Source: Haladaptatus sp. DJG-WS-42 (GTDB taxonomy: Archaea > Halobacteriota > Halobacteria > Halobacteriales > Halococcaceae). From it: a stretch of 64,000 bases of DNA. Positions 1-64,000 of this stretch are shown one piece after another (within the stretch, counting starts at the first letter, position 1; every line of letters starts with the position of its first letter). The position numbers and the translations under genes were made by a program. The notes under the pieces are model-generated. The model was not told where the DNA came from, searched no databases, and worked only from the letters and a program-made list of their open reading frames with translations. Location: NCBI RefSeq assembly GCF_037198285.1, contig NZ_CP147243.1, positions 1,728,422 through 1,792,421 of the forward strand, given 5' to 3'.

Positions 1-91
1 GTCCGTCCGCAGATTTGTGACCGCAACAACAGCTAAATATTCCCGAATCAAATCCCCGCTCATGTGGGGTTCCCGGAAGTCCCGGGCCAGC

Positions 92-358
92 ATGGTTGTC
101 ACCTGTACCGCGTGTGGCAAAACTGTCCTTCGCAAAGAGGCGCGCGAATACGACAAGTACGGCAACCGCTGGGAGCGCGATGGCAAACAGTTCGAACACC
201 TCTGTAAGCAGTGTGACACAGCCCTCTGTCACCAGCCCCGCGGCGGGCTTGAATCGCTGCTCACAGAGTGTGGTGCAGGCGAGGTCTCACAAGCTGAGTT
301 CCTCACTCGCTACACCCAGACCGTCAGAGACCGGTACGAATCGCTCGGTGAGCGCTGA
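92..358 (+). CDS. Small haloarchaeal zinc-finger protein (DUF7562-like)
   Basis: An 88-residue acidic protein with two CxxC pairs (CTAC near residue 4 and CKQC near residue 51) that probably bind one zinc. The reading frame is open further upstream, but the protein starts well at MVVTC, where the first zinc ligands follow at once; the upstream residues are low-complexity basic sequence unlike a haloarchaeal protein. It resembles the small two-CxxC proteins common in haloarchaea. Function is unknown. It sits 57 bp upstream of the RNase R-like gene on the same strand and could share its transcript. Confidence 0.7.
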   Translation: MVVTCTACGKTVLRKEAREYDKYGNRWERDGKQFEHLCKQCDTALCHQPRGGLESLLTECGAGEVSQAEFLTRYTQTVRDRYESLGER

Positions 359-415
359 CCGCCGCCCGCTTTTCGGGTCGATACGTCTTTCTGTCCGACA
401 TCCGTAGCCCCGGGT

Positions 416-1720
416 ATGACTGACGACGCCCAGGCCTACGCCGGGACGGCCGAGGGACAAGGTCCCGTCGAAATCGACGAAGACCTCGCCCGACACCTCG
501 CGAACAAACGCGAGGAACTCTTCGAGAAGTTCGAGATTCGCGATGCCTTCCCGCCGGAAGTCATGGCCGAAGCAGAAGAACGCACGACTGACGTGCAAGA
601 AGAAATCCACGCCGAGGTGGACAACCGCGCCGACCTCCGGGACATGCCGACGTGGACCATCGACCCAGTGGACGCCCAAGACTTCGACGACGCCATCAGC
701 ATCGAGGAGGGCGAAGAGGAGTACACGCTGTGGGTGCACATCGCCGACGTGACCCACTACGTCCACCCCGAATCCAAGATGTGGGAGGAGGCGGTCAAAC
801 GCGGAAACACGGTGTACCTGCCGGCGTACACCATCCACATGCTCCCACCGATGCTCGCAGAGACGGTTTGCTCGCTCGTCCCGAACGAAGAGCGCCTCGC
901 ACACACCGTCGAGATGCACATCAGCAAGGAGACGCTCTCCTACGAGACCATCGACATCTACAAATCCGTCATCGAATCCGACGAGCGCCTGACTTACTCA
1001 CAGGCAGAAAAGCGCCTTGACGAACCGGACTCCGACCTCCACGACGAGATTTCGCTCGTCTTCGAACTCGCAAACCAACTCCACGAACAGCGCAAAGAAG
1101 ACGGTTCGCTCGTCCTCAATCCGAGCCGCGACCGCGCCCACACCATCATCGAGGAGTGCATGCTGAAGGCGAATAAGGCCGTCACGCATGAACTCATGTG
1201 GGGGCGTGGCGTCGAGGCGATGTACCGCGTCCACCCCCAGCCAACGCCCGACGAATGGGACAAAGCCTTACAGGAAATTCAAGACCTCGATGGCGTCAAA
1301 ATCCCCGGCAGCACGTGGGAGGACCCGCGCAAGGCCGTGAACGCGACCATCGAAAACGCCCCCGGTCGCCAGCTCAACAAGATTCAGTGGGCCGTGATGA
1401 AGGTGATGCCGCGAGCCAAATACATGAACGACCCGTTCGGCGGCCACCACGCGCTCAACTTCGAGATTTACGGCCACTTCACGAGCCCCATCCGGCGGCT
1501 CTCAGACCTCATCAACCACTGGATTGTCTACCAAAACGACGTGCCAGAAAACCTCATTGAACTCTGTGACCGCGCCTCCGACCGCCAGAAGGCCGCAGAA
1601 ACCTGTGAGCGCCACTATAAGCAGTTCTTAGAAGAAGTCGGCTTAGACCCCTACGCGGTCAACAGCCGTGGACTCGAAGTCATCGAAGACGACGACGCGG
1701 ACGAGCCAACAGACGAGTAA
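416..1720 (+). CDS. rnr: RNB-domain 3'-5' exoribonuclease (RNase R-like)
   Basis: A 434-residue protein that is almost entirely an RNB catalytic domain. The family signature TIDPVDAQDFDDAIS starts at residue 81, with the metal-binding aspartates at about 83, 89, 91 and 92. A second conserved stretch, FTSPIRRLSDLINHW, lies towards the C terminus. RNase II/R enzymes degrade single-stranded RNA 3' to 5'. Bacterial RNase R also carries cold-shock and S1 domains; this protein lacks them, as is usual for the short haloarchaeal form. The C terminus ends in an acidic tail. Assignment to the family is firm; the RNA targets are not visible. Confidence 0.88.
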   Translation: MTDDAQAYAGTAEGQGPVEIDEDLARHLANKREELFEKFEIRDAFPPEVMAEAEERTTDVQEEIHAEVDNRADLRDMPTWTIDPVDAQDFDDAISIEEGEEEYTLWVHIADVTHYVHPESKMWEEAVKRGNTVYLPAYTIHMLPPMLAETVCSLVPNEERLAHTVEMHISKETLSYETIDIYKSVIESDERLTYSQAEKRLDEPDSDLHDEISLVFELANQLHEQRKEDGSLVLNPSRDRAHTIIEECMLKANKAVTHELMWGRGVEAMYRVHPQPTPDEWDKALQEIQDLDGVKIPGSTWEDPRKAVNATIENAPGRQLNKIQWAVMKVMPRAKYMNDPFGGHHALNFEIYGHFTSPIRRLSDLINHWIVYQNDVPENLIELCDRASDRQKAAETCERHYKQFLEEVGLDPYAVNSRGLEVIEDDDADEPTDE

Positions 1721-1788
1721 CCTCTACTTTCTCGCGCTTTCACATGTGAACCTCCGGTTAGTAGACGTTGCCAGCCGTAGGTCACGCC

Positions 1789-3429
1789 ATGGCTTGGCAC
1801 GTCACCGTTCCAACTGAGAGCTACGACACTGCGCGCGACCAGTTCGAATGGAATCTTCCGGACGACTACAACCTCGCCCACGACCTCGTGAGAAAACACG
1901 AAGCTGGAGACGCCCCGGCACTGTATCAGGCGTATCCGGACGGGCGACGCGAGACCTACTCGTTTGCCGACCTCGACCGACTCTCGAACCAACTCGCAAA
2001 CGGCCTCGAAGCCCGCGGCGTCGAACGTGGCGACCGGGTCGCGGTTCTCGTCCCACAGAAACCCGAAAATCTGCTCACGCATCTCGCCTGCTGGAAACTC
2101 GGCGCGATTTCGCTTCCGCTCTCGAAGCTGTTCGGCCCGGACGCCGTCGGCTACCGCCTCCGCGACAGCGAAGCGAACGCAATCGTCGTCGACGAGAGCG
2201 TGCGCGATGTGGTGGCGGAGATTCGTGACGACTGTCCCGAACTCGACCACGTCATCGAAGTCGATGGTGCAGCAGACAGCCCCGAAACCCGGTTCGAGGA
2301 CGTGCTCTCCGGTCAGCCAGACACCTTCGACATCGTCTCCACCACCGCCGAGACACCCGCCCTCATCATTTACACGAGCGGTTCGACTGGCCCGCCAAAG
2401 GGCGCACTCCACGGTCACGGCGTCTGGGTGGGTCACTGCCCGGCGTTCCAGATGTTCTTCGAGTTAGACCTCGACGACGCTGTCTGTTGGACGCCCGCAG
2501 ACTGGGCGTGGATTGGTGCGCTCGGTGACCTCGTCTTCCCGGCGTGGCACTACGGCCGCCCCGTCGTTGGCTACCCGATGGGCAAGTTCGATTCCGAGAC
2601 GGCCTTTTCGCTCATGGAAGAATTTGGCGTCACCGACTCCTTCCTGCCGCCGACCGCCATCCGCATGTTGATGGACGTCGAGTCGCCCACCGAACAGTAC
2701 GACCTTTCGCTTGCCGCCATCTGCTCGGGTGGCGAACCGCTCACGCCAGAAATCCTCGATTGGGCCGACGCCGAACTTGACGGCGTCGCCGTAAACGAAC
2801 TCTACGGCCAGACCGAGGCGAACCTGCTCGTCACGAACTGCCGCAAGTGGTTCGACGCGCTCCCCGGGAGCATGGGGAAACCCGTCCCCGGCCACGACGT
2901 AGCCATCGTCGACCCCGACACGGGCGAGGAGTGCGCTGCCGGTGAAATCGGTGAAATCGCTGTCCGCACCGAGGGTGACCCCGTCGTGTTCAAAGAGTAC
3001 TGGAACAACCCCGAGAAAACCGCAAACGCCCGCGTCGGCCCGTGGCACCTCACTGGCGACCTCGGCAAGCGGGACGCCGACGGCTACATTTGGTTCAAAT
3101 CGCGCGACGACGACCTCATCATGACGAGCGGCTACCGCGTCGGGCCGGGCGAAGTCGAGAGCGCCATCTTAGAACATCCAGCCGTCGCACAGGTCGGCGT
3201 CGTGGGCGTGCCGGACGACCGCCGGGGTGAACTCATCAAGGCGTTCGTGCAAGTGGCCGCGGACGTCGACGCCGACGATGCGCTCAAAACAGAGATTCAA
3301 ACGCTCGTCAAGGAGAACTTGGCAAAGTACGAGTACCCGCGCGAAATCGAGTTTGTGGACACCCTTCCACAGACGACGACGGGGAAAATCCAGCGAAAAG
3401 ACCTGCGTGAATCAGAGCTTCCGAACTGA
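1789..3429 (+). CDS. AMP-forming acyl-CoA synthetase (medium/short-chain type)
   Basis: A 546-residue member of the ANL superfamily that activates a carboxylic acid with ATP and CoA through an acyl-AMP. The adenylation loop YTSGSTG is at about residues 195-201, followed by a WTPADWAW segment like that of butyrate-CoA ligases. The catalytic lysine of the C-terminal TTGKIQRK motif is at about 533. I chose the ATG before AWHVTV because the upstream codons are not conserved in character. Its stop codon directly abuts the stop of convergent livF. The pairing suggests that an imported acid or amino-acid breakdown product is activated here, but the substrate cannot be read from sequence. Confidence 0.88.
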   Translation: MAWHVTVPTESYDTARDQFEWNLPDDYNLAHDLVRKHEAGDAPALYQAYPDGRRETYSFADLDRLSNQLANGLEARGVERGDRVAVLVPQKPENLLTHLACWKLGAISLPLSKLFGPDAVGYRLRDSEANAIVVDESVRDVVAEIRDDCPELDHVIEVDGAADSPETRFEDVLSGQPDTFDIVSTTAETPALIIYTSGSTGPPKGALHGHGVWVGHCPAFQMFFELDLDDAVCWTPADWAWIGALGDLVFPAWHYGRPVVGYPMGKFDSETAFSLMEEFGVTDSFLPPTAIRMLMDVESPTEQYDLSLAAICSGGEPLTPEILDWADAELDGVAVNELYGQTEANLLVTNCRKWFDALPGSMGKPVPGHDVAIVDPDTGEECAAGEIGEIAVRTEGDPVVFKEYWNNPEKTANARVGPWHLTGDLGKRDADGYIWFKSRDDDLIMTSGYRVGPGEVESAILEHPAVAQVGVVGVPDDRRGELIKAFVQVAADVDADDALKTEIQTLVKENLAKYEYPREIEFVDTLPQTTTGKIQRKDLRESELPN

Positions 3430-4164
3430 CTACTCCTGTCCGCTTCCCTGCATCAGTTCCTGAATCGCCGGTTTCTTTTTGAGTTCGTGTGGGTCGCCCG
3501 AATCGACCACCTCGCCGCGTTCGATGACGACGATGCGGTCTACGATGTCTGGAACGTGTGTGACGTTCGACTCGGCGATGAGTACGGCGATGCCCTGTTC
3601 GTTGATGGCGTTGATGTGGGTTTTCAGGTTCTCGACGACCACCGGGGCCAGCCCTTCGAGGGGCTCGTCAAGAATGAGCAAGTCCGGCTTGAGCGCGAGT
3701 GCGCGGCCAATCGCGGCCATCTTCGCCTGCCCGCCCGAGAGATTCTCGACGTTCGCGTTCGAGCGCTCTTCGAGTTCGGGAAGTACGTCGTAGACTTCCT
3801 CGATGACGGCGTCTTCGTCGTTGATTCCGCGCGCCTTTCCGGCCGTCCAGATGGGAAGGCGAAGGTTCTCCTCGACGGTCATCCCGGTAAACAGTTTGCG
3901 GTCTTCTGGTTGGTAGCCAATCCCACGTTTCGGGATGAGTTCGGCACGAAGCGTAGTGAGTTCCTCGCCCGCAAACCGTACTGACCCGCTCTGGAGGTCG
4001 GTGAGGCCCATGATGCCGCGGAAGGTGGAGCTCTTGCCCGCACCGTTGCGGCCAACGAGGCCAACTGCCTCGCCCTTGTTCACCTCGAAGGAGACGTCGT
4101 GGGTCACCTGAAAGCCCTCGACTTCGGCATTTACGTTTTTCACCGACAGTAGCGAGTCGCTCAT
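3430..4164 (-). CDS. livF: Branched-chain amino-acid type ABC transporter ATPase LivF
   Basis: A 244-residue ATPase. Walker A GRNGAGKS lies at residues 38-45, the ABC signature is LSGGQ, and Walker B is LLILDEP. The start at MSDSLLSV overlaps the stop of livG by four bases (ATGA), showing translational coupling; upstream codons in this frame are shadow of livG. LivF and LivG form the nucleotide-binding pair of the HAAT importer family, which takes up branched-chain amino acids, urea, amides or short organic acids. This is the last gene of livJHMGF. Confidence 0.92.
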   Translation of the reverse strand: MSDSLLSVKNVNAEVEGFQVTHDVSFEVNKGEAVGLVGRNGAGKSSTFRGIMGLTDLQSGSVRFAGEELTTLRAELIPKRGIGYQPEDRKLFTGMTVEENLRLPIWTAGKARGINDEDAVIEEVYDVLPELEERSNANVENLSGGQAKMAAIGRALALKPDLLILDEPLEGLAPVVVENLKTHINAINEQGIAVLIAESNVTHVPDIVDRIVVIERGEVVDSGDPHELKKKPAIQELMQGSGQE

Positions 4165-4910
4165 TTCTCCACCCCCAACAGCAGGCGACGGAGTTCGTCG
4201 TCGGTTTCGAGAATCGACGGGTCGCCTTGTCCGTGGATGGCGCCCTGATGGAGCGCGACGACGCGGTCTGCGTAGCCCTTCACGATGTCCATGTCGTGTT
4301 CGATTGTCACCGTCGTCACGCCCTCTTCTTTGCTCACGCTTGCGATGGTCTCGATGACGTACTCTTTCTCGCTGGTCGAAACTCCGGCAGTGGGTTCGTC
4401 GAGCAGAAGGTAGTCGGGTTCGAGGCCGAAGGACATGCACACGTCGAGCAGTTTGCGCGTGCCGTGGGGCAACTCTGCGGCGACGAGGTCTGCGTGCTCG
4501 TCGAGGCCGAACTTGGTGAGCAAGTCATCGACTTTCCCTTCGACTGCGGCGTGTTCGTCGCGGAGGCTGAACATGCTCATCAGTTTTTCCTCTTTCGAGA
4601 GCACCGCCGTCCGCACGTTCTCCCGGACGGTCATCTCGTCGAACACCTGGACGACTTGGAAACTGCGGACGAGTCCAGCGTGGACGCGGTCTTCGGGGGC
4701 CATCCCAGTGATGTCTTCGCCGTCCATGACGACGCTCCCCGAATCCGGGGAGAGCAGGCCGGTCAAGAGGTTCACGAGCGTGGTTTTCCCCGCGCCGTTC
4801 GGCCCGACGATGAACACGATTTCGCCGTCGTGTCGGCCGAATTCGACGGACACGTCGTTGGTCGCTACGAGACTGCCGAACTGCTTTCTCAAGGTTTTGG
4901 CTTCTAGCAT
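4161..4910 (-). CDS. livG: Branched-chain amino-acid type ABC transporter ATPase LivG
   Basis: A 249-residue ATPase. Walker A GPNGAGKT is at residues 36-43, Walker B is LLLDEPTAG, and the degenerate signature region LPHGTRKLLDV is typical of LivG. It pairs with LivF on the cytoplasmic side of the importer. It lies one base downstream of livM and overlaps livF by four bases, so the set is clearly one operon. The substrate cannot be told from the ATPase. Confidence 0.92.
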   Translation of the reverse strand: MLEAKTLRKQFGSLVATNDVSVEFGRHDGEIVFIVGPNGAGKTTLVNLLTGLLSPDSGSVVMDGEDITGMAPEDRVHAGLVRSFQVVQVFDEMTVRENVRTAVLSKEEKLMSMFSLRDEHAAVEGKVDDLLTKFGLDEHADLVAAELPHGTRKLLDVCMSFGLEPDYLLLDEPTAGVSTSEKEYVIETIASVSKEEGVTTVTIEHDMDIVKGYADRVVALHQGAIHGQGDPSILETDDELRRLLLGVEK

Positions 4911-4911
4911 C

Positions 4912-6075
4912 TCATTTCACCCCGAAGACGAGGACTTTGACGTTCTGTACCGACTGAGTCGCGGCGGTGACGAGCGATTCTGCGAACGATGACACCCACG
5001 CCCCGACGACGGCGGGGTTATTTTTGAAACTGCTCGCAGCCGACCGGACGCGCCCGCCCTTCTTGAGCGACCCCACGATACCCTGTGGGAACCCGAAGAC
5101 GAGCGCCAGCAACACAAGGCCGGTCAACGCGTCGAAGTAGTTGGTCAGGTCGCGGCCCATGTCCTGCAACAGGACGAGGACGATACCGCCCACGAGCGGC
5201 CCGAACAGGGTCTGATACCCGCCGAGGATGGCCATGAACAGGATGTCCCCCGACCGGAGGAAGTAGAGCACCGGGCCGGGCCTGACGTGCTGTTGTACCA
5301 TCGCGTAGAGCGCGCCGGCCATCCCGCCGTACACCGCGGAGACGACGAAGGCGAGCCAGACGTAGCGACGAACGGGAATGCCGATGAACTGTGCGCGGGT
5401 GCGGTCTTGGCCAATCGCATCGAGCGCCGCACCGAATGGCGAGTTGATGAGCCGCCACATCACGAGCAGCGACACGACGACGATGGCGACGGTGAGGTAG
5501 TACACCAACACCTCGTAGGCATCCGGTGGCAGCGCCAACCCGAAAATGTCGGGGCGCATGTTCGGCCCCGGACGGACGGGGAGGCCGTCGCTCGACCCGA
5601 AGAAGGTCTGGCCTTGGACAAGCGCGTAGAGCAACTGTCCAAAGGCGAGCGTCAGCAGCGAGAAGTACAGCCCCGTGTGGCGAAGCGAGAGGTAGCCAAT
5701 CGCCATCGCCATCAGCGTCGCAAGCAGCATGCTCGCGATGAGCAAGAGGGCGAACTCGGTCACGTTGTACTTCGCCGCGAGCAGCGCCGTCGTGTAGGCG
5801 CCCGTCCCGAAGAAGGCGGCGTGTCCGAACGAGACGAGTTGGGTGTGGCGCACGAGCAGGTTGAGGCCGACTGCGGCAAGTCCAAAGACGACCCCTTGAT
5901 GCAACACACTGAGTTGAATCGCAGGCAAGAGCCGCGCGATGTCCGGGAGAGCGAACAAGAACAGGAGGCCAACGAGCGCAAGCGCCGTCTGGCGAAGCGT
6001 GAGTTCGAGGCCGCGCATCACTCTGACCTTGCGTTCGCCGTCGCGCGAGACGAGGCCGGGAAGTCGATTACGCAT
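4912..6075 (-). CDS. livM: Branched-chain amino-acid type ABC transporter permease LivM
   Basis: A polytopic membrane protein of about 387 residues with roughly ten hydrophobic segments and the LivM-type stretch GLNLLVRHTQLVSFGHAAFF. The start at MRNRLPGL overlaps the end of livH by eight bases. It forms the membrane channel together with LivH. The C-terminal 50 residues are basic and extend past the last membrane segment. Confidence 0.9.
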   Translation of the reverse strand: MRNRLPGLVSRDGERKVRVMRGLELTLRQTALALVGLLFLFALPDIARLLPAIQLSVLHQGVVFGLAAVGLNLLVRHTQLVSFGHAAFFGTGAYTTALLAAKYNVTEFALLLIASMLLATLMAMAIGYLSLRHTGLYFSLLTLAFGQLLYALVQGQTFFGSSDGLPVRPGPNMRPDIFGLALPPDAYEVLVYYLTVAIVVVSLLVMWRLINSPFGAALDAIGQDRTRAQFIGIPVRRYVWLAFVVSAVYGGMAGALYAMVQQHVRPGPVLYFLRSGDILFMAILGGYQTLFGPLVGGIVLVLLQDMGRDLTNYFDALTGLVLLALVFGFPQGIVGSLKKGGRVRSAASSFKNNPAVVGAWVSSFAESLVTAATQSVQNVKVLVFGVK

Positions 6076-7009
6076 CCATCTCACCCCACGTGCCAAAGAG
6101 GCCATCCGGCTTCACGAGCAGGATGATGGCCATGATGGCGAACGGTGCGGCGAGTTCGGCGGGTGGGTACTGCCACGTCGCCCACCGGCTGAGGATGCCA
6201 ACGAGGAGCGCGGCGACGAACGCCCCGCGCAGACTCCCCAGGCCGCCAATCACGATGACGACGAAGGAGAGAACGAGCGGGTTCGCGCCCATCTCCAAAC
6301 TCGCGTTCGTCGGCGGGAGTGCCATCGCGCCAGCGAAGCCAGCGAAAAAGGCGCCGACGGCGAACACGAGTGTGAACGTGCGGTCGGTGCTCACGCCAAT
6401 CGCCGTCGCCATCTCGCGGTCGATGGCCGTCGCGCGGATGATGCGGCCGGTTTTCGTCCGGTTGAAGAAGTAAAATAGCCCAACGACGACGATTGCGCCG
6501 ACGGCGATGATGACGAGGTTGTACGTCGGATAGTTGAGGCCGACGAGCGATGCGGCTGGAATGCCATTAATCCCGCTGTAGACGCTCTGCAGCCTGACGG
6601 GAGTTGGCCCCCAGCCAAACTTGATGGCGTCTTTGATGATGAGCAACAGTGCGAACGTCAACACGAGTTGGTACACCTCGTTGCGGTCGTAAATCGGCCG
6701 GAGGAGCACCGACTCGATGGCTGCGCCAACGGGAACGAGAACGGCGGCGGTGAGCACCGCACCCCCGAGGACGACGGCGACGAACATGGCCTGTGACGCC
6801 GGATCGGTCGGTGGCGGAACCAGCCCTACGACGTAGCCGAGAACGCTCGAAGCAACGTAGGCTCCGAGCGCGTACAGTTCGCCGTGGGCGAGGTTCAACA
6901 CATCGAGGATGCCGAGGATGATGGTCAGCCCCGACGCGATGAGGAACAGGATGAACCCGTACTGGACGCCGTGGAGTGTGTGCGTGATGAAGTTTGTGAC
7001 GACGCTCAT
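6068..7009 (-). CDS. livH: Branched-chain amino-acid type ABC transporter permease LivH
   Basis: A 313-residue permease with about eight membrane segments and the family motif GILDVLNLAHGELYALGAY near residues 33-51. It is the second half of the Liv membrane channel. It begins 51 bp downstream of the binding-protein gene and overlaps livM. Confidence 0.92.
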   Translation of the reverse strand: MSVVTNFITHTLHGVQYGFILFLIASGLTIILGILDVLNLAHGELYALGAYVASSVLGYVVGLVPPPTDPASQAMFVAVVLGGAVLTAAVLVPVGAAIESVLLRPIYDRNEVYQLVLTFALLLIIKDAIKFGWGPTPVRLQSVYSGINGIPAASLVGLNYPTYNLVIIAVGAIVVVGLFYFFNRTKTGRIIRATAIDREMATAIGVSTDRTFTLVFAVGAFFAGFAGAMALPPTNASLEMGANPLVLSFVVIVIGGLGSLRGAFVAALLVGILSRWATWQYPPAELAAPFAIMAIILLVKPDGLFGTWGEMDA

Positions 7010-7060
7010 TGGTCTCTGTCCATGGTATGATAAATTTTCGTCATGAAAGTGGGACTCCGC

Positions 7061-8389
7061 TTACCAGCTTTCGATCCAGTCGAGCGACTTTGTCCCCGGC
7101 GGGGGAGAGACGTCTGGCGGGCTGTAGGAGTTGATGTCGTTCAGGATGGGTGCGCCGATTTCACTCGACCAGTCCATCTCACCGTAGTACGCCGTCGAGA
7201 GGCCTTGGTGGCGCTCGCTCATGACGTGATAGCCAGCGGGCGTGAAGAAGCCGTGGCCTTCGAGGGACATCGCAATCTGCTCTTGGCTTGGCCAGCCGCC
7301 GGTGAGGTTGACCGCTTTTTCGGTGGCCGTCGCCCACGACGCAACCGCGCCGTAGCCGCTCATGAAGTGGCCACTCGGGATGATGTCCCACTGGTTGCGG
7401 GCGTCATCGAGCAGCTGCTGACCGGGACTCCAACGAGCGGGTTCCGGTTCGCCCCAGTAGTAGTTACGCGACCCGGAGAGTGCCTGTGCCTGCTCGACGA
7501 TGTCTTGGCTCAGGTCGTTGACGGCGCTGTAGAGCACCGTCCCGACGAGTTGGGTGTTGTCGAACATGTTGTTCGCGGCGGCCTGATTCATCATGGTAAC
7601 GACGTCGCCGCCCCACTGACTGGAGAACGTCACGTCAGGCTGCTGGTTGTTGATTTCGGTGATGTGGGTGGACATGTCGTCTGCGAGCAGGTCGGGGAAG
7701 CCCTCGTAGACGATTTCGACGTCGGTGAGCTTCTGGAGCGCCGCGGTGTACACCTTCCATTCGTCTTTCCCGAACGCGTAGTTTGGGTTGATGCCGGCGA
7801 CGGTGTTCACGTTTTCCGCGCCGAGGCGATTGACTGTCTCGCGGGCCGCAGACACGCACTCCATCACGTCGTAGTTCTGGAAGCGGAACGAGTAGGTTGG
7901 GTCTGGAACCGTCTCCTCGTACAGCGTCGTGACCGTCCCGTCGGTCGAGACGTTCACCACGCCTTGGGCTTCGACCTCGGGGGCGAGCGCGGCGTGCCCG
8001 CCTGAGGAAATCGGCCCGAACGTGACCTCCTTTCCCTCGGAGACGAACTGCGTGTAGTTCTCGACGTAGGCGTCTGCCTCGTGTTTCACGTCGAGCTCGA
8101 TTTGCCGTCCGGCAATCCCGCCCGCCTCGTTGATGCGGGAAACGGCGAGTTCCGCGCCGTACTGCGCCTGGAGACCAAGCACGGCTGCCGGGCCTTCGGT
8201 GAACGTCTGGAGGCCCGCCTGAATCGGCTCGTCTGGCACGTCGCTTGCCCCGCCTGAAGCGTCTTGATTCGAGTCGGCACCGAGAAGCGAACTACACCCG
8301 GCGAGTGCCGCGGCGAGTGCCGTGCCGCCAACGGCCTTGAGCATGGTCCGTCGGTCCATTCCGTCGTCTGGAGAAGGTTCGTGAGTCAT
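7061..8389 (-). CDS. livJ: ABC transporter substrate-binding lipoprotein (LivJ/K family)
   Basis: A 442-residue periplasmic-binding-protein type I protein. The N terminus has a twin-arginine signal (MDRRTMLK) and a lipobox LAGC with the lipid-anchored cysteine at about residue 32, so it is probably exported folded by Tat and tethered outside the membrane, the usual haloarchaeal arrangement. The mature part shows the Peripla_BP_6 pattern of two alpha/beta lobes (LGLQAQYGAELAVSRINEAG near residue 70). It is the first gene of the liv operon. The ligand is not evident; the nearby acyl-CoA synthetase makes an organic acid as plausible as an amino acid. Confidence 0.9.
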   Translation of the reverse strand: MTHEPSPDDGMDRRTMLKAVGGTALAAALAGCSSLLGADSNQDASGGASDVPDEPIQAGLQTFTEGPAAVLGLQAQYGAELAVSRINEAGGIAGRQIELDVKHEADAYVENYTQFVSEGKEVTFGPISSGGHAALAPEVEAQGVVNVSTDGTVTTLYEETVPDPTYSFRFQNYDVMECVSAARETVNRLGAENVNTVAGINPNYAFGKDEWKVYTAALQKLTDVEIVYEGFPDLLADDMSTHITEINNQQPDVTFSSQWGGDVVTMMNQAAANNMFDNTQLVGTVLYSAVNDLSQDIVEQAQALSGSRNYYWGEPEPARWSPGQQLLDDARNQWDIIPSGHFMSGYGAVASWATATEKAVNLTGGWPSQEQIAMSLEGHGFFTPAGYHVMSERHQGLSTAYYGEMDWSSEIGAPILNDINSYSPPDVSPPPGTKSLDWIESW

Positions 8390-8527
8390 AGCTGTATCAT
8401 GGCTGGTCGTGCGCCTGCAGGGTGGTGGTCTCGAACCACGACACCAACTCCCGTGCGGGCGACTGTCACGGACTATTGTTCCTCAGAAACTGCAAAATAG
8501 CAACGGGTTAATATGTGAACGTTCGCC

Positions 8528-9229
8528 TCATTCGAGGTCGGCCATCGCCGTGATGACGTTTTCAAGGAGCTTTTGCTGGCTGCGTCTCAGATTCTTCGAG
8601 ACGGCGGTTTTCGAGATGTCGAACTCCGCGGCGAGTGCAGCGAGATTCGCGTCTCGCGGGCTGTTGAAATAACCCGCTTCGACGGCTGTCGACAGCGTTT
8701 CGCGTTCGACGGTAGAGAGGTTGCGACAGCCTTCGAGCAGTGAAATTGCGGGGCCAGCGTTTCTGAGTAAGTCAAAGAGTTCACCGAGTTCGTAGGTGCG
8801 CCGCGAGTCGATGCCGAACTCGTTGTGGCGTTCGAGTTCGGCGAGGAACTCGTCTGCGAGGCCACCGTCATCGACGCCGACGTGCCACGTCTCAGAGCCG
8901 CCTTCGATGTGGAACGGGCCGGTGATGTAGGCGTCGTACTCGCGCACCGTTCCCATTGCTTTGGTTTCGCCAATCGCCGTTTTCACTTGCGCACGGTCGC
9001 CCCGCTTCGAGAGCAGTTCGAGAGTGTGCATGTGGTCGTGGTCTGCGAGGGCGTGGAGTCCGTCATCAAGCGCCGACCGGTCTGGCGCTTCGACCAGCAT
9101 CCGGGTTTCTAACTGCTGGGAGCGGTTGTCGAAGTCCCACTGCATCGCGGTAAAGGACACCGCGTGGTCGTCGGTGGTGTCGATGAATGGGCAGTCGTAC
9201 TGCGTCATATCGAGCGTGAGGTCAATCAT
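8528..9229 (-). CDS. HTH-10 (Bat-like) transcriptional regulator
   Basis: A 233-residue regulator of the haloarchaeal bacterio-opsin-activator-like class. The C-terminal 50 residues form the HTH-10 domain (TAVEAGYFNSPRDANLAALA, then EFDISKTAVSKNLRR). The N-terminal half is a sensor-like domain with no clear ligand motif. I chose the start MIDLTLDM because this family typically begins with such a strand. It is upstream of livJ in the same direction with a 138-bp gap, so it may control the importer; that is inference from position. Confidence 0.82.
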   Translation of the reverse strand: MIDLTLDMTQYDCPFIDTTDDHAVSFTAMQWDFDNRSQQLETRMLVEAPDRSALDDGLHALADHDHMHTLELLSKRGDRAQVKTAIGETKAMGTVREYDAYITGPFHIEGGSETWHVGVDDGGLADEFLAELERHNEFGIDSRRTYELGELFDLLRNAGPAISLLEGCRNLSTVERETLSTAVEAGYFNSPRDANLAALAAEFDISKTAVSKNLRRSQQKLLENVITAMADLE

Positions 9230-9397
9230 GGACCAAGCCTGTCTGTGCCTAGTCACATGACCATTCGGTATAAATTCCTGTCATAGATTCTGGACAGGTA
9301 ATTGTCTTGATTGGTTGTAGAAAAATCGGCCTGACGCGCCACTTGTGGGCGACCCACCGCCAGAACAAAACGTGCAGGTCGCGCGGTAGCTTCCGAT

Positions 9398-9838
9398 CTA
9401 CGAGAAGCGCTTTTTCACTTTGCCGAACAGACCACCGTCGTCATCGTCGGTGTCGTCGGTCGTCTCCGCAGCTGTGGTGGCTGCGTCGGTCGAAGGCTCT
9501 GTCTCTGTTTCGGCCGTCTCGGTTTCGGTCGCGTCATCGGCAATCGAGGCGGCTTCCTCGATCATCGCACCGGCGTCGTTGACGGCGTCTTTGACCGTAC
9601 CGTTCACGAGCGGTTTGTCCTCGAAGCGGTCGGTTTGGACCTTGGTGTCTGCGGCGACGATGACCGCGTCGGCTTCGTCGATGTCGTCTGCTGAGAGTTC
9701 GTTTTCCGTGCCCATGGCCCCGTTGACCTCGACTTTGATTTCGTGGCCCATCTTGGGGGCGCTCTGTTCTAAGTTCTCGGCGGCCATCTGGCTGTGTGCG
9801 ATTCCCGTTGGACAGGCGGTTACGGCGACGAATTTCAT
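9398..9838 (-). CDS. ptfB: PTS fructose-specific EIIB component
   Basis: A 146-residue cytoplasmic EIIB. The phospho-accepting cysteine is C9 in the motif ACPTGIAHSQMAAE, which is diagnostic for fructose EIIB. The roughly 100-residue domain is followed by an acidic, Thr-rich linker and a short basic end. EIIB passes phosphate from EIIA to fructose during transport by EIIC. It overlaps the end of the EI gene by four bases and is the last gene of the PTS operon, matching the Haloferax order. Confidence 0.93.
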   Translation of the reverse strand: MKFVAVTACPTGIAHSQMAAENLEQSAPKMGHEIKVEVNGAMGTENELSADDIDEADAVIVAADTKVQTDRFEDKPLVNGTVKDAVNDAGAMIEEAASIADDATETETAETETEPSTDAATTAAETTDDTDDDDGGLFGKVKKRFS

Positions 9839-11517
9839 TGGTTGAGCAGTTGTGTGATGTCTGAGATAGTCGTTGCGGCCAGCGCGTCACTGGCGAGTGA
9901 GGCGGCGTCTGCGTGCGAGGTTGCGGCGACGCCTGCTTTCACGTCCGGGATGGTGATGGCGCTCATCGACAGCTCGTCTAAGCCGAGGCCGACAAGGAGT
10001 TTGAGCAGCGTTGGGTCGCCCGCCATCTCGCCGCACATTCCAACCCAGCAGTCGTGGTCGTGGCCCACCTGCACGATGCGGCGGATGGCCCGAAGCACGG
10101 CCGGATGCCGTGGGTCGTGGAGGTAGGAGATGCGGTCGTTCTCGCGGGAAGTCGCCATCACGTACTGCGTGAGGTCGTTCGTCCCGATGCTGAAGAAGTC
10201 CACGCGCGTGGCGAGTTCTTCGGCCATGAACACCGCACTCGGCGTCTCTATCATGACGCCAAACTCGGGGCGTGCCCATTCGACACCTGCGTCCTCAAGG
10301 TCTGTTGCGACCTCGTCTACGGCTTCGAGCGCGCGGTCGAGTTCGTCCACGGTCGAGACGAGGGGGAACATGACCGAGAGACCGTCGCCGTGGTCGCTCG
10401 CTGCAGCGCGCATGAGCGCCCGCAGTTGCGTGCGAAACAGGTCAGCGTCAGCGTCGAGCGACCGCCGGATGCCGCGCTCGCCGAGGAATGGGTTTTCCTC
10501 TGCGGGCTGGTCGAGATACGGAATCGGTTTGTCGCCACCGATGTCGAGCGTCCGGACGACGACGCGGCCGTCGGGGAACGCAGAGAGCGTCTCTGCGATA
10601 GCTTCGTACTGCTCGTCTTCGCTCGGCGGTGACTCGCGGTTCAGAAACAGGAACTCGGTGCGAAACAGGCCAATCCCGTCTGCGCCGTGTTCGACCGCGC
10701 TCTCGATTTCCGCGGGCGTCCCAACGTTCGCGGCAACTTCGATGGATACGCCGTCTGTGGTTTCGACCGCGTCTGCCTGCACTTCGATATCGCGGCTCCC
10801 CGCCGCGTCGGCTTTCACGGCCTCGTCAGGCTCGACGATGACCTCGCCTGCGGTGCCGTCGATGACGACCTCCGTTCCTTCCTGAATGTCTTCGATACTC
10901 GCACCCGCACCGACGACAGCTGGGATGCCGAGCGACCGGGCGAAGATGGCGGCGTGCGAGGTGCGCCCGCCTTCGACCGTCGCAAAGCCCGCGACTCGAG
11001 CGGGATCGAGTTGGGCCGTGTCGCTCGGCGTGAGCCGCTCTGCGAGGAGGATTGTGCCTGCGGGAAGTGCAGCGAGGTCGATGCGCTCGCTCCCAGCGAG
11101 GATGCGAACCAGTCGATTGCGCACGTCGCGCAGGTCGTCTGCGCGCTCTGCCATCATCCCGTCCATCGACTCGAACTGCGAAATGGGGTCAGCGAACGCC
11201 TCACGGACGGCCGTGGTGGCGGCGAGGCCGTCGTCGATACCGTCCTCGACGCTGGCTTCGATTTGCGGGTCTGCGAGGAACTGGAGGTGGGCGTCGAACA
11301 CACCTGCCTCTTGTTCACCGACCAGCTCTCGGGTGCGTTCGCGCTCTACTTCGAGTTCGTCCCGGGCGGTCTTTTTTGCTTGCTCGAAGTTGGCACGCTC
11401 TGTTGCTGGCGTCTCGGCGTCGGTCGTCTCTGGGAGACATTCGTCCGGGCGATACCACCTGACGATCCCGACATCGGAAAGCGGCGTCGCGCCGGTTCCA
11501 GTGACGGTTCGAGACAT
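9835..11517 (-). CDS. ptsI: PTS enzyme I (phosphoenolpyruvate-protein phosphotransferase)
   Basis: A 560-residue enzyme I that takes phosphate from PEP and passes it to HPr. The active-site histidine is H188 in GGRTSHAAIFARS. The PEP-binding barrel follows, with FRTEFLF near residue 300 and the signature FSIGTNDLTQY. I chose the start MSRTVTGT, four bases downstream of the HPr stop. Upstream in-frame residues overlap HPr and are not protein-like. Complete PTS systems are rare in archaea outside haloarchaea and are generally taken as acquired from bacteria. Confidence 0.94.
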   Translation of the reverse strand: MSRTVTGTGATPLSDVGIVRWYRPDECLPETTDAETPATERANFEQAKKTARDELEVERERTRELVGEQEAGVFDAHLQFLADPQIEASVEDGIDDGLAATTAVREAFADPISQFESMDGMMAERADDLRDVRNRLVRILAGSERIDLAALPAGTILLAERLTPSDTAQLDPARVAGFATVEGGRTSHAAIFARSLGIPAVVGAGASIEDIQEGTEVVIDGTAGEVIVEPDEAVKADAAGSRDIEVQADAVETTDGVSIEVAANVGTPAEIESAVEHGADGIGLFRTEFLFLNRESPPSEDEQYEAIAETLSAFPDGRVVVRTLDIGGDKPIPYLDQPAEENPFLGERGIRRSLDADADLFRTQLRALMRAAASDHGDGLSVMFPLVSTVDELDRALEAVDEVATDLEDAGVEWARPEFGVMIETPSAVFMAEELATRVDFFSIGTNDLTQYVMATSRENDRISYLHDPRHPAVLRAIRRIVQVGHDHDCWVGMCGEMAGDPTLLKLLVGLGLDELSMSAITIPDVKAGVAATSHADAASLASDALAATTISDITQLLNQ

Positions 11518-11521
11518 CTGT

Positions 11522-11788
11522 TCAGGCACTGTCTTCAGGGGTTGTGAGGATTGCTTCGAGCGCGTCGAGGGCGGCTTCTGCGTCCGCGCCCTCAGCGGTG
11601 AGCACCACGTCGTCGCCTGCGGCAACGCCGAGACTCGTCACGGCGAGCATGCTCTGGGCGTTCACACCGTCGCCGTCTGCGGGGGCAATCGTAATTTCCG
11701 ACTCGTACTCACCCGCGGCCTCGACGAAATTCGCAGCAGGACGAGCGTGGAGGCCGTCTTCGGGGACGACCGTCACGGTGCGCTCCAT
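11522..11788 (-). CDS. ptsH: PTS phosphocarrier protein HPr
   Basis: An 88-residue HPr with the active-site histidine H14 in GLHARPAANFVE and a SMLAVTSLGV segment at the usual regulatory-serine position. It carries phosphate from EI to EIIA. Its start codon shares a base with the end of the EIIA gene, so the two are tightly coupled. Whether the serine is regulatory is unknown, as no HPr kinase is in the window. Confidence 0.94.
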   Translation of the reverse strand: MERTVTVVPEDGLHARPAANFVEAAGEYESEITIAPADGDGVNAQSMLAVTSLGVAAGDDVVLTAEGADAEAALDALEAILTTPEDSA

Positions 11789-12252
11789 TACGCCACCGCC
11801 TCCGTGAGCGTCTCGCGGACGGTTTCCTCTGTTTCTGCGTTGTACAGCGAGTCACGAACCTCCTCGTGCATGAGTGCCCGGGAAAGCGAACTCAGAATCT
11901 GGAGGTGGTCGTCGCTGCCTTCGGCCGGGACGAGAATCATGAAGATGAGGTGGGCTGGTTCGTCGTCCATCGCACCGAAGTCGATGCCTTCCTCAGAGCG
12001 GGTGAAGGCGACGAGCGGTTCGTCTACGGCGTCGGTTTTCGCGTGGGGGATGCCGATGCCCATGCCGACGCCGGTCGTCGTCTGTTCTTCGCGTTCGAGG
12101 AGGGCGGCGAGGGCAGCGCCGCGGTCGTTCACGCGGCCGCCAGAGACCGCGAGGTCGAGGAGGTATTCGATGCACGCGCGTTTCTCTGTCGGGGCTCCGG
12201 AAAGCGAGATGTGCGTCTCCGGAAGCAGGGTATCAATGGTTTCTGAGTGCAT
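11788..12252 (-). CDS. ptfA: PTS fructose-specific EIIA component
   Basis: A 154-residue EIIA of the fructose/mannitol family. The phospho-accepting histidine is H70 in GIGIPHAKTDAV. It relays phosphate from HPr to EIIB. The gene lies 36 bp downstream of ptfC and abuts ptsH, inside the single PTS operon. Confidence 0.94.
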   Translation of the reverse strand: MHSETIDTLLPETHISLSGAPTEKRACIEYLLDLAVSGGRVNDRGAALAALLEREEQTTTGVGMGIGIPHAKTDAVDEPLVAFTRSEEGIDFGAMDDEPAHLIFMILVPAEGSDDHLQILSSLSRALMHEEVRDSLYNAETEETVRETLTEAVA

Positions 12253-12288
12253 TGGTTTGACTAAAAGGTGGACGCTTTCTGTGACTGC

Positions 12289-13413
12289 TCAATCGGAAGT
12301 CTGGGTTGTAGTTCCTGTGGCAGATTCGCCAACAGTTGCCTTGAGGCCAGTTGCCACGCCCGCGGTCACGAGCGAGCCCAGGAGGACACAGCCGATGAAC
12401 AGCAGGGGTTGGTTCGAGAGCGGGACGACAAAGATGCCGCCGTGTGGGGCGGGCATCGTCACGCCGAGGGACATCGACGCCCCACCGGCGACGGCGCTCC
12501 CGGCGACGAGCGCGGGAATCACACGGAGCGGGTCAGCCGCGGCGTAGGGGATTGCGCCTTCCGTGATGAACGACAGGCCCATCAGGACGCCGTTTTTCGC
12601 GTTTTCTTTCATCTCAGCAGCGTACCTCTGTGGGGCGATGAAGTTCGAAATCGCCATGCCGAGTGGCGGCGTCATGCCAGCGATCATGACGGCGGCCATC
12701 GGGGCATACACGCCCTCACTGATGAGGCCGACCGAGAACAGGTAGGCCACCTTGTTGACGGGCCCACCCATATCGAAGGCCATCATCCCGCCGAGGATGA
12801 GGCCGATGATGAGCGCCTGTCCGCCCTGCAAACTTTTGAGGAAGGCGGTGAGCGACTGGTTTGCGATGGCGACGGGTGCGCCGATACCGAAGAGGATGAC
12901 CGGCGCAAGCACCGCCGTCGTGAGGACGGGAATGATGAGCACCGGCATCATCGGGGCAATCTCTTTCGGGACGTTCAGGTTCTTGAAAAAGCGGGCGACG
13001 TAGCCGGTAAGGAGACCGGCGACGAGTGCGCCAAGATAGCCCGCGCCGAGGCCACCGGCGTCTAAGCCGATGTACTTGCCCGCTTCGGTGACGACCGTGC
13101 CCTGCTGGAGCAGGTACGAGAGCACGAACCCGGGAGCGAGTGCCGGGCGGTCTGCGATTGCGTACGCGATGTAGGCACCGAGCACCGGAACCATCAGGGT
13201 CAGTCCGGCGACGCCAATCTGGGCGAGGAACCAACCGAGCGAACCCGTGTTGTCGAACACAGCCTGCGTGTCGCCAACGGCGAAGCCGAGGGCGAGGAAG
13301 ATACCGCCAATCGTGACGAACGGAATCATGAACGAGACCCCGGTCATCAGGTCTTCCTTCACTGAGGTGAGATGTGTTCGGAGCGCCGTTTCTACCGAAT
13401 CGCTGGATGACAT
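12289..13413 (-). CDS. ptfC: PTS fructose-specific EIIC permease
   Basis: A 374-residue membrane permease with about nine hydrophobic segments. It starts MSSSDSVETALRTHLTSVKE and then reads LMTGVSFMIPFVTIGGIF, the usual entry into the fructose EIIC domain. FITEGAIPYAAADPLRVIPA, near residue 290, is the conserved sugar-path segment. It imports fructose with phosphorylation at C1. It is the first gene of the ptfC-ptfA-ptsH-ptsI-ptfB operon, with its own upstream region separating it from pfkB. Confidence 0.93.
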   Translation of the reverse strand: MSSSDSVETALRTHLTSVKEDLMTGVSFMIPFVTIGGIFLALGFAVGDTQAVFDNTGSLGWFLAQIGVAGLTLMVPVLGAYIAYAIADRPALAPGFVLSYLLQQGTVVTEAGKYIGLDAGGLGAGYLGALVAGLLTGYVARFFKNLNVPKEIAPMMPVLIIPVLTTAVLAPVILFGIGAPVAIANQSLTAFLKSLQGGQALIIGLILGGMMAFDMGGPVNKVAYLFSVGLISEGVYAPMAAVMIAGMTPPLGMAISNFIAPQRYAAEMKENAKNGVLMGLSFITEGAIPYAAADPLRVIPALVAGSAVAGGASMSLGVTMPAPHGGIFVVPLSNQPLLFIGCVLLGSLVTAGVATGLKATVGESATGTTTQTSD

Positions 13414-13452
13414 GGTCTGCTCGAACGCTAGAGACTGTGTTCAAAAGATGTT

Positions 13453-13480
13453 TCGAATATGATTATTTATGAATATTCGA
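13453..13480. promoter_or_regulatory. Inverted repeat upstream of ptfC, candidate operator
   Basis: TCGAATAT and ATATTCGA form a perfect 8-bp inverted repeat with a 12-base AT-rich centre, 40 to 67 bases before the ptfC start. The centre contains TATTTAT, a plausible archaeal TATA box. A repressor such as GlpR or another regulator bound here would block the basal promoter. The binding protein is inference. Confidence 0.45.
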
Positions 13481-13550
13481 TCACGAAATTTATTGGCGAT
13501 TGCGCCAGTTGTCCGGAAAAATTCGCAGAAGAAGCGCGCGTACTCGGCTG

Positions 13551-14462
13551 TTACTGTCGTGCAGAAACAGTCACTCGGCCCGCGTTGCGTTGCACGTCTG
13601 ACAACATCGGCACCTGCGTGCCGGGAGTGGTGACCACTTCTGACGCGACGGCGACCCCCTCTTTGAGGGCGTTTTCGTCTCTCGCCCCGCGCGCGAACGC
13701 CGACAGCATGCCTGCGAGGAACGCATCGCCTGCGCCAACGGTGTCTACGACGTCCACGTCGAGTGCAACTGCGTGGAACACGCGCTCTGGGGTGACGAGC
13801 AACGCGCCGTCGTCACCGAGCGAGGCCGCCACGCGCTCGTAGCCCTGTTCGCGGAGGGCTTTCGCCGCCGCGATGCAGTCTTCGAGCGAGTCCGTCTCTA
13901 CCCCAGTTGCCGCAGTGAGTTCCTCGCGGTTCGGTTTACAGAGGGCATACTCCGCAGACAGCTCGGTGAGCAGTTCGCCACCCACGTCCACGACCGTTTC
14001 CCACTCGCCCGCGGTTGCGATGCGGTCTATCGCGCTCGCATCGAGTCCCTGCGGGAGGCTGCCCGCGATAACGACCATCTCCGGGTCGTGTTGCTGTGCG
14101 GTGTCGATGATGCGCTCGACGGCGTCCGTACCGACGCGCGGGCCGTGTTGGTTCACCTTGAACTCGCCGTCTGGCGCGTGGAGGGTCGTGTTCAGCCGCG
14201 TGAGTCCCGCAATCTCGACGAAGTCTGCGGGGACGCCAGTTGCTTCGAGCCGCGCCTCGATGAACTGGCCAAGGAAGCCGCCAACGAGGCCAGTCGCACA
14301 GGTCTCGACCCCGCGTTCACCGAGATATTTTGAGACGTTGATGCCCTTGCCGCCCGCATCGAACTGGGCGTCACCGGTTCGCGCCACTTCGCCGGGGTTG
14401 AGTGGCTGGTCGAGCGTGAGCGTGTGGTCAACTGCAGGGTTCAGGGTGACGGTCAATATCAT
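13551..14462 (-). CDS. pfkB: 1-phosphofructokinase (PfkB family)
   Basis: A 303-residue PfkB-family sugar kinase. The N-terminal signature is DAQFDAGGKGINVSKYLGERG. The C-terminal catalytic motif is DTVGAGDAFLAGML, whose aspartate is the catalytic base. It would convert fructose-1-phosphate, the PTS product, to fructose-1,6-bisphosphate. It overlaps glpR by four bases and is downstream of it, the same order as in Haloferax, where GlpR represses fructose and glycerol metabolism. Confidence 0.92.
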   Translation of the reverse strand: MILTVTLNPAVDHTLTLDQPLNPGEVARTGDAQFDAGGKGINVSKYLGERGVETCATGLVGGFLGQFIEARLEATGVPADFVEIAGLTRLNTTLHAPDGEFKVNQHGPRVGTDAVERIIDTAQQHDPEMVVIAGSLPQGLDASAIDRIATAGEWETVVDVGGELLTELSAEYALCKPNREELTAATGVETDSLEDCIAAAKALREQGYERVAASLGDDGALLVTPERVFHAVALDVDVVDTVGAGDAFLAGMLSAFARGARDENALKEGVAVASEVVTTPGTQVPMLSDVQRNAGRVTVSARQ

Positions 14463-15220
14463 TGTGTCTCTAAAACGTCTACATTCGCTGCGTCGAACGT
14501 TTCTTGTTGAACCGCGCTGAGCGACTCGTCGGTGATGAACACGTCAATGTCTGCGAGCGTGGCGAACTCGATGAAGCTGCGCTTGCCGAGCTTCGAGCCG
14601 TCTGCGACGAGTACGACACGCTCTGCACGTTCGATCATGACCTCTTTGACGAGGGCTTCATCCTCGTTTGGCGTGCTCAGGCCGCCTGCTTTGTCGATGG
14701 CGTTCGTCCCGAGAAAGAGCAGGTCGAAGTTCATGCGTTCCATGAAGCCCGTCGCGCTCGGACCGACGAGCGCACGGGTTCGTCTCCGGAGGGTGCCACC
14801 CGTGAGCTTCACCTCGTTTTCGTCGCTCATGAGCTCCATGGCGAGCAACGGTGAGTTCGTCACCGCGAGAAACGAACCGTCTTTTGGCGCGCGCTTTGCA
14901 ACCTGCATCGTCGTCGTCCCGGCGTCGAAAAACACGACCTGCCCGGGATGGATTTGCCCCGTCGCAACTTCTGCGATGGCGGCCTTTTGCTCTAAGTGTT
15001 GGACGTCGCGCTGGCCGTAGCTCTGTTCGCGCCCCACAGCGGTTACCGGAACCGCACCACCGTGTGACCGTTCGATGAGTCCCTCCTCTTCGAGTTCGCG
15101 GAGGTCACGTCGAATCGTTGCCTTCGAGAACTCGAGGTCCGTTGCGAGTTCGTCGACGGCACACCCATCGTGCGCGGTGACCAGTTCGACGATTTTTCGC
15201 TTTCGCTCGGCGGGTAACAT
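14459..15220 (-). CDS. glpR: DeoR-family repressor GlpR
   Basis: A 253-residue DeoR-family regulator. The winged helix-turn-helix covers residues 1-57 (MLPAERKRKIVELV, then FSKATIRRDLRELEEEGLIE). The sugar-phosphate-binding DeoRC domain follows, with VFFDAGTTTMQVA and DLLFLGTNAID. In Haloferax the orthologue represses pfkB and glycerol genes when glucose is present. The gene heads a two-gene unit with pfkB. Confidence 0.92.
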   Translation of the reverse strand: MLPAERKRKIVELVTAHDGCAVDELATDLEFSKATIRRDLRELEEEGLIERSHGGAVPVTAVGREQSYGQRDVQHLEQKAAIAEVATGQIHPGQVVFFDAGTTTMQVAKRAPKDGSFLAVTNSPLLAMELMSDENEVKLTGGTLRRRTRALVGPSATGFMERMNFDLLFLGTNAIDKAGGLSTPNEDEALVKEVMIERAERVVLVADGSKLGKRSFIEFATLADIDVFITDESLSAVQQETFDAANVDVLETQ

Positions 15221-15241
15221 GCGTGTGTCGTTCGACTAGCC

Positions 15242-15263
15242 ATTAACGGGCATACTTGTTAAT
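15242..15263. promoter_or_regulatory. Inverted repeat in the glpR upstream region
   Basis: ATTAAC and GTTAAT form a 6-bp inverted repeat with a 10-base spacer, starting 22 bases before the glpR start. It overlaps where the TATA box and transcription start would lie, so it could be an autoregulatory site. The evidence is symmetry and position only. Confidence 0.3.
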
Positions 15264-15323
15264 TGCTTGTGTTGGATATCTGCGCGTTTGTGCGTGCAAA
15301 AAAGGTGGAACCAATTACAGCGT

Positions 15324-16169
15324 TCAGGCTGGCTTCCCGGGCATCACGTCGTCGCGCTCGCGCATCTCGCGGCTGAAGTACGGCGAGGCGTCCTCGCGGG
15401 CGCTCATCTCCGCGGCGGCGACGAACACGATTGCCCAGACGATGGCGAGGCCACCCCAAAGGACGCCGACGTTCGACGTCTGAATCGGAAGCACCACCGA
15501 CAGGAGGCCGAAGTACGCGGTGAGTAAGCCGGTCAACCACGCAAGCAGGCGGAAGCCAATCGACTCGAACGCAGTGAGCAGTCCGGCGATGACGATGGTG
15601 AGCGACAGCGTCGCTATCATGGCGTAGTGGCCCATGAGCGCGTGCTCGTCACCAGTGCCCGTCTGGAGTCCGAGTTGGTTTATCGCAAACGCGAGCAGCG
15701 GGATGGCGGCGACAATCGTCAATCCGAGTAGCGCAGGGCTGTACTTCTTTCCGACCGTTAGAAGCTTCCTGCCTGCGGGATGGAGTATCCCAATCACCGC
15801 AATCGCGACGAAGAACGGGAGCACCTCATTCAGCGAGGCGTTGCCCGTAGCCGCGAGGATGAGCGTGGCGATGCCGATCATCACCGCGCCCGCTTGGAAC
15901 GCCGCGACGCGTTTTCGAGGCTTGTACAACTGGACGAGCGTCGCCAATGCCCCGAAGAACACGACGATTGCAATCCCCATGACGTGGAGTTGGTGGATGC
16001 CGAGCTCCTCGCCGATGACGAACCCAAGCCCAAGCAACATGAACAGCTCGCCCGTAAAGAGCACGAACATGCCCAGTGTGATGAGTACCGCGAGGTAGAA
16101 CGCACCCAGCTTGATTCTGCTCATCGTCATCCCGCCCGTTTCACCCATCTGCGCTTCTGAAGTTGCCAC
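15324..16169 (-). CDS. Polytopic membrane protein of unknown function
   Basis: A protein of about 281 residues with about seven to eight hydrophobic segments and short loops; the one basic loop is LYKPRKRVAAFQ. I do not recognise a family. The start is GTG at 16169, supported by a good ribosome-binding sequence GGAGTAGGTGAT ending seven bases upstream; alternative ATG starts at 16148, 16130 or 16124 leave the membrane part intact. The tail is charged and cytoplasmic-looking. It stands alone, 104 bp from glpR, and need not belong with the PTS genes. Confidence 0.7.
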   Translation of the reverse strand: MATSEAQMGETGGMTMSRIKLGAFYLAVLITLGMFVLFTGELFMLLGLGFVIGEELGIHQLHVMGIAIVVFFGALATLVQLYKPRKRVAAFQAGAVMIGIATLILAATGNASLNEVLPFFVAIAVIGILHPAGRKLLTVGKKYSPALLGLTIVAAIPLLAFAINQLGLQTGTGDEHALMGHYAMIATLSLTIVIAGLLTAFESIGFRLLAWLTGLLTAYFGLLSVVLPIQTSNVGVLWGGLAIVWAIVFVAAAEMSAREDASPYFSREMRERDDVMPGKPA

Positions 16170-16283
16170 TGCAAATCACCTACTCCTAACACATCGCACG
16201 ATGAGGTGATAATAATTCACGAATTATCACGTTTAACGGCTTATTTTTGTGACAATTCGTTTGTTTGGCGGTGTGAAGTAATA

Positions 16284-16539
16284 TGGACGTGCCGGGACTG
16301 AGTGGAAACGAAGTTTCCACGAAGGTCGAAGCGGCGTTGCCACTTCGAGATTTGAACCCGGAGTGAGACGGTCACTCACTTCGTTCGGGTGCTGCGACTT
16401 CCGGCAGAACGAGTTCTGCCGTCGTCTCGTTCGCGTCGCTCACGAGACTCACAGGGCTTCAAATCCAGGCTTCGCCGTACAATGATTACGCGACACAGCG
16501 ACTCGCTTCGCTCGCCGTGTTGTGTCGCGAAAGTAATAG
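16284..16539 (-). repeat. Decayed tRNA-Ala tail with inserted palindromes
   Basis: This stretch on the 3' side of tRNA-Ala holds a broken copy of the tRNA 3' end. TGGACGTGCCGGGA (16284-16297) matches the acceptor/T-stem end. After an insert of about 50 bases, GATTTGAACCCGG (16349-16361) completes the T-arm. Perfect palindromes lie inside and after it: GTGGAAAC-GAA-GTTTCCAC (16302-16320), GGCAGAAC-GA-GTTCTGCC (16403-16420), and a longer one around 16493-16529. No open reading frame of protein character is seen. Confidence 0.6.
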
Positions 16540-16611
16540 TGGACTTGCCGGGATTTGAACCCGGGGCCTCTTCCTTGCGAAGGAAGCGATCTGCCGCTGA
16601 TCTACAAGCCC
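16540..16611 (-). tRNA. tRNA-Ala (CGC)
   Basis: Seventy-two bases on the minus strand. The acceptor GGGCTTG pairs with CAAGTCC (one G-U). The anticodon stem CTTCC/GGAAG encloses the loop TTCGCAA with anticodon CGC. The T-arm is CCGGG-TTCAAAT-CCCGG, and the discriminator is A. CCA is not encoded. No intron is needed. Confidence 0.93.
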
Positions 16612-16750
16612 GAACGCGGTTTCAGGTAACCGGTGTCGTTATTTGAAGCTTCGTTTTCTCGTCCGTGCGAGTGACACGCTCACAACCCCACGAGGGGGTC
16701 GGGATTCTGGTTCCCCTGTGCGTGTTCGAAAAAGGCGCGGATGCGCCGGG

Positions 16751-17059
16751 TCAGTCTTCGAGGACGATCTCGATGCTGACGTCGTTGGGAACCTGAATGC
16801 GCATCAGCTGACGGAGTGCACGCTCGTCGGCGTCCAGGTCGATCAGCCGCTTGTGGACGCGCATTTCCCAGTGCTCCCACGTTGCCGTCCCTTCGCCGTC
16901 TGGGGACTTGCGGGAGGGGATTTCCAGCGTTTTCGTTGGGAGCGGCACCGGACCGCTCAGGTTGACACCGGTCTTCTCCGCGATTTCGCGGACGTCACTG
17001 CAGATTTTGTCGAGGTCCACGGGGCTGGTGCCCGCGAGCCGGACGCGTGCTTGTTGCAT
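16751..17059 (-). CDS. rpsJ: Small ribosomal subunit protein uS10
   Basis: A 102-residue S10 of archaeal type ([29 protein letters not shown]). It is part of the 30S head. It follows tuf by six bases, the conserved archaeal tuf-rpsJ pair. Confidence 0.96.
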
Positions 17060-17065
17060 TGTAGT

Positions 17066-18334
17066 TTACCGCTCGTTGACGGAGAGGACTTTGCCGGCCG
17101 CGATGGTCTGACCCATGTCGCGGACTGCGAAGGAACCGAGCTCCGGAATTTCGGAGGACGGCTCGATGCTGAGTGGCTTCTGTGGGCGAACGGTGACGAC
17201 TGCTGCGTCGCCGTTCTTGATGAAGTCCGGGTTCTCCTCTGCGACTTCGCCACTGGCTGGGTCGAGTTTCTGGTCGATGGACTCGATGGTACACGCAACC
17301 TGCGCCGTGTGGGCGTGGAAGACTGGCGTGTAACCGGCGGTGATGACGGATGGGTGCTGCATCACGACAATCTGGGCCTGGAAGGTGTCTGCGACCTTTG
17401 GTGGGTCCTCTGCTGGACCACAGACGTCACCGCGGCGGATGTCGTCCTTGCCAATGCCACGGACGTTGAACCCGACGTTGTCGCCTGGTTCGGCCTGTGG
17501 GACTTCCTGGTGGTGCATCTCGATCGTTTTGACCTCACCGGAGACGTCGGACGGCTGGAACGAAACGTTCGCGCCGACGTCGAGGGTGCCGGTCTCGACA
17601 CGGCCGACTGGGACCGTACCGATGCCGGAGATGGTGTACACGTCCTGGATTGGGAGACGCAGTGGTGCGTCCGTTGGTGGCTGTGGTGCTGGAAGCGCGT
17701 TGAGGGCTTCGAGCAGGGTTTCGCCATCGTACCAGCCAGTGTTGTCGGATTCCTCGGAGATGTTGTCACCCTCGAATGCGGAGATTGGGATGAAACTCGC
17801 GTCTTCCGTGTTGAAGCGAACCTGCTTGAGGAGGTTCTTGACTTCTTTGACGACTTCGTTGTACTCGTCTTCGCCGTAGTTGACGACGTCCATCTTGTTG
17901 ATGGCGACGATGAGCTCGTTGATGCCGAGCGTACGGGCGAGGAACACGTGTTCGCGGGTCTGTGGCGCAACACCGTCGTCTGCGGCGACGACGAGGACGG
18001 CGTTGTCTGCTTGGGACGCGCCCGTGATCATGTTCTTCACGAAGTCGCGGTGACCAGGACAGTCGACGATGGTGAAGTAGAATTCATCCGTGTCGAACTC
18101 CTGGTGGGCGATGTCGATGGTGACACCGCGTTCGCGTTCTTCTGCGAGGTTGTCCATGACGTAGGCGAACTCGAAGCCACCTTTGCCTTTGGACTCTGCC
18201 TCTTCGCGGTGCTGTTCGATGACGTGCTCGGGTACACTCCCTGTCTCGTAGAGGAGTCGCCCGACCAGCGTACTCTTTCCGTGGTCAACGTGGCCGATGA
18301 CGGCCAAGTTCTGGTGCGGTTTGTCTTCGCTCAT
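17066..18334 (-). CDS. tuf: Translation elongation factor EF-1 alpha (aEF1A)
   Basis: A 422-residue GTPase that delivers aminoacyl-tRNA to the ribosome. GTP motifs: GHVDHGKS (residues 14-21), DCPGH near 88 and NKMD near 150. I chose the start MSEDKPHQ, which places the P-loop at the normal distance. Two beta-barrel domains follow. It is upstream of rpsJ in the same operon. Confidence 0.96.
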
Positions 18335-18464
18335 TGGTATCTCACGCACAGAGGCGCTATATCGGGTTCTTTTGGGAGTTGCGGTTAAAACAATTTCGGA
18401 ACGCTGCTCGCGTCACACCGCCGCCGTCGGGCGTTTTGACAACCCATGGCACGGTTCCGCCGCC

Positions 18465-19412
18465 CTATCGCAGTCGGCCGATGTCAGCCAACACAGCCGT
18501 TGCCGTCTCCGGGCCACCGGCCCCGCGACCGCTGATGTTGAGACGGCCTGCGTGCTTCGTCTCCAGTTGGACGATGTTCCGCGTCCCACTCACCGCGAGT
18601 GCACCATGCTCGGGCACGAGGCGTGGCCCAACGCGCACTGAACCGTCGGACACCTCGCCGATGAGACGAATCGTCTCGCCGTCTTCTGCAGCAAGGTCGA
18701 GCGCGCTTGGCGGAATCGAAGAGATGCCTCGCACCTCCGCGTCGGCGAGCGTGTACTCGCGCGCACCCTCCGCGAGGACGTTTGCGAGGATGACGCACTT
18801 GAGCGCCGCGTCGGTGCCCTCTACGTCGAACGTCGGGTCTGCTTCGGCCACGCCGAGGTCTTGGGCCTCTGCGAGGACGTGTTCGTAGCCGAGTCCCTCC
18901 GCGGCCATGCGCGTGAGGATGAAGTTCGCCGTCCCGTTCAATACGCCCCGGACGGCGGTGATGTTGCGCGACCCCATGTCCGCGATGGTGGAAAGCGCGG
19001 GAATCGCACCGGCGACGGTCGCCTCGAACAGCACGTCCCCCTCGCTCTCGCGTTCGAGGGCGCGCACGTCGGCGTACCGTTCTGCAACCGGCCCTTTGTT
19101 CGCGAGCACGACGTGGCGGTCCGCTTCGAGGGCGGCTTGGACGTGACTGAAGCCCGGCTCTGCGTCCCCGAGCGTCGTTGGCGTTGCTTCCACGAGCACG
19201 TCGTAGTCGCCGCCGAGAACCGTCTCAGGGCTCTCAGCGCCAACCGTCTTGCCGCGCTCTTTCCGGTTGAGTGCGTGGGCAACGTCGATGCCCGCCGCGT
19301 CGATGGCTGCGCTCTGTGAGTCAGCGAGTGCCGTGACGGTATGGCCGTACTCTCCGGCCAACTCAGCCACCGAACGGCCGACTGCACCGGCTCCGAGAAT
19401 CGCGAGTTTCAT
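18465..19412 (-). CDS. hom: Homoserine dehydrogenase
   Basis: A 315-residue enzyme that reduces aspartate semialdehyde to homoserine for threonine and methionine synthesis. The Rossmann motif GAGAVG is at residues 7-12. The catalytic region is GVLNGTANFILTRM with EAQDLGVAEADPTFDVEGTD. It lacks a fused ACT domain; the upstream ACT protein, whose end overlaps by four bases, probably supplies regulation. Confidence 0.93.
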   Translation of the reverse strand: MKLAILGAGAVGRSVAELAGEYGHTVTALADSQSAAIDAAGIDVAHALNRKERGKTVGAESPETVLGGDYDVLVEATPTTLGDAEPGFSHVQAALEADRHVVLANKGPVAERYADVRALERESEGDVLFEATVAGAIPALSTIADMGSRNITAVRGVLNGTANFILTRMAAEGLGYEHVLAEAQDLGVAEADPTFDVEGTDAALKCVILANVLAEGAREYTLADAEVRGISSIPPSALDLAAEDGETIRLIGEVSDGSVRVGPRLVPEHGALAVSGTRNIVQLETKHAGRLNISGRGAGGPETATAVLADIGRLR

Positions 19413-19957
19413 TGGTCACCTCCTTCGAGAAGCGGCTCAACGACCTCTAAGCCCTTCTCTGCGGCAATCGCTCGCACGGCTTCGAGTACGCGCTCTGCTT
19501 GCCCGCGTTGGGTGGCGAGGCGCATCCGCGCACACGACACTTCGTCAGTGCCGTTTGGCGCGGTTAGCGACACGTCCGCGACCGACGCACTCGTACACTC
19601 TTCGAGCCGCGTGAGCGTGTCGGAGAGGTCCGTCTCGACCAAGTGGCCGATGAGCACGATGTTCATCTCCTCGCCGTAGCGCTCGGGGCCAGCTTTGGTG
19701 ACGTTCACGCCGTTCTCTCTGAGTGCGCCGACGATGGTCTCGAACCGCTCTGGGGTTGCCTCGAAATCGACTTCGACTGGGATACGTCCGCGCGGGGTAA
19801 TCGACCCGCGCTCGTGGAAGATAGAGAGGAGATTCCCGCCGTTGTTCGCGATTGGTTCGAGCGCGGCCAACAGCTCACCGGGTTCGTCGGTGAGTTCGAG
19901 TCGGACGATGTAGGCCCGTGTGTACTGCCCGCCGTCGGTCGTTGCTTGCTCACTCAT
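19409..19957 (-). CDS. ACT-domain amino-acid-binding regulator
   Basis: A 182-residue protein with an N-terminal ACT domain (VRLELTDEPGELLAALEPI) and a second ACT-like half. It overlaps hom by four bases. In many archaea a free ACT protein sits beside a short homoserine dehydrogenase and is thought to give threonine feedback control. The pairing is direct from sequence; the effector is inferred. Confidence 0.85.
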   Translation of the reverse strand: MSEQATTDGGQYTRAYIVRLELTDEPGELLAALEPIANNGGNLLSIFHERGSITPRGRIPVEVDFEATPERFETIVGALRENGVNVTKAGPERYGEEMNIVLIGHLVETDLSDTLTRLEECTSASVADVSLTAPNGTDEVSCARMRLATQRGQAERVLEAVRAIAAEKGLEVVEPLLEGGDQ

Positions 19958-20188
19958 CTGACCACCCGACGACGCGCGTCGGCGAGGCGCAAGCCGCCAT
20001 GGGGCGGGTCACCGAACGATGTTCGATGGAAAAGGCCTGAATCATGGGTTTCACTCACTCGTGCGACGATAAAAGCCTGATGTAACATGCAACCGTTGGT
20101 AAAATTCGCCGCACTGTCACATGGTGGGCTGACTGCGTTGCCACTTCGATTGGTGAAAGAAAGATAGAGTCGCACCCGAAGGCGCGTT

Positions 20189-22375
20189 CTAGAAGTAGTT
20201 GATCGACTCGGGCAGTTCGAGTTTCATGCCCTTGCGCTCGCGGATCTCCTGGATGGTCTCTGGCTGGAGGTTGTCAGCCATGTCCTGGAAGCCTGCGTTC
20301 TCCGTGTTCCAGGAGGCGCGGCCTTCCGTCGCGGAGCGGAGGTCGGAGGCGAATCCGATCATTTCCTGCACTGGTGCGACGCCTTCGACAACCATGACGT
20401 CGCCGTCCTGGTACATGTCGTCGACGCGGCCACGGCGACCCTGAATCTCGCCGGAGGCAGCACCCATGTGCTCGGTCGGAACGTCGATGCGGACGTTCTG
20501 AATCGGTTCGAGCAGCGAGACCTCACCGGCGATGAGCGCGCGGTGGATGGCGTTGCGGGTTGCTGGGATGACCTGTGCTGGGCCACGGTGGATGGCGTCT
20601 TCGTGGAGCTTTGCGTCTTCGAGGCGGAACAGCGCGCCCGACACTGGCTCCTTTGCGAGTGGACCGTCGTCGAGAGCCTCTTCTAAGCCTTCGATGACGA
20701 GTTCCATCGTCTCGTTCAGGTGCTGGATACCCTTCGTGTCGTCGATGAGGATGTTCGTCCCGTAGATGTGTTCGACGTTCTGGGCGGTGTCCTTGTCCAT
20801 GCCAGCTTCCATGAGCGCCTCGCGGCGTTCGAGTTCTGGCATGTCCATCGTCGCGTCACCGAGCTTCAGCAGCTCCACAATCTCCTCCGAGAGTGGCTCT
20901 ACGTGTACGTAGAAGCGGTTGTGGCGGTTTGGCGAGATGCCTTCGACCGTTGGGGAGGCCTTGCGTGGCTTCTCACGGTAGACAACGATTGGCTCACCAG
21001 TCGTGACTGGGATGCCCTGGTTGCGCTCGATACGCTGGGTGATGACCTCGAGGTGGAGCTCGCCCTGCCCGCTGATGAGGTGCTCGCCCGTGTCCTCGTT
21101 AATCGTAATCTGGATGGTTGGGTCTTCTTTGGAGACCTGACGGAGCGTCGCGATGAGCTTTGGCAGGTCGTCCATGCTCTTTGCCTCAACGGACTTCGTG
21201 ATGACGGGTTCGCTGATGTGCTCGATGGACTCGAACGGCGTCATCTCGACGGAGGAGACGGTGGAGCCAGCGATGGCGTCGCGGAGGCCGGTCACGGCTG
21301 CGATGTTACCCGCAGGGACGCGCTCGACTTCTTCGCGCTCGCCACCCATGTAGAGGCCGACAGACTGGATGCGGTTCTTGCCTGCCGTCCCGGAGACGTA
21401 GAGCTCCTGACCGCGCTCGATGGTTCCGGAGAACAGGCGACCGGATGCGACTTCGCCTGCGTGTGGGTCCATTGCGATGTCCGTGACCATGAAGACGACT
21501 TCGCCTTCGTCGTCGACGTCACGCATCTGGATTGCGATGTCGCTCTCTGGGTCGCCACGCCAGACGGTCGGGATACGACGTGGCTGCGCTTCGATTGGGT
21601 TCGGGAAGTGCTCTGCGACCATGTCCAGGACGACGTCGGAAAGCGGCGAGAGCTCTTTGAGCTCGTCGGTGTTGTCGTTCTGGTTGTAGTCGATGATGTC
21701 ACCGAAGTCGATGCCGGTCTCCTGCATGGATGGGAGGGAGACTGCCCAGTTGTAGAGGGCAGACCCGAAGGCGACAGTCCCGTTCTCGACGCTGACTTTC
21801 CAGCCTTCTTCCTCGTACTTCTCCTCTGCCATCCCGCGGATGAGTTCGTTGACCTCGCGGATGACCTTCTGGAGACGCTCTTGCATCTCCTGTGGGCCTT
21901 CCTGGAGCTCATTGATGAGGCGGTCGACCTTGTTGATGAACAGGGCTGGCTTGACACCCTCGCGGAGTGCCTGGCGAACAACCGTCTCAGTCTGGGGCAT
22001 CGTGCCTTCGACTGCGTCAACCACGATGAGCGCACCGTCGACTGCGCGCATCGCACGCGTCACGTCGCCACCGAAGTCGACGTGGCCGGGCGTGTCGATG
22101 AGGTTGATGAGGTGGTTCTTCTCATCCCATTCGTGGGTCATCGACACGTTTGCCGCGTCGATGGTGATGCCACGTTCCTGTTCGTCTTCCTCGGTGTCCA
22201 TCGCAAGCTGGTGGCCTGCGAGGTCCTTGGAGATCATACCGGCACCCGCGAGCAGGTTGTCGGTCAGGGTTGTTTTACCGTGGTCGATGTGCGCCGCGAT
22301 GGCCATGTTCCGGATGTGCTCCGGCTTGTCCATCAGGCGTTCACATTCCTGGACAATCTTCTTTCGTCGGCCCAT
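20189..22375 (-). CDS. fusA: Translation elongation factor EF-2
   Basis: A 728-residue translocation GTPase. The P-loop AHIDHGKT is at residues 28-35; DTPGHVD and NKVDR follow. The diphthamide site is the histidine in DAIHRGPAQ, about residue 596, the target of diphtheria toxin in eukaryotes and archaea. The start MGRRKKIV is the normal archaeal one. It is transcribed with the translation block but set apart by about 1.2 kb from rpsG by a gene on the other strand. Confidence 0.96.
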
Positions 22376-22638
22376 ATGGGCTAACCTTCCGGCAGGAGGT
22401 TCAAAAGGATAGTGTTTCGTGCGGACCATCGCTGAGACATCAATTCTACCGAATATCACAGCGTAAACCGCTCACGAGCTGATTTCCTCCTAAAATGTGA
22501 CTCAACCTTTATTCAGGAGCCAAACCGAGAAAACGAGGCGTAGGTCGCTCGAAATCGCCGCAAACCGTCTATTTCACTCTGTATGTCAACAATCCCCACA
22601 ACACTCATCTTCGACCCCGTCGTTTGTTAGTCATACAC

Positions 22639-23400
22639 ATGGATGTCCGTGTGCCAGCAGGCGTGCTCCAAGACCCGTTTCTCGGGGCACAGTACCTCTT
22701 TGAGACCGAATACGACCTCGACTGGCCAGTCATCGTCATGGTTCGCGACAACCCCGACGAACGCACGTGGACGGCTCACTACGCCGAACACCACCTGCTC
22801 AACCTCTCTAGACAGGCCGCCTCGAGCGCGATGGCTCGTGAGCTCGTCCTCCACGAGTACGCCCACATGTACCGCTACGAACAGGGCCATCCATCCCACC
22901 TCCAATCGACCGCAGAAGCGCTCATCCTCGCCTTTACCGGGAGACGAGTCGAGCAACGAAAGCTCACCCACTGCTATCAGATTGCGAACCACATGAAGGA
23001 CATCTACGCCGACGATATCACTCTCGACGTGTATCCCGCGACGAAACTCCTCGCCTTCTTAGAGGCCAGTCTCGCAACCGCCGTCGCAGACCGGCCTATC
23101 GACCGTCCCGGAGCCGTTCGCCATACCCCGGCTGCAGACCCGGACATCACCGCGGTGAACGCCGCCTTCGCGCTTGGCCTCGCAGAGCGCCACGACCTCA
23201 TCGACGCAGACCACCGCCTCTACGAACTCGCGGCCATCGCGGCCGCAGACGCACCGCACGTGAATCTCGATTCGTTCAAACGGCGATTCCGCACGCTCGC
23301 GCGCGACACGAACGCAAGTGAATATCGTAAGGCACTCGTCGAAATCACGAGAAAATACGCGATGCACACCGGCGGCACGGGCGACGTAGCGGCTGACTAA
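22639..23400 (+). CDS. Conserved haloarchaeal protein with HEYAH motif (DUF5781-like)
   Basis: A 253-residue protein. A metallopeptidase-like motif HEYAHMYRYEQGHPSH lies near residue 75, with the HExxH-like spacing H-E-Y-A-H typical of zincin-like folds. The rest is mainly helical. The motif suggests zinc binding and perhaps peptidase activity, but no substrate is evident. It sits between fusA and rpsG on the opposite strand. I believe it belongs to the DUF5781 group; that is from memory. Confidence 0.7.
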   Translation: MDVRVPAGVLQDPFLGAQYLFETEYDLDWPVIVMVRDNPDERTWTAHYAEHHLLNLSRQAASSAMARELVLHEYAHMYRYEQGHPSHLQSTAEALILAFTGRRVEQRKLTHCYQIANHMKDIYADDITLDVYPATKLLAFLEASLATAVADRPIDRPGAVRHTPAADPDITAVNAAFALGLAERHDLIDADHRLYELAAIAAADAPHVNLDSFKRRFRTLARDTNASEYRKALVEITRKYAMHTGGTGDVAAD

Positions 23401-23612
23401 ACCAACGAGAGTCGCATCGTGGAGCAGCTTCGAGCGACGACTCGTTCGAGTCAATGTTGGTCGCGCTCGACGTTTCCGTGTCGAATAACACAGTGGTCTC
23501 AAGCCGCTTCAATCTCTCGAGCGCACGTCAGCCCGACAACTGCCCGCGGGAACAGGGGAGCGGCGCGAACGCCGTGGCTCAGGAGTCGTAAAAACGTGAG
23601 AGAAGGGAACGG

Positions 23613-24227
23613 TTACCGAGCGGCGGCGGCGACGCGCTCTTTCTCTTCTTTCTGCCCGATTGCGTACGACTGGACGTCGTAGTCTGCTGCGCCCATCAGC
23701 TGGGATGCGAGCGCTTCTGCAGCGCTGGTTGGCTTCTTGTAGGAGCCACTGTATGCACCCTGTGCGATGAACTTGAGGGCCTGGTCGACACGGCGCTGTG
23801 GCGCAACGTCGACGGCCTGTGGAACCGAGATGCCACCGTATTTGAGACGGACGGTCTCTTCACGTGGCGACGAGTTCTCGACGGCGCGGACGAGAATCTG
23901 GACGGGGTTCTCCTCGGTGCGCTCTGCAATGATTTCGAATGCGTCGCGGACGATGGAACTCGCCTGTTGTTTCTTGCCCGTGTTCTCTTCGGTCTGCATC
24001 AGGCGGTTGATGAGCCGCTCGACGATGCTGACCTCGCTCTTCTGGAACTGCTTGTTCGCGTGGCGACCCATCGTGTGGGCGATGGGCGTCACGGTGATGT
24101 AGCGTTTGGTGCTCGGGTCGGTGTATTCGATTTCCGAAACGTCCCACGTGCCGAACAGCTCAGCGACCGTGCCGGCTTCCTCGGCGTCGGCCTCTTGTTC
24201 TGTTTCTGGAGTTTCCTCTTCGCTCAT
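23613..24227 (-). CDS. rpsG: Small ribosomal subunit protein uS7
   Basis: A 204-residue S7 with an acidic haloarchaeal N-terminal extension of about 25 residues. The family core is intact ([18 protein letters not shown], then [16 protein letters not shown]). It nucleates the 30S head. It overlaps rpsL by four bases, the conserved rpsL-rpsG pair. Confidence 0.96.
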
Positions 24228-24652
24228 CGAACCGGCTTCTCCTTGTTGCCACGGACGAGTTCGATCATGGACACGCCATTGACCTTCTCGACTTTGTAGT
24301 TGACACCCGAAAGGTCACCCATTGCGCGACCCTTCGCGCCGCCGATGCCGGCGATGGTGACTTCGTCGTGTTCGTCAATGAACGAGATTGCGCCGTCACC
24401 CGGACAGAAGGCGGTGACTTGCTTCCCGTTCTTGATGAGTTGAACACGGACACATTTTCGGATTGCAGAGTTGGGCTGTTTTGCCTCAATGCCCACTTTC
24501 TCCAGGACGATACCTCGGGCCTGCGGTGCGCCCTCGAGAGGGTCAGACTTGACGCCGAGCCCTCGGGCGCGCCGCGCGTACTCAGAGTCGGACCATCGGT
24601 GTGACTGACGGTCCTTTTTGAGCTTCCGCGCGGCGTACTTGCCGTTCGCCAT
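24224..24652 (-). CDS. rpsL: Small ribosomal subunit protein uS12
   Basis: A 142-residue S12 of archaeal length with the decoding-centre motif [15 protein letters not shown] and the C-terminal [17 protein letters not shown]. It monitors codon-anticodon pairing. It follows nusA in the classic rpoH-to-rpsG order, with one small gene on the opposite strand between. Confidence 0.96.
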
Positions 24653-24795
24653 AGTACGCTTTCGTACCTGATGGAGCTACTTAAGCCTCCCTTTTCGCAC
24701 CCGCAGACGGGCGCTCTGTGGCGAATGTGGCTCGTGGTATCACGCGCCCGGGGCCGATAAAAAGATTATTACGGTTTTCGCGTCTACATTTGCCC

Positions 24796-25050
24796 ATGTC
24801 CACCCCTACGAACACCGACCCCTCCTCGGGCCAGGAGTTCTTAGAAACCCTGTTCCGGTATTCGTTCGTGTTGAAGCTCATCGGCATCGTCATTGGTCTG
24901 TTCGTCTTTGGCTACCTCATCGATACCTTCGGCGCACCGAACTCCTTTACCGGCATCGTCGTTGGTATGTCGTGGAGCCTCTCCGTCCTCCTTGGGCTCG
25001 CCATCGTCATCATCGGCGGCCTCTCGCTGATTCGCCAAGCGCTCCAGTAA
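24796..25050 (+). CDS. Small two-helix membrane protein
   Basis: An 84-residue protein with a short polar N terminus (MSTPTNTDPSSGQEF) and two membrane helices, around residues 26-46 and 52-76. It is inserted between rpsL and nusA on the opposite strand, with a T-run just after it. No family is recognised. The start places the helices after a hydrophilic lead; upstream codons overlap the divergent promoter. Confidence 0.65.
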   Translation: MSTPTNTDPSSGQEFLETLFRYSFVLKLIGIVIGLFVFGYLIDTFGAPNSFTGIVVGMSWSLSVLLGLAIVIIGGLSLIRQALQ

Positions 25051-25054
25051 GTCG

Positions 25055-25060
25055 TTTTTT
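25055..25060 (+). terminator. T-run terminator after the small membrane gene
   Basis: Six T residues start four bases after the stop codon, ahead of the convergent nusA end. Archaeal termination often needs only a T-run. Confidence 0.4.
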
Positions 25061-25144
25061 CGGGTATCTCACGGTTCACACTCGCAGAGAGCGACCGCTG
25101 TCGGTCGGCAGTCGCCACAAAAAAGCCTGCCTCGCACGCGCGAG

Positions 25145-25570
25145 TCAGGTTAATTGGATGTCGTCGATGTCGTGGTGGCGCTTTGCGAACAGGCGCGCAG
25201 CCCGAATGTTACGCCCGCCTTTGCCAATCGCCACGCCCGCGTCTTCCTGTGCCACCTCGGCGTAGGCCACCATGTCGTCGTTTCGACTGATGGTGACGTG
25301 GTACACCGCGGCGGGTGCGAGCGCGTTCGCGACGAACGCTTCCGGGGTGTCCGCGTTTTCGATAAGTTCGATGTCGCGGCCCAGTTTGTCTTCGACCTCT
25401 CGGACGTGCTTGCCGCCGGGGCCAATCGCTTGCCCCATCTCGCCTGCGCCGACGAGGATGAGCACGCGGTCGTTGTCGTCATCGACCACGCAATCGCGGG
25501 CGCTTGCGCCGGTCACGTCCTCGAAGAGGGCGATGAACTGGCGGGCTTCGTCCGAGAGGGTGACTTTCAT
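25145..25570 (-). CDS. nusA: NusA-like transcription termination/elongation factor
   Basis: A 141-residue archaeal NusA, made of the two KH domains only (VGAGEMGQAIGPGGKHV and VAIGKGGRNIRAARLFA). It binds RNA near the polymerase. Its start overlaps the stop of rpoA2 by one base, as in most euryarchaea. Confidence 0.93.
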   Translation of the reverse strand: MKVTLSDEARQFIALFEDVTGASARDCVVDDDNDRVLILVGAGEMGQAIGPGGKHVREVEDKLGRDIELIENADTPEAFVANALAPAAVYHVTISRNDDMVAYAEVAQEDAGVAIGKGGRNIRAARLFAKRHHDIDDIQLT

Positions 25571-26754
25571 TAGTCTGCCTGCTCCGCACTCCGGTTTATC
25601 GACCCCATCTTGAGGTCGACGTCACCGGTTCCGAGGCGGATTGGCTTCCCGACGATGACGTTCTCGGTGACACCGTTTAAGTCGTCAATCTCGCCGTGGA
25701 TGGCCGCGTCGAGCAGGTGGTTCACCGTCACCTCGAACGCTGCACGGGCGAGCACGGACTCCTTGCTGCCGGAAATCCCGTGGCGACCGATGGACTCGAT
25801 TTCACCGCGGTTGGTCATGATGTCTGCAACGAGCATCATGTGGCGGATGTTCACGTCGCCAAGCCCCTGTTCTTCGAGCGTGTTCATCGTCTCCTCGATG
25901 ATTGCCTCGCGCGCGGCCTCGATGCCGAGCGTGTGGTGAATCTCGTGGATGTTGTTACACGTCGTCCGCGAAGCGTCCACGCCTTCGATGGTGAGCACTT
26001 CGCCGAAGGCAGACCCCTCGGTGTAGAGGACGAACTGGTCTTCGTCGTCTAAGTCCTCCTTGCGGATGACGACACGGCGCACGTCTTCGATGCCCTTGAA
26101 GACGATTTCACGCAGTTCTTCGACGAGCTGGAGCAGGTCGCGGTAGCTTGGCTTTTCGGGACCGAACTCGATGGCCGTGCCGTTCTGGACGGTTTTCACG
26201 CCGAGTTTGTCCTCGATGATACCGGCGACGTCCTCTGCGGTCAGCCCACGCTCTTCTAGCGTGTCCTGATTCAGGTTCACCTGCACGAGCATGTCCGCGA
26301 CGTTCGTGCTGATGTCACCAAGTGCGAGGATGCGCGTCGCTTCGACGTTCCAGACGACCTGGTGGGCGAGTTCTTTGTCGGTGGCGTACTCGTCTTCCAG
26401 ATAAACGGTCATCATCGGCGTGTCCGGCGTTTTGCGAGCGTCCACCAGCTCGATGAGCCGGGGCAGCCCTTGGGTCACGTCGATTTCTGCCACACCCGCG
26501 TAGTGGAACGTGTTCATCGTCATCTGCGTCCCCGGTTCACCAATCGACTGGGCACTCACGGTGCCAACAGGGTCGAGTGGGTCAACACGGGTTTCGAGGT
26601 AGCGGTTCTCGACCGCCATGACGATCTCTTTCGCCTGTTCGTCGGTGACGTTTCGCTCTTCTAACGTCTCGTAGAGTTTCGTCTTGAGGCGCTTTGGGAG
26701 CTCGGTCGCTTCGACCTGTTCTGCGATGGCCTTGGGTACGTCGTAATCAGTCAT
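25570..26754 (-). CDS. rpoA2: DNA-directed RNA polymerase subunit A''
   Basis: A 394-residue C-terminal part of the largest subunit. [20 protein letters not shown], the trigger-loop region, is near residue 65. It overlaps the end of rpoA1 by eight bases. A' and A'' correspond to one subunit in bacteria. Confidence 0.96.
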
Positions 26755-29686
26755 CGGATTCTACCTCCTGGGTGTCGTTGTACGCCGCTTCACGCGCGTC
26801 TGCGTACTCAGAGAGGTTCGTTGGCGGCCGCTTGAGGCCGAGGTACTCCTCTTTGCGCCGTTCGGACTCGAACTCCGCATCGAGGACGCGGTCTGCAATC
26901 TGGTCGACGTCGATGTCGTAATCCTGGAACGAGGAAACCTTCACTGGACTCGTGCCGTCCTCACCGAATTCGAACTGGACGATGGTGTCGCTCGTGTCGC
27001 GCACCGTGCCGTCGTACTGCGTTTCGAGCTCGGAGAGTGCGTTGATGAGCCGGCGCTGGAGGTAGCCGGATTTCGAGGTGCGGACTGCCGTGTCCACAAG
27101 CCCCTCACGACCACCCATCGCGTGGAAGAAGAACTCACGCGGGCTGAGGCCTTTCCGGTAGGAACTCTCGACGAAGCCGTGGGCGTCGGCCGACAGGTCG
27201 TCTTTCTGGTAGTGGCTGAGGGTGCGGTCTTCGTAGCCGCGGTTGATGCGCTCGCCGCGCACTGCCTGCTGGCCAACACACGCAGCCATCTGCGTCAGGT
27301 TGAGCAGCGAGCCACGCGCCCCGGACTCGGCCATGATGACCGCCGGGTTGTCGTCTGCGAAGTGCTCCTCTGCGATGTCACCAGCAGAGTCACGGGCTTT
27401 GCCGAGCGTCTGCATGATTTTCATCTCGAGGGTCTCGTCTACGGTGCGGCCCGGGAGGGACTCTAAGTCGCCGTTCTCGTAGGTCTGGATGAGTTCCTGG
27501 ACGCGCTCGTAGGCGTTGTCGATTGCCTCGTCGATCTGCTCTTCTGCTTCCTTCTCGATCGACTCGTCGTCGATACCGAGCGAAAAGCCGAAGTGCATGA
27601 TCGCACGCATCGCAAGCGAGGAAATCTCGTTGATGAAGATGCGCGCGCGGGTTGCGCCGTACACCTTCATGATGGTGTCAACGACCTGCCCACCGAACGC
27701 ACCGACAGCGTCCTCGTCGATGGTGCCTTCGAGCAGTTGGCCGTTTTCGATGATGACGGTGTCACCGGTCGAGGACTTGAACTCAAGGCTCAGGTCGCCC
27801 GGCAGGAGTTCGGAGAAGATGGTGTGGCCCGTCCAGTACGGGACGCCTTCTTCGTCCTCGCCGTCCGGCGCTGGCAGCTCGTCCACGCGCGTCGCACGGA
27901 GCAAGTCGAGTGCCTGCGTCTCGTTGAATTTCGGGTTCTCGTGGGTGAGCAGGTAGGTACCAGAGATGTGGTCCTGAATCGCGCCGATGATGTTCTCACC
28001 GAAGCGCGGCGAGAGAATCTGCTCTTGGACGCGCATCAACACGCGCGCCTCGGCACGCGCCTCCTCGTTCTGGAGGGCGTGCATGTTCATCTCGTCACCG
28101 TCGAAGTCAGCGTTGTACGGCGGACAGACAACCGTGTTCAGGCGGAACGTCTTGTACGGCATCACGACGACTTCGTGAGCCATGATGGACATCCGGTGGA
28201 GCGATGGCTGCCGGTTGAAGATGACGATGTCACCGTCGACGAGGTGGCGGTTGACCTCCCAGCCGACCTCGACTTTCTCTGCGAGTTCCTCGCAGTTTTT
28301 GTGCGTGACCTTCAGGCGACGGCCGTCAGGGCGGCGCACGTAGTTCGCGCCGGGATGCCCGTCTGGACCGTTTCGAACGTACGTTCGCGCCTCCTCTAAG
28401 GTGCGCTCGGTGACGTTCATCGTCTGGGTCATCTCCTTTGCAACGCGGTCTGGGACACCGACTTCGTTGAGCGAGAGGGTCGGGTCCGGGCTGATGACCG
28501 TCCGTGCAGAGAAGTTGACACGCTTCCCGGACAGCGAGCCACGGAAGCGCCCTTCCTTGCCCTTGAGACGCTGACTCAGCGTCTTGAGTGGGCGACCCGA
28601 GCGGTGGCGGGCCGGTGGCGTTCCCGAAATCTCGTTGTCCATGAACGTCGTGACGTGGTACTGGAGCAGCTCCCACAAGTCCTCGATAATCAGCTGTGGG
28701 GCACCCGCCTCACGGTTCTCCATGAACCGCTGGTTGATGCGGATGATGTCCACGAGCTTGTGCGTGAGGTCGTCCTCACTGCGCTGGCCGTTGTCGAGCG
28801 TGATCGAGGGGCGTGCGGTGACCGGCGGAACCGGGAGCACGGTGAGAATCATCCACTCTGGGCGCGAGCGCTCAGAGTCGATGCCGAGCACGTCTAAGTC
28901 CTCGTCTGGGATGTCCTCGAACCAGTCGCGAATGTCCGAGGGCATCAGCTTGTTCATGTCCTCGACCGTGAGGTCGATTTTGAGCGCCTTTTCGAGTGCG
29001 CGACGGTCCATCTCACGCGGGCGGAACTCGCCCGAGAGGATTTCGTTGATGCGCGAGAGGTCGATTTCCGTCTTGTCTGCGAGCTCCTGTGGGGAGGTGC
29101 CCGGACGGTCTTCTTCCTCGTTTGGCTGCATCGCCGCGGCAATCTGTTCTGCGTAGTCGGAGGCGAGCACGTCCTGCACTTCGTAGTACGTCGTTGGCTT
29201 CTCGTGCTGGATGTCGTACTGCGTCTCGCCACAGAACGGACAGGCATCTGCCTTGCGGGCCTGTCGGATGGCGGCTTTCGTCACGTCGTTCAGGTCGTTA
29301 CCGAGTTCGCGGGCGACCGTCTGCTGGTCGCGGAACCCCTCGCGCTCGTCTTCGGTGAGACAGAGGCGCGAGCAGTCGCGGCACGTCCCGCGCAGGAGGC
29401 GGCGGATGAGCTTCGTAAAGCCGACGTGGATGACGGGCGCGGCGAGTTCGATGTGGCCGAAGTGGCCGTTACACGACCCGGAGTGTTTCCCGCAGGTCTT
29501 ACACTGCAGCCCGGGGTCAATGACACCGAGACGCGGGTCCATGAGACCCATGTCGATGGGGAACCCGTCGTCGTCGTAGGTGTCTGCGGTGATGATTTTC
29601 GTCGCGCTCATCTCACGGTACTCCTCGGGGCTCATCAGCCCGAAGCTGATGGAACCAATCTCTTTGGGTGTGCTGTTGGAACTCAT
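26747..29686 (-). CDS. rpoA1: DNA-directed RNA polymerase subunit A'
   Basis: A 979-residue catalytic subunit. The active-site motif NADFDGD is at residues 525-531 and chelates the catalytic magnesium. Zinc-binding cysteines ([16 protein letters not shown] and CPFC) are near the N terminus. No intein interrupts the active site. It overlaps rpoB1 by four bases. Confidence 0.97.
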
Positions 29687-31509
29687 ACTGCGTCCTCCAG
29701 TTCGAGGCGCGGCGCGATGCCAAGCGCCTTCATTTCGTCAAGCAGGAGCTTGAATGCGTAACTCATCTCGATTTCGTGGATGTCCGTCTCCTCGCCACAG
29801 TTTGGACAGTAGACGCGGTGCTGGTCAACGTTCTCGACAGCACTCATCCCACAGTGACCACAGACGTAGATGAATTCCCGGTCGGATTCGTCGAGGAGGC
29901 GCTCTTTGAGCGCCATGGCCGCGCCGTGCCCGATGAGCACGTCGCGCTCCATCTCCCCGACACGAAGCCCACCTTCACGCGCACGCCCTTCGGTCGGCTG
30001 GCGCGTGAGCACCTGCACCGGCCCGCGCGAGCGCGCGTGAATCTTGTTCGAGACCATGTGGTAGAGCTTCTGGTAGAAAATCACGCCAACGAAAATCTCG
30101 GCGTCAATCTTCTCACCGGACACGCCGGAGTACATGACCTCTTTGCCCGCAGAGTTGTACCCTTGGTCGAGCAGTGCCTGTCGGATTTTCTCTTCGTTCT
30201 CGCCCGTGAAGGCCGTCCCATCAACACGGCGGCCTTCGAGCGAGCCAACCTTGCCGCCGAGCATTTCGAGAACGTGGCCCACCGTCATCCGCGACGGCAG
30301 CGCGTGCGGGTTCAACACGAGGTCGGGCACGACGCCTTCGGCCGTAAACGGCATGTCTTCCTGTGGAGCCATGTGGCCCACGACACCCTTCTGGCCGTGA
30401 CGGGATGCGAACTTGTCACCAAGCTCTGGAATCCGCTCGTCGCGAACCTTGACTTTCGAGAGTTTCGAGCCGTCTTCACCCTCCATCAGGGTGACGGTGT
30501 CGACGACACCGTTTTCGCCAGAGCGCATCGTGACGGAGGTTTCACGACGCTTCTGTGGCGAGAGACCGCCCATGTCGTCGGGTTCTTCTAAGAACCGTGG
30601 CGGACTCGTCTTACCGAGGAGCACGTCGTTTTCGGACACGACGGTCTCTGGGTTGACGAGGCCGTCTTCGTCCAGATGCGTGTAGGCTTCTTCACCGCGT
30701 GCGCCGCGCACTTCGTCGTCCGGAATCTCGAAGCGGTCTTCCTGACCACCAGGGTAGCGACGCTCTTCGCCTTCGTACGTACGGAAGAAGTGGGAGCGAC
30801 CGAGTGCGCGCTCGACGGAGTTCTTGTTCATGACGAGCGCGTCCTCGATGTTGAACCCTTCGTAGCTCATGACCGCGACGACGAAGTTCTGGGCCGCCGG
30901 GCGGTCGTCGAAGCCAATCTGTTCGGTGGTCTGCGTTTTGACCATCGAGAGCTGTGGGTAATGCAGGAGGTGCTGGCGCGTGTCAGGCCGGATGCGGTAG
31001 TTCGCCGCTGGCATCCCCAGCGACTGTTTGACCATCCCCGACCCCATCGTAATCCGCGGCGAGGCGTTGTGTTCCGGGTACGGAATCATGCCTGCACCGA
31101 TACCGAAGATGAGCTGCGGGTCAATCTCCAGATGCGTGTGGTCGTCGGTGATTTCCTCTGGATCGACCGCGACGTAAATGTCCTCTTCTTCCTCTGCGTC
31201 GATGTACTCGACGTAGCCGCGGTCGACGAGGTCGTCGAATTCGAGCTCACCGGACGAGACTTTCTCGACCTCCTCGTCTGAGACGAGCAGTTCGCCGTTT
31301 TCGACGATGAGGAGCGGACGGCGGGCACGGCCCGCGTCTGCGTTGATGATGACTTCGCGGGTCCGACCTTTCACCGAGACGTTCACCATCTCGCTGACGT
31401 CGCCGCGTCGTCGGGCCTCTCGGACCTGGTTTGCAAGCTGTTCAGGGTCGGGGTGTGTCCCAACCAAACTGCCGTTGACGTAGACTTTTGCTTCTCTTCC
31501 CTGGCTCAT
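29683..31509 (-). CDS. rpoB1: DNA-directed RNA polymerase subunit B'
   Basis: A 608-residue C-terminal half of the second-largest subunit. It carries the hybrid-binding segment [14 protein letters not shown] and the zinc ligands CGHCGMSAV and YCPNCGEE near the end. The B subunit is split between B'' and B', as expected in Halobacteria. Confidence 0.97.
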
Positions 31510-31510
31510 T

Positions 31511-33070
31511 TTAGTCCGCCATTGGTTCGACGCCTTCGAGACCCGGGATGCCCTCGACTCCCATCGACGCCAATTCGCGTTTGAGTTCCTGTTCGTCCTG
31601 GATGTTCTGTGACAGCTCCATCGCCTGCGCGAAGTTCTTCACGAGCCCACAGTTCGGTCCCTCTGGGGTCTCAGAAGGACAGATGCGACCCCACTGGGTC
31701 GCGTGCAGGTCGCGAGCTTCGAAGTGTGGCTGGCTGCGCGACAGCGGCGAGCGCAGTCGGCGCAGGTGAGAGAGCACACCCATGTAGTCGGTACGGTCGA
31801 CGAGCTGGGACACCCCAGAGCGGCCGCCGACCCAGTTGCCCGTCGCAATCGGGTGTTCTAAGCGTTCGGTGAGCACGTCGGAACGGACGACGGTGTTCAC
31901 CGAGAGGTTCCGGTTACGCATGTTTGCCCGCTCGAGCTGGTACTTCACGTCGCGTGCGAGCTTGTTGAGCGCGGTCCGGAACAGGTCTTTCATCAGGTCG
32001 CCGCTGACCTTGAGCCGCTTGTTAGCGTAGTGGTCTTTGTCGTCGGAGTCACGGCGGTGCAGCGCGAGTTCGAAACACGCCTCGGCCATGCGACAGAGGT
32101 AGTACGCTTTGTTGATGCGGACTTCTTCTTCATCGACGCCTTCCTCGTGGAGGTGCGGGAGGAGGTAGCGGTCGATGACGTAGTTGGCCCGCTTCAGCTG
32201 GTAGTTCTTACCCTGACCGCTGGCGACGCGCTTGCCGAGCGTCTCGATGGCTTCCTCGGTCGTCTGGACCTCGGCGGCTTCGAGATTTTCGAGCATGAAC
32301 TTCACGACCTCCGGGTCTTCGGAGACACGGTGCACGATTTCTTCGTCGGATTCCAGTCCAAGCGCGCGGACGAGCGTGACGAAACTCACGCTGCCCGAGA
32401 CGGATGGGAACGAGACTTCGAGGAGGCCTTCACGATTCCGTTCACAGAGCACGAGCGCGCGGTAGCCGCGGCGCTGGCTGAACGTTTTTGCCACCTGAAT
32501 CTCGTCGCCGTACTTCGTGTCGTACTCGGCGAGAATCTTGTTCGGTGCGAGGTCTTCGCTGGTCATGAGCACGCGCTCTGACCCGTTTACGATGAAGTAG
32601 CCACCGGGGTCTGCGGGGTCTTCACCGATTTCGACGAGTTCGTCGTGGTTGAAGCCGTTCAGGTTGCATTTAGAAGAGCCAACCATGATTGGCATGCGGC
32701 CGACTTTCGTCTCGGCCTGGTCGACGACTCGTTCTTCTTCTTCCTCGCCGCCTTTGATGATGGACATTTCCATGAACACCGGGGCGGCGTAGGTGATGTT
32801 GCGCAGACGGGCTTCCTGTGGGTACAGGAGTTCCTCACTGCCGTCGGCTTCGCGTACACGCGGGGTGACCACGCGGACGTTGCCGAGCTCGACGTACACC
32901 GGCTCTTCGCCCTCTTTGTCGCCGATGTCCGTCTCGATGGTCGCCTTCTCGTCGACGACTTCCTGCATCCCGCGTTCTAAGAACGCGTTGAACGAGCGGA
33001 AGTGGTGTTCTGCGAGTCGTTCCCTCGAAAAGTACTGTCTTGAAATTGCGCGTCTATCGTCCGTATTCAT
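31511..33070 (-). CDS. rpoB2: DNA-directed RNA polymerase subunit B''
   Basis: A 519-residue N-terminal half of the second-largest subunit. It ends in the conserved [19 protein letters not shown] segment followed by a short acidic tail. It begins at the stop of rpoH, sharing one base, and is separated from rpoB1 by a single base. Confidence 0.97.
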
Positions 33071-33297
33071 TATTCCACCACAAGGCGGTATACGACCGCC
33101 GTCTCAGTTGTTCGGGAGTTTCGCACGATTTTGATGACGTCACCCACTTCCGCCTCGTCCGGGAGTGCGGGGTCGGTGCGTTTGATTTTTGGAAGGTCGG
33201 TGCGTTTGATGTCGTATTCTTCCAGAACCTCCTCGACTGACTCGTCGTCAAGCACGAGATGGTCCGGGACAAGTTTGTGTTGGCTTACGTCTACCAT
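33070..33297 (-). CDS. rpoH: DNA-directed RNA polymerase subunit H
   Basis: A 75-residue subunit homologous to the C terminus of eukaryotic Rpb5, with the signature [12 protein letters not shown]. It is the first gene of the RNA-polymerase operon. The 209 bp upstream, up to tRNA-Asp, would contain the operon promoter. Confidence 0.95.
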
Positions 33298-33460
33298 GTT
33301 TGCCTCTGGCCAGTGGGAGAAGCGGCTCTCACGAGATACTACAGGCCAGTACTGTCGCGTTCCATTTAAGGGTTGTTAACCTCGTCTACGGGCGTGCACG
33401 CGTGCCACGCCCGCGAGGAGTGCGAGCCATACGGTACCACCCGCCGTCGTCCACCGATTT

Positions 33461-33473
33461 GAAAAGCCTTAAG
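33461..33473 (+). promoter_or_regulatory. Candidate tRNA-Asp promoter (first copy)
   Basis: GAAAAGCCTTAAG is an A-rich BRE-like stretch followed by the TATA-like CTTAAG, ending 33 bases before the mature tRNA. A matching AAGCCTTAAG lies at 34014-34023 before the second copy, again 33 bases ahead. Confidence 0.4.
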
Positions 33474-33506
33474 CCTAACACCCCGTTACGATTAGTTGCG
33501 TCACCC

Positions 33507-33579
33507 GCCCGGGTGGTGTAGTGGCCTATCATACAACCCTGTCACGGTTGTGACCCGGGTTCAAATCCCGGCTCGGGCG
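33507..33579 (+). tRNA. tRNA-Asp (GTC), first copy
   Basis: Seventy-three bases. The acceptor GCCCGGG pairs with CTCGGGC (one G-U). The anticodon loop CTGTCAC carries anticodon GTC. The T-arm GTTCAAATC is intact. The discriminator is G, the aspartate identity base. A T-run follows. Confidence 0.95.
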
Positions 33580-33586
33580 TTTTCTA

Positions 33587-33641
33587 CAGAACCCAACCGT
33601 CGAGCAGCGCGGCTTGTCGCGCTGCAACCAGCTGGGTTCTG
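33587..33641 (+). repeat. Long imperfect hairpin after tRNA-Asp (first copy)
   Basis: The outer stem CAGAACCCA/TGGGTTCTG encloses an inner stem CAGCGCG/CGCGCTG. It begins eight bases after the tRNA and is repeated at 34137-34191 without a visible change. It could be a processing signal, terminator or transposable remnant. Confidence 0.55.
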
Positions 33642-34056
33642 GTGTAACGACCACTGAGGGATTTGAAGCAGGGAGCGAGAGGTGAGCGAAGGGAACGGGA
33701 GCGACCGTGGTTCAAACTCCGATGCGGCGAAGCCGCATCGTGGCTCGCAAATCCGAAGGATTTGCTCACTCCCGGCTCGGGCGCTTTTTCCAAGGAACTA
33801 CCCGACGAGCACTGCGGAGCGTGTGCTCGTACTCTCGTGAGTAGTAAACCGACCACAGAGGGATTTGAACGTTCGAGCGAACGGCGTGAGCGAGAGAAGT
33901 TCAAATCCAGATACTGTTCTGGTACGGCTCGGGCGCTATTTCCAAACTTCAACTACCGAGCAGCGCGTCGTGTGTGTTCAACACCTCCCGACTGACCATC
34001 ATCCCAAGCTAGTAAGCCTTAAGACCCACACCCCGTTACGGGTAATTGCGTCACCC
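33642..34056 (+). repeat. Decayed tRNA-Asp tails with palindromes, first block
   Basis: Two broken copies of the tRNA 3' end are recognisable by GGCTCGGGCG followed by a T-rich stretch, at 33774-33783 and 33926-33935. In the first, the T-loop TTCAAA is separated from TCCCGGCTCGGGCG by two perfect palindromes, GATGCGGC-GAA-GCCGCATC (33721-33739) and GCAAATCC-GAA-GGATTTGC (33747-33765). In the second, TTCAAATCC is followed by a 17-base insert. No gene is seen. Confidence 0.6.
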
Positions 34057-34129
34057 GCCCGGGTGGTGTAGTGGCCTATCATACAACCCTGTCACGGTTG
34101 TGACCCGGGTTCAAATCCCGGCTCGGGCG
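34057..34129 (+). tRNA. tRNA-Asp (GTC), second copy
   Basis: Identical over its mature length to the copy exactly 550 bases upstream, with the same anticodon GTC and discriminator G. The upstream ten bases, the T-run and the following hairpin are also duplicated, which points to a recent unit duplication. Confidence 0.95.
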
Positions 34130-34136
34130 TTTTCTA

Positions 34137-34191
34137 CAGAACCCAACCGTCGAGCAGCGCGGCTTGTCGCGCTGCAACCAGCTGGGTTCTG
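34137..34191 (+). repeat. Long imperfect hairpin after tRNA-Asp (second copy)
   Basis: The same structure as the one at 33587-33641: outer stem CAGAACCCA/TGGGTTCTG and inner stem CAGCGCG/CGCGCTG. Confidence 0.55.
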
Positions 34192-34441
34192 GTGAAACGA
34201 CAACAAGGGATTTGAAACAGGGAGCGGGAGGTGAGCGAAGCGAACGCCTTCAGACCGCATTGCGATCTGACGAGCCACGAAACTCGCAGCGTTATTTTCG
34301 GACGGGAGCGACTGTGGTTCAAACTCCGATGCGGCTTTTGCCGCATCGTGGTTCGCGAATCCCCCGGATTCGCGCACTCCCGGCGAACGAGTTTGCCGAC
34401 CTTCGTGGAAACTTCGTTTCCACTCAGTCCCGGCTCGGGCG
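34192..34441 (+). repeat. Decayed tRNA-Asp tail with palindromes, second block
   Basis: A third broken 3' end finishes at GGCTCGGGCG (34432-34441). Its T-loop TTCAAA (near 34320) is split from TCCCGGCTCGGGCG by a run of palindromes: GATGCGGC-TTTT-GCCGCATC (34328-34347), CGCGAATCC-CCC-GGATTCGCG (34354-34374), an imperfect one at 34381-34398, and GTGGAAAC-TTC-GTTTCCAC (34405-34423). Confidence 0.6.
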
Positions 34442-34877
34442 CTTTTTCCAAGGAACAACATGGCGAGTGAGGCGTCTGGCTGTCGAACCTGCTGACCTGA
34501 CCAGTTCTCGGGAGCATCGGCGGTGACTCTCGCAACAGGTTGTCAGTTCATTCAGTTTCGTGTCATACCACCTCTATTAGCTCGGGAACTCTCGAACACC
34601 ACCACGAATCGACGCGATTCACGCTTGCGGGCGCGCATCGAACTCTCTCACGAATCGCCACAGATTCGCCGGATATTATCTAATTCAGACATTGTGTTTG
34701 ATTAGTTCCACTTCTTTCAATGCCTTAGTAAACGGCTTGGATATTCATGCCAAGGGGATATGCCCGCTCGCAAGAATCCAGTATATGGTGCGGTCGAGCC
34801 ATGCCCGGACTCGATACGTGCCTCTGACAACTTTCGACCAGCCCACACCTGCCCGGTTGTGGCTGGCCATCTCTCTT
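34442..34877. other. Intergenic region without a recognised gene
   Basis: About 430 bases between the tRNA-Asp debris and the HerA-like gene. It is less GC-rich than its surroundings. I see no protein-like frame, tRNA or clear repeat, although CGAATCGACGCGATTCAC near 34610 is palindrome-like. Confidence 0.4.
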
Positions 34878-35906
34878 TCAGTGGCTGTTCACCCGAGGAG
34901 TCTCACCGCCATGGGGGGTTTCCCGGAGCCGAATCTGCACCGCGTGCGTGCGCTCTGTGACATCATCTATGACGAGCGCTTCGCCCGGTGCGGTCGGCAT
35001 CCGACTGGCGAACGAACCGTCGAGATATGTCGGGCGTGCGGCAGCAAGCGCCGCCCGGTCTGCTTCATTCGTCACCCGATGTACCACCAGTACGTCTGCT
35101 TGCGAGTGGGCAACCGGCGGGAGTGCGCCCGGGCGCTGGGTCGCCGCGATGAGACTCACGCCGGGTTGTCGCCCGCGCGTCAGCAGCGTGCGAAGTGACG
35201 ACCCGGCCACGCCGTCAAAAAACACGTGCGCTTCGTCTACGAGCAGCCACGGGAGTCGCTCGATTGTTCCATCGAGGCGCGCACGATAGAGCGCCGCTGC
35301 AACCGCTCGACACACCGCGTTCATTGGCGCGTCGGCCAGCCCGGAACAGTCGAGGATAGTCACGCCGTCAGAACACAGCTGCGCTGCGGTGAGGCCATCA
35401 CCACTGAAAACGCCCCACTCGCGTGCGAGTGCGAGGTGATTGCTCCCCGCCCGTCGCGTCGCGTCATCCACGACCGCTGTTTCGATGAACGCTGCCATCG
35501 CGTCGAGACTCGCTGTCGCGCTTGCGGCCTGCCAGAGCAGACTTCCGACGGCTCCAGCCGGGTCGAGACCGAACAGTTCACACCACGACTGCGGAGCGAG
35601 TACATCCGCGGAAATCGTCGGGGTGGATTCGACTGTGGCCGCGATGTTTGCGTCCTCCGCGGCCAGCGTGGTGAACGCGCCCATCGGGTCGATGATGACC
35701 GGTGCAATGCCCTCACACTGTGCCAACTCCTCTGCGAGGACCCCAAGGGTGTAGGACTTTCCCGACCCGCGTTTGCCGACGACGAGCGCGGCGTGCGGTC
35801 GGTTTACATCGAGACCAACCGCCCCACCACAGCTCCCGTCGCACGCCCGAAAGTGTCCCAGGTTCGCAACCGGCCCGTCGTTGTCTCGCTGTCCGAGCAC
35901 GTCCAT
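34878..35906 (-). CDS. HerA/VirB4-like ATP-binding protein
   Basis: A 342-residue P-loop ATPase. Walker A GKRGSGKS is at residues 44-51. Walker B LLVDEAHVFF and the following LIAATQRPG are typical of the HerA-FtsK family of DNA- or protein-translocating ATPases. It is shorter than HerA proper and has no HAS barrel. No NurA nuclease gene is beside it, so a role in end resection is not supported. It is divergent from a small membrane-anchored protein, with 75 bp between. Confidence 0.78.
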   Translation of the reverse strand: MDVLGQRDNDGPVANLGHFRACDGSCGGAVGLDVNRPHAALVVGKRGSGKSYTLGVLAEELAQCEGIAPVIIDPMGAFTTLAAEDANIAATVESTPTISADVLAPQSWCELFGLDPAGAVGSLLWQAASATASLDAMAAFIETAVVDDATRRAGSNHLALAREWGVFSGDGLTAAQLCSDGVTILDCSGLADAPMNAVCRAVAAALYRARLDGTIERLPWLLVDEAHVFFDGVAGSSLRTLLTRGRQPGVSLIAATQRPGALPPVAHSQADVLVVHRVTNEADRAALAAARPTYLDGSFASRMPTAPGEALVIDDVTERTHAVQIRLRETPHGGETPRVNSH

Positions 35907-35981
35907 GCGCCCTCTCCCCGCGGCTTCGCATTTGAACCCTTGGCCGAGCGTTTATCAGTGAAGCCGGAACCAGCACGGGAT

Positions 35982-36431
35982 ATGTCCGCACTCGCCCGAC
36001 TGTTCGCAGACGACCGCGCCATCGAAGGCCTCCCGATTCGCCTCGTCATCGCCCTCGTCGTTGGCGTGGCGAGCCTCAGCGTGATGATGAACATGCTCTC
36101 TGGGGTGCAGGGACTCGCCGTCTCGGAACTCGACGTGCGCCCTCAACCGGAGGTCGTGAGTCCAGGCTCCCAAGATATAACACTCGACGTGGTCGATGCA
36201 GACGGCACCACCGTCTCGAACGCGACCGTGGTCGTCCGCAGCGCCACCGCTTCCATCGACGGCGTCAAAACGGTGCGCACAGACGCTTCCGGACAAGCAA
36301 CCATCTCACTCAACCCGCAACTCGGGGCCAATCGAGACACTGGCACACTCACACTTTCGGTCAAACCGCCCGCTGGCAGTTCGTTCGTCGACCGCAGAGA
36401 AAATACCGTGATTCTGGTGGTGCGCGACTAG
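35982..36431 (+). CDS. Membrane-anchored carboxypeptidase-regulatory-like protein
   Basis: A 149-residue protein. One membrane helix lies at about residues 20-42. An Ig-like beta domain follows (VVDADGTTVSNATVVVRS and VRTDASGQATISL), the pattern of carboxypeptidase regulatory-like domains. It probably faces outside. Similar one-helix proteins (DUF7382 type) are common in haloarchaea; function is unknown. Confidence 0.7.
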   Translation: MSALARLFADDRAIEGLPIRLVIALVVGVASLSVMMNMLSGVQGLAVSELDVRPQPEVVSPGSQDITLDVVDADGTTVSNATVVVRSATASIDGVKTVRTDASGQATISLNPQLGANRDTGTLTLSVKPPAGSSFVDRRENTVILVVRD

Positions 36432-36433
36432 CG

Positions 36434-37165
36434 CTAGTCCCAGTCAATCCACTCGTGTTCCCAGCCGTGGCGTGACTCTGACTCGCGCACCATGTGCTCG
36501 TAGTCTTCGCGCGTGGTGCGATTTCGTTCGAGCGTACCCGCCTGCTCACCATCAACCAACAACGGTCGGAACAGGACAGTTCCACAGCGTTCGACCACCT
36601 CACTGGCTTCGAAGGCAACCAATGTTTGCTCTCCCACACCGAGTGGCATCACGAGCCGTCCGCCGGGGGCAAGTTGGTCACGCAGTGCTCGCGGAGGTCG
36701 AACGGCCGCGGCTTCGACCAGAATCTTGTCGTAGGGGGCGTACGCCGGGAGGCCGTGTGCGCCGTCGCCTTGGTCTACGTAGACAGTTTCGTAGCCCGCT
36801 TCCGCGAGACACCCGCGTGCGTCGTAGACGAGTTGTCGTGAGATGTCCACCGCGTGGACGTTTTCGGGACCGACGATTTCTGCGAGCACGGCCGCCGTGT
36901 AGCCGATTCCGGCACCCACGATGAGCACTGTGTCGTCTTTCTGTGGGCAGAGCGCCTCGATAAGTCGGCCAACGGTGCTCGGTGCGAGAATGGTCGTTCC
37001 GCGGTGGTCGAACGCTTGGTCTATGTATGCACCGCGTGCGTCATCGATGAAACAGTGGCGGGGAACCGTGCGCATCGCGATGCTAACCGCCTCGCTCTCA
37101 ACGCATCGTTTACTCTCGTGTTCGAGGCTCGCGACCATGTCGTCGCGGAGCACCGCGAGGTCCAT
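36434..37165 (-). CDS. pcm: Protein-L-isoaspartate O-methyltransferase-like protein
   Basis: A 243-residue SAM-dependent methyltransferase. Motif I VLIVGAGIGYTAAVLAEI is at about residue 80, preceded by GTTILAPSTVGRLIEAL, close to the PCMT active-site segment. The family repairs isoaspartyl residues in aged proteins. The haloarchaeal form replaces the usual ISQPYMVA-type stretch by ILAPSTV, so its substrate could differ. It is convergent with the upstream membrane gene, two bases apart. Confidence 0.8.
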   Translation of the reverse strand: MDLAVLRDDMVASLEHESKRCVESEAVSIAMRTVPRHCFIDDARGAYIDQAFDHRGTTILAPSTVGRLIEALCPQKDDTVLIVGAGIGYTAAVLAEIVGPENVHAVDISRQLVYDARGCLAEAGYETVYVDQGDGAHGLPAYAPYDKILVEAAAVRPPRALRDQLAPGGRLVMPLGVGEQTLVAFEASEVVERCGTVLFRPLLVDGEQAGTLERNRTTREDYEHMVRESESRHGWEHEWIDWD

Positions 37166-37187
37166 ATTTCAGAACAGTGCGCCACAA

Positions 37188-38126
37188 CTAATCAATGGCG
37201 CGCCTGCCGCCAACGAGTTGAACGTCCGTTCCGGGGATGGATTCGACGCGAAGTTGCTTGAAACTAGCCACGGATAACCACTCTCGAAATTGACTTTCTG
37301 TGTACGTATCGCCATGCGCGCTCTGGGCGAGCATGTGTGCGCCGACCAGTGCGGCGTTCGGCGCGCGGCCACGCACAAAGTCAGTGAGCACGAGCGACCC
37401 GCCCGTATCGAGCGCGTTTGCTGCGTGCTTGACGAACGATTGCACGGCTTCGGGGCCGTGCCAGTGGGCGACACCACCGGCGAAGATGAGGTCGTAGGTT
37501 CCGGAAATCGGGTCGCCGAACGCACCCTCCGCAAACGACACGTCTTCGTGGCGCAACTGCGGGCGGTCGCGCTCGATGACTGCTGGCGTGTCGCGGAGCG
37601 TCACGTCGTAGCCTCTGCGGGCGAATTCGAGCGCGTAGGGTCCCGCGCCACCGCCTACGTCGAGGACGCGCGTGCCGCCGTCGTGGAAGTGAACGGCGGC
37701 AGTCACGAGTGCCCGCACCGTCGCCTCGTCCATTGCAGCGTGTGCCCCAAGTTTGTTCACCGTCCACTCTGGCGGTTCGGGCGTCTGTTCTCCGGTTTCC
37801 ATCGCGTCTGGAAGCGCCACCCAGCGGTCGAGCGCATCGAGTTCGTGTGAAAGACGGCCGATCGAGTTCAGGTCAGTTTTCGCGAAAAAGCCGAGTGCGC
37901 GGTTCGTCGGTTCGTACTCCTCGCCCAGCTGTTTGAGAAAGCCGCGCTCAGAGAGTGCTTCAAGGGTGATGCGCGCAGCGCGCTCGGTCACGTTCGCTTC
38001 GCGAGCGACGGTTTCCGGCGTCCCGGCTTTCGTCATCACGGCGTCGAGAATTCCCGATTTGCGGGCGGCCCAGAGGACGAGCAGTTCACGAAATTCTTCG
38101 TGGCGACTGGCGTCTCGTGTGGGCAT
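37188..38126 (-). CDS. SAM-dependent methyltransferase with winged-helix N terminus
   Basis: A 312-residue protein resembling the small-molecule O-methyltransferase family. A winged-helix dimerisation domain comes first (TERAARITLEALSERGFLKQ, about residues 47-66). Then comes SAM motif I VLDVGGGAGPYALEFARRGY near residue 145, and motif DLIFAGGVAHWHG. The substrate is unknown. It lies 22 bp upstream of pcm in the same direction. Confidence 0.8.
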   Translation of the reverse strand: MPTRDASRHEEFRELLVLWAARKSGILDAVMTKAGTPETVAREANVTERAARITLEALSERGFLKQLGEEYEPTNRALGFFAKTDLNSIGRLSHELDALDRWVALPDAMETGEQTPEPPEWTVNKLGAHAAMDEATVRALVTAAVHFHDGGTRVLDVGGGAGPYALEFARRGYDVTLRDTPAVIERDRPQLRHEDVSFAEGAFGDPISGTYDLIFAGGVAHWHGPEAVQSFVKHAANALDTGGSLVLTDFVRGRAPNAALVGAHMLAQSAHGDTYTESQFREWLSVASFKQLRVESIPGTDVQLVGGRRAID

Positions 38127-38320
38127 CAGACAGCCTCCATCATACGTGGGCCAACGAGACCACCAGTAAAAAGCGCGGTATATCCGTCGTCGAGTGGTGG
38201 AGTCGACGGGTCACTCAGGCGGTTGGGGAAGTAAATTGTGCCTACACTTCCGTCTGTGACTGCCTTCTCCGCCAACTTTTTTCGCCCGTCGCCCGAAGTG
38301 ATTGATACATACTGATTCAG

Positions 38321-40563
<2,243 letters not shown>

Positions 40564-40641
40564 ACCCACTGCTCTCTTCTTTCTTTTTGCTGTCGAACGC
40601 ACCGCACGACACCGCGAAAACGTTGAAAAACGGAGACAGCG

Positions 40642-41295
40642 TTACCAGGCGGACCAGGCGGTCGAACTCTCGTCGCGGACGTAGAGGCGTTTGATGTCTT
40701 TCGCGTTTGCCGTGTCGCCGCCGAAGTCGAACTGCTCGCGGTCGTAACCCTCTGCGTCGTCGCGAATCATGATGCCCTCGACGGTGAACTCCTCGCCGTC
40801 TAGCTCTTCTTTGCGACCAACGGTGAACTCGTAGTCGCCGGGCACCTGAATCTTCAGGCTCTTGGTCTCGTCACGCCGGCCGTCGTTCGGGTGCATCGTG
40901 ACGTTCACGCTGATGTTGTCCACCGCGCGCGTCCAGAACGTTTTGATGTCCTTGATTTCTGCTTCCTCGACGCGCTGACCGCCGTCGAGTTCGATGCTCG
41001 TGATGCGGACGGTGAGGATAGCCTCGTCGGTTTCGACGATGAACTCCTCGCCCACCGCGCTCTTCTCGGCTGGTGGGGCGCTGACGGTTGCTTTGAACGA
41101 GTCGCCGTCCTGTGAGACGACCACCATCTTCTCGATGGTGGATTCGGTTTCGATAGTTGTCTTGTGGACGTGGTCACACTCGGTACAGCGGACGGTAACC
41201 TGTCCGCTGCCGGGCTTTAGCACCTCGTGGACGGTTTCGAGCGTCGGCGAACACGAAGGGCAGACCACGGCCACGCGGTCTGAATGGGTACTCAT
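40642..41295 (-). CDS. HVO_0476-family zinc-finger protein
   Basis: A 217-residue protein with an N-terminal zinc ribbon, CPSC near residue 11 and CTEC near residue 34. A beta-rich domain follows (VGEEFIVETDEAILTVRITS) in a pattern found widely in haloarchaea. The function is unknown. I start at MSTHSDRV, as the further upstream codon is only TTG. Confidence 0.8.
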   Translation of the reverse strand: MSTHSDRVAVVCPSCSPTLETVHEVLKPGSGQVTVRCTECDHVHKTTIETESTIEKMVVVSQDGDSFKATVSAPPAEKSAVGEEFIVETDEAILTVRITSIELDGGQRVEEAEIKDIKTFWTRAVDNISVNVTMHPNDGRRDETKSLKIQVPGDYEFTVGRKEELDGEEFTVEGIMIRDDAEGYDREQFDFGGDTANAKDIKRLYVRDESSTAWSAW

Positions 41296-41349
41296 GGGCA
41301 ATTCTAACCGTCCGAGCCTAAAAGTGCATGGCGATTCTCGACAGCCCGC

Positions 41350-42324
41350 TCAGGTCTGTGTTGGCTGTGGAAGCTCGATTTCCACGCCGTCTGCGTACAC
41401 GGTTGGTTCGCGCAGGATGCCATCAAGGTGGAGTGGGGCGGACACGTCGCCACCAATTCCTGCGTCGTCGCCAATGGCGATGTGAACCGTCCCAGCGGCC
41501 TTCTCGTCTAAGAGAACGGAGCCGACGAGATCTGCAACCGCGACGTTCGTCCCGATGCCGAGTTCCGCGAGGTTGTAGGCGTCCTGTCCGACTTCTGCTG
41601 CGGCCGTCTCGATTTGCCCGCGGATGTCGTCGTCACTCACCTCGGTCACGGAGCCGTCTTCGACGGTAAACGAAAGTTCTTGGCCGGGTTCGAGCAGGCC
41701 GTAGGGCATCATCGTCCCGTCCACGACGAACGTCCCGTTTGCGGTGACCGGGCTGATGAACACTTCGCCTGCGGGTAGGTTCGAGAAGTGACCGGGCTTG
41801 TGGACGATGCCGGTGTCTGCGAGCCACTTGCGGTCACCGAACGCGAAGGTGATGTCCGTCCCCTGCGGGGAGGTGACGCGCACTTCGGCTGCGTTTTCGA
41901 CCTTCGCAATCGTGTCGTAGGAGGTCTCTTTGATATTCTCGTAGTCGGCGTCAAGGCCGGTGGTGAACACCTCTTCGGTGATGCCCGGTAGCGTCGCGCC
42001 GCGCGCCCCGGCGTCGTTCGCGTTCCCGCGGGCGCGGGTGTGGCTCAGGCTCTTCGTGGTCGGTGCGAGAAATACGTCGGCTTCGCGCAAGGCGGCGGCG
42101 ACGGGCGCGGAGGGCTCTTCGCCGTGCTGGCTGAGCGGCGGATAGCGCATGATGGTCGCGTCTGTGGTCACCGCGCGGGCGGCGTCGTAGAGCGCCTCGC
42201 CGATGCGCTCGCGTTTGTCGTCGGTGACGATGAGGCAGCTTTCGTCAGCTTGGAGGTTGAGACACTGGCCGATGGCGGTTTCTGCGGCGGCGGCGAGGTC
42301 CGCGTCGGTCGCGCGAGTTGTCAT
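41350..42324 (-). CDS. Aminopeptidase, M29-like family
   Basis: A 324-residue protein with the architecture of thermophilic M29-type aminopeptidases: an N-terminal Rossmann-like half and a C-terminal half with NLPAGEVFISPV and LAELGIGTN, which hold the metal ligands in the family. The start MTTRATDA gives the usual length. It would trim N-terminal residues from peptides in the cytoplasm. The metal ligand set was not verified residue by residue. Confidence 0.75.
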   Translation of the reverse strand: MTTRATDADLAAAAETAIGQCLNLQADESCLIVTDDKRERIGEALYDAARAVTTDATIMRYPPLSQHGEEPSAPVAAALREADVFLAPTTKSLSHTRARGNANDAGARGATLPGITEEVFTTGLDADYENIKETSYDTIAKVENAAEVRVTSPQGTDITFAFGDRKWLADTGIVHKPGHFSNLPAGEVFISPVTANGTFVVDGTMMPYGLLEPGQELSFTVEDGSVTEVSDDDIRGQIETAAAEVGQDAYNLAELGIGTNVAVADLVGSVLLDEKAAGTVHIAIGDDAGIGGDVSAPLHLDGILREPTVYADGVEIELPQPTQT

Positions 42325-42438
42325 AATTCGTGTGTGGTGGCGGGGGCCATTAGCCGTTCTCATCCACGCTCTGTCGTGCGTTGACGACACACACGGTTGC
42401 CCGAAACGATTATACAGACAGCAAAACCACCGCCACAT

Positions 42439-43452
42439 ATGATACAAGTCGGGATTAACGGCTACGGTACAATTGGCAAGCGCGTGGCAGATGCAGTCCG
42501 CGCCCAAGACGACATGGAAGTCATCGGCGTCGCAAAGACGCGACCGAACTTCGAGGCCGAAACCGCGGTCAACAAGGGCTACCCGCTTTATGCCGCCATC
42601 GAAGAACGCGCCCCACTGTTCGAGGAAGCCGGACTCGAACTCGCCGGGATGGTCGAAGAACTCATCGACGCCGCAGACATCATCGTCGACGCCACGCCCT
42701 CTGGCATCGGCGCGCAGAACAAGGAACTCTACGACGAGTACGAAACGCCCGCGCTCTATCAGGGTGGCGAGGACGCTGACCTCGTCGATGCGAGTTTCAA
42801 CGCCCGCGGCAACTTCTCAGCAGTCGAAGGCGCAGACCACGTCCGCGTCGTCTCGTGTAACACGACCGGCCTCTCCCGACTGGCCGCTCCGCTCGAAGAG
42901 GCGTTCGGCATCGAGAAGATGCGCGTCACGCTCGTCCGCCGCGGCGGCGACCCCGGCCAGACCTCCCGTGGCCCAATCAACGACATCCTCCCGAACCCGA
43001 TTACCCTGCCCTCTCACCACGGTCCCGACGTGAAGACCATCTTCCCCGACCTCTCGATTGACACGCTCGGCATGAAGGTTCCAGCGACGCTCATGCACAC
43101 TCACAGCGTCAACGTCTCGCTCGAATCCGAGCCAACCGCAGACGAAGTGCGCGACCTCTTAGCCGAGGAATCGCGCCTCTTCCTCATCCCCGCGCACATG
43201 AACATTGATGGTGCGGGCAAACTCAAGGAACTCGCCCACGACATTGGCCGCCCGCGCGGCGACCTCTGGGAGAACTGCATCTGGGACGAATCCATCAGCA
43301 TGGAAGGCAACGACCTCTACCTGTTCCAGGCAATCCACCAAGAATCGGACGTCGTTCCCGAGAACGTAGACGCCATCCGCGCCGTCCTCGGCACCGCAGA
43401 CGCCACAGAGAGCGTCGAAAAGACCAACGAAGCGATGGGCATGGGTATCTAA
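42439..43452 (+). CDS. gap: Type II glyceraldehyde-3-phosphate dehydrogenase
   Basis: A 337-residue archaeal phosphorylating GAPDH. The dinucleotide motif [12 protein letters not shown] is at residues 5-16 and the catalytic cysteine is C140 in [10 protein letters not shown]. It is the archaeal (type II) rather than the bacterial form. In haloarchaea this type is thought to serve gluconeogenesis. The start matches the universal [10 protein letters not shown] opening. Confidence 0.95.
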
Positions 43453-43494
43453 CCGACCCAAGTCTTTTGCCCTCAACACACCTACTCAATTCCA

Positions 43495-43875
43495 ATGAAA
43501 CGACGAGATGACCGCGACCCGTTCGACGACCTCTTCCGGGAAATCGAGCGGATGATGAACGACGTTATCGGCGACGACGTGGACGTTAACGTAGAACGCG
43601 ACGAAGCGGGCAACGCCCACGTCTCCGTGTACGAGGAAGACGATGTTGTTCGCGTCATCGCAGACCTTCCCGGCGTCGAAAAAGACCAAATCGACTTAAA
43701 ATGCGACGGTAAAACGCTGACCATCGCAGCAGAAAGTGAGACCCGCGAGTACGACGAGCACGTCTCGCTACCCGTGCGCGTAGACGAACACTCTGCGACA
43801 GCCACCTACAACAACGGCGTCCTCGAAGTGACCCTCCAGCGCGCAGAAGACTCTGCTGACATCAGCGTCAACTAA
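43495..43875 (+). CDS. Hsp20/alpha-crystallin small heat-shock protein
   Basis: A 126-residue chaperone. The alpha-crystallin domain is at about residues 40-120, with the diagnostic NNGVLEVTL. A C-terminal ISVN gives an I-x-V anchor. It lies 42 bp downstream of gap and overlaps the convergent RimK-like gene by its stop. A second Hsp20 is at 46.9 kb. Confidence 0.9.
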   Translation: MKRRDDRDPFDDLFREIERMMNDVIGDDVDVNVERDEAGNAHVSVYEEDDVVRVIADLPGVEKDQIDLKCDGKTLTIAAESETREYDEHVSLPVRVDEHSATATYNNGVLEVTLQRAEDSADISVN

Positions 43876-44732
43876 TCGCTATTCCCTTCTGCAGTTTCTC
43901 GAATCACGCCAGCGAGCCGGTCGTAGAAGCCCGGAACGTACTTTTCTGGGTCGTCAATCGTGGGTCGCGCGTTTGTCTCATTTATCACCGCGCGGTCGTC
44001 GGTGACGAGTAAATCAACCCCCAAAAGCGGAATGTCGAGCGCTGTTGCGGTCTGTTCTGCGAGTTCTTTGAGGTGGTCAGGGAGGTCTACACCCGTCGCT
44101 TTTGCACCTCGGTGGACGTTGTGTTTCCAGTGGTTGCTGTCTCCGGGTAGGCGGCGTTCGACCGCGCCGACGTACTCGCCGTCGAGCACCATCACGCGGT
44201 AATCCCGCGCGTCTTCTACGTACTCTTGGACGAGAAACGACTTGTCGCCGGTCGCACGGTAGTCGTGGATGAGCGAGAGGTAGTCAGAAACACCGAGAAA
44301 GGAGTCTGCGTCGTGGACTTTCACGACACCGGTTCCCCGGGTCGTGGAGTTCGGCTTGACGACGACGGGCGTCTCGAACGCCTCGAAAACGGCTTCGATG
44401 TCGCCGCGCTCGGTCGGATTCGAGACCATCGTCGTTTCCGGAACGGGGAGTCCCTTCCGGGCGAGTGCGGCGATGACACCTGCCTTGTTCCGAGAGGTAA
44501 GAATCGCCTCGCGGTCGTTGACCCACGGGACGTCGAGGAGGGCGTCTGCAACGCCACCCTCCATGATGCGTGTAGGGTAGACGAAGCCAACGTCGAAGCC
44601 GTCCCACGGCTCGGTGAGTGAAATCGTCCGTTCTCTGGTCTTGACGTGTTCTACAGTAATCCCTCGTTTTTCGAGCGGTGTTTGCAGCCGGTCGTAGGTT
44701 TCCTTGTTCGTCGCAACCGCGAGACGGAGCAT
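43872..44732 (-). CDS. RimK-type ATP-grasp ligase
   Basis: A 286-residue ATP-grasp protein. RNKAGVIAALARKGLPVPET near residue 80 and VVKPNSTTRGTGVVKV near 125 are the nucleotide-binding lobes. INETNARPTIDD near the end carries the metal ligands. RimK-like enzymes add glutamate or related groups to proteins or small molecules; lysine-biosynthesis LysX and F420 ligases are relatives. The substrate is unknown. Confidence 0.82.
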   Translation of the reverse strand: MLRLAVATNKETYDRLQTPLEKRGITVEHVKTRERTISLTEPWDGFDVGFVYPTRIMEGGVADALLDVPWVNDREAILTSRNKAGVIAALARKGLPVPETTMVSNPTERGDIEAVFEAFETPVVVKPNSTTRGTGVVKVHDADSFLGVSDYLSLIHDYRATGDKSFLVQEYVEDARDYRVMVLDGEYVGAVERRLPGDSNHWKHNVHRGAKATGVDLPDHLKELAEQTATALDIPLLGVDLLVTDDRAVINETNARPTIDDPEKYVPGFYDRLAGVIRETAEGNSD

Positions 44733-44776
44733 ACGCTCACTGAGCGCGGGCAGCAGTAAAAATGGTCCGTGGCCGA

Positions 44777-45307
44777 TTAGGCGACGAGCAGTTCTTCACC
44801 GCGCTCGACGACGACGCGGCATGGTGGGGAGACCTTGTTGTAGGCACGGCGAAGGGCGTCCTTCACGACAGGTGCCTGGTCTACGTCACACCACGCGGTG
44901 AACAGGCGCTCACCGTTCGGGATGCGTGCGGCGGTGCCGACTGGCTTCCCGAACGCGAGGCGCATCCCGTCAGAAACACGGTCTGCACCCGCACCGGTTG
45001 CCTGTTTGTTCTCGCGGAGCACTTGGTGGGGGAACTTTCGAAGAATCATCTTGTAGTTGCCCTCACCGAGGTGCTTGATGAGTGCGCGGTTCGCGCTCAG
45101 GCGGGCGGCTTCGAGCGACCCGTGGCGAATCTGGCAGGCTTCCTCTAAGACGAGGGAGATCTGGACTGGGTAGTCGTCAGGGTCTGCGTCCACGGCACCC
45201 ATCTTGTACTGTGCGACTTTGGAACCGGGGATTCCGGTGATGTACTCTCGTCGGGTGTACGACGGCTTGTCGATGTCCCGGTACATCGAGGCAGGTTTGT
45301 CGGCCAT
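44777..45307 (-). CDS. rpl10e: Large ribosomal subunit protein uL16 (L10e)
   Basis: A 176-residue archaeal L10e. It opens [20 protein letters not shown] and contains [20 protein letters not shown] and the [10 protein letters not shown] loop near the peptidyl-transferase centre. It stands apart from the main ribosomal-protein clusters. Confidence 0.95.
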
Positions 45308-45448
45308 GGTTACTACTGGAGGCTGACGCCTACCGCGTCAATAAACCCTTCGAACCGACGGCAACAGATGGGGCTCACACGCCCGATTTCGTGCGAATCG
45401 CTCACACGATTGCGTGTCGTTATACGCATTCACTCCTATGCACCGCCC

Positions 45449-46435
45449 ATGAAGATGTTCAAAGATGGTGAGTGGGGCCATCATTACGAGTCGACGAACG
45501 AGTCCGGCGAGTTCGAGCGCCAGTCCACGATGTTCCGCGACTGGGTGGAAGCCGACCCAGACGCTGCGTACCCCGCCGAAGCCGGGCGCTACCACCTCTA
45601 CGTCTCGTGGGCGTGTCCGTGGGCACACCGCACCGCGCTCATCCGTAGCCTCCGCGGCCTCGAAGACGTCGTCTCGATGGACGTGGTTGACCCCTACCGC
45701 GACGAAGGCGGCTGGCAGTTCACGCCCGACAAAGCCGGGTGTACCGCAGATTCACTCAACGACTTCGACTACCTGCGTGAGACGTACCTCGCTGCCGACC
45801 CGAACGTCACTGGGCGCGTGACCGTCCCGGTTCTCTGGGACAAGAAAACGGGTACCATCGTCAACAACGAGTCAAAAGAAATCCTCCGGATGCTCGACAC
45901 CGCCTTCGCCGCGTTCGGAAACGACGTGACGCTCTACCCCGAGGGCTCCCACGAGGCGGTGGATACCATCACCGAGGCCATCTACGCACCCATCAACAAC
46001 GGTGTCTACCGCGCTGGGTTCGCCAATTCACAGACGGCCTACGAGAACGCCGTCACCGAACTGTTCGACAGTCTCGACCACTGGGAGGAGGTACTCTCAG
46101 ACCAGCGCTACCTCGCGGGGGACAAACTGACCGAGGCGGACATCTGCATGTTCACGACGCTCGTGCGCTTTGACCCGGTGTACGTCACCCACTTCCGGTG
46201 TAACCTCCGGCGCATCGTTGACTACCCGAACCTCTGGAACTACCTCAAAGACCTCTACCAGACCCCCGGCGTCGCGGAGACGGTGAACCTCGAACACATC
46301 AAAGAACACTACTTCACGACCCACGAGAGCCTAAATCCGAAGCAAATCATCCCGAAGGGGCCGGTGCTCGACTTCGAAGCGCCGCACGACCGCGACCGCC
46401 TCGCGGGCGGGCCACCTGCTGCGCTCATTCAGTAA
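45449..46435 (+). CDS. Xi-class GST / hydroquinone reductase-like protein
   Basis: A 328-residue protein of the glutathionyl-hydroquinone reductase family. The catalytic cysteine is C56 in SWACPWAHRTALIRSL, and the C-terminal helical GST domain carries LAGDKLTEADICMFTTLVRF. Haloarchaea make gamma-glutamylcysteine in place of glutathione, so that thiol is the likely partner. The upstream in-frame residues are discarded because the family begins close to MKMFKDGEW. Confidence 0.88.
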   Translation: MKMFKDGEWGHHYESTNESGEFERQSTMFRDWVEADPDAAYPAEAGRYHLYVSWACPWAHRTALIRSLRGLEDVVSMDVVDPYRDEGGWQFTPDKAGCTADSLNDFDYLRETYLAADPNVTGRVTVPVLWDKKTGTIVNNESKEILRMLDTAFAAFGNDVTLYPEGSHEAVDTITEAIYAPINNGVYRAGFANSQTAYENAVTELFDSLDHWEEVLSDQRYLAGDKLTEADICMFTTLVRFDPVYVTHFRCNLRRIVDYPNLWNYLKDLYQTPGVAETVNLEHIKEHYFTTHESLNPKQIIPKGPVLDFEAPHDRDRLAGGPPAALIQ

Positions 46436-46523
46436 ATTCGGCTATTCAGCAACTCCAACACGTTGGTCGTTTTTTGCCCGGCAACGCAGATTCAAGTAGT
46501 TTGGTAACGTATAGCATTCGTCT

Positions 46524-46712
46524 ATGCCAGATGCAAAACGTGGCCGAGAAAAGAAGGGCCTCCGGAAGGAGAAACAACTGCTCGCGGCTGAGGCTGAACG
46601 AGAACTGGCAGTGGTTAACGAAGACCAACAACTCGAAGACTTCGAAGAAGACGTAGAAGACGTCACACTCGAAGACATCTTGCGTGATGAGGGAGAGCCG
46701 TTCGACGCATAA
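46524..46712 (+). CDS. Small charged haloarchaeal protein
   Basis: A 62-residue protein with a basic N-terminal third (KRGREKKGLRKEKQ), a helical middle and a strongly acidic end. It probably forms a single long helix. No family function is known to me. The amphipathic, charge-segregated composition supports a real gene. Confidence 0.6.
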   Translation: MPDAKRGREKKGLRKEKQLLAAEAERELAVVNEDQQLEDFEEDVEDVTLEDILRDEGEPFDA

Positions 46713-46856
46713 CTTCGCACCTTTTTCCTTGTTGAGGGAGGCGGTCGCTCCCGCTGTGTGTCTGTAAAAATCGAAAAACTGCAATGAAACACTGTCGCAA
46801 CGACAGTTAAATAGCGTCGGGTGCCCGCCGTCCGGTGAGACAGTTCGCTCAGTTCA

Positions 46857-46895
46857 GGCAACGAAGTTGCCAACCCTCGCAAACGCTTCGCGTTT
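46857..46895. repeat. Pair of GAA/TTC triloop palindromes
   Basis: GGCAAC-GAA-GTTGCC (46857-46871) and AAACGC-TTC-GCGTTT (46881-46895) sit back to back, just after the end of the Hsp20 gene on the opposite strand. Their design is the same as the palindromes in the tRNA tails, but no tRNA gene is near. Confidence 0.5.
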
Positions 46896-46897
46896 CC

Positions 46898-47323
46898 TCA
46901 GTCGTTAATCTCGATGCGGTGGCTGCTGTCGTCCATCGTTTCTTCGGTTGGGAGGTGGATTTCGAGGACGCCGTTGCGGTACGACGCGGTGATGTCGGCT
47001 TCCCGAATCTCGCCGGGAATCGTCATCTGCTCGTGCACCTGGCGGCGCTGGGAGGTGTACTCGTCTGTTGCCTCGTGGGTGCCCGTAATCGTGAGCACGC
47101 TGTTGTCGAAGCGAACGTCGAGTTCTTCCTTCTCGAAGCCCGGCATGTCCGCGAGGACGACGTAGCCTTCCTCGTCGGTTTCGAGGGTCATGTTGCTCCC
47201 TGCGTGGCGGAATTCGGGAGTGAAGTCACTCCACTCCATGCCGCCAAGGGGCGAGCGCATCATTCGCTCGCGCATCTGTTCCATCAGGCGGTCCATCTCG
47301 TCAAAGCGGTCGTTGATTCGCAT
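46898..47323 (-). CDS. Hsp20/alpha-crystallin small heat-shock protein, second paralogue
   Basis: A 141-residue chaperone. The alpha-crystallin domain is followed by YRNGVLEIHLPTEE; the N terminus (FDEMDRLMEQMRERMM) is a Met-rich helix. It differs clearly from the Hsp20 at 43.5 kb. Upstream, AT-rich sequence with TAAACGTAG-like elements may be its heat-shock promoter; that is inference. Confidence 0.88.
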   Translation of the reverse strand: MRINDRFDEMDRLMEQMRERMMRSPLGGMEWSDFTPEFRHAGSNMTLETDEEGYVVLADMPGFEKEELDVRFDNSVLTITGTHEATDEYTSQRRQVHEQMTIPGEIREADITASYRNGVLEIHLPTEETMDDSSHRIEIND

Positions 47324-47486
47324 GGTAGGTTACCGACATCCTTATAAGTGCTTTGAGATATTAAACGTAGCGTAACCTGTGATAGCAAGGGTAAAATCGC
47401 CTGAAAGGGTTGCCTTTACCTGAAGTAAATCTCAATGGGCTGGAATCGGGGTGCACTACTATTATCCCGCCGGTTGTAACTCATGT

Positions 47487-47921
47487 ATGTACCAAAACAT
47501 TTTGCTCCCCACTGACGGAAGCGCCGGCACGCAAAAGGCTATCGAGCAGGCGATTAACCTTGCTTCAACCTACGACGCGACGCTTCACGCGCTCTACGTC
47601 ATCGACACCGCCGCGTTCGCCCCCGAAGTGGACGTGGGCCTCATCATCGACACCCTCGAGACAAACGGGGGACAGGCTGTTGCGGACATAAAAGACCAAG
47701 CAGTCGAAGCGGGCATCGTCACCGAAACGACCATCGAGAGCGGTTCGCCCCACCGAGAGATCCTGCGCTACATCGAGGACAACGACATCGACCTCGTCGT
47801 GATGGGGACTCACGGACGAAAAGGACTCGGCCGGTACCTCCTCGGGAGCGTCACCGAAAAAGTCGTCCGCAGCTCGCCGGTCCCGTGCCTCACCGTCCGC
47901 ATGACCGAGATAGACGACTGA
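47487..47921 (+). CDS. Universal stress protein (UspA family)
   Basis: A 144-residue UspA. It begins MYQNILLPTDGSAGTQKAIE and ends with the ATP-binding stretch GTHGRKGLGRYLLGS and then SVTEKVVRSS, which includes the G-x2-G-x9-GS motif of the ATP-binding subclass. I chose the internal ATG because it matches the family's first strand; a GTG start 36 bases earlier would add a non-homologous tail. Confidence 0.88.
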   Translation: MYQNILLPTDGSAGTQKAIEQAINLASTYDATLHALYVIDTAAFAPEVDVGLIIDTLETNGGQAVADIKDQAVEAGIVTETTIESGSPHREILRYIEDNDIDLVVMGTHGRKGLGRYLLGSVTEKVVRSSPVPCLTVRMTEIDD

Positions 47922-48098
47922 GTTACAGCACGCCGTGACTCTCCGAATCTTCAACGCGTAGGGATGGAATCTTTGCGTTCGGTGTCGTACTTGCTAGCGG
48001 TGATCGTACGGATAGCGCAGATCACCGTGGAAGGAGTGTCCTGTGCGTGACAATTCGCGACACGGGTTGCGCACAGTAACAACACATGAGGACAGCCT

Positions 48099-48503
48099 AT
48101 GGCAACAGCAACCAAACGAGGGCCGTCGTACGACGAAACACTCGAGGACATCAAAGAGACGCTTGGCATCGTGCCGGGCTGGTTCGAAGCACTACCATCG
48201 GAAGATGTCATCGCTGAGTGGCCCACTTTCAAGCGATACGCTGTAGAAGAGACAGAGATACCAGCAAAATATCGAGAACTGATTGGCCTTGCGGTCGCGG
48301 CCAATCTCAAGTGTCCGTACTGCGTGGCCTTCCACAAAGGGGCCGCAGAAATGAACGGAGCAACGGACGCTGAGTTAGCCGAACTGTTCACGCTTGCGAG
48401 CTACACGGCTCGCTACAGTGCCATATTGCACGCACAGCACTACGACATGGACACGTTCATGCGCGAGTTCGAACAGATCGGCGAACATCTCTCGGGAAGC
48501 TAA
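48099..48503 (+). CDS. AhpD-like carboxymuconolactone-decarboxylase family protein
   Basis: A 134-residue helical protein with the redox motif CPYCVAFHKGA (C-x2-C-x3-H) near residue 65, as in AhpD, where the cysteines act as a peroxidase partner. Absence of a neighbouring AhpC leaves its role open. It is the usual length for the single-domain form. Confidence 0.85.
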   Translation: MATATKRGPSYDETLEDIKETLGIVPGWFEALPSEDVIAEWPTFKRYAVEETEIPAKYRELIGLAVAANLKCPYCVAFHKGAAEMNGATDAELAELFTLASYTARYSAILHAQHYDMDTFMREFEQIGEHLSGS

Positions 48504-48523
48504 TCCCGCGAGCATTTTTTTGA

Positions 48524-48931
48524 TTAGAGCGACCCACTCGTCTGTGGAACAACCGTCACCGCAGACAGCTTCCACTCGCCATCGACGCGCTCGAACTCGT
48601 CTTCGTAGCGCCCTTGCATCCACTGTTGGGTACCCTCGCTATCGGTGTACATGAGCAACACATACCAGCGACCGGTCGCCTCGTCGCCCGCCACGTCGAT
48701 GACGGGGTTCATGAGCAGGTGGGCGGTGTGGTCGTACATCTCATCGAAAATTTCGGTTGCGAAGTACTGGAGCCCTTTCTCGCCTTCTGCCCGGTCTTCT
48801 CCCGCCCGCCCGAACGAGCCGTCTTCGGTGAACAGCGAGACCCACGCGTCGTACTCGTTGTCGTCGATGAGATGGCAGTATTCGTGTTTGAGCTGACTGA
48901 TTTCGAGATGGTCTTCGATAGCTGATGCCAT
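48524..48931 (-). CDS. SnoaL/NTF2-like domain protein
   Basis: A 135-residue protein of the cone-shaped NTF2/SnoaL fold (HEYCHLIDDNEYDAWVSLFT near residue 15, then TGRWYVLLMYTDSEG). Such proteins include dehydratases and aromatic-ring hydroxylase small subunits. The start is MASAIEDH; upstream codons are Arg/Pro-rich and unlikely. It is convergent with the AhpD-like gene. No substrate is evident. Confidence 0.75.
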   Translation of the reverse strand: MASAIEDHLEISQLKHEYCHLIDDNEYDAWVSLFTEDGSFGRAGEDRAEGEKGLQYFATEIFDEMYDHTAHLLMNPVIDVAGDEATGRWYVLLMYTDSEGTQQWMQGRYEDEFERVDGEWKLSAVTVVPQTSGSL

Positions 48932-49084
48932 GATACACCCTCGGACGAACGCGGGAAGTAAGTTTGCGTGGCGGTAGCTCACTGGTCACACGCTGGATGC
49001 GTCGCTCGAATTCCGCACGCGGCGCTCACGGCCGTAAAATACTCTGAGAAAGTTTAGTAGTTAGTTCTGAACGAAAAACCCGAT

Positions 49085-49279
49085 TTACAGGCGGGTGACG
49101 TTCTTCGCGCGAGGGCCTTTGTCGGCCTGCTCGATGTCGAACTCGACTTCGGTCCCCTCTTCGAGGTCCGGGCCGCCGACGTCTTCCATGTGGAAGAATA
49201 CGTCGTCGTCTGCGTCGTCCGTCTTGATGAAACCGTAGCCGCCGGTGTCGTTGAAGAAGTCGACTTTACCTTTCGCCAT
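49085..49279 (-). CDS. cspA: Cold-shock protein CspA-like, copy 1
   Basis: A 64-residue cold-shock domain with RNP1 GYGFIKTDD and RNP2 DVFFHM. It binds single-stranded nucleic acid. It is almost identical to the copy two bases upstream, differing at a few residues (MAKGKVDFF here against MAKGNVDFF, and KNVTRL against TNLERL at the end). Confidence 0.93.
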   Translation of the reverse strand: MAKGKVDFFNDTGGYGFIKTDDADDDVFFHMEDVGGPDLEEGTEVEFDIEQADKGPRAKNVTRL

Positions 49280-49281
49280 GA

Positions 49282-49476
49282 TTACAGACGCTCCAGGTTC
49301 GTTGCGCGTGGACCCTTGTCGGCCTGCTCGATGTCGAACTCAACTTCCTGCCCTTCCTCGAGGTCCGGGCCGCCGACGTCTTCCATGTGGAAGAATACGT
49401 CGTCGTCTGCGTCGTCCGTCTTGATGAAACCGTAACCGCCTGTGTCGTTGAAGAAATCAACGTTACCTTTCGCCAT
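49282..49476 (-). CDS. cspA: Cold-shock protein CspA-like, copy 2
   Basis: The upstream twin of the preceding gene, 64 residues, with the same RNP motifs. The two are separated by two bases, so they are cotranscribed and the second has little room for its own ribosome-binding site. The very close nucleotide match suggests recent tandem duplication or gene conversion. Confidence 0.93.
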   Translation of the reverse strand: MAKGNVDFFNDTGGYGFIKTDDADDDVFFHMEDVGGPDLEEGQEVEFDIEQADKGPRATNLERL

Positions 49477-49822
49477 TACCTTTGGATCGAGGGACTTGCC
49501 ACTGTTAAGTCTTCTGAATACAGTTTCAAGATTTGAAAATCTACGAGACATATACCGACTTTCGAACGACAAATGGCTACTTATTGCTCGCACTTGGGCA
49601 ATTTTGGCAAATAATGTGTGTAATCGTCAGTTCAGCACGCTACTCTGTTGGTCTTGGCAGTTTCGGCACTGTATCGCGCTCGTCAGTTGGTTGCGTGGCA
49701 CACAACGTAACCATTTTCTCCCTATTTTCAGCCGTATCCGACTCATTGTAACTATAATCGGTTTCCTTCCGCCCATGTGCGGATTCACACTTAAGCCGGG
49801 TGACCGTCCATATCCAGCTACA
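49477..49822. promoter_or_regulatory. Divergent promoter region between cspA pair and aldehyde dehydrogenase
   Basis: About 345 bases without a convincing gene. It is richer in A and T than the flanking coding sequence and has runs suitable for TATA boxes. Cold-shock genes often have long leaders; no defined element could be identified. Confidence 0.4.
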
Positions 49823-51343
49823 ATGACCACTGAGTCTGGAGACGCACCTGAGGACAGACAGACGATTAGCGACCGCCACGCGGACACGGCAGCAGAGGTC
49901 GTTCCAGACCAACTCGGTCTCTACATCGGCGGCGAGTGGGTCGAGAGCGCCTCCGGCGAGACATTCGAAACCCGCGACCCGACCACCGGAGACGTACTCG
50001 CAGAACTCCAAGCCGGGAACGCAGACGACGTAGACCGCGCCGTAACGGCCGCCCAGACCGCGTTCGACGAGGAGTGGAAACAGACCGGCCCCGCGAAACG
50101 CCAGAAGCTCCTCGAAACCATCGCAGACCGCATCTCCGCCAACCGCGAAGCGTTCGCGCAACTCGAAACTCTCGACAACGGCAAACCAATCAACGAAGCG
50201 CGCGCAGACGTCTACCTCGCCGCAGAACACTTCCGCTACTTCGCGGGCGTGACGCGCTCGCTCGAAGGCGAAACCGTCCCGTCCGACGGCCCGCGCCAGA
50301 TTCAGACCGTCCACGAGCCATTCGGCGTCGTTGGCCAAATCATCCCGTGGAATTTCCCGCTCCTGATGGCGTCGTGGAAACTCGCCCCTGCGCTCGCCGC
50401 GGGCAACACGATTGTACTCAAACCAGCGGAAGAAACGCCGCTCACCGCGCTCAAGCTCATGGCCGAGATCGACGACGTGCTCCCCGACGGCGTCGTGAAC
50501 GTCGTCACCGGCTTCGGCCCGGACGCGGGCGAACCGCTCACCAAACACTCGGGCGTGCACAAACTCGCTTTCACCGGTTCGACGGAAATCGGCAAGCAGG
50601 TCATGAAAAACGCCGCAGACCGCGTCGCGGACGTGACGCTCGAACTCGGTGGGAAGAGTCCGCTCGTCATCTTCCCCGACGCCAACCTGAAAAAGGCGGT
50701 CGCGATTACGAACATCGCCATCTTCTACAACACCGGTGAGTGCTGTACGGCTGGCTCGCGCCTGTTCGTCCACAAAGACATCGCAGAGGAGTTCTTGGAG
50801 CAACTCACCGAAACTGCAGAGAGTCTCACCATCGGCGACCCACTGCTCGACGACACGCGCATGGGGCCAAAGGTTTCAACGGAGCAAGTAGAACGCACGC
50901 TTTCGTACGTCGAGAAGGCGCGTGACGCAGGCGCGACCATCCTCACGGGTGGCGCCGCACCCGAGGACGATGCCCTCGAAGCAGGCAGTTTCGTCTCCCC
51001 GACACTCATCACGAATATCGACCACGACCACGAGGCCGTCCAAGAGGAAATCTTCGGCCCCGTCCTCGAAGTGTTCGAGTGGGACGACTACGACGAGATG
51101 ATGGCACTCGCAAACGACGTGGACTACGGCCTCGCCGCCGGGGTCGTGACCGACGACCTCACAAAAGCGAACAAGGCCGCCCGTGACTTAGAAGCCGGGA
51201 CGGTCTGGGTAAATCAGTACAACGACTTCCCAGACGGGATGCCGTTTGGCGGCTACAAGCAGTCCGGTATCGGCCGCGAGCGCGCCCGCGAAACCGTCTA
51301 TCACTACACGCAGACCAAGAGCATCGACATCTCGCTTCGCTGA
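49823..51343 (+). CDS. NAD(P)-dependent aldehyde dehydrogenase
   Basis: A 506-residue ALDH. The oxyanion asparagine is in IPWNFPLL, the NAD-binding motif is FTGSTEIGKQV, the general-base glutamate is in LELGGKSP, and the catalytic cysteine is in FYNTGECCTAGSRL. The nearest families are betaine-aldehyde and retinal-type dehydrogenases, so the aldehyde substrate is open. I chose the start MTTESGDA; earlier in-frame codons lie in the divergent promoter. Confidence 0.93.
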   Translation: MTTESGDAPEDRQTISDRHADTAAEVVPDQLGLYIGGEWVESASGETFETRDPTTGDVLAELQAGNADDVDRAVTAAQTAFDEEWKQTGPAKRQKLLETIADRISANREAFAQLETLDNGKPINEARADVYLAAEHFRYFAGVTRSLEGETVPSDGPRQIQTVHEPFGVVGQIIPWNFPLLMASWKLAPALAAGNTIVLKPAEETPLTALKLMAEIDDVLPDGVVNVVTGFGPDAGEPLTKHSGVHKLAFTGSTEIGKQVMKNAADRVADVTLELGGKSPLVIFPDANLKKAVAITNIAIFYNTGECCTAGSRLFVHKDIAEEFLEQLTETAESLTIGDPLLDDTRMGPKVSTEQVERTLSYVEKARDAGATILTGGAAPEDDALEAGSFVSPTLITNIDHDHEAVQEEIFGPVLEVFEWDDYDEMMALANDVDYGLAAGVVTDDLTKANKAARDLEAGTVWVNQYNDFPDGMPFGGYKQSGIGRERARETVYHYTQTKSIDISLR

Positions 51344-51409
51344 ACTTCACTGGATTGCGGTTTTCGGTATCTCACGTTCCTTTTTCGTCTTTCGCCGTCC
51401 TCGCTCGCG

Positions 51410-51535
51410 TCAGTTTCCAAGCCACCGCACGACGAGGCCAACGAGCAACACCAACGCGCCACCGATGAACGTCCCCGGGATTGGCAGCACGAACAGTCCC
51501 GCACCAAACGCCAAGATGAGTGTTGAGGTTCGCAT
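51410..51535 (-). CDS. 41-residue single-helix membrane protein
   Basis: A short gene of 41 residues: MRTSTLILAFGAGLFVLP, then the Gly/Val-rich segment IPGTFIGGALVLLVGLVV and the basic end RWLGN. It reads as a small membrane hairpin or single helix. Similar short proteins occur throughout haloarchaea. It is convergent with the aldehyde dehydrogenase gene. Confidence 0.6.
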   Translation of the reverse strand: MRTSTLILAFGAGLFVLPIPGTFIGGALVLLVGLVVRWLGN

Positions 51536-51659
51536 GGCTGTGGGTTTCCGTGTGCCACGGTTACCGCTTGTGGCCAGTCGCATTTTACGAGAACCGTCTC
51601 GTTCTCCGATAGAAATTGCTGACTCTATTGGCTCGCCTTCCCACCGATAGTGGCATTTT

Positions 51660-51927
51660 GTGAGTTCGAGCGTCGTTTCACCGCGACGTACTCAACATGG
51701 GGAGAGAGACGGGGCTTCGTTTCACTCGGCACCGCTCGCTCCCTGCTTCAAATCGCGCTCCGATAGAATGTTCACGGTCGACAGCTCACTCGCTGCGCTC
51801 GTTCGTGTTGTCGGCCGTAGAAACTGCCGCCTCCCGGATTGTGAACCGATGAAAGATTCGTTCCACTCGTCTTTCAGGATACAAATCGCTCGTGAGCATT
51901 TTCACTGCTCACGTTGTTCGCAGGAAA
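51660..51927 (-). repeat. Decayed tRNA-Phe tail
   Basis: This region is the original 3' flank of tRNA-Phe, displaced by the integrated element. It contains a degenerate copy of the tRNA end at 51825-51847, TGCCGCCTCCCGGATT with one inserted G before TGAACC. Palindromic debris and TTCAAATCGC-type fragments lie around it. No gene is seen from 51536 to 51927. Confidence 0.55.
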
Positions 51928-51954
51928 ATGCCGCCTCCCGGATTTGAACCGGGG
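51928..51954. repeat. Left attachment site (attL)
   Basis: Starts ATGCCGCCTCCCGGATTTGA and continues for seven more bases, identical to 61598-61624. It covers the acceptor end, T-stem and T-loop of tRNA-Phe. The tRNA is not continued beyond the core, so this copy is non-functional. Confidence 0.85.
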
Positions 51955-52025
51955 GACGAAAACCCTCAGTCAACCGCCGTCCGGGACTCAGCTAACTCAC
52001 AATTGGTGTTCTGCGGAGAGCAACA

Positions 52026-53039
52026 ATGTCCGAACTCGAACCACTCGCTCCCGCAGAAGCAAAGGAAATGTTCACCGCTCAACGGAGTGGTGAAGTATCA
52101 GAGAAGACCCTACAGGGCTACCATTACCGACTCAAGCCGTTTGTCCAATGGTGTGCTCAAGAGGGGATCTCGAATCTAAATAACTTGACTGCTCGATCAC
52201 TCCACAAATACCGTTTGTGGAGAAAAGAAGACGGGGATCTGAAGACGATTACGTTGAAAGGTCAACTCTCTACGCTCCGCGTTTTCGTGAAGTTCTGTGA
52301 GGCTGTTGATGGAGTCGAACAAGGCTTGCACGACAAGATACTAATACCGACGGTTGAAGACGAGGAAGCCGTCAGTAGTAGTATACTCGAAGCTGAGCAG
52401 GCCGAGAAAATGCTTGAGTATCTCAGAAAATTCGAATACGCATCGAAAAGACACGCACTATTCACTGTCCTTTGGCACACCGGCTGTCGAATGGGTGCTG
52501 CACATGCCATTGATATAGGGGACTTCAATCCCGAAAATCAATCTCTATCAATCCGCCATCGTCCCAAGACAGGGACCACTCTGAAGAATAAGCAGAGTGG
52601 AGAACGAATTTGCGCTCTTTCGGAAGAGGTGTGTGAGACACTCCAGGATTACATCTGTGTCAACCGAGATGCCGTCAAGGATGATCACGGGAGAGAGCCG
52701 TTATTCACGACTCGCTATGGTCGAATGCACCGTTCGAAAATTCGAGAGATGGTGTATGCCGCGACTCGTCCTTGTGCCTATGACGAGAAGTGTCCGCATG
52801 ATCGCAACCCCAACTCCTGCGAGGCGGCCACCTATACGAAGGCAAGCAAGTGCCCTTCGAGTGTGTCCCCTCACGATATTCGGAGAGGATCGATCACGCA
52901 TCTCTTGAGGAACGACGTTCCAAAACAGGTCGTTTCAGATCGAGTGAATTCATCCCCTGAAACGCTCGAAAAACACTACTCACAACTCACCGAGGAAGAG
53001 AAAATGGAACAGCGAAGAGATTATCTCGATAGTTTGTAG
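52026..53039 (+). CDS. int: Tyrosine recombinase / integrase
   Basis: A 337-residue XerC/phage-type integrase. N-terminal SAM-like core-binding domain at about 20-95. Catalytic R155 (HTGCRMGAAH), H283 and R286 (SPHDIRRGSI), and tyrosine 318 (LEKHYS). A cysteine cluster, C250, C256, C265 and C276, precedes the H-x-x-R box and probably binds zinc; this insert is common in haloarchaeal integrases. The gene is next to attL, as expected for the element's own integrase. Confidence 0.92.
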   Translation: MSELEPLAPAEAKEMFTAQRSGEVSEKTLQGYHYRLKPFVQWCAQEGISNLNNLTARSLHKYRLWRKEDGDLKTITLKGQLSTLRVFVKFCEAVDGVEQGLHDKILIPTVEDEEAVSSSILEAEQAEKMLEYLRKFEYASKRHALFTVLWHTGCRMGAAHAIDIGDFNPENQSLSIRHRPKTGTTLKNKQSGERICALSEEVCETLQDYICVNRDAVKDDHGREPLFTTRYGRMHRSKIREMVYAATRPCAYDEKCPHDRNPNSCEAATYTKASKCPSSVSPHDIRRGSITHLLRNDVPKQVVSDRVNSSPETLEKHYSQLTEEEKMEQRRDYLDSL

Positions 53040-53183
53040 GTGATTTCGCACAGTTAGAATTGGCGAGTAATCACACTGACGCGGCCTGTTTTTCGGAAGT
53101 CTGTCTTCCGACGAGGAGGTGGTTCATGGGGTCGTTTTGAATATCTGCCAATGGTATGATGCGAAGTCACATCGTCACATCTG

Positions 53184-54761
53184 TCACGCTTGTTTCTGTA
53201 GCATTATCCCTGTGAACACTCGTGGTTTCTCACCGTCAACTCGTCTTTGGCTTTCGCCAACCGTGTTACGACGCTTCAACTGAGAGGTGAATTCCCGCTT
53301 TGAAACAGGTTCCAAATTCTCTGAGTCTGTATACTGCTTGTAGGCGGTATATGCGTCTGATTTTGTAACGAACGCTCCACTATCACGCTCAAGACAATTC
53401 TGGTAAAACTGCTCAACAGAACTTCCGTATCTGTCCCATATATTTCGACTTTCCGCTGGCGTGGGCTCGTTTGAGAACTTACCCTGTTCTTCCAAGCGTT
53501 GAAAGCCTTGAATGGCCCAATTGAGTACTCCTGACAAACTTTCAGACGTAGTAAGCCGCTTAGTCAATTGTGGGTCCTGTTCAGATCTTGGTATGCTGTT
53601 CGGGAAGACGATGGTCAACCATCTGTTCCAAAACCCATCATCGTCTGCCTGATGCTTTGGAGCACGATTTGCCGAAAATATGTGCTTGGTGCGAGGTCTG
53701 AATGAGAAGGGTTTCTCGTGTTTTCTTTCCGCAGTCATTCCATTACCTGCAACCAGCTTTTTGAACTTCCCTCCGTTCCTAATATCGTTAGTACTGAGGT
53801 CGTCGCTGACGTTTACGGGAGTCCCAATTAATTCGGCTTCTCCCCATCTCTCGTTTGCGAGGTATTGTACCGATAGATTGGTTGTGTTCTCAAACCCGAA
53901 CAAGGACTGGATCACATCGAGGAGAACACTCTTTCCTGCGTCTGTCGGACCAAAGATGACCATTGCTTTCTTCTGATCCATTTTGGGCTGTAGAGAATAG
54001 CCCACGAACTCCTGCAGCATCGGGACCTTTTCAGCAGGACAAACTTGACCAAGGAAATTCTGAAATTCGTCACAGTCTGCATCCCCATCGTATTCAACTG
54101 GAAGATGCCATCTGAAATGGTGCTCTGGGCTGTGGTGTTCGAGGGTTCCAGTTGTGAGGTCAACAACTCCGTTCTCTACACAGATTTTGGTATCTGGCTG
54201 TCGGAAGTCGTCCCTGTCTACGTAGGTTTGTGCTTTGATTCGATCAATGAGATGGTTTACTTCAGTTTTTGAGTAAAATTCCTGGAGTACCTTATCTAAG
54301 TGCTCTTTGAGTAATTGCTTAGTCTGGTCTTCGAAAACGCCCTTTTCATCTCTGTACCAGTACAGCTTCTCTGCCTCCCGCATCGTAGCAAATGTAAACT
54401 CTGATTGAAGCTGTTCAACAGCCGCAAGACGGGCTTTTTTCTTCCTACCACGCTCATCATACATCTCCCGAATGTGACGCCACTGTGCTTGCGGTGTTTC
54501 CTTTTGAACAGTCCATACGTCCTTGTTTCGAATGAAATGCAGAAATGATTCAACATATTTGTCTTCCAGTTCTTGGTCAATAGCTGTGAGAACTGAGAAG
54601 TCAAGCGACTCTTCTGCCATCTTCACCATTTCGTCGGCAGTGTGATCACCTGTCTCTCGTACGTAGATGGTGTGTTCATCGGGTGCAACCCAATCCTCGG
54701 GCGAATTCGTAATCGAATTCACAAGAATTTCTTGCTGCTCATTTAGCTCGACACTATTCAT
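53184..54761 (-). CDS. P4-type phage/plasmid primase-helicase
   Basis: A 525-residue protein. The D5_N-like region lies at about 120-230 (CVENGVVDLTTG at 194-205). The superfamily-3 helicase P-loop FGPTDAGKS is at residues 270-278, followed by NVSDDLS as the B motif. The C-terminal winged helix is visible from about 430. Such proteins start replication of satellites and plasmids. The usual N-terminal primase-polymerase domain is absent, so it may be helicase-only or use a host primase. GGAGGGGTGAAC precedes the ATG as a strong ribosome-binding site. Confidence 0.87.
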   Translation of the reverse strand: MNSVELNEQQEILVNSITNSPEDWVAPDEHTIYVRETGDHTADEMVKMAEESLDFSVLTAIDQELEDKYVESFLHFIRNKDVWTVQKETPQAQWRHIREMYDERGRKKKARLAAVEQLQSEFTFATMREAEKLYWYRDEKGVFEDQTKQLLKEHLDKVLQEFYSKTEVNHLIDRIKAQTYVDRDDFRQPDTKICVENGVVDLTTGTLEHHSPEHHFRWHLPVEYDGDADCDEFQNFLGQVCPAEKVPMLQEFVGYSLQPKMDQKKAMVIFGPTDAGKSVLLDVIQSLFGFENTTNLSVQYLANERWGEAELIGTPVNVSDDLSTNDIRNGGKFKKLVAGNGMTAERKHEKPFSFRPRTKHIFSANRAPKHQADDDGFWNRWLTIVFPNSIPRSEQDPQLTKRLTTSESLSGVLNWAIQGFQRLEEQGKFSNEPTPAESRNIWDRYGSSVEQFYQNCLERDSGAFVTKSDAYTAYKQYTDSENLEPVSKREFTSQLKRRNTVGESQRRVDGEKPRVFTGIMLQKQA

Positions 54762-54840
54762 TGTTCACCCCTCCTTCATTGCAAAAGGGGGTTTGCGGGT
54801 TGTACAGCTGTAGCTCATCAGTCGGATTGTTTGGACTCAT
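54754..54840 (-). CDS. Possible 28-residue peptide overlapping the primase start
   Basis: A short frame (MSPNNPTDELQL, ending GGVNNE) stops inside the start of the primase gene, so their ends overlap by eight bases. The overlap suggests a coupled leader, but the Gly-Gly-Val part is simply the translated ribosome-binding site. Confidence 0.25.
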   Translation of the reverse strand: MSPNNPTDELQLYNPQTPFCNEGGVNNE

Positions 54841-55100
54841 GGTTGTGATCGTCCGTGACGGGGCGAGTATTCGGTCACGATGCACCGATTTCCGTCAACC
54901 GTCCCGAACGCATCTATGTCGAGGAGCAGATCTTTCTTAAGTCATTTTGCCTCATATGGGGCAAGCAGACGACGCGATTTTTTCGTCTTGAAGAGGGTTC
55001 GAATCTCCGCGTTAGGAGGATTGCTACCCAAAAAACTACTAGTCACGGAGTATTGATTGTCCAAAAACAATATGTTGTCACGCTGTGAGATGCTGGACGA
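54841..55100. promoter_or_regulatory. Divergent control region between primase and hamA
   Basis: A gap of 260 bases between divergently transcribed genes. It holds AT-rich stretches (AAAACAATATGTTG near 55065) suitable for the hamA promoter. No frame with protein character was accepted here. Confidence 0.4.
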
Positions 55101-56075
55101 ATGACTTCCTCGGGAGCAGATTGGTCGGACTCTACGATCATCAAATCCAGCGAACTTGACAATTTCTTCTATGAATCTATGGATGATGAGGACGAGAATG
55201 TGATTATCCATGGGTATTCGATCAAAGTTTTAGAATCTGGGTTCAATTACTCGGGATTGGAAGAATATCTTGGAGACAAATTCGCCGACTACGTATTCCC
55301 ATCTAAGAAAAAACAAGAGTTGCTTGATAAAGGGAAATCTCCTGCAGTTAGGGCTCAGCAGAAAGCGGGCTTCAATAAGGACTACCAAAGAGATGGGAAC
55401 CTTGGTGAATTCCTTCTTTTCTTGCTGGTCGATGGCTATTTTGACATTCCGATGATCTCCCACAAGATCATCTACAAGCAAAACTACCAACACGAGGTAT
55501 ATGGCTCAGACAACCTCTTCTTTGGTGAATTCAAAGATCGTGAACACATTGGAGTTGGCGAGGCAAAGATCTATGGCGGAATAACCGATGGTGTAAGGGC
55601 TGCTGTTGAGAGTATAGGTGACTTCCACAACGAGAATTCTCGAAGGTATATGGAGCAGGAATTAAGTCTTGCCCCTAAGAATATCAGCCGGAATTTAAAC
55701 GAGCAACAGATCGATTATCTTGCGGATGTAATGGTTGATGGAGGTTATTCTGATTTCCCCATATTCCATCCTGTGTTCATCTGTTACGGTCAGGAGGATT
55801 TGAAAGATGTGGAGGATGTGACCAAATCCATCGACGAAATTGAAGATGAAATATCTGAGATTCTGAAGGATGAAGATTATATTTCAAAAATCGACAATCA
55901 GGTTGAGCAAGGTCATCATAGAATTAATCGAGCTCACCTACTCTTTCTCATATTACCCGTCGCGGATTTGGATGAATTCAGGAAGCGCATGTTGACTTCG
56001 ATTGTTCCGGGTATTGGGCCCGCCATCTCCCCTGAAGATGATTCAGACGACTCCAAGACCGAGGTTGAATCATGA
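55101..56075 (+). CDS. hamA: Hachiman defence nuclease HamA (DUF1837)
   Basis: A 324-residue protein. The middle matches DUF1837: RDGNLGEFLLFLLVDGYFDI at 97-116, GSDNLFFGEF at 135-144 and GVGEAKIYGGITDG at 151-164. Candidate metal/catalytic residues in PD-(D/E)xK order are E103, D137, E154 and K156. In characterised Hachiman systems HamA is held inactive by HamB and cuts DNA once the helicase senses damaged or invading DNA, stopping phage. Its stop overlaps the hamB start (ATGA). The AT-rich codons mark it as foreign. The family call rests on motif memory, not on an alignment. Confidence 0.87.
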   Translation: MTSSGADWSDSTIIKSSELDNFFYESMDDEDENVIIHGYSIKVLESGFNYSGLEEYLGDKFADYVFPSKKKQELLDKGKSPAVRAQQKAGFNKDYQRDGNLGEFLLFLLVDGYFDIPMISHKIIYKQNYQHEVYGSDNLFFGEFKDREHIGVGEAKIYGGITDGVRAAVESIGDFHNENSRRYMEQELSLAPKNISRNLNEQQIDYLADVMVDGGYSDFPIFHPVFICYGQEDLKDVEDVTKSIDEIEDEISEILKDEDYISKIDNQVEQGHHRINRAHLLFLILPVADLDEFRKRMLTSIVPGIGPAISPEDDSDDSKTEVES

Positions 56076-58588
56076 CTACGTTTTCTTCGGCCGCTAGAAT
56101 GGAAGTGTTTGTAAAATCAATTGACGAACTAACGAAGTCGGTGTTCTTCGAAGATATTGGACAGGAATACGAAATTCAGGTTTCGGATAAAGATCTGAAA
56201 AAGTCTGCTTGGATTAGCTCACTGTTAGCAGATAGTGATGATGACCAACATCGAAAGAAGGCACTCTCGTTTGCTGTTTTACTATACGTGTCCAAACGAG
56301 AAGGAGAGCAAGAGCCGCTCTATCGCAGGTATCTATATACAATTCTTTCTCGCCTTGGAAATATCCCGACTGCTAACGCCCTTGCAGACCAATTTGAGGG
56401 CGATGTGATTGAGATTACAGAAGCGGGATCGCTGTTAGACGCAGAAATCAATTTCACAGAAGAGTTCTATCGGTTTGATGACGAGATAATCTTCACTGAG
56501 TTTCAAAAAAGGGTTTGGGCAAACTTGGATGAAGATTACTTCGTTTTCTCTGGACCTACTTCGTCGGGGAAGTCGTTCCTTCTACAGACGTATATTAATT
56601 ATAAAATTGAAGAAAATTCGGAATTCCAGGGAATATATTTAGTGCCATCAAGGGCCTTGATCTCGGAGGTCAGTTCAGACTTCAAGCAGAAGTTGTCCGA
56701 CGATGTTGAAGTACGGACTGGAGCATATCTTGATGAACTGGGCGACAGCTACCTCTTGGTGTTAACACCAGAACGGTGCCTACAGTTGTTTGATTACGAA
56801 GATGATGAAGAAGTCGATTTTGACTTGATTTTCCTTGACGAAATTCAGGAATTAGAGAGTAAGAGCAGAGGGCCACTTTTTGAGGATGTAATGGGGAACC
56901 TGGAAGAGATCTGGGACTCTGCTCAGATATTAGCGGCAGGGCCTAACATTAGTAACCCCACTGAAATCTTAGAAGAAGTCGTAAAGGGAGATGCAAGTGA
57001 CATTCAATCGATGTTTAATCCTGCTGTCCACATTGAAGCCAACTTTACCTTCCATAAGCGTGATAACAAAATATACCTCACCCTTGAAAGTCCGTCTGGT
57101 ACCACATTAGAGGAAAAAATCACCAGACCAACTGGACTGAGTTACTCCACAATTGGTGGGCCGAAAAAAGAGGCTGTGAGGAAGTTTGATGAGGAGTATG
57201 GCGGAAGCGGACAAACCTTAGTATATTCTCCCTTGACGCGGACCGCAGAATCTTTGGCAGAAGGGTTGGCGGAATCACGAAATAAACAGGAGATCTCTGG
57301 CAGGTGTGAGAGTCTAATTGACTACCTTGAAAGGACAATTCACGAAGAGTACACCCTAGCGCAAACTCTGAAGCAAGGTGTTGCATTTCACCACAGTGGT
57401 GTTCCCCAAGTTGCTAGAGAGGAAATAGAGGCGTTGTTCAAGAAAGAAAAGATCGACGCAATTGCATCTACTTCTACGCTACTTCAAGGGGTCAATTTAC
57501 CTGCGGAAAAGATGTACATATTGGATCCATCAAAGGGTAATAATCATGTCTTGTCCGACCATGAGTTTGAGAATTTATTAGGAAGAGTTGGTAGAGTTGG
57601 GGAGAAAATGTATGGGACCATATATTATATTGACAGAGAAGATGATGAGTGGGCAACTGACAGGATTGGAAAATCAACAAATAAAGAAGTGAAGTCGGCT
57701 ACAAGAAAGGCAATCTCTGAAAACCGCTCAGAGTTGATAGAGAAGGTTGATGATGAGGATATTAATCGAATTGAAGACAAAGGAGTGCGGTATACTATTA
57801 CACTTCTCAGGAACAAGTATTTGAAAGATAGTAAGGATATGGGCTCATATCTAGAGAAAAAGGGTGTTTCTCCGGAGGAGGTTTCTGAAATAGAAGCGCG
57901 TCTCGCCCCAGTCTTAGATGATTTGGCGATTCCACCAGAAATTCTAAAGAAAAACCCGACAGTTGACCCCGTTCTACAGAATCAATTATATACTAATGTA
58001 GTTGACAATCAAGACATTTGGGAGATTCACCCTTCAAACATGCGTAGTGACTTTTTCAGGGTGACTCGGATGTTGAATACAATTTTCAAATTCGCTGAAG
58101 ATCCGGAAGGAGGGGTCGAGGATGTTGGCCCCTCTGATTTACACTCTCACAAGCTGATTCTCAGTCTATACCAAGGATACCACTGGATAACCGCTAAGGA
58201 TTACAAACAGATGATCTCGCTACGACGTGATGCACTGAATGAGAAATATGTCTCCACCTCAATTAAGAACGTCATGAAAACCATCCGAAAAGATGTTCAA
58301 TATCTGTTTGTCAAATATTATAAAATACTATGCGACATTTTCCGTCAAATGGAGGGGTACGACAATTCATTTATGTTGAACTTTGATAAACGGTTGGAGA
58401 GAGGATCTGCAAATCCCGCGCATCTGAAGATGATGGATATGGGAATCGATCGTTCAATAGCAATCGAGTATACTCCTCCCGAAGATGAGGACCCTGAAGA
58501 ATATTTGCAGTCGATGTTTCCGTCGATGGATCCCTTGTATCAGAGGCATTTACAGAATGCAGGATTGAACACGGGAGACGCAGAATAG
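56072..58588 (+). CDS. hamB: Hachiman defence helicase HamB (SF2)
   Basis: An 838-residue Ski2-like SF2 helicase. Q-like FTEFQKRVW precedes Walker A SGPTSSGKS (residues 160-168). The DExH box is DEIQ (256-259). Motif V STSTLLQGVNLP starts near 467 and motif VI GRVGR is near 504. The C-terminal 300 residues are helical with no named domain. HamB translocates on DNA and controls HamA. The four-base overlap with hamA fixes the partnership. Confidence 0.88.
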   Translation: MTTFSSAARMEVFVKSIDELTKSVFFEDIGQEYEIQVSDKDLKKSAWISSLLADSDDDQHRKKALSFAVLLYVSKREGEQEPLYRRYLYTILSRLGNIPTANALADQFEGDVIEITEAGSLLDAEINFTEEFYRFDDEIIFTEFQKRVWANLDEDYFVFSGPTSSGKSFLLQTYINYKIEENSEFQGIYLVPSRALISEVSSDFKQKLSDDVEVRTGAYLDELGDSYLLVLTPERCLQLFDYEDDEEVDFDLIFLDEIQELESKSRGPLFEDVMGNLEEIWDSAQILAAGPNISNPTEILEEVVKGDASDIQSMFNPAVHIEANFTFHKRDNKIYLTLESPSGTTLEEKITRPTGLSYSTIGGPKKEAVRKFDEEYGGSGQTLVYSPLTRTAESLAEGLAESRNKQEISGRCESLIDYLERTIHEEYTLAQTLKQGVAFHHSGVPQVAREEIEALFKKEKIDAIASTSTLLQGVNLPAEKMYILDPSKGNNHVLSDHEFENLLGRVGRVGEKMYGTIYYIDREDDEWATDRIGKSTNKEVKSATRKAISENRSELIEKVDDEDINRIEDKGVRYTITLLRNKYLKDSKDMGSYLEKKGVSPEEVSEIEARLAPVLDDLAIPPEILKKNPTVDPVLQNQLYTNVVDNQDIWEIHPSNMRSDFFRVTRMLNTIFKFAEDPEGGVEDVGPSDLHSHKLILSLYQGYHWITAKDYKQMISLRRDALNEKYVSTSIKNVMKTIRKDVQYLFVKYYKILCDIFRQMEGYDNSFMLNFDKRLERGSANPAHLKMMDMGIDRSIAIEYTPPEDEDPEEYLQSMFPSMDPLYQRHLQNAGLNTGDAE

Positions 58589-58744
58589 TTTTGATTCAGG
58601 AAATTTGGCGTGCCACAGTTGTCACACCCTCTGGTATACCTTTGTTTGTCAATACGGTTGTTTGTCGATTATCGTAATCACTTGATGATATTCTTGTGAC
58701 AACCGTGACGTGCTATTTGGGACTGATTTCGTCAAATATGCCTT

Positions 58745-58981
58745 GTGAGTGGACGCTATCATCCTTTTCACCCGCATTCCGGTGCAGTAGCTCCGGATTC
58801 GGAAACCGCAGTAATCACACTGGAACCTCCACTACTCCAGCAGATGCGTGTATACGGAAACCACTTGCCCGGTGTGATTAATCGATATACAGTCCTTGGG
58901 TGGAAAATTTTGGAAACCCAATCAACTGTGATTGTTGAGCAGCAGGTTTTTCAGGTTGGTGATCGCTTTGGTAATAAATGA
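58745..58981 (+). CDS. Possible 78-residue protein coupled to the HEPN gene
   Basis: A GTG-started frame whose TGA stop lies inside the next gene's ATG (ATGA). It reads ETAVITLEPPLLQQMRVYGN in the middle and YTVLGWKILETQSTVIVEQQ later, a beta-like pattern of plausible protein character. No family is recognised. The GTG start is weak, and an internal ATG at QQMRVYGN would leave 45 residues. The 389 bases between hamB and the HEPN gene are otherwise empty. Confidence 0.35.
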   Translation: MSGRYHPFHPHSGAVAPDSETAVITLEPPLLQQMRVYGNHLPGVINRYTVLGWKILETQSTVIVEQQVFQVGDRFGNK

Positions 58982-59964
58982 CAGAGCTTGTATTCCCCTT
59001 ATATAACGTACATATGCCTGAGGCAGAGTATACAAACGACCAATATGAAATTCGAATTGAACTTCTCGAAGGGGCGGAGGAATTTGAGAACCAGCGTCGA
59101 GAAAATGGTAGTGAATATGCCCACGGGTATTGGCATACAGCCAACGCCTATATTGACCAGCCTATCGAAGAAGCGAAGAATATCATCGATGTTCTTTCTC
59201 AGATTCTGTCGTTTGCTCTAAACCGTGACGTACGGTTTAACGGATATTATGAAGGAGATGATCCAGATGCTCCATTTTTGACGATGAGCATTTGCAAATT
59301 CGACATAGACAATACGAATCTCAAACTGATACACGGAGTGCCAGGAGGTCAATCGAACCCCGGTGTCAGAATCGGTCCGTTTCTGGACACAGCTCTCGAC
59401 ACTGTTTTATCTGCAAATGAAGGGGCGAAGAAGCAGAAAATGAGGACGATTAGTCAATTCCTGGAAGCAACTGCTGTGAATTTTGCATCAACCAAATTTA
59501 TTATTTTATGGATGGCTCTTGAATCCAGTGCGAATCAAAATTATACAGAGTATCGAGAAGCGATGGGTGACCTATTCACAGATGACGAAATAGAATGGGT
59601 TATCGGCACGGTATTGCGTAGTCTCGAATCCGGACTCAGCGATAAACAATTGGACGTTCTGGAGTATCGGTTTAACAAGAGATACTTGTATGAACATAGT
59701 GCTGCTGTCAAAATCAAAATATATCTTGAATACCTCGACATTGGATTTGACATGGATGAGATTGAGGAGATCATCCAACATTCCCGAGAGATTAGGAATG
59801 TTGTTGTGCATGAAAGTGATGGCAGTCCAATTATCGATAATACAGAGCGCTTGGTTGAACTAAGGAAGATTGTAATTTTTGTAATACTTCGAAAGCTTGG
59901 AATTGGCAAGGAATTCCAAGAACGTCTGATTACTCCTCAAATAATGGGGCCAGATATTTCGTAG
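58978..59964 (+). CDS. HEPN-like protein with R-x4-H motif, putative toxin/effector
   Basis: A 328-residue protein of unknown family. Residues 1-150 look beta-rich. Residues 155-328 are helical and contain FIILWMALESS (about 174-184) and EIRNVVVHES (271-280). R273 and H278 match the R-x4-6-H ribonuclease motif of HEPN domains, and the layout resembles ApeA-type abortive-infection proteins. It follows hamAB in the same direction. RNA cleavage is inference; the motif and fold pattern are what is seen. Confidence 0.65.
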   Translation: MTELVFPLYNVHMPEAEYTNDQYEIRIELLEGAEEFENQRRENGSEYAHGYWHTANAYIDQPIEEAKNIIDVLSQILSFALNRDVRFNGYYEGDDPDAPFLTMSICKFDIDNTNLKLIHGVPGGQSNPGVRIGPFLDTALDTVLSANEGAKKQKMRTISQFLEATAVNFASTKFIILWMALESSANQNYTEYREAMGDLFTDDEIEWVIGTVLRSLESGLSDKQLDVLEYRFNKRYLYEHSAAVKIKIYLEYLDIGFDMDEIEEIIQHSREIRNVVVHESDGSPIIDNTERLVELRKIVIFVILRKLGIGKEFQERLITPQIMGPDIS

Positions 59965-60051
59965 GGGTAGTCGGCCTGCTAATGGACTTTTCATTGGTCA
60001 CAGATTTAGTATATCAAATTGCTCAAGTAGAGGTGGGAAGACTACTGGAAC

Positions 60052-60690
60052 ATGTCCGATGTAAGTCCTCGACAACTTCGACATTTTAGATCGCTCTTCG
60101 CCGCATTCTTCATAATAGCAACTGTGTTTGTTTTGGTTTATTGTGTTTTCCCTAGCTCATTCCTTAATTCCGCTGTTCCTACAGCGTTTACCCTCTCAAT
60201 TTCAACCGTCTCAATCATTATCGCAATATACTCATTCACGTCACCAAGCAAGTGGTACCCAGAAGACGTACGCCATATTGTTCACACTTCTGACCCATCT
60301 GACTGGGAGTTTAGCGAAACAGACGAAGGTGAAAAATTAGTCTACAAAAATGACCGCTCTATCAGTATTGAGACAGCTCAGGTGAGTGGATTTATGGACT
60401 ATCACGAACCCTGGATGGATGTTTTTGAGAAAACAGAGGGAACACGATATAAAGCTAAAATCTTGAAGGATCGTCACGAATACGACTACTGTTATTTGGT
60501 GTGGGTTGACGGAAAGATCCTGGTCCCAGAGCCAAACAAGTGGGGTGGAGAGACTATATCACATATGGGGGACCGTGTAGCTCGTTTAATAGAGATGGCC
60601 CGCGCTCAGGGAATACGGCCGTCTATGGACGAGCAGAAAGAGATATACGAGCAAACAATCGATTTTGTGGGCTTCGAAGTCGAAGACTAA
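60052..60690 (+). CDS. Two-transmembrane protein with cytoplasmic-type domain
   Basis: A 212-residue protein. Two membrane helices (about 14-35 and 42-62) lie at the N terminus. A soluble domain of 145 residues follows (SIETAQVSGFMDYHEPWMDV, then HEYDYCYLVWVDGKIL). The layout, a small TM hairpin plus a sensor-like domain, is common among membrane effectors of defence systems, but no family is recognised. It begins 87 bp after the HEPN gene on the same strand and is the last gene of the cargo run. Confidence 0.6.
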   Translation: MSDVSPRQLRHFRSLFAAFFIIATVFVLVYCVFPSSFLNSAVPTAFTLSISTVSIIIAIYSFTSPSKWYPEDVRHIVHTSDPSDWEFSETDEGEKLVYKNDRSISIETAQVSGFMDYHEPWMDVFEKTEGTRYKAKILKDRHEYDYCYLVWVDGKILVPEPNKWGGETISHMGDRVARLIEMARAQGIRPSMDEQKEIYEQTIDFVGFEVED

Positions 60691-60741
60691 GCATTCTTGT
60701 TCGAAACTGCTAGCGGATCGGGGGCCTTTGAACGATCTGTC

Positions 60742-60879
60742 TTAGATGATGAGAAAGGCAGTCACATCTGCGATTCGTTGGAGGATACTTGGATCGACCA
60801 AACCTCCGTTCCAAAAGAAGAAATCAAATAGGAAGTACAGTGCCAGCAGGCTCCCAATAAGTCTCCCAATTGCTTCCAT
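60742..60879 (-). CDS. 45-residue membrane peptide
   Basis: A short gene, MEAIGRLIGSLLALYFLF followed by DFFFWNGG and an amphipathic end VDPSILQRIADV. One hydrophobic helix covers residues 5-22. It starts eight bases after the stop of the zinc-ribbon gene, so the two probably form an operon. Such peptides can be toxins or phage-control factors; nothing more is visible. Confidence 0.5.
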   Translation of the reverse strand: MEAIGRLIGSLLALYFLFDFFFWNGGLVDPSILQRIADVTAFLII

Positions 60880-60887
60880 AGCTTATC

Positions 60888-61172
60888 TCAAAACATCGAA
60901 TCGAAGCCGTTCCCTCGCTGTTGGTCACTATCCTTCTCGTAGAATCTCCCACCACATTTTGTACAAACAATTACCGTAGTACCGTCTCCCATTTGCCCGC
61001 CGAACCCGCCGAAGGTAGCACCAGTTGAACGCTGAACTGTTTGAGACTCCTTGTACTCGGGGTCACAGTCGCACAGGTCGTTATCGTCTTGTACCTCTTC
61101 AAACTCCGAAGGGGCAGTCTCAAGCGGATCTTCGATGGTGTTGTTTTCCCAAGGTCCATCGTTATCGAACAT
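60888..61172 (-). CDS. Small zinc-ribbon protein
   Basis: A 94-residue acidic protein. CDCDPEYK near residue 33 and CTKCGGRFYEK near residue 70 supply the cysteines of a zinc ribbon, separated by a Gly-rich loop (GATFGGFGGQMGDGTT). No family is recognised. It is the first gene of a minus-strand pair at the tRNA end of the element. Confidence 0.55.
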   Translation of the reverse strand: MFDNDGPWENNTIEDPLETAPSEFEEVQDDNDLCDCDPEYKESQTVQRSTGATFGGFGGQMGDGTTVIVCTKCGGRFYEKDSDQQRGNGFDSMF

Positions 61173-61206
61173 TGTACGGTTCTGAGTACGTGATTTAAAT
61201 ACAAAA

Positions 61207-61416
61207 GTGTTCTTTGTTAAACAATGCCAAACGCTGGATCTCTACCTCAGTATGGTACATTTCTCCGGATCAGTTGCGCAATCTCTCAGACACCTTCGAA
61301 AATTCCTATTAAAAAAAGAAGCGATCATCAGACCTCCTTCAAATCGGATTTACAGAGTACGGGCAGGCGCGTGTGATTACTGGATCTTATTCGAGTCAGT
61401 CCGGAATCCGACTTGA
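61207..61416 (+). pseudogene. Possible RelE/ParE-type toxin remnant
   Basis: A 69-residue frame whose end (IYRVRAGACDYWILFES) resembles the YRLRVGDYR-V-Y core of RelE/ParE toxins. It has no antitoxin neighbour, breaks off early and carries an insertion-like GAC in the core, so it looks decayed. The remaining sequence up to 61597 shows no gene. Confidence 0.25.
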
Positions 61417-61597
61417 TGATTCCGTGCGTGTTTCGCACAAACACCGGCGAAAGAACTAGGTTCCCTCGTCACGTCTGCGCTATTGCAGAACATCATACGT
61501 GAACGGGTGCGTCCAGTCACTGGTTGAACTCCTAAGTGATTAATCAAAAACGCACGAAGGCGAAGGGGTAGTCGAATACCCTTCAACCAGTAAGGGG

Positions 61598-61624
61598 ATG
61601 CCGCCTCCCGGATTTGAACCGGGG
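61598..61624. repeat. Right attachment site (attR) within tRNA-Phe
   Basis: Identical over 27 bases to 51928-51954. It covers the 3' end of the functional tRNA-Phe, so integration left the tRNA intact. Sequence diverges at the next base, G in attL and A here. Confidence 0.85.
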
Positions 61625-61672
61625 ACAGCCCGATCTTCAGTCGAGTGCTCTCCCAGGCTGAGCTAAGGCGGC
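61599..61672 (-). tRNA. tRNA-Phe (GAA)
   Basis: Seventy-four bases on the minus strand. The acceptor GCCGCCT pairs with AGGCGGC. The anticodon loop CTGAAGA carries GAA. The T-arm CCCGG-TTCAAAT-CCGGG is intact, and the discriminator is A. It is the insertion target of the neighbouring element. Confidence 0.95.
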
Positions 61673-61742
61673 GCACTTCGCTTGTGTGCAATCGGACGGA
61701 GGGTGACGGCACAAAAAAGGATTTCGAAAGGCGGCGGCAGAG

Positions 61743-61856
61743 TCAGGGCAAAAACAGGTCGGCCACATCGAACATCGTTCCACACTCTACGCACTCATAG
61801 TCAGTCCCGCCAGCGGATTTGACGTAGCCGCTGCACTTCGGACACGATTTTGCCAT
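61743..61856 (-). CDS. 37-residue zinc-finger protein
   Basis: A very small protein with CPKC and CVEC pairs, MAKSCPKCSGYVKSAGG then YECVECGTMFDVADLFLP. The spacing suggests a single zinc knuckle. Tiny rubredoxin-like or zinc-ribbon proteins are frequent in haloarchaea. Upstream start codons would add low-quality residues. Confidence 0.6.
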   Translation of the reverse strand: MAKSCPKCSGYVKSAGGTDYECVECGTMFDVADLFLP

Positions 61857-62046
61857 CGCGGAGAATGGGGTGTGGTGACACATAGCGCTTCCGGCGGTGT
61901 CACCTGTAGTGCGTCCACGTGCTTTCAGAATTATACACCGAGTACTTCGAGGCATGGGGGCCACGCAGAAAAATTCGTCCGTAGAATCGTATTATTCAGT
62001 TGCTAAATTGACAGCCGAAACGACCGTTTCGCCTGCCCACTCCCGT

Positions 62047-63408
62047 CTATGCCTCAGCCGTGGCGTCGAACACGGGCGAGTCGAGCCAGCCGTCGAACTG
62101 CACACTGGCGGTGTTCGTCCCACGACGCGCGGAGACGGCGTCACCGGAGCCGTCTGCTTCCGTCCCGCTCACAGGATCTACGACGGTTCCGGATGCGCTT
62201 TCGTGCGAAGAGACGCCATCAGACGACCCCCAGTAGTTGTTCGTCGCATCGACCACGTCGCTGTCGTGGTTTACGACCCCGTAGGCGTGGCTTTTCACGA
62301 TGTCGTTCTCGTGAATCTCGATGAGTTCTGCGCCCTCGCCACCCGCGCCACAGAGCGCCGTCTCGTGGATTTCGATGCCGATGTTGTTGCTGGTAAACCG
62401 GTTTCGTTCGATGGTCATCGAGTCACTGACCGCACGCACTTCGATGCCGTGGACGTTATCGGTGAGAATGTTTCGCGTCACGACGTGGTCGCCACCGTCG
62501 AGCTGGATGCCGCCACCAGCCATATCGATGCCTTCGCCGCTTCCGACGAGCGTGTTCTCCTCGATGGTTTGGCCGGTTGCCCTCGCCGTGATGGCAAACT
62601 CGGTTGCGCCGGTGATGTGGTTGTCGTGGACGTTGTTGTTCGACCCAGTGACCGCAATCCCGGTTTCGACGTTCTTGATGCGGTTTTCTGCAATCACGTT
62701 GTTATCGCTCCGGATGAGGAACGCCGTGCTCTGGTAGGTTCTGCCGTCCGTCTGGAACGTGTTCCCGACGATGGTGTTTCCGGGTGCGTCTGGTCGCACG
62801 TCAACCGTCCCCTCCACGAAGCGGTTGTTTGTGATGTCGTTGTCCGAGGAATCGTCGATGATGAGCGTTTCCTGTGCGAGATGATTTTCGCGGAAGTTGT
62901 TTTCAACCACCGTGTTCCCGTCTGCGTGGTCGAGCACGATACCGAACATGCTGTGGGAGATATCGTTGTTCGCAACCGTCACGTCCGTCGTGTTATCGAG
63001 GTAGATTGCCCCGGTCACATCACCGTGTTTGAGCACGAGGTTCTGGACCGCGCCACCGTCGACGCCGTGGAGCTGGATGCCGCCACTACGCCGTTGCACC
63101 GAGAGGTTCTCGATTGTCACGTCGGTGAGCGTTCCCGCACCCTCGACGAGGATCGCCGCACCCTGTGCCGGGCCGTCAATCGTGTACCCCGCTCCGTCGA
63201 TGGCCACATCGCTCGCGGTGACGTTTAGGCACGCTTCGCGCCCCTGGTTCGAGATGTTCTGTCCGAGCCGGTACTCCCCTGACTCTGAAATCGTTTGACA
63301 TGCGTCAATCACGACGACTTCGGTCTGTGCGCCCCCAATCACGGCCCCACCCGCTGTTGTAGAAAGGAGGACGAGTAAAGTTCCAAACACTGCAGCCTGT
63401 GTTGACAT
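62047..63408 (-). CDS. NosD-type parallel beta-helix surface protein
   Basis: A 453-residue secreted protein. A Sec-like signal covers about residues 1-28 (AAVFGTLLVLLSTTAGGAV). Many right-handed beta-helix turns follow, each near 22 residues, with N-rich ladders (VTVANNDISHSMFGIVLDHA, NTIVGNTFQ, VIAENRIKNVETGIAV). NNYWGSSDG near residue 365 is a NosD hallmark. Haloarchaeal relatives are often polysaccharide-related or of unknown surface role. No nos (nitrous-oxide) genes are nearby. Confidence 0.82.
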   Translation of the reverse strand: MSTQAAVFGTLLVLLSTTAGGAVIGGAQTEVVVIDACQTISESGEYRLGQNISNQGREACLNVTASDVAIDGAGYTIDGPAQGAAILVEGAGTLTDVTIENLSVQRRSGGIQLHGVDGGAVQNLVLKHGDVTGAIYLDNTTDVTVANNDISHSMFGIVLDHADGNTVVENNFRENHLAQETLIIDDSSDNDITNNRFVEGTVDVRPDAPGNTIVGNTFQTDGRTYQSTAFLIRSDNNVIAENRIKNVETGIAVTGSNNNVHDNHITGATEFAITARATGQTIEENTLVGSGEGIDMAGGGIQLDGGDHVVTRNILTDNVHGIEVRAVSDSMTIERNRFTSNNIGIEIHETALCGAGGEGAELIEIHENDIVKSHAYGVVNHDSDVVDATNNYWGSSDGVSSHESASGTVVDPVSGTEADGSGDAVSARRGTNTASVQFDGWLDSPVFDATAEA

Positions 63409-63820
63409 AGCGGTGTATGCACAACTCAACGTCTGTGGGTGTTTATTATGAACGCGCTAAGCCGATAAAACAACGAAAATTGACTGAAAACGTCTCCTCG
63501 ACTGCCCGTGAAACCACCATGCATCGCCATGACACTCTCTTAGTGTCTGGCGATTTTTCTCGTTGGTATTGAACAGATGGGGGACCGCTGATGCAATGTG
63601 GGGGAGCATCAGCGACCCTGGGGGAGTGGACCCATTCGCTTACAAATGACTCCACACTGGATTTTGGGGGCCCTCCAGTTAGGCCACTTTACCATTACTT
63701 CCCTGACAACATAATCTTTTATATTGACTCTCAGGAAAGTAAGAGCTAATTTTTAGCATACATATGTGGGCGGGGTGCAGTACCGGATTTTAGAGAAGCA
63801 GCTGACCTGCGTTTGCCGGT
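63409..63820. other. Intergenic region without a recognised gene
   Basis: Roughly 410 bases upstream of the beta-helix gene. It has AT-rich stretches (ATAATCTTTTATATTGACTC near 63710) and several GGGGG runs (near 63577, 63601 and 63665). No convincing gene or RNA is seen; the promoter of the beta-helix gene should be at its left end. Confidence 0.35.
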
Positions 63821-63949
63821 GGGCCCGGGCGGATTCGAACCCCGGTCGCAGACAAGCTGCTCCCTACTTCGAATCGCCCTCGCGTCACACAGTTGCGACT
63901 CGCGGAATTGCTCGTCACAAAATCTGATGGGCTCGGGCGGATTCGAACC
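63821..63949 (-). repeat. Two decayed tRNA 3' ends of an unidentified tRNA
   Basis: GGGCCCGGGCGGATTCGAAC (63821-63840) and GGGCTCGGGCGGATTCGAAC (63929-63948) look like minus-strand tRNA ends with a TTCGAATCC T-loop. The T-stem pairing is broken, and no D-arm or anticodon arm follows. They probably belong to the tail of a tRNA gene just beyond the right edge. Confidence 0.45.
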
Positions 63950-64000
63950 ACGCCCAGACGTACTCGCTCACGCTGCGTGCGTCTGGTCTGATTGAATCAC

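What the first reader, a model, noticed from the sequence alone, without database searches (positions are those of the whole stretch)
33461..34191. Duplicated tRNA-Asp unit including promoter and a 55-nt hairpin
The two tRNA-Asp copies lie exactly 550 bases apart. The match covers part of the promoter, the tRNA and a downstream hairpin with two nested stems, while the sequence between has diverged. Conservation of the hairpin with the tRNA suggests it is functional, perhaps for 3' processing, or that gene conversion spans it.
Basis: partly seen in the sequence, partly recalled or inferred. Interest (0 to 1): 0.5.

Follow-up and report, generated by a model that had tools for sequence, protein, structure and literature searches.

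The report
tRNA tail-copy cassettes in haloarchaea
Just downstream of most transfer-RNA genes in salt-loving archaea sit short, non-coding, hairpin-forming DNA units, each ending in a copy of that gene's own last 20 bases, which are gained and lost as whole units exactly at the gene's end; the duplicated tRNA-Asp spot is one example of this widespread and apparently undescribed feature.

Summary
The repeat is real: tRNA-Asp(GTC) at 33507-33579 and 34057-34129, 550 bases apart, inside a 191-nt, 96% repeat with a 55-nt hairpin. But the spacer has not simply diverged. It holds two partial copies ("echoes") of the tRNA-Asp 3' end, and a third follows copy 2, each with an inverted T-arm half and palindromes. 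This is general: 32 of 44 tRNA genes of this genome carry an echo of their own tRNA downstream (control upstream 2 of 44), 19-25 of 40 in three other haloarchaea, 1 of 22 and 4 of 23 in two non-halophilic members of the phylum. Echoes match from T54 to the mature end (73) and no further. Between three congeners, 29 of 35 end-anchored shifted alignments are offset by exactly one echo end: unit-sized gains and losses at 73|74. In the same genome integrase-bearing elements at tRNA-Lys and tRNA-Phe lie in series with such units and share that core. Best reading: non-coding palindromic cassettes that enter and leave at the tRNA T-loop/3'-end attachment core; the enzyme is unknown and plain recombination remains a strong rival. 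The hairpin is homogenised between the Asp copies while promoters are not; I find no sign of a 3'-processing role.

The parts
33507..33579 (+). tRNA-Asp(GTC) copy 1; its T54-73 core TTCAAATCCCGGCTCGGGCG is 33560-33579
33580..33783 (+). Unit 1 (204 nt): hairpin HP1, inverted T-half R, hairpin HP2, T-loop, two small hairpins, echo. Absent from this place in G001 and G002, where the trailer now at 33784 follows tRNA 1 directly: a gain in this lineage by parsimony
33587..33641 (+).
   Evidence: MFE -31.1 kcal/mol, z -3.7
33658..33667 (+). R: GGGATTTGAA, reverse complement of the tRNA T-loop and T-stem 3' strand
33711..33783 (+). Echo 1: TTCAAACTCC (33711-33720), two inserted palindromes, then TCCCGGCTCGGGCG (33770-33783)
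33784..33935 (+). Unit 2 (older): trailer hairpin, R at 33860-33869, HP2, TTCAAATCC at 33900-33908, small hairpin, echo 2 GGCTCGGGCG at 33926-33935. Trailer, R and HP2 match the unit that follows tRNA-Asp 1 directly in G002
34057..34129 (+). tRNA-Asp(GTC) copy 2; core 34110-34129
34130..34441 (+). Unit 3 behind copy 2: HP1 (hairpin 34137-34191, identical to that of copy 1), R 34207-34216, HP2 with an insertion, TTCAAACTCC 34318-34327, small palindromes, echo 3 TCCCGGCTCGGGCG 34428-34441
16284..16538 (-). Same architecture behind tRNA-Ala(CGC) at 16539-16611: HP1, R 16458-16466, palindromes, echo TCCCGGCACGTCCA 16284-16297
51730..51948 (-). Displaced unit array of tRNA-Phe (gene at 61599-61672, minus): exact T54-73 core 51929-51948, HP1, degenerate R, second echo 51825-51845, further trailer and R
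52026..53039 (+). Tyrosine-recombinase-family integrase (337 aa) of the element of about 9.65 kb inserted between tRNA-Phe and its unit array

Best explanation
The locus is a tRNA 3'-end cassette array, a haloarchaea-wide feature. Behind a tRNA gene stand one or more non-coding units of roughly 60-200 nt, each made of a trailer hairpin (HP1), an inverted copy of the tRNA T-half (R), an imperfect palindrome (HP2) and an echo of the same tRNA from T54 to base 73. SHOWN: the anatomy, the tRNA-specificity of echo and R, the sharp limits of the echo (G53|T54 and 73|74), the restriction to haloarchaea at the sensitivity used, unit-sized gain and loss exactly at 73|74 between congeners, and that integrase-bearing elements in the same genome sit at the same tRNA ends, in series with units, one of them (tRNA-Lys) with the same core limits. 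INFERRED: units are gained and lost by recombination at this core, which acts like a tyrosine-recombinase attachment site (7-nt T-loop as overlap, T-stem as arms; the entering end restores the tRNA, the displaced end becomes the echo), so units are non-autonomous attachment-site cassettes that stack behind the tRNA. At tRNA-Asp a unit closely related to that of copy 2 was inserted behind copy 1 in this lineage, which made the hairpin-bearing twin.
For: Own-tRNA echoes: 32 of 44 tRNA genes in G000, 19 of 40 in G001, 25 of 40 in G038; upstream controls 2 of 44, 1 of 41, 1 of 40; G002 23 of 40 and non-halophilic controls 1 of 22 and 4 of 23. Same phylum: 39 of 294 genomes with the pattern, all 39 among the 53 of the same order or nearer, 0 of 241 others, reversed control pattern 0. 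Limits: 85-93% identity at 64-73, 52% at 74 and falling to about 30%, control level at 51 and below. R tracks variant T-loops: own 8-mer in 12 of 38 variant loci, canonical in 2 of 38. Unit indels: 29 of 35 HSPs, 20 of 26 locus pairs, match an echo end within 2 nt; clean filled/empty pair in one genus (L303/L312). tRNA-Lys(CTT): exact core 3.7 kb downstream with an integrase between, identity limited to G53-73, then two units; tRNA-Phe likewise over 9.65 kb. No RNA-strand bias.
Against: No recombinase acting on units is identified; integron integrase is absent at its cut-off (0 of 41 genomes). Loss by recombination between 20-nt direct repeats needs no special enzyme; repeat-mediated deletion is described in haloarchaea (PMC3119063, section 15 read). 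Modules HP1, HP2 and the small palindromes are shuffled separately between tRNAs, which a cassette entering as one piece does not explain alone. R tracks the local tRNA, which needs either a copying process or selection. Differences are found at tRNA-proximal and at distal echoes, so a strict order of insertion is not shown. The tRNA-Phe and G038 tRNA-Glu elements have identity blocks that start further 5' (about 48, and the anticodon region), so integrases here use several core limits; 1 of the 3 integrase-linked loci inspected has exactly the units' 5' limit.
Confidence: 0.42

Rival explanations
1. Homologous recombination, slippage and gene conversion only. Echo and tRNA 3' ends are short direct repeats; repeat-mediated deletion removes units, and template switching or ectopic conversion (leave the tRNA, copy another locus's unit, return at the echo) adds them. 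No dedicated enzyme is needed.
For: HP1 identical in both Asp copies and promoters not; the new unit of Asp 1 is 94% and 86% identical in two blocks to that of Asp 2; modules shared between different tRNAs; repeat-mediated deletion in Haloquadratum, with 22- and 43-bp partial tRNA duplications among the repeats (PMC3119063).
Against: Does not predict a constant 5' limit at G53|T54 nor unrelated trailers after tRNA and echo (only 7 of 83 near-perfect echoes share 10 or more of 12 trailer bases with the tRNA's trailer); does not explain why the feature is confined to haloarchaea.
Confidence: 0.3
2. Functional RNA element: the trailer (HP1, R:F hairpin, second acceptor strand) folds with the pre-tRNA and tunes 3' cleavage, termination or quality control; selection keeps echo and R matched to the tRNA.
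For: Echo ends exactly at the mature 3' end; R and echo are tRNA-specific; HP1 folds well as RNA; several tRNAs whose downstream region is 95-99% identical between congeners (Ala(TGC), Leu(CAG), Ser(GCT)) have no unit.
Against: No G-U excess over A-C in either hairpin; hairpin types replaced freely at one tRNA; presence differs at 20 of 41 orthologous tRNA pairs between congeners; the T-run directly behind many tRNAs may stop transcription (inferred).
Confidence: 0.15
3. Scars: each echo is the old attachment site left by an integrated virus or plasmid that later decayed to almost nothing.
For: Integrase elements at tRNA-Lys and tRNA-Phe share the site with units; partial tRNA copies from prophage integration are reported (PMC3119063, passages).
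Against: Units keep a recurrent anatomy and length (R usually 30-80 nt behind the tRNA, HP2 with conserved motif NCAGGGAG...CGACCGTGG), unlike random decay; 58 of 108 echoes are perfect and 26 have one mismatch.
Confidence: 0.1

Closest known systems
Tyrosine-integrase attachment sites in tRNA genes (T-loop sub-location), archaeal SSV/pNOB8/SNJ2-type elements
   Same: Identity block from a tRNA loop to the tRNA 3' end, tRNA restored, displaced 3' end left as direct repeat (PMC8371274 passages; PMC3293823 passages); same core limits at tRNA-Lys here.
   Different: Units are 60-200 nt, non-coding and palindromic, in arrays, at most tRNA genes of the genome, with an extra inverted T-half.
E. coli tyrT distal repeats (rtT RNA) (recalled, not read here)
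   Same: Tandem repeats behind a tRNA gene that contain the tRNA's last about 19 nt.
   Different: One bacterial locus; here genome-wide and class-wide, with R and palindromes; no RtT match among the Rfam gathering hits in the window.
Haloquadratum PATEs and small mobile repeats (PMC3119063, passages)
   Same: Non-coding haloarchaeal palindromic elements, palindromes inserted in palindromes.
   Different: PATEs are related to IS605 ends and are not described in the passages read as tied to tRNA genes or as carrying tRNA-specific sequence.
Integron attC cassette arrays (definition recalled)
   Same: Imperfect palindrome with inverted boxes, G|TT as the likely junction, cassettes in series behind a fixed first site.
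   Different: No integron integrase at cut-off, box reads GTTCAAA not GTTRRRY, no genes in units.
Casposon / Cas1-type insertion at tRNA 3' ends (recalled; one title and abstract seen)
   Same: Insertion at a tRNA 3' end with a duplicated end.
   Different: No Cas1 or terminal inverted repeats linked here; not tested further.

Membership tests
Tyrosine-integrase att sites in tRNA genes | Direct repeat runs from a tRNA loop to the tRNA 3' end | tested here: met
   Echo identity T54-73 only
Tyrosine-integrase att sites in tRNA genes | Filled and empty sites differ by one unit, tRNA intact | tested here: met
   (29 of 35 HSPs)
Tyrosine-integrase att sites in tRNA genes | Element carries an integrase gene | tested here: not met
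   Units of about 60-200 nt have no room for one; met only by the tRNA-Phe and tRNA-Lys elements. Units are therefore not filed as integrative elements, only as working like their att sites
Tyrosine-integrase att sites in tRNA genes | Recombination at the site shown biochemically or genetically | not testable with these tools
   Needs experiment
Integron attC/cassette arrays | Integron integrase (IntI) in the genome | tested here: not met
   TIGR02249: 0 of 41 genomes over cut-off
Integron attC/cassette arrays | R-box GTTRRRY / RYYYAAC (recalled) | tested here: not met
   Junction reads GTTCAAAT, fourth base C
Integron attC/cassette arrays | Imperfect palindrome with inverted outer boxes and fixed mismatches | tested here: met
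   R/F arms plus mismatch at inner position 4 in 96 of 108; the arms themselves were selected by the search pattern
E. coli tyrT rtT repeats | RtT RNA family match | tested here: not met
   Rfam gathering scan of the window: 4 tRNA hits only
PATE / IS605-derived elements | Palindromes similar to IS605-type ends | not tested
   No IS605 end library used
   Trailers of the two Asp genes 85% (G001) and 67% (G002) alike, other types elsewhere

The most novel reading that the evidence does not exclude
Haloarchaeal tRNA T-arms serve as the fixed entry site of an integron-like system: a host recombinase works on the folded R-HP2-F hairpin (junction G53|T54) and adds, removes and exchanges non-coding cassettes behind most free-standing tRNA genes, a previously unseen genome-wide cassette platform.
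Probability: 0.12. Interest if true: 0.92.

Novelty: new variant of a known kind. Interest (0 to 1): 0.7.

Why it matters
tRNA genes are the classic landing sites of mobile DNA, yet here about half or more of the tRNA genes in the four haloarchaeal genomes examined carry small, rapidly turning-over units built from their own 3' ends. It offers a natural record of site-specific or homologous recombination at tRNA genes, a candidate host recombination system to look for, and a warning for annotation: partial tRNA copies near tRNAs in haloarchaea need not mark a prophage. It also makes testable how tRNA-specific repeats are kept matched to their gene.

Tried and rejected
RNA-level selection on the hairpins: tested by wobble asymmetry, no bias. 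Reverse transcription from mature tRNA: no CCA behind echoes (commonest triplets TTT, CTT, CTC), so not supported. Carriage by viruses: 15 stretches of the 2.9 million viral contigs match a looser pattern and none of the 15 shows a tRNA followed by a unit; some hits are matches inside a tRNA gene, others a hairpin of another repeat. Integron membership: rejected (box sequence). A strict rule that newest units lie next to the tRNA: looked for, mixed result, so not claimed. Similarity of R (GGGATTTGAAGC) to haloarchaeal CRISPR repeat ends (recalled) was considered a chance likeness; not tested. The loose echo rule used (2 mismatches in 11 nt) gives some chance hits (for example tRNA-Ser(GCT) at 268 in conserved downstream sequence), so counts there rest on the offset agreement, not on the echo alone. 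Dropped rows: L298 from the tRNA-Ser count (it is tRNA-Asp), tRNA-Asp because of its twin genes, one of 108 loci (L246) for lying too close to the stretch end, and L073 (contig end). A three-way MAFFT alignment held G002 in the wrong orientation and was not used for G002; one search replaces it.

Literature: nine listings searched; passages of PMC3119063 with its section 15 whole, passages of PMC8371274 and PMC3293823. None of these listings or passages describes the arrays; the library lacks most subscription papers, so 'undescribed' means not found there.

Full report
1. What was reported and what is there. The window holds two tRNA-Asp(GTC) genes 550 bases apart in a 191-nt repeat at 96% identity, with a 55-nt two-stem hairpin behind each (33587-33641, 34137-34191). 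It is not merely that: it carries the 3' end of tRNA-Asp again at 33774-33783 and 33926-33935, and once more behind copy 2 at 34432-34441, each time with an inverted T-arm half (AGGGATTTGAA at 33657, 33859, 34206) and palindromes.

2. A general feature of the genome. I took the 44 tRNA genes (ARAGORN) with their downstream DNA (and the window). A local alignment of the last 32 nt of each tRNA against 400 nt downstream beats the best of 60 shuffles at 32 of 44 genes (forward copy at 32, inverted copy at 13); upstream, 2 of 44 do (a rerun with other shuffles gave 31 of 44). The same test gives 19 of 40 in G001 and 25 of 40 in G038, a different family, 23 of 40 in G002, and 1 of 22 and 4 of 23 in two members of the same phylum outside the order. 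By a strict rule (at most 1 mismatch at positions 63-73) the counts are 23 of 44, 12 of 40, 17 of 40, 20 of 40 (G000, G001, G002, G038) against 0 of 22 and 1 of 23, the one being a neighbouring tRNA-Met gene by the coordinates.

3. Spread among organisms. Of all 120, 108 lie within 400 nt behind a same-strand tRNA and none within 300 nt before one. The ten bases after the fixed part match the own tRNA 8.80 of 10, against 4.06 of 10 for other tRNAs; 9 or more match in 83 of 108 own and 34 of 10,660 other comparisons. In 294 genomes of the phylum a near-identical pattern occurs in 39, all among the 53 of the same order or nearer, and in none of 241 others; the reversed control pattern occurs in none. 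Since T-loops can differ, the pattern undercounts units.

4. Anatomy. In order: tRNA, trailer hairpin HP1, R, imperfect palindrome HP2, echo F, often a further unit. In 107-108 pattern-selected loci F matches the own tRNA at 85-93% per position from 64 to 73, 52% at 74, then 45% or less; upstream it is at or near control level from 51 down; positions 52-63 were fixed by the pattern. In a set not selected by that pattern (76 F sites of G000, G001, G038, found by the own T-loop 8-mer) the own-tRNA signal also runs from the T-loop to 73 and stops; G53 is near universal. R is the reverse complement of T54 to about 65: own 0.80, 0.67, 0.50, 0.43 at 62-65 against 0.56, 0.38, 0.21, 0.30 for other tRNAs, with no clear excess at 66-68. 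R follows odd T-loops: 12 of 38 variant loci hold the reverse complement of their own 8-mer, 2 of 38 the common one; of 86 common-loop loci 38 hold the common one and none the TTCGAATC version. HP2 has recurrent flanks (NCAGGGAG...CGACCGTGG) with fixed mismatches. Mismatch types show no RNA-strand bias. In G000 further palindromes interrupt some echoes between T-loop and T-stem.

5. Dynamics. In one genus (52 genomes, all matching a query from a named Halorubrum) I inspected 30 loci, 29 of them tRNA-Ser(GGA): 26 have a clear echo, one only R, two (L312, L315) neither; HP1 and HP2 come in a few types in varied combinations. L312 and L303 share flank and differ by one unit bounded by the 22-nt tRNA end. 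Between G000 and G001, 41 orthologous pairs: echo in both 9, in one 20, in none 12. Over three congeners (median flank identity 85.2, 76.3, 79.2, so G002 is taken as outgroup) 35 HSPs start within 25 nt of position 74 in one species and are shifted by at least 40 nt in the other; in 29 the shift equals an echo end within 2 nt (20 of 26 locus pairs; several of the 35 come from the twin Asp genes, where the other gene's own end counts as an echo). Outgroup reading: gains at tRNA-Gly(GCC) and tRNA-Asp 1 in G000 and tRNA-Tyr in G001, a loss at tRNA-Leu(CAA) in G001. The Gly(GCC) case is less clean, because its first trailer also resembles those of G001 and G002. New units share HP2 blocks with units of other tRNAs, for example 94.7% over 57 nt between Asp and Gly(GCC) in G000. 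One search shows both proximal and distal differences.

6. The Asp locus explained. In G001 and G002 tRNA-Asp 1 is followed directly by the trailer that in G000 starts at 33784 behind echo 1. By parsimony G000 therefore gained the 204-nt unit 33580-33783, whose HP1 equals that of copy 2 (60 of 60). Promoters are orthologous between G000 and G001 and differ between copies, so the shared tract begins in the tRNA.

7. Link to integrases. Two G000 tRNAs that first looked unit-free are in fact followed by an integrase-bearing element and then by units. tRNA-Phe (61599-61672, minus) has an exact T54-73 copy at 51929-51948, a second echo at 51825-51845 and R beyond; between lies an element of about 9.65 kb with a tyrosine-recombinase ORF at 52026-53039. 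tRNA-Lys(CTT) has an exact copy 3.7 kb away, an integrase match between, and two units behind it; there the identity runs from G53 to 73, as in units. At tRNA-Phe the identity reaches back to about 48, and at tRNA-Glu(CTC) of G038 the block is longer still and starts near the anticodon. Integron integrase: none of 41 genomes over cut-off.

8. Judgement. The feature and its exact-unit turnover are well supported. That it runs by site-specific recombination at a tRNA attachment core is my preferred reading (0.42), with enzyme-free recombination close behind (0.30), an RNA role at 0.15 and decayed elements at 0.10.

Noticed in passing
window 51929-61598: An integrated element of about 9.65 kb sits between tRNA-Phe and its unit array, with a tyrosine-recombinase ORF (52026-53039, plus strand) next to the far copy of the tRNA end and a 525-aa ORF (53184-54761, minus strand) that by eye resembles a plasmid/phage primase-helicase (not tested).
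   Followed up: partly
L396 (G000:C1:111979-111998) and L397 (tRNA-Lys(CTT)): A 3.7-kb integrase-bearing element at tRNA-Lys(CTT) lies in series with two small units.
   Followed up: partly
window 33721-33769 and 34328-34427: Short palindromes are inserted inside echoes between T-loop and T-stem; one (CCTTCGTGGAAACTTCGTTTCCACTCAG) also occurs in the tRNA-Ala echo at about 16298-16325, so palindromes nest and spread between tRNAs.
   Followed up: partly
G000:C1:1189684-1190166 and G001:C1:1452308-1452790: Long reading frames (663 and 657 aa) with a Phage_integrase match occur in both congeners, possible host recombinases.
   Followed up: no
window 33171-33186 and 33195-33210: Exact 16-nt repeat (spacing 24) inside the RNA polymerase Rpb5-like gene (33073-33297, minus strand) next to the locus.
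   Followed up: no
L177 273-320 and L154 6284-6327: The only two titled non-haloarchaeal hits of the genome scan (a Nitrosocosmicus MAG and a bacterial MAG); neither has a same-strand tRNA within 400 nt before it.
   Followed up: no
L275, L276, L279, L280, L283, L285: Viral-contig hits show another repeat, a hairpin with ATGGATTTGAACC arms, unrelated in layout to the units.
   Followed up: no
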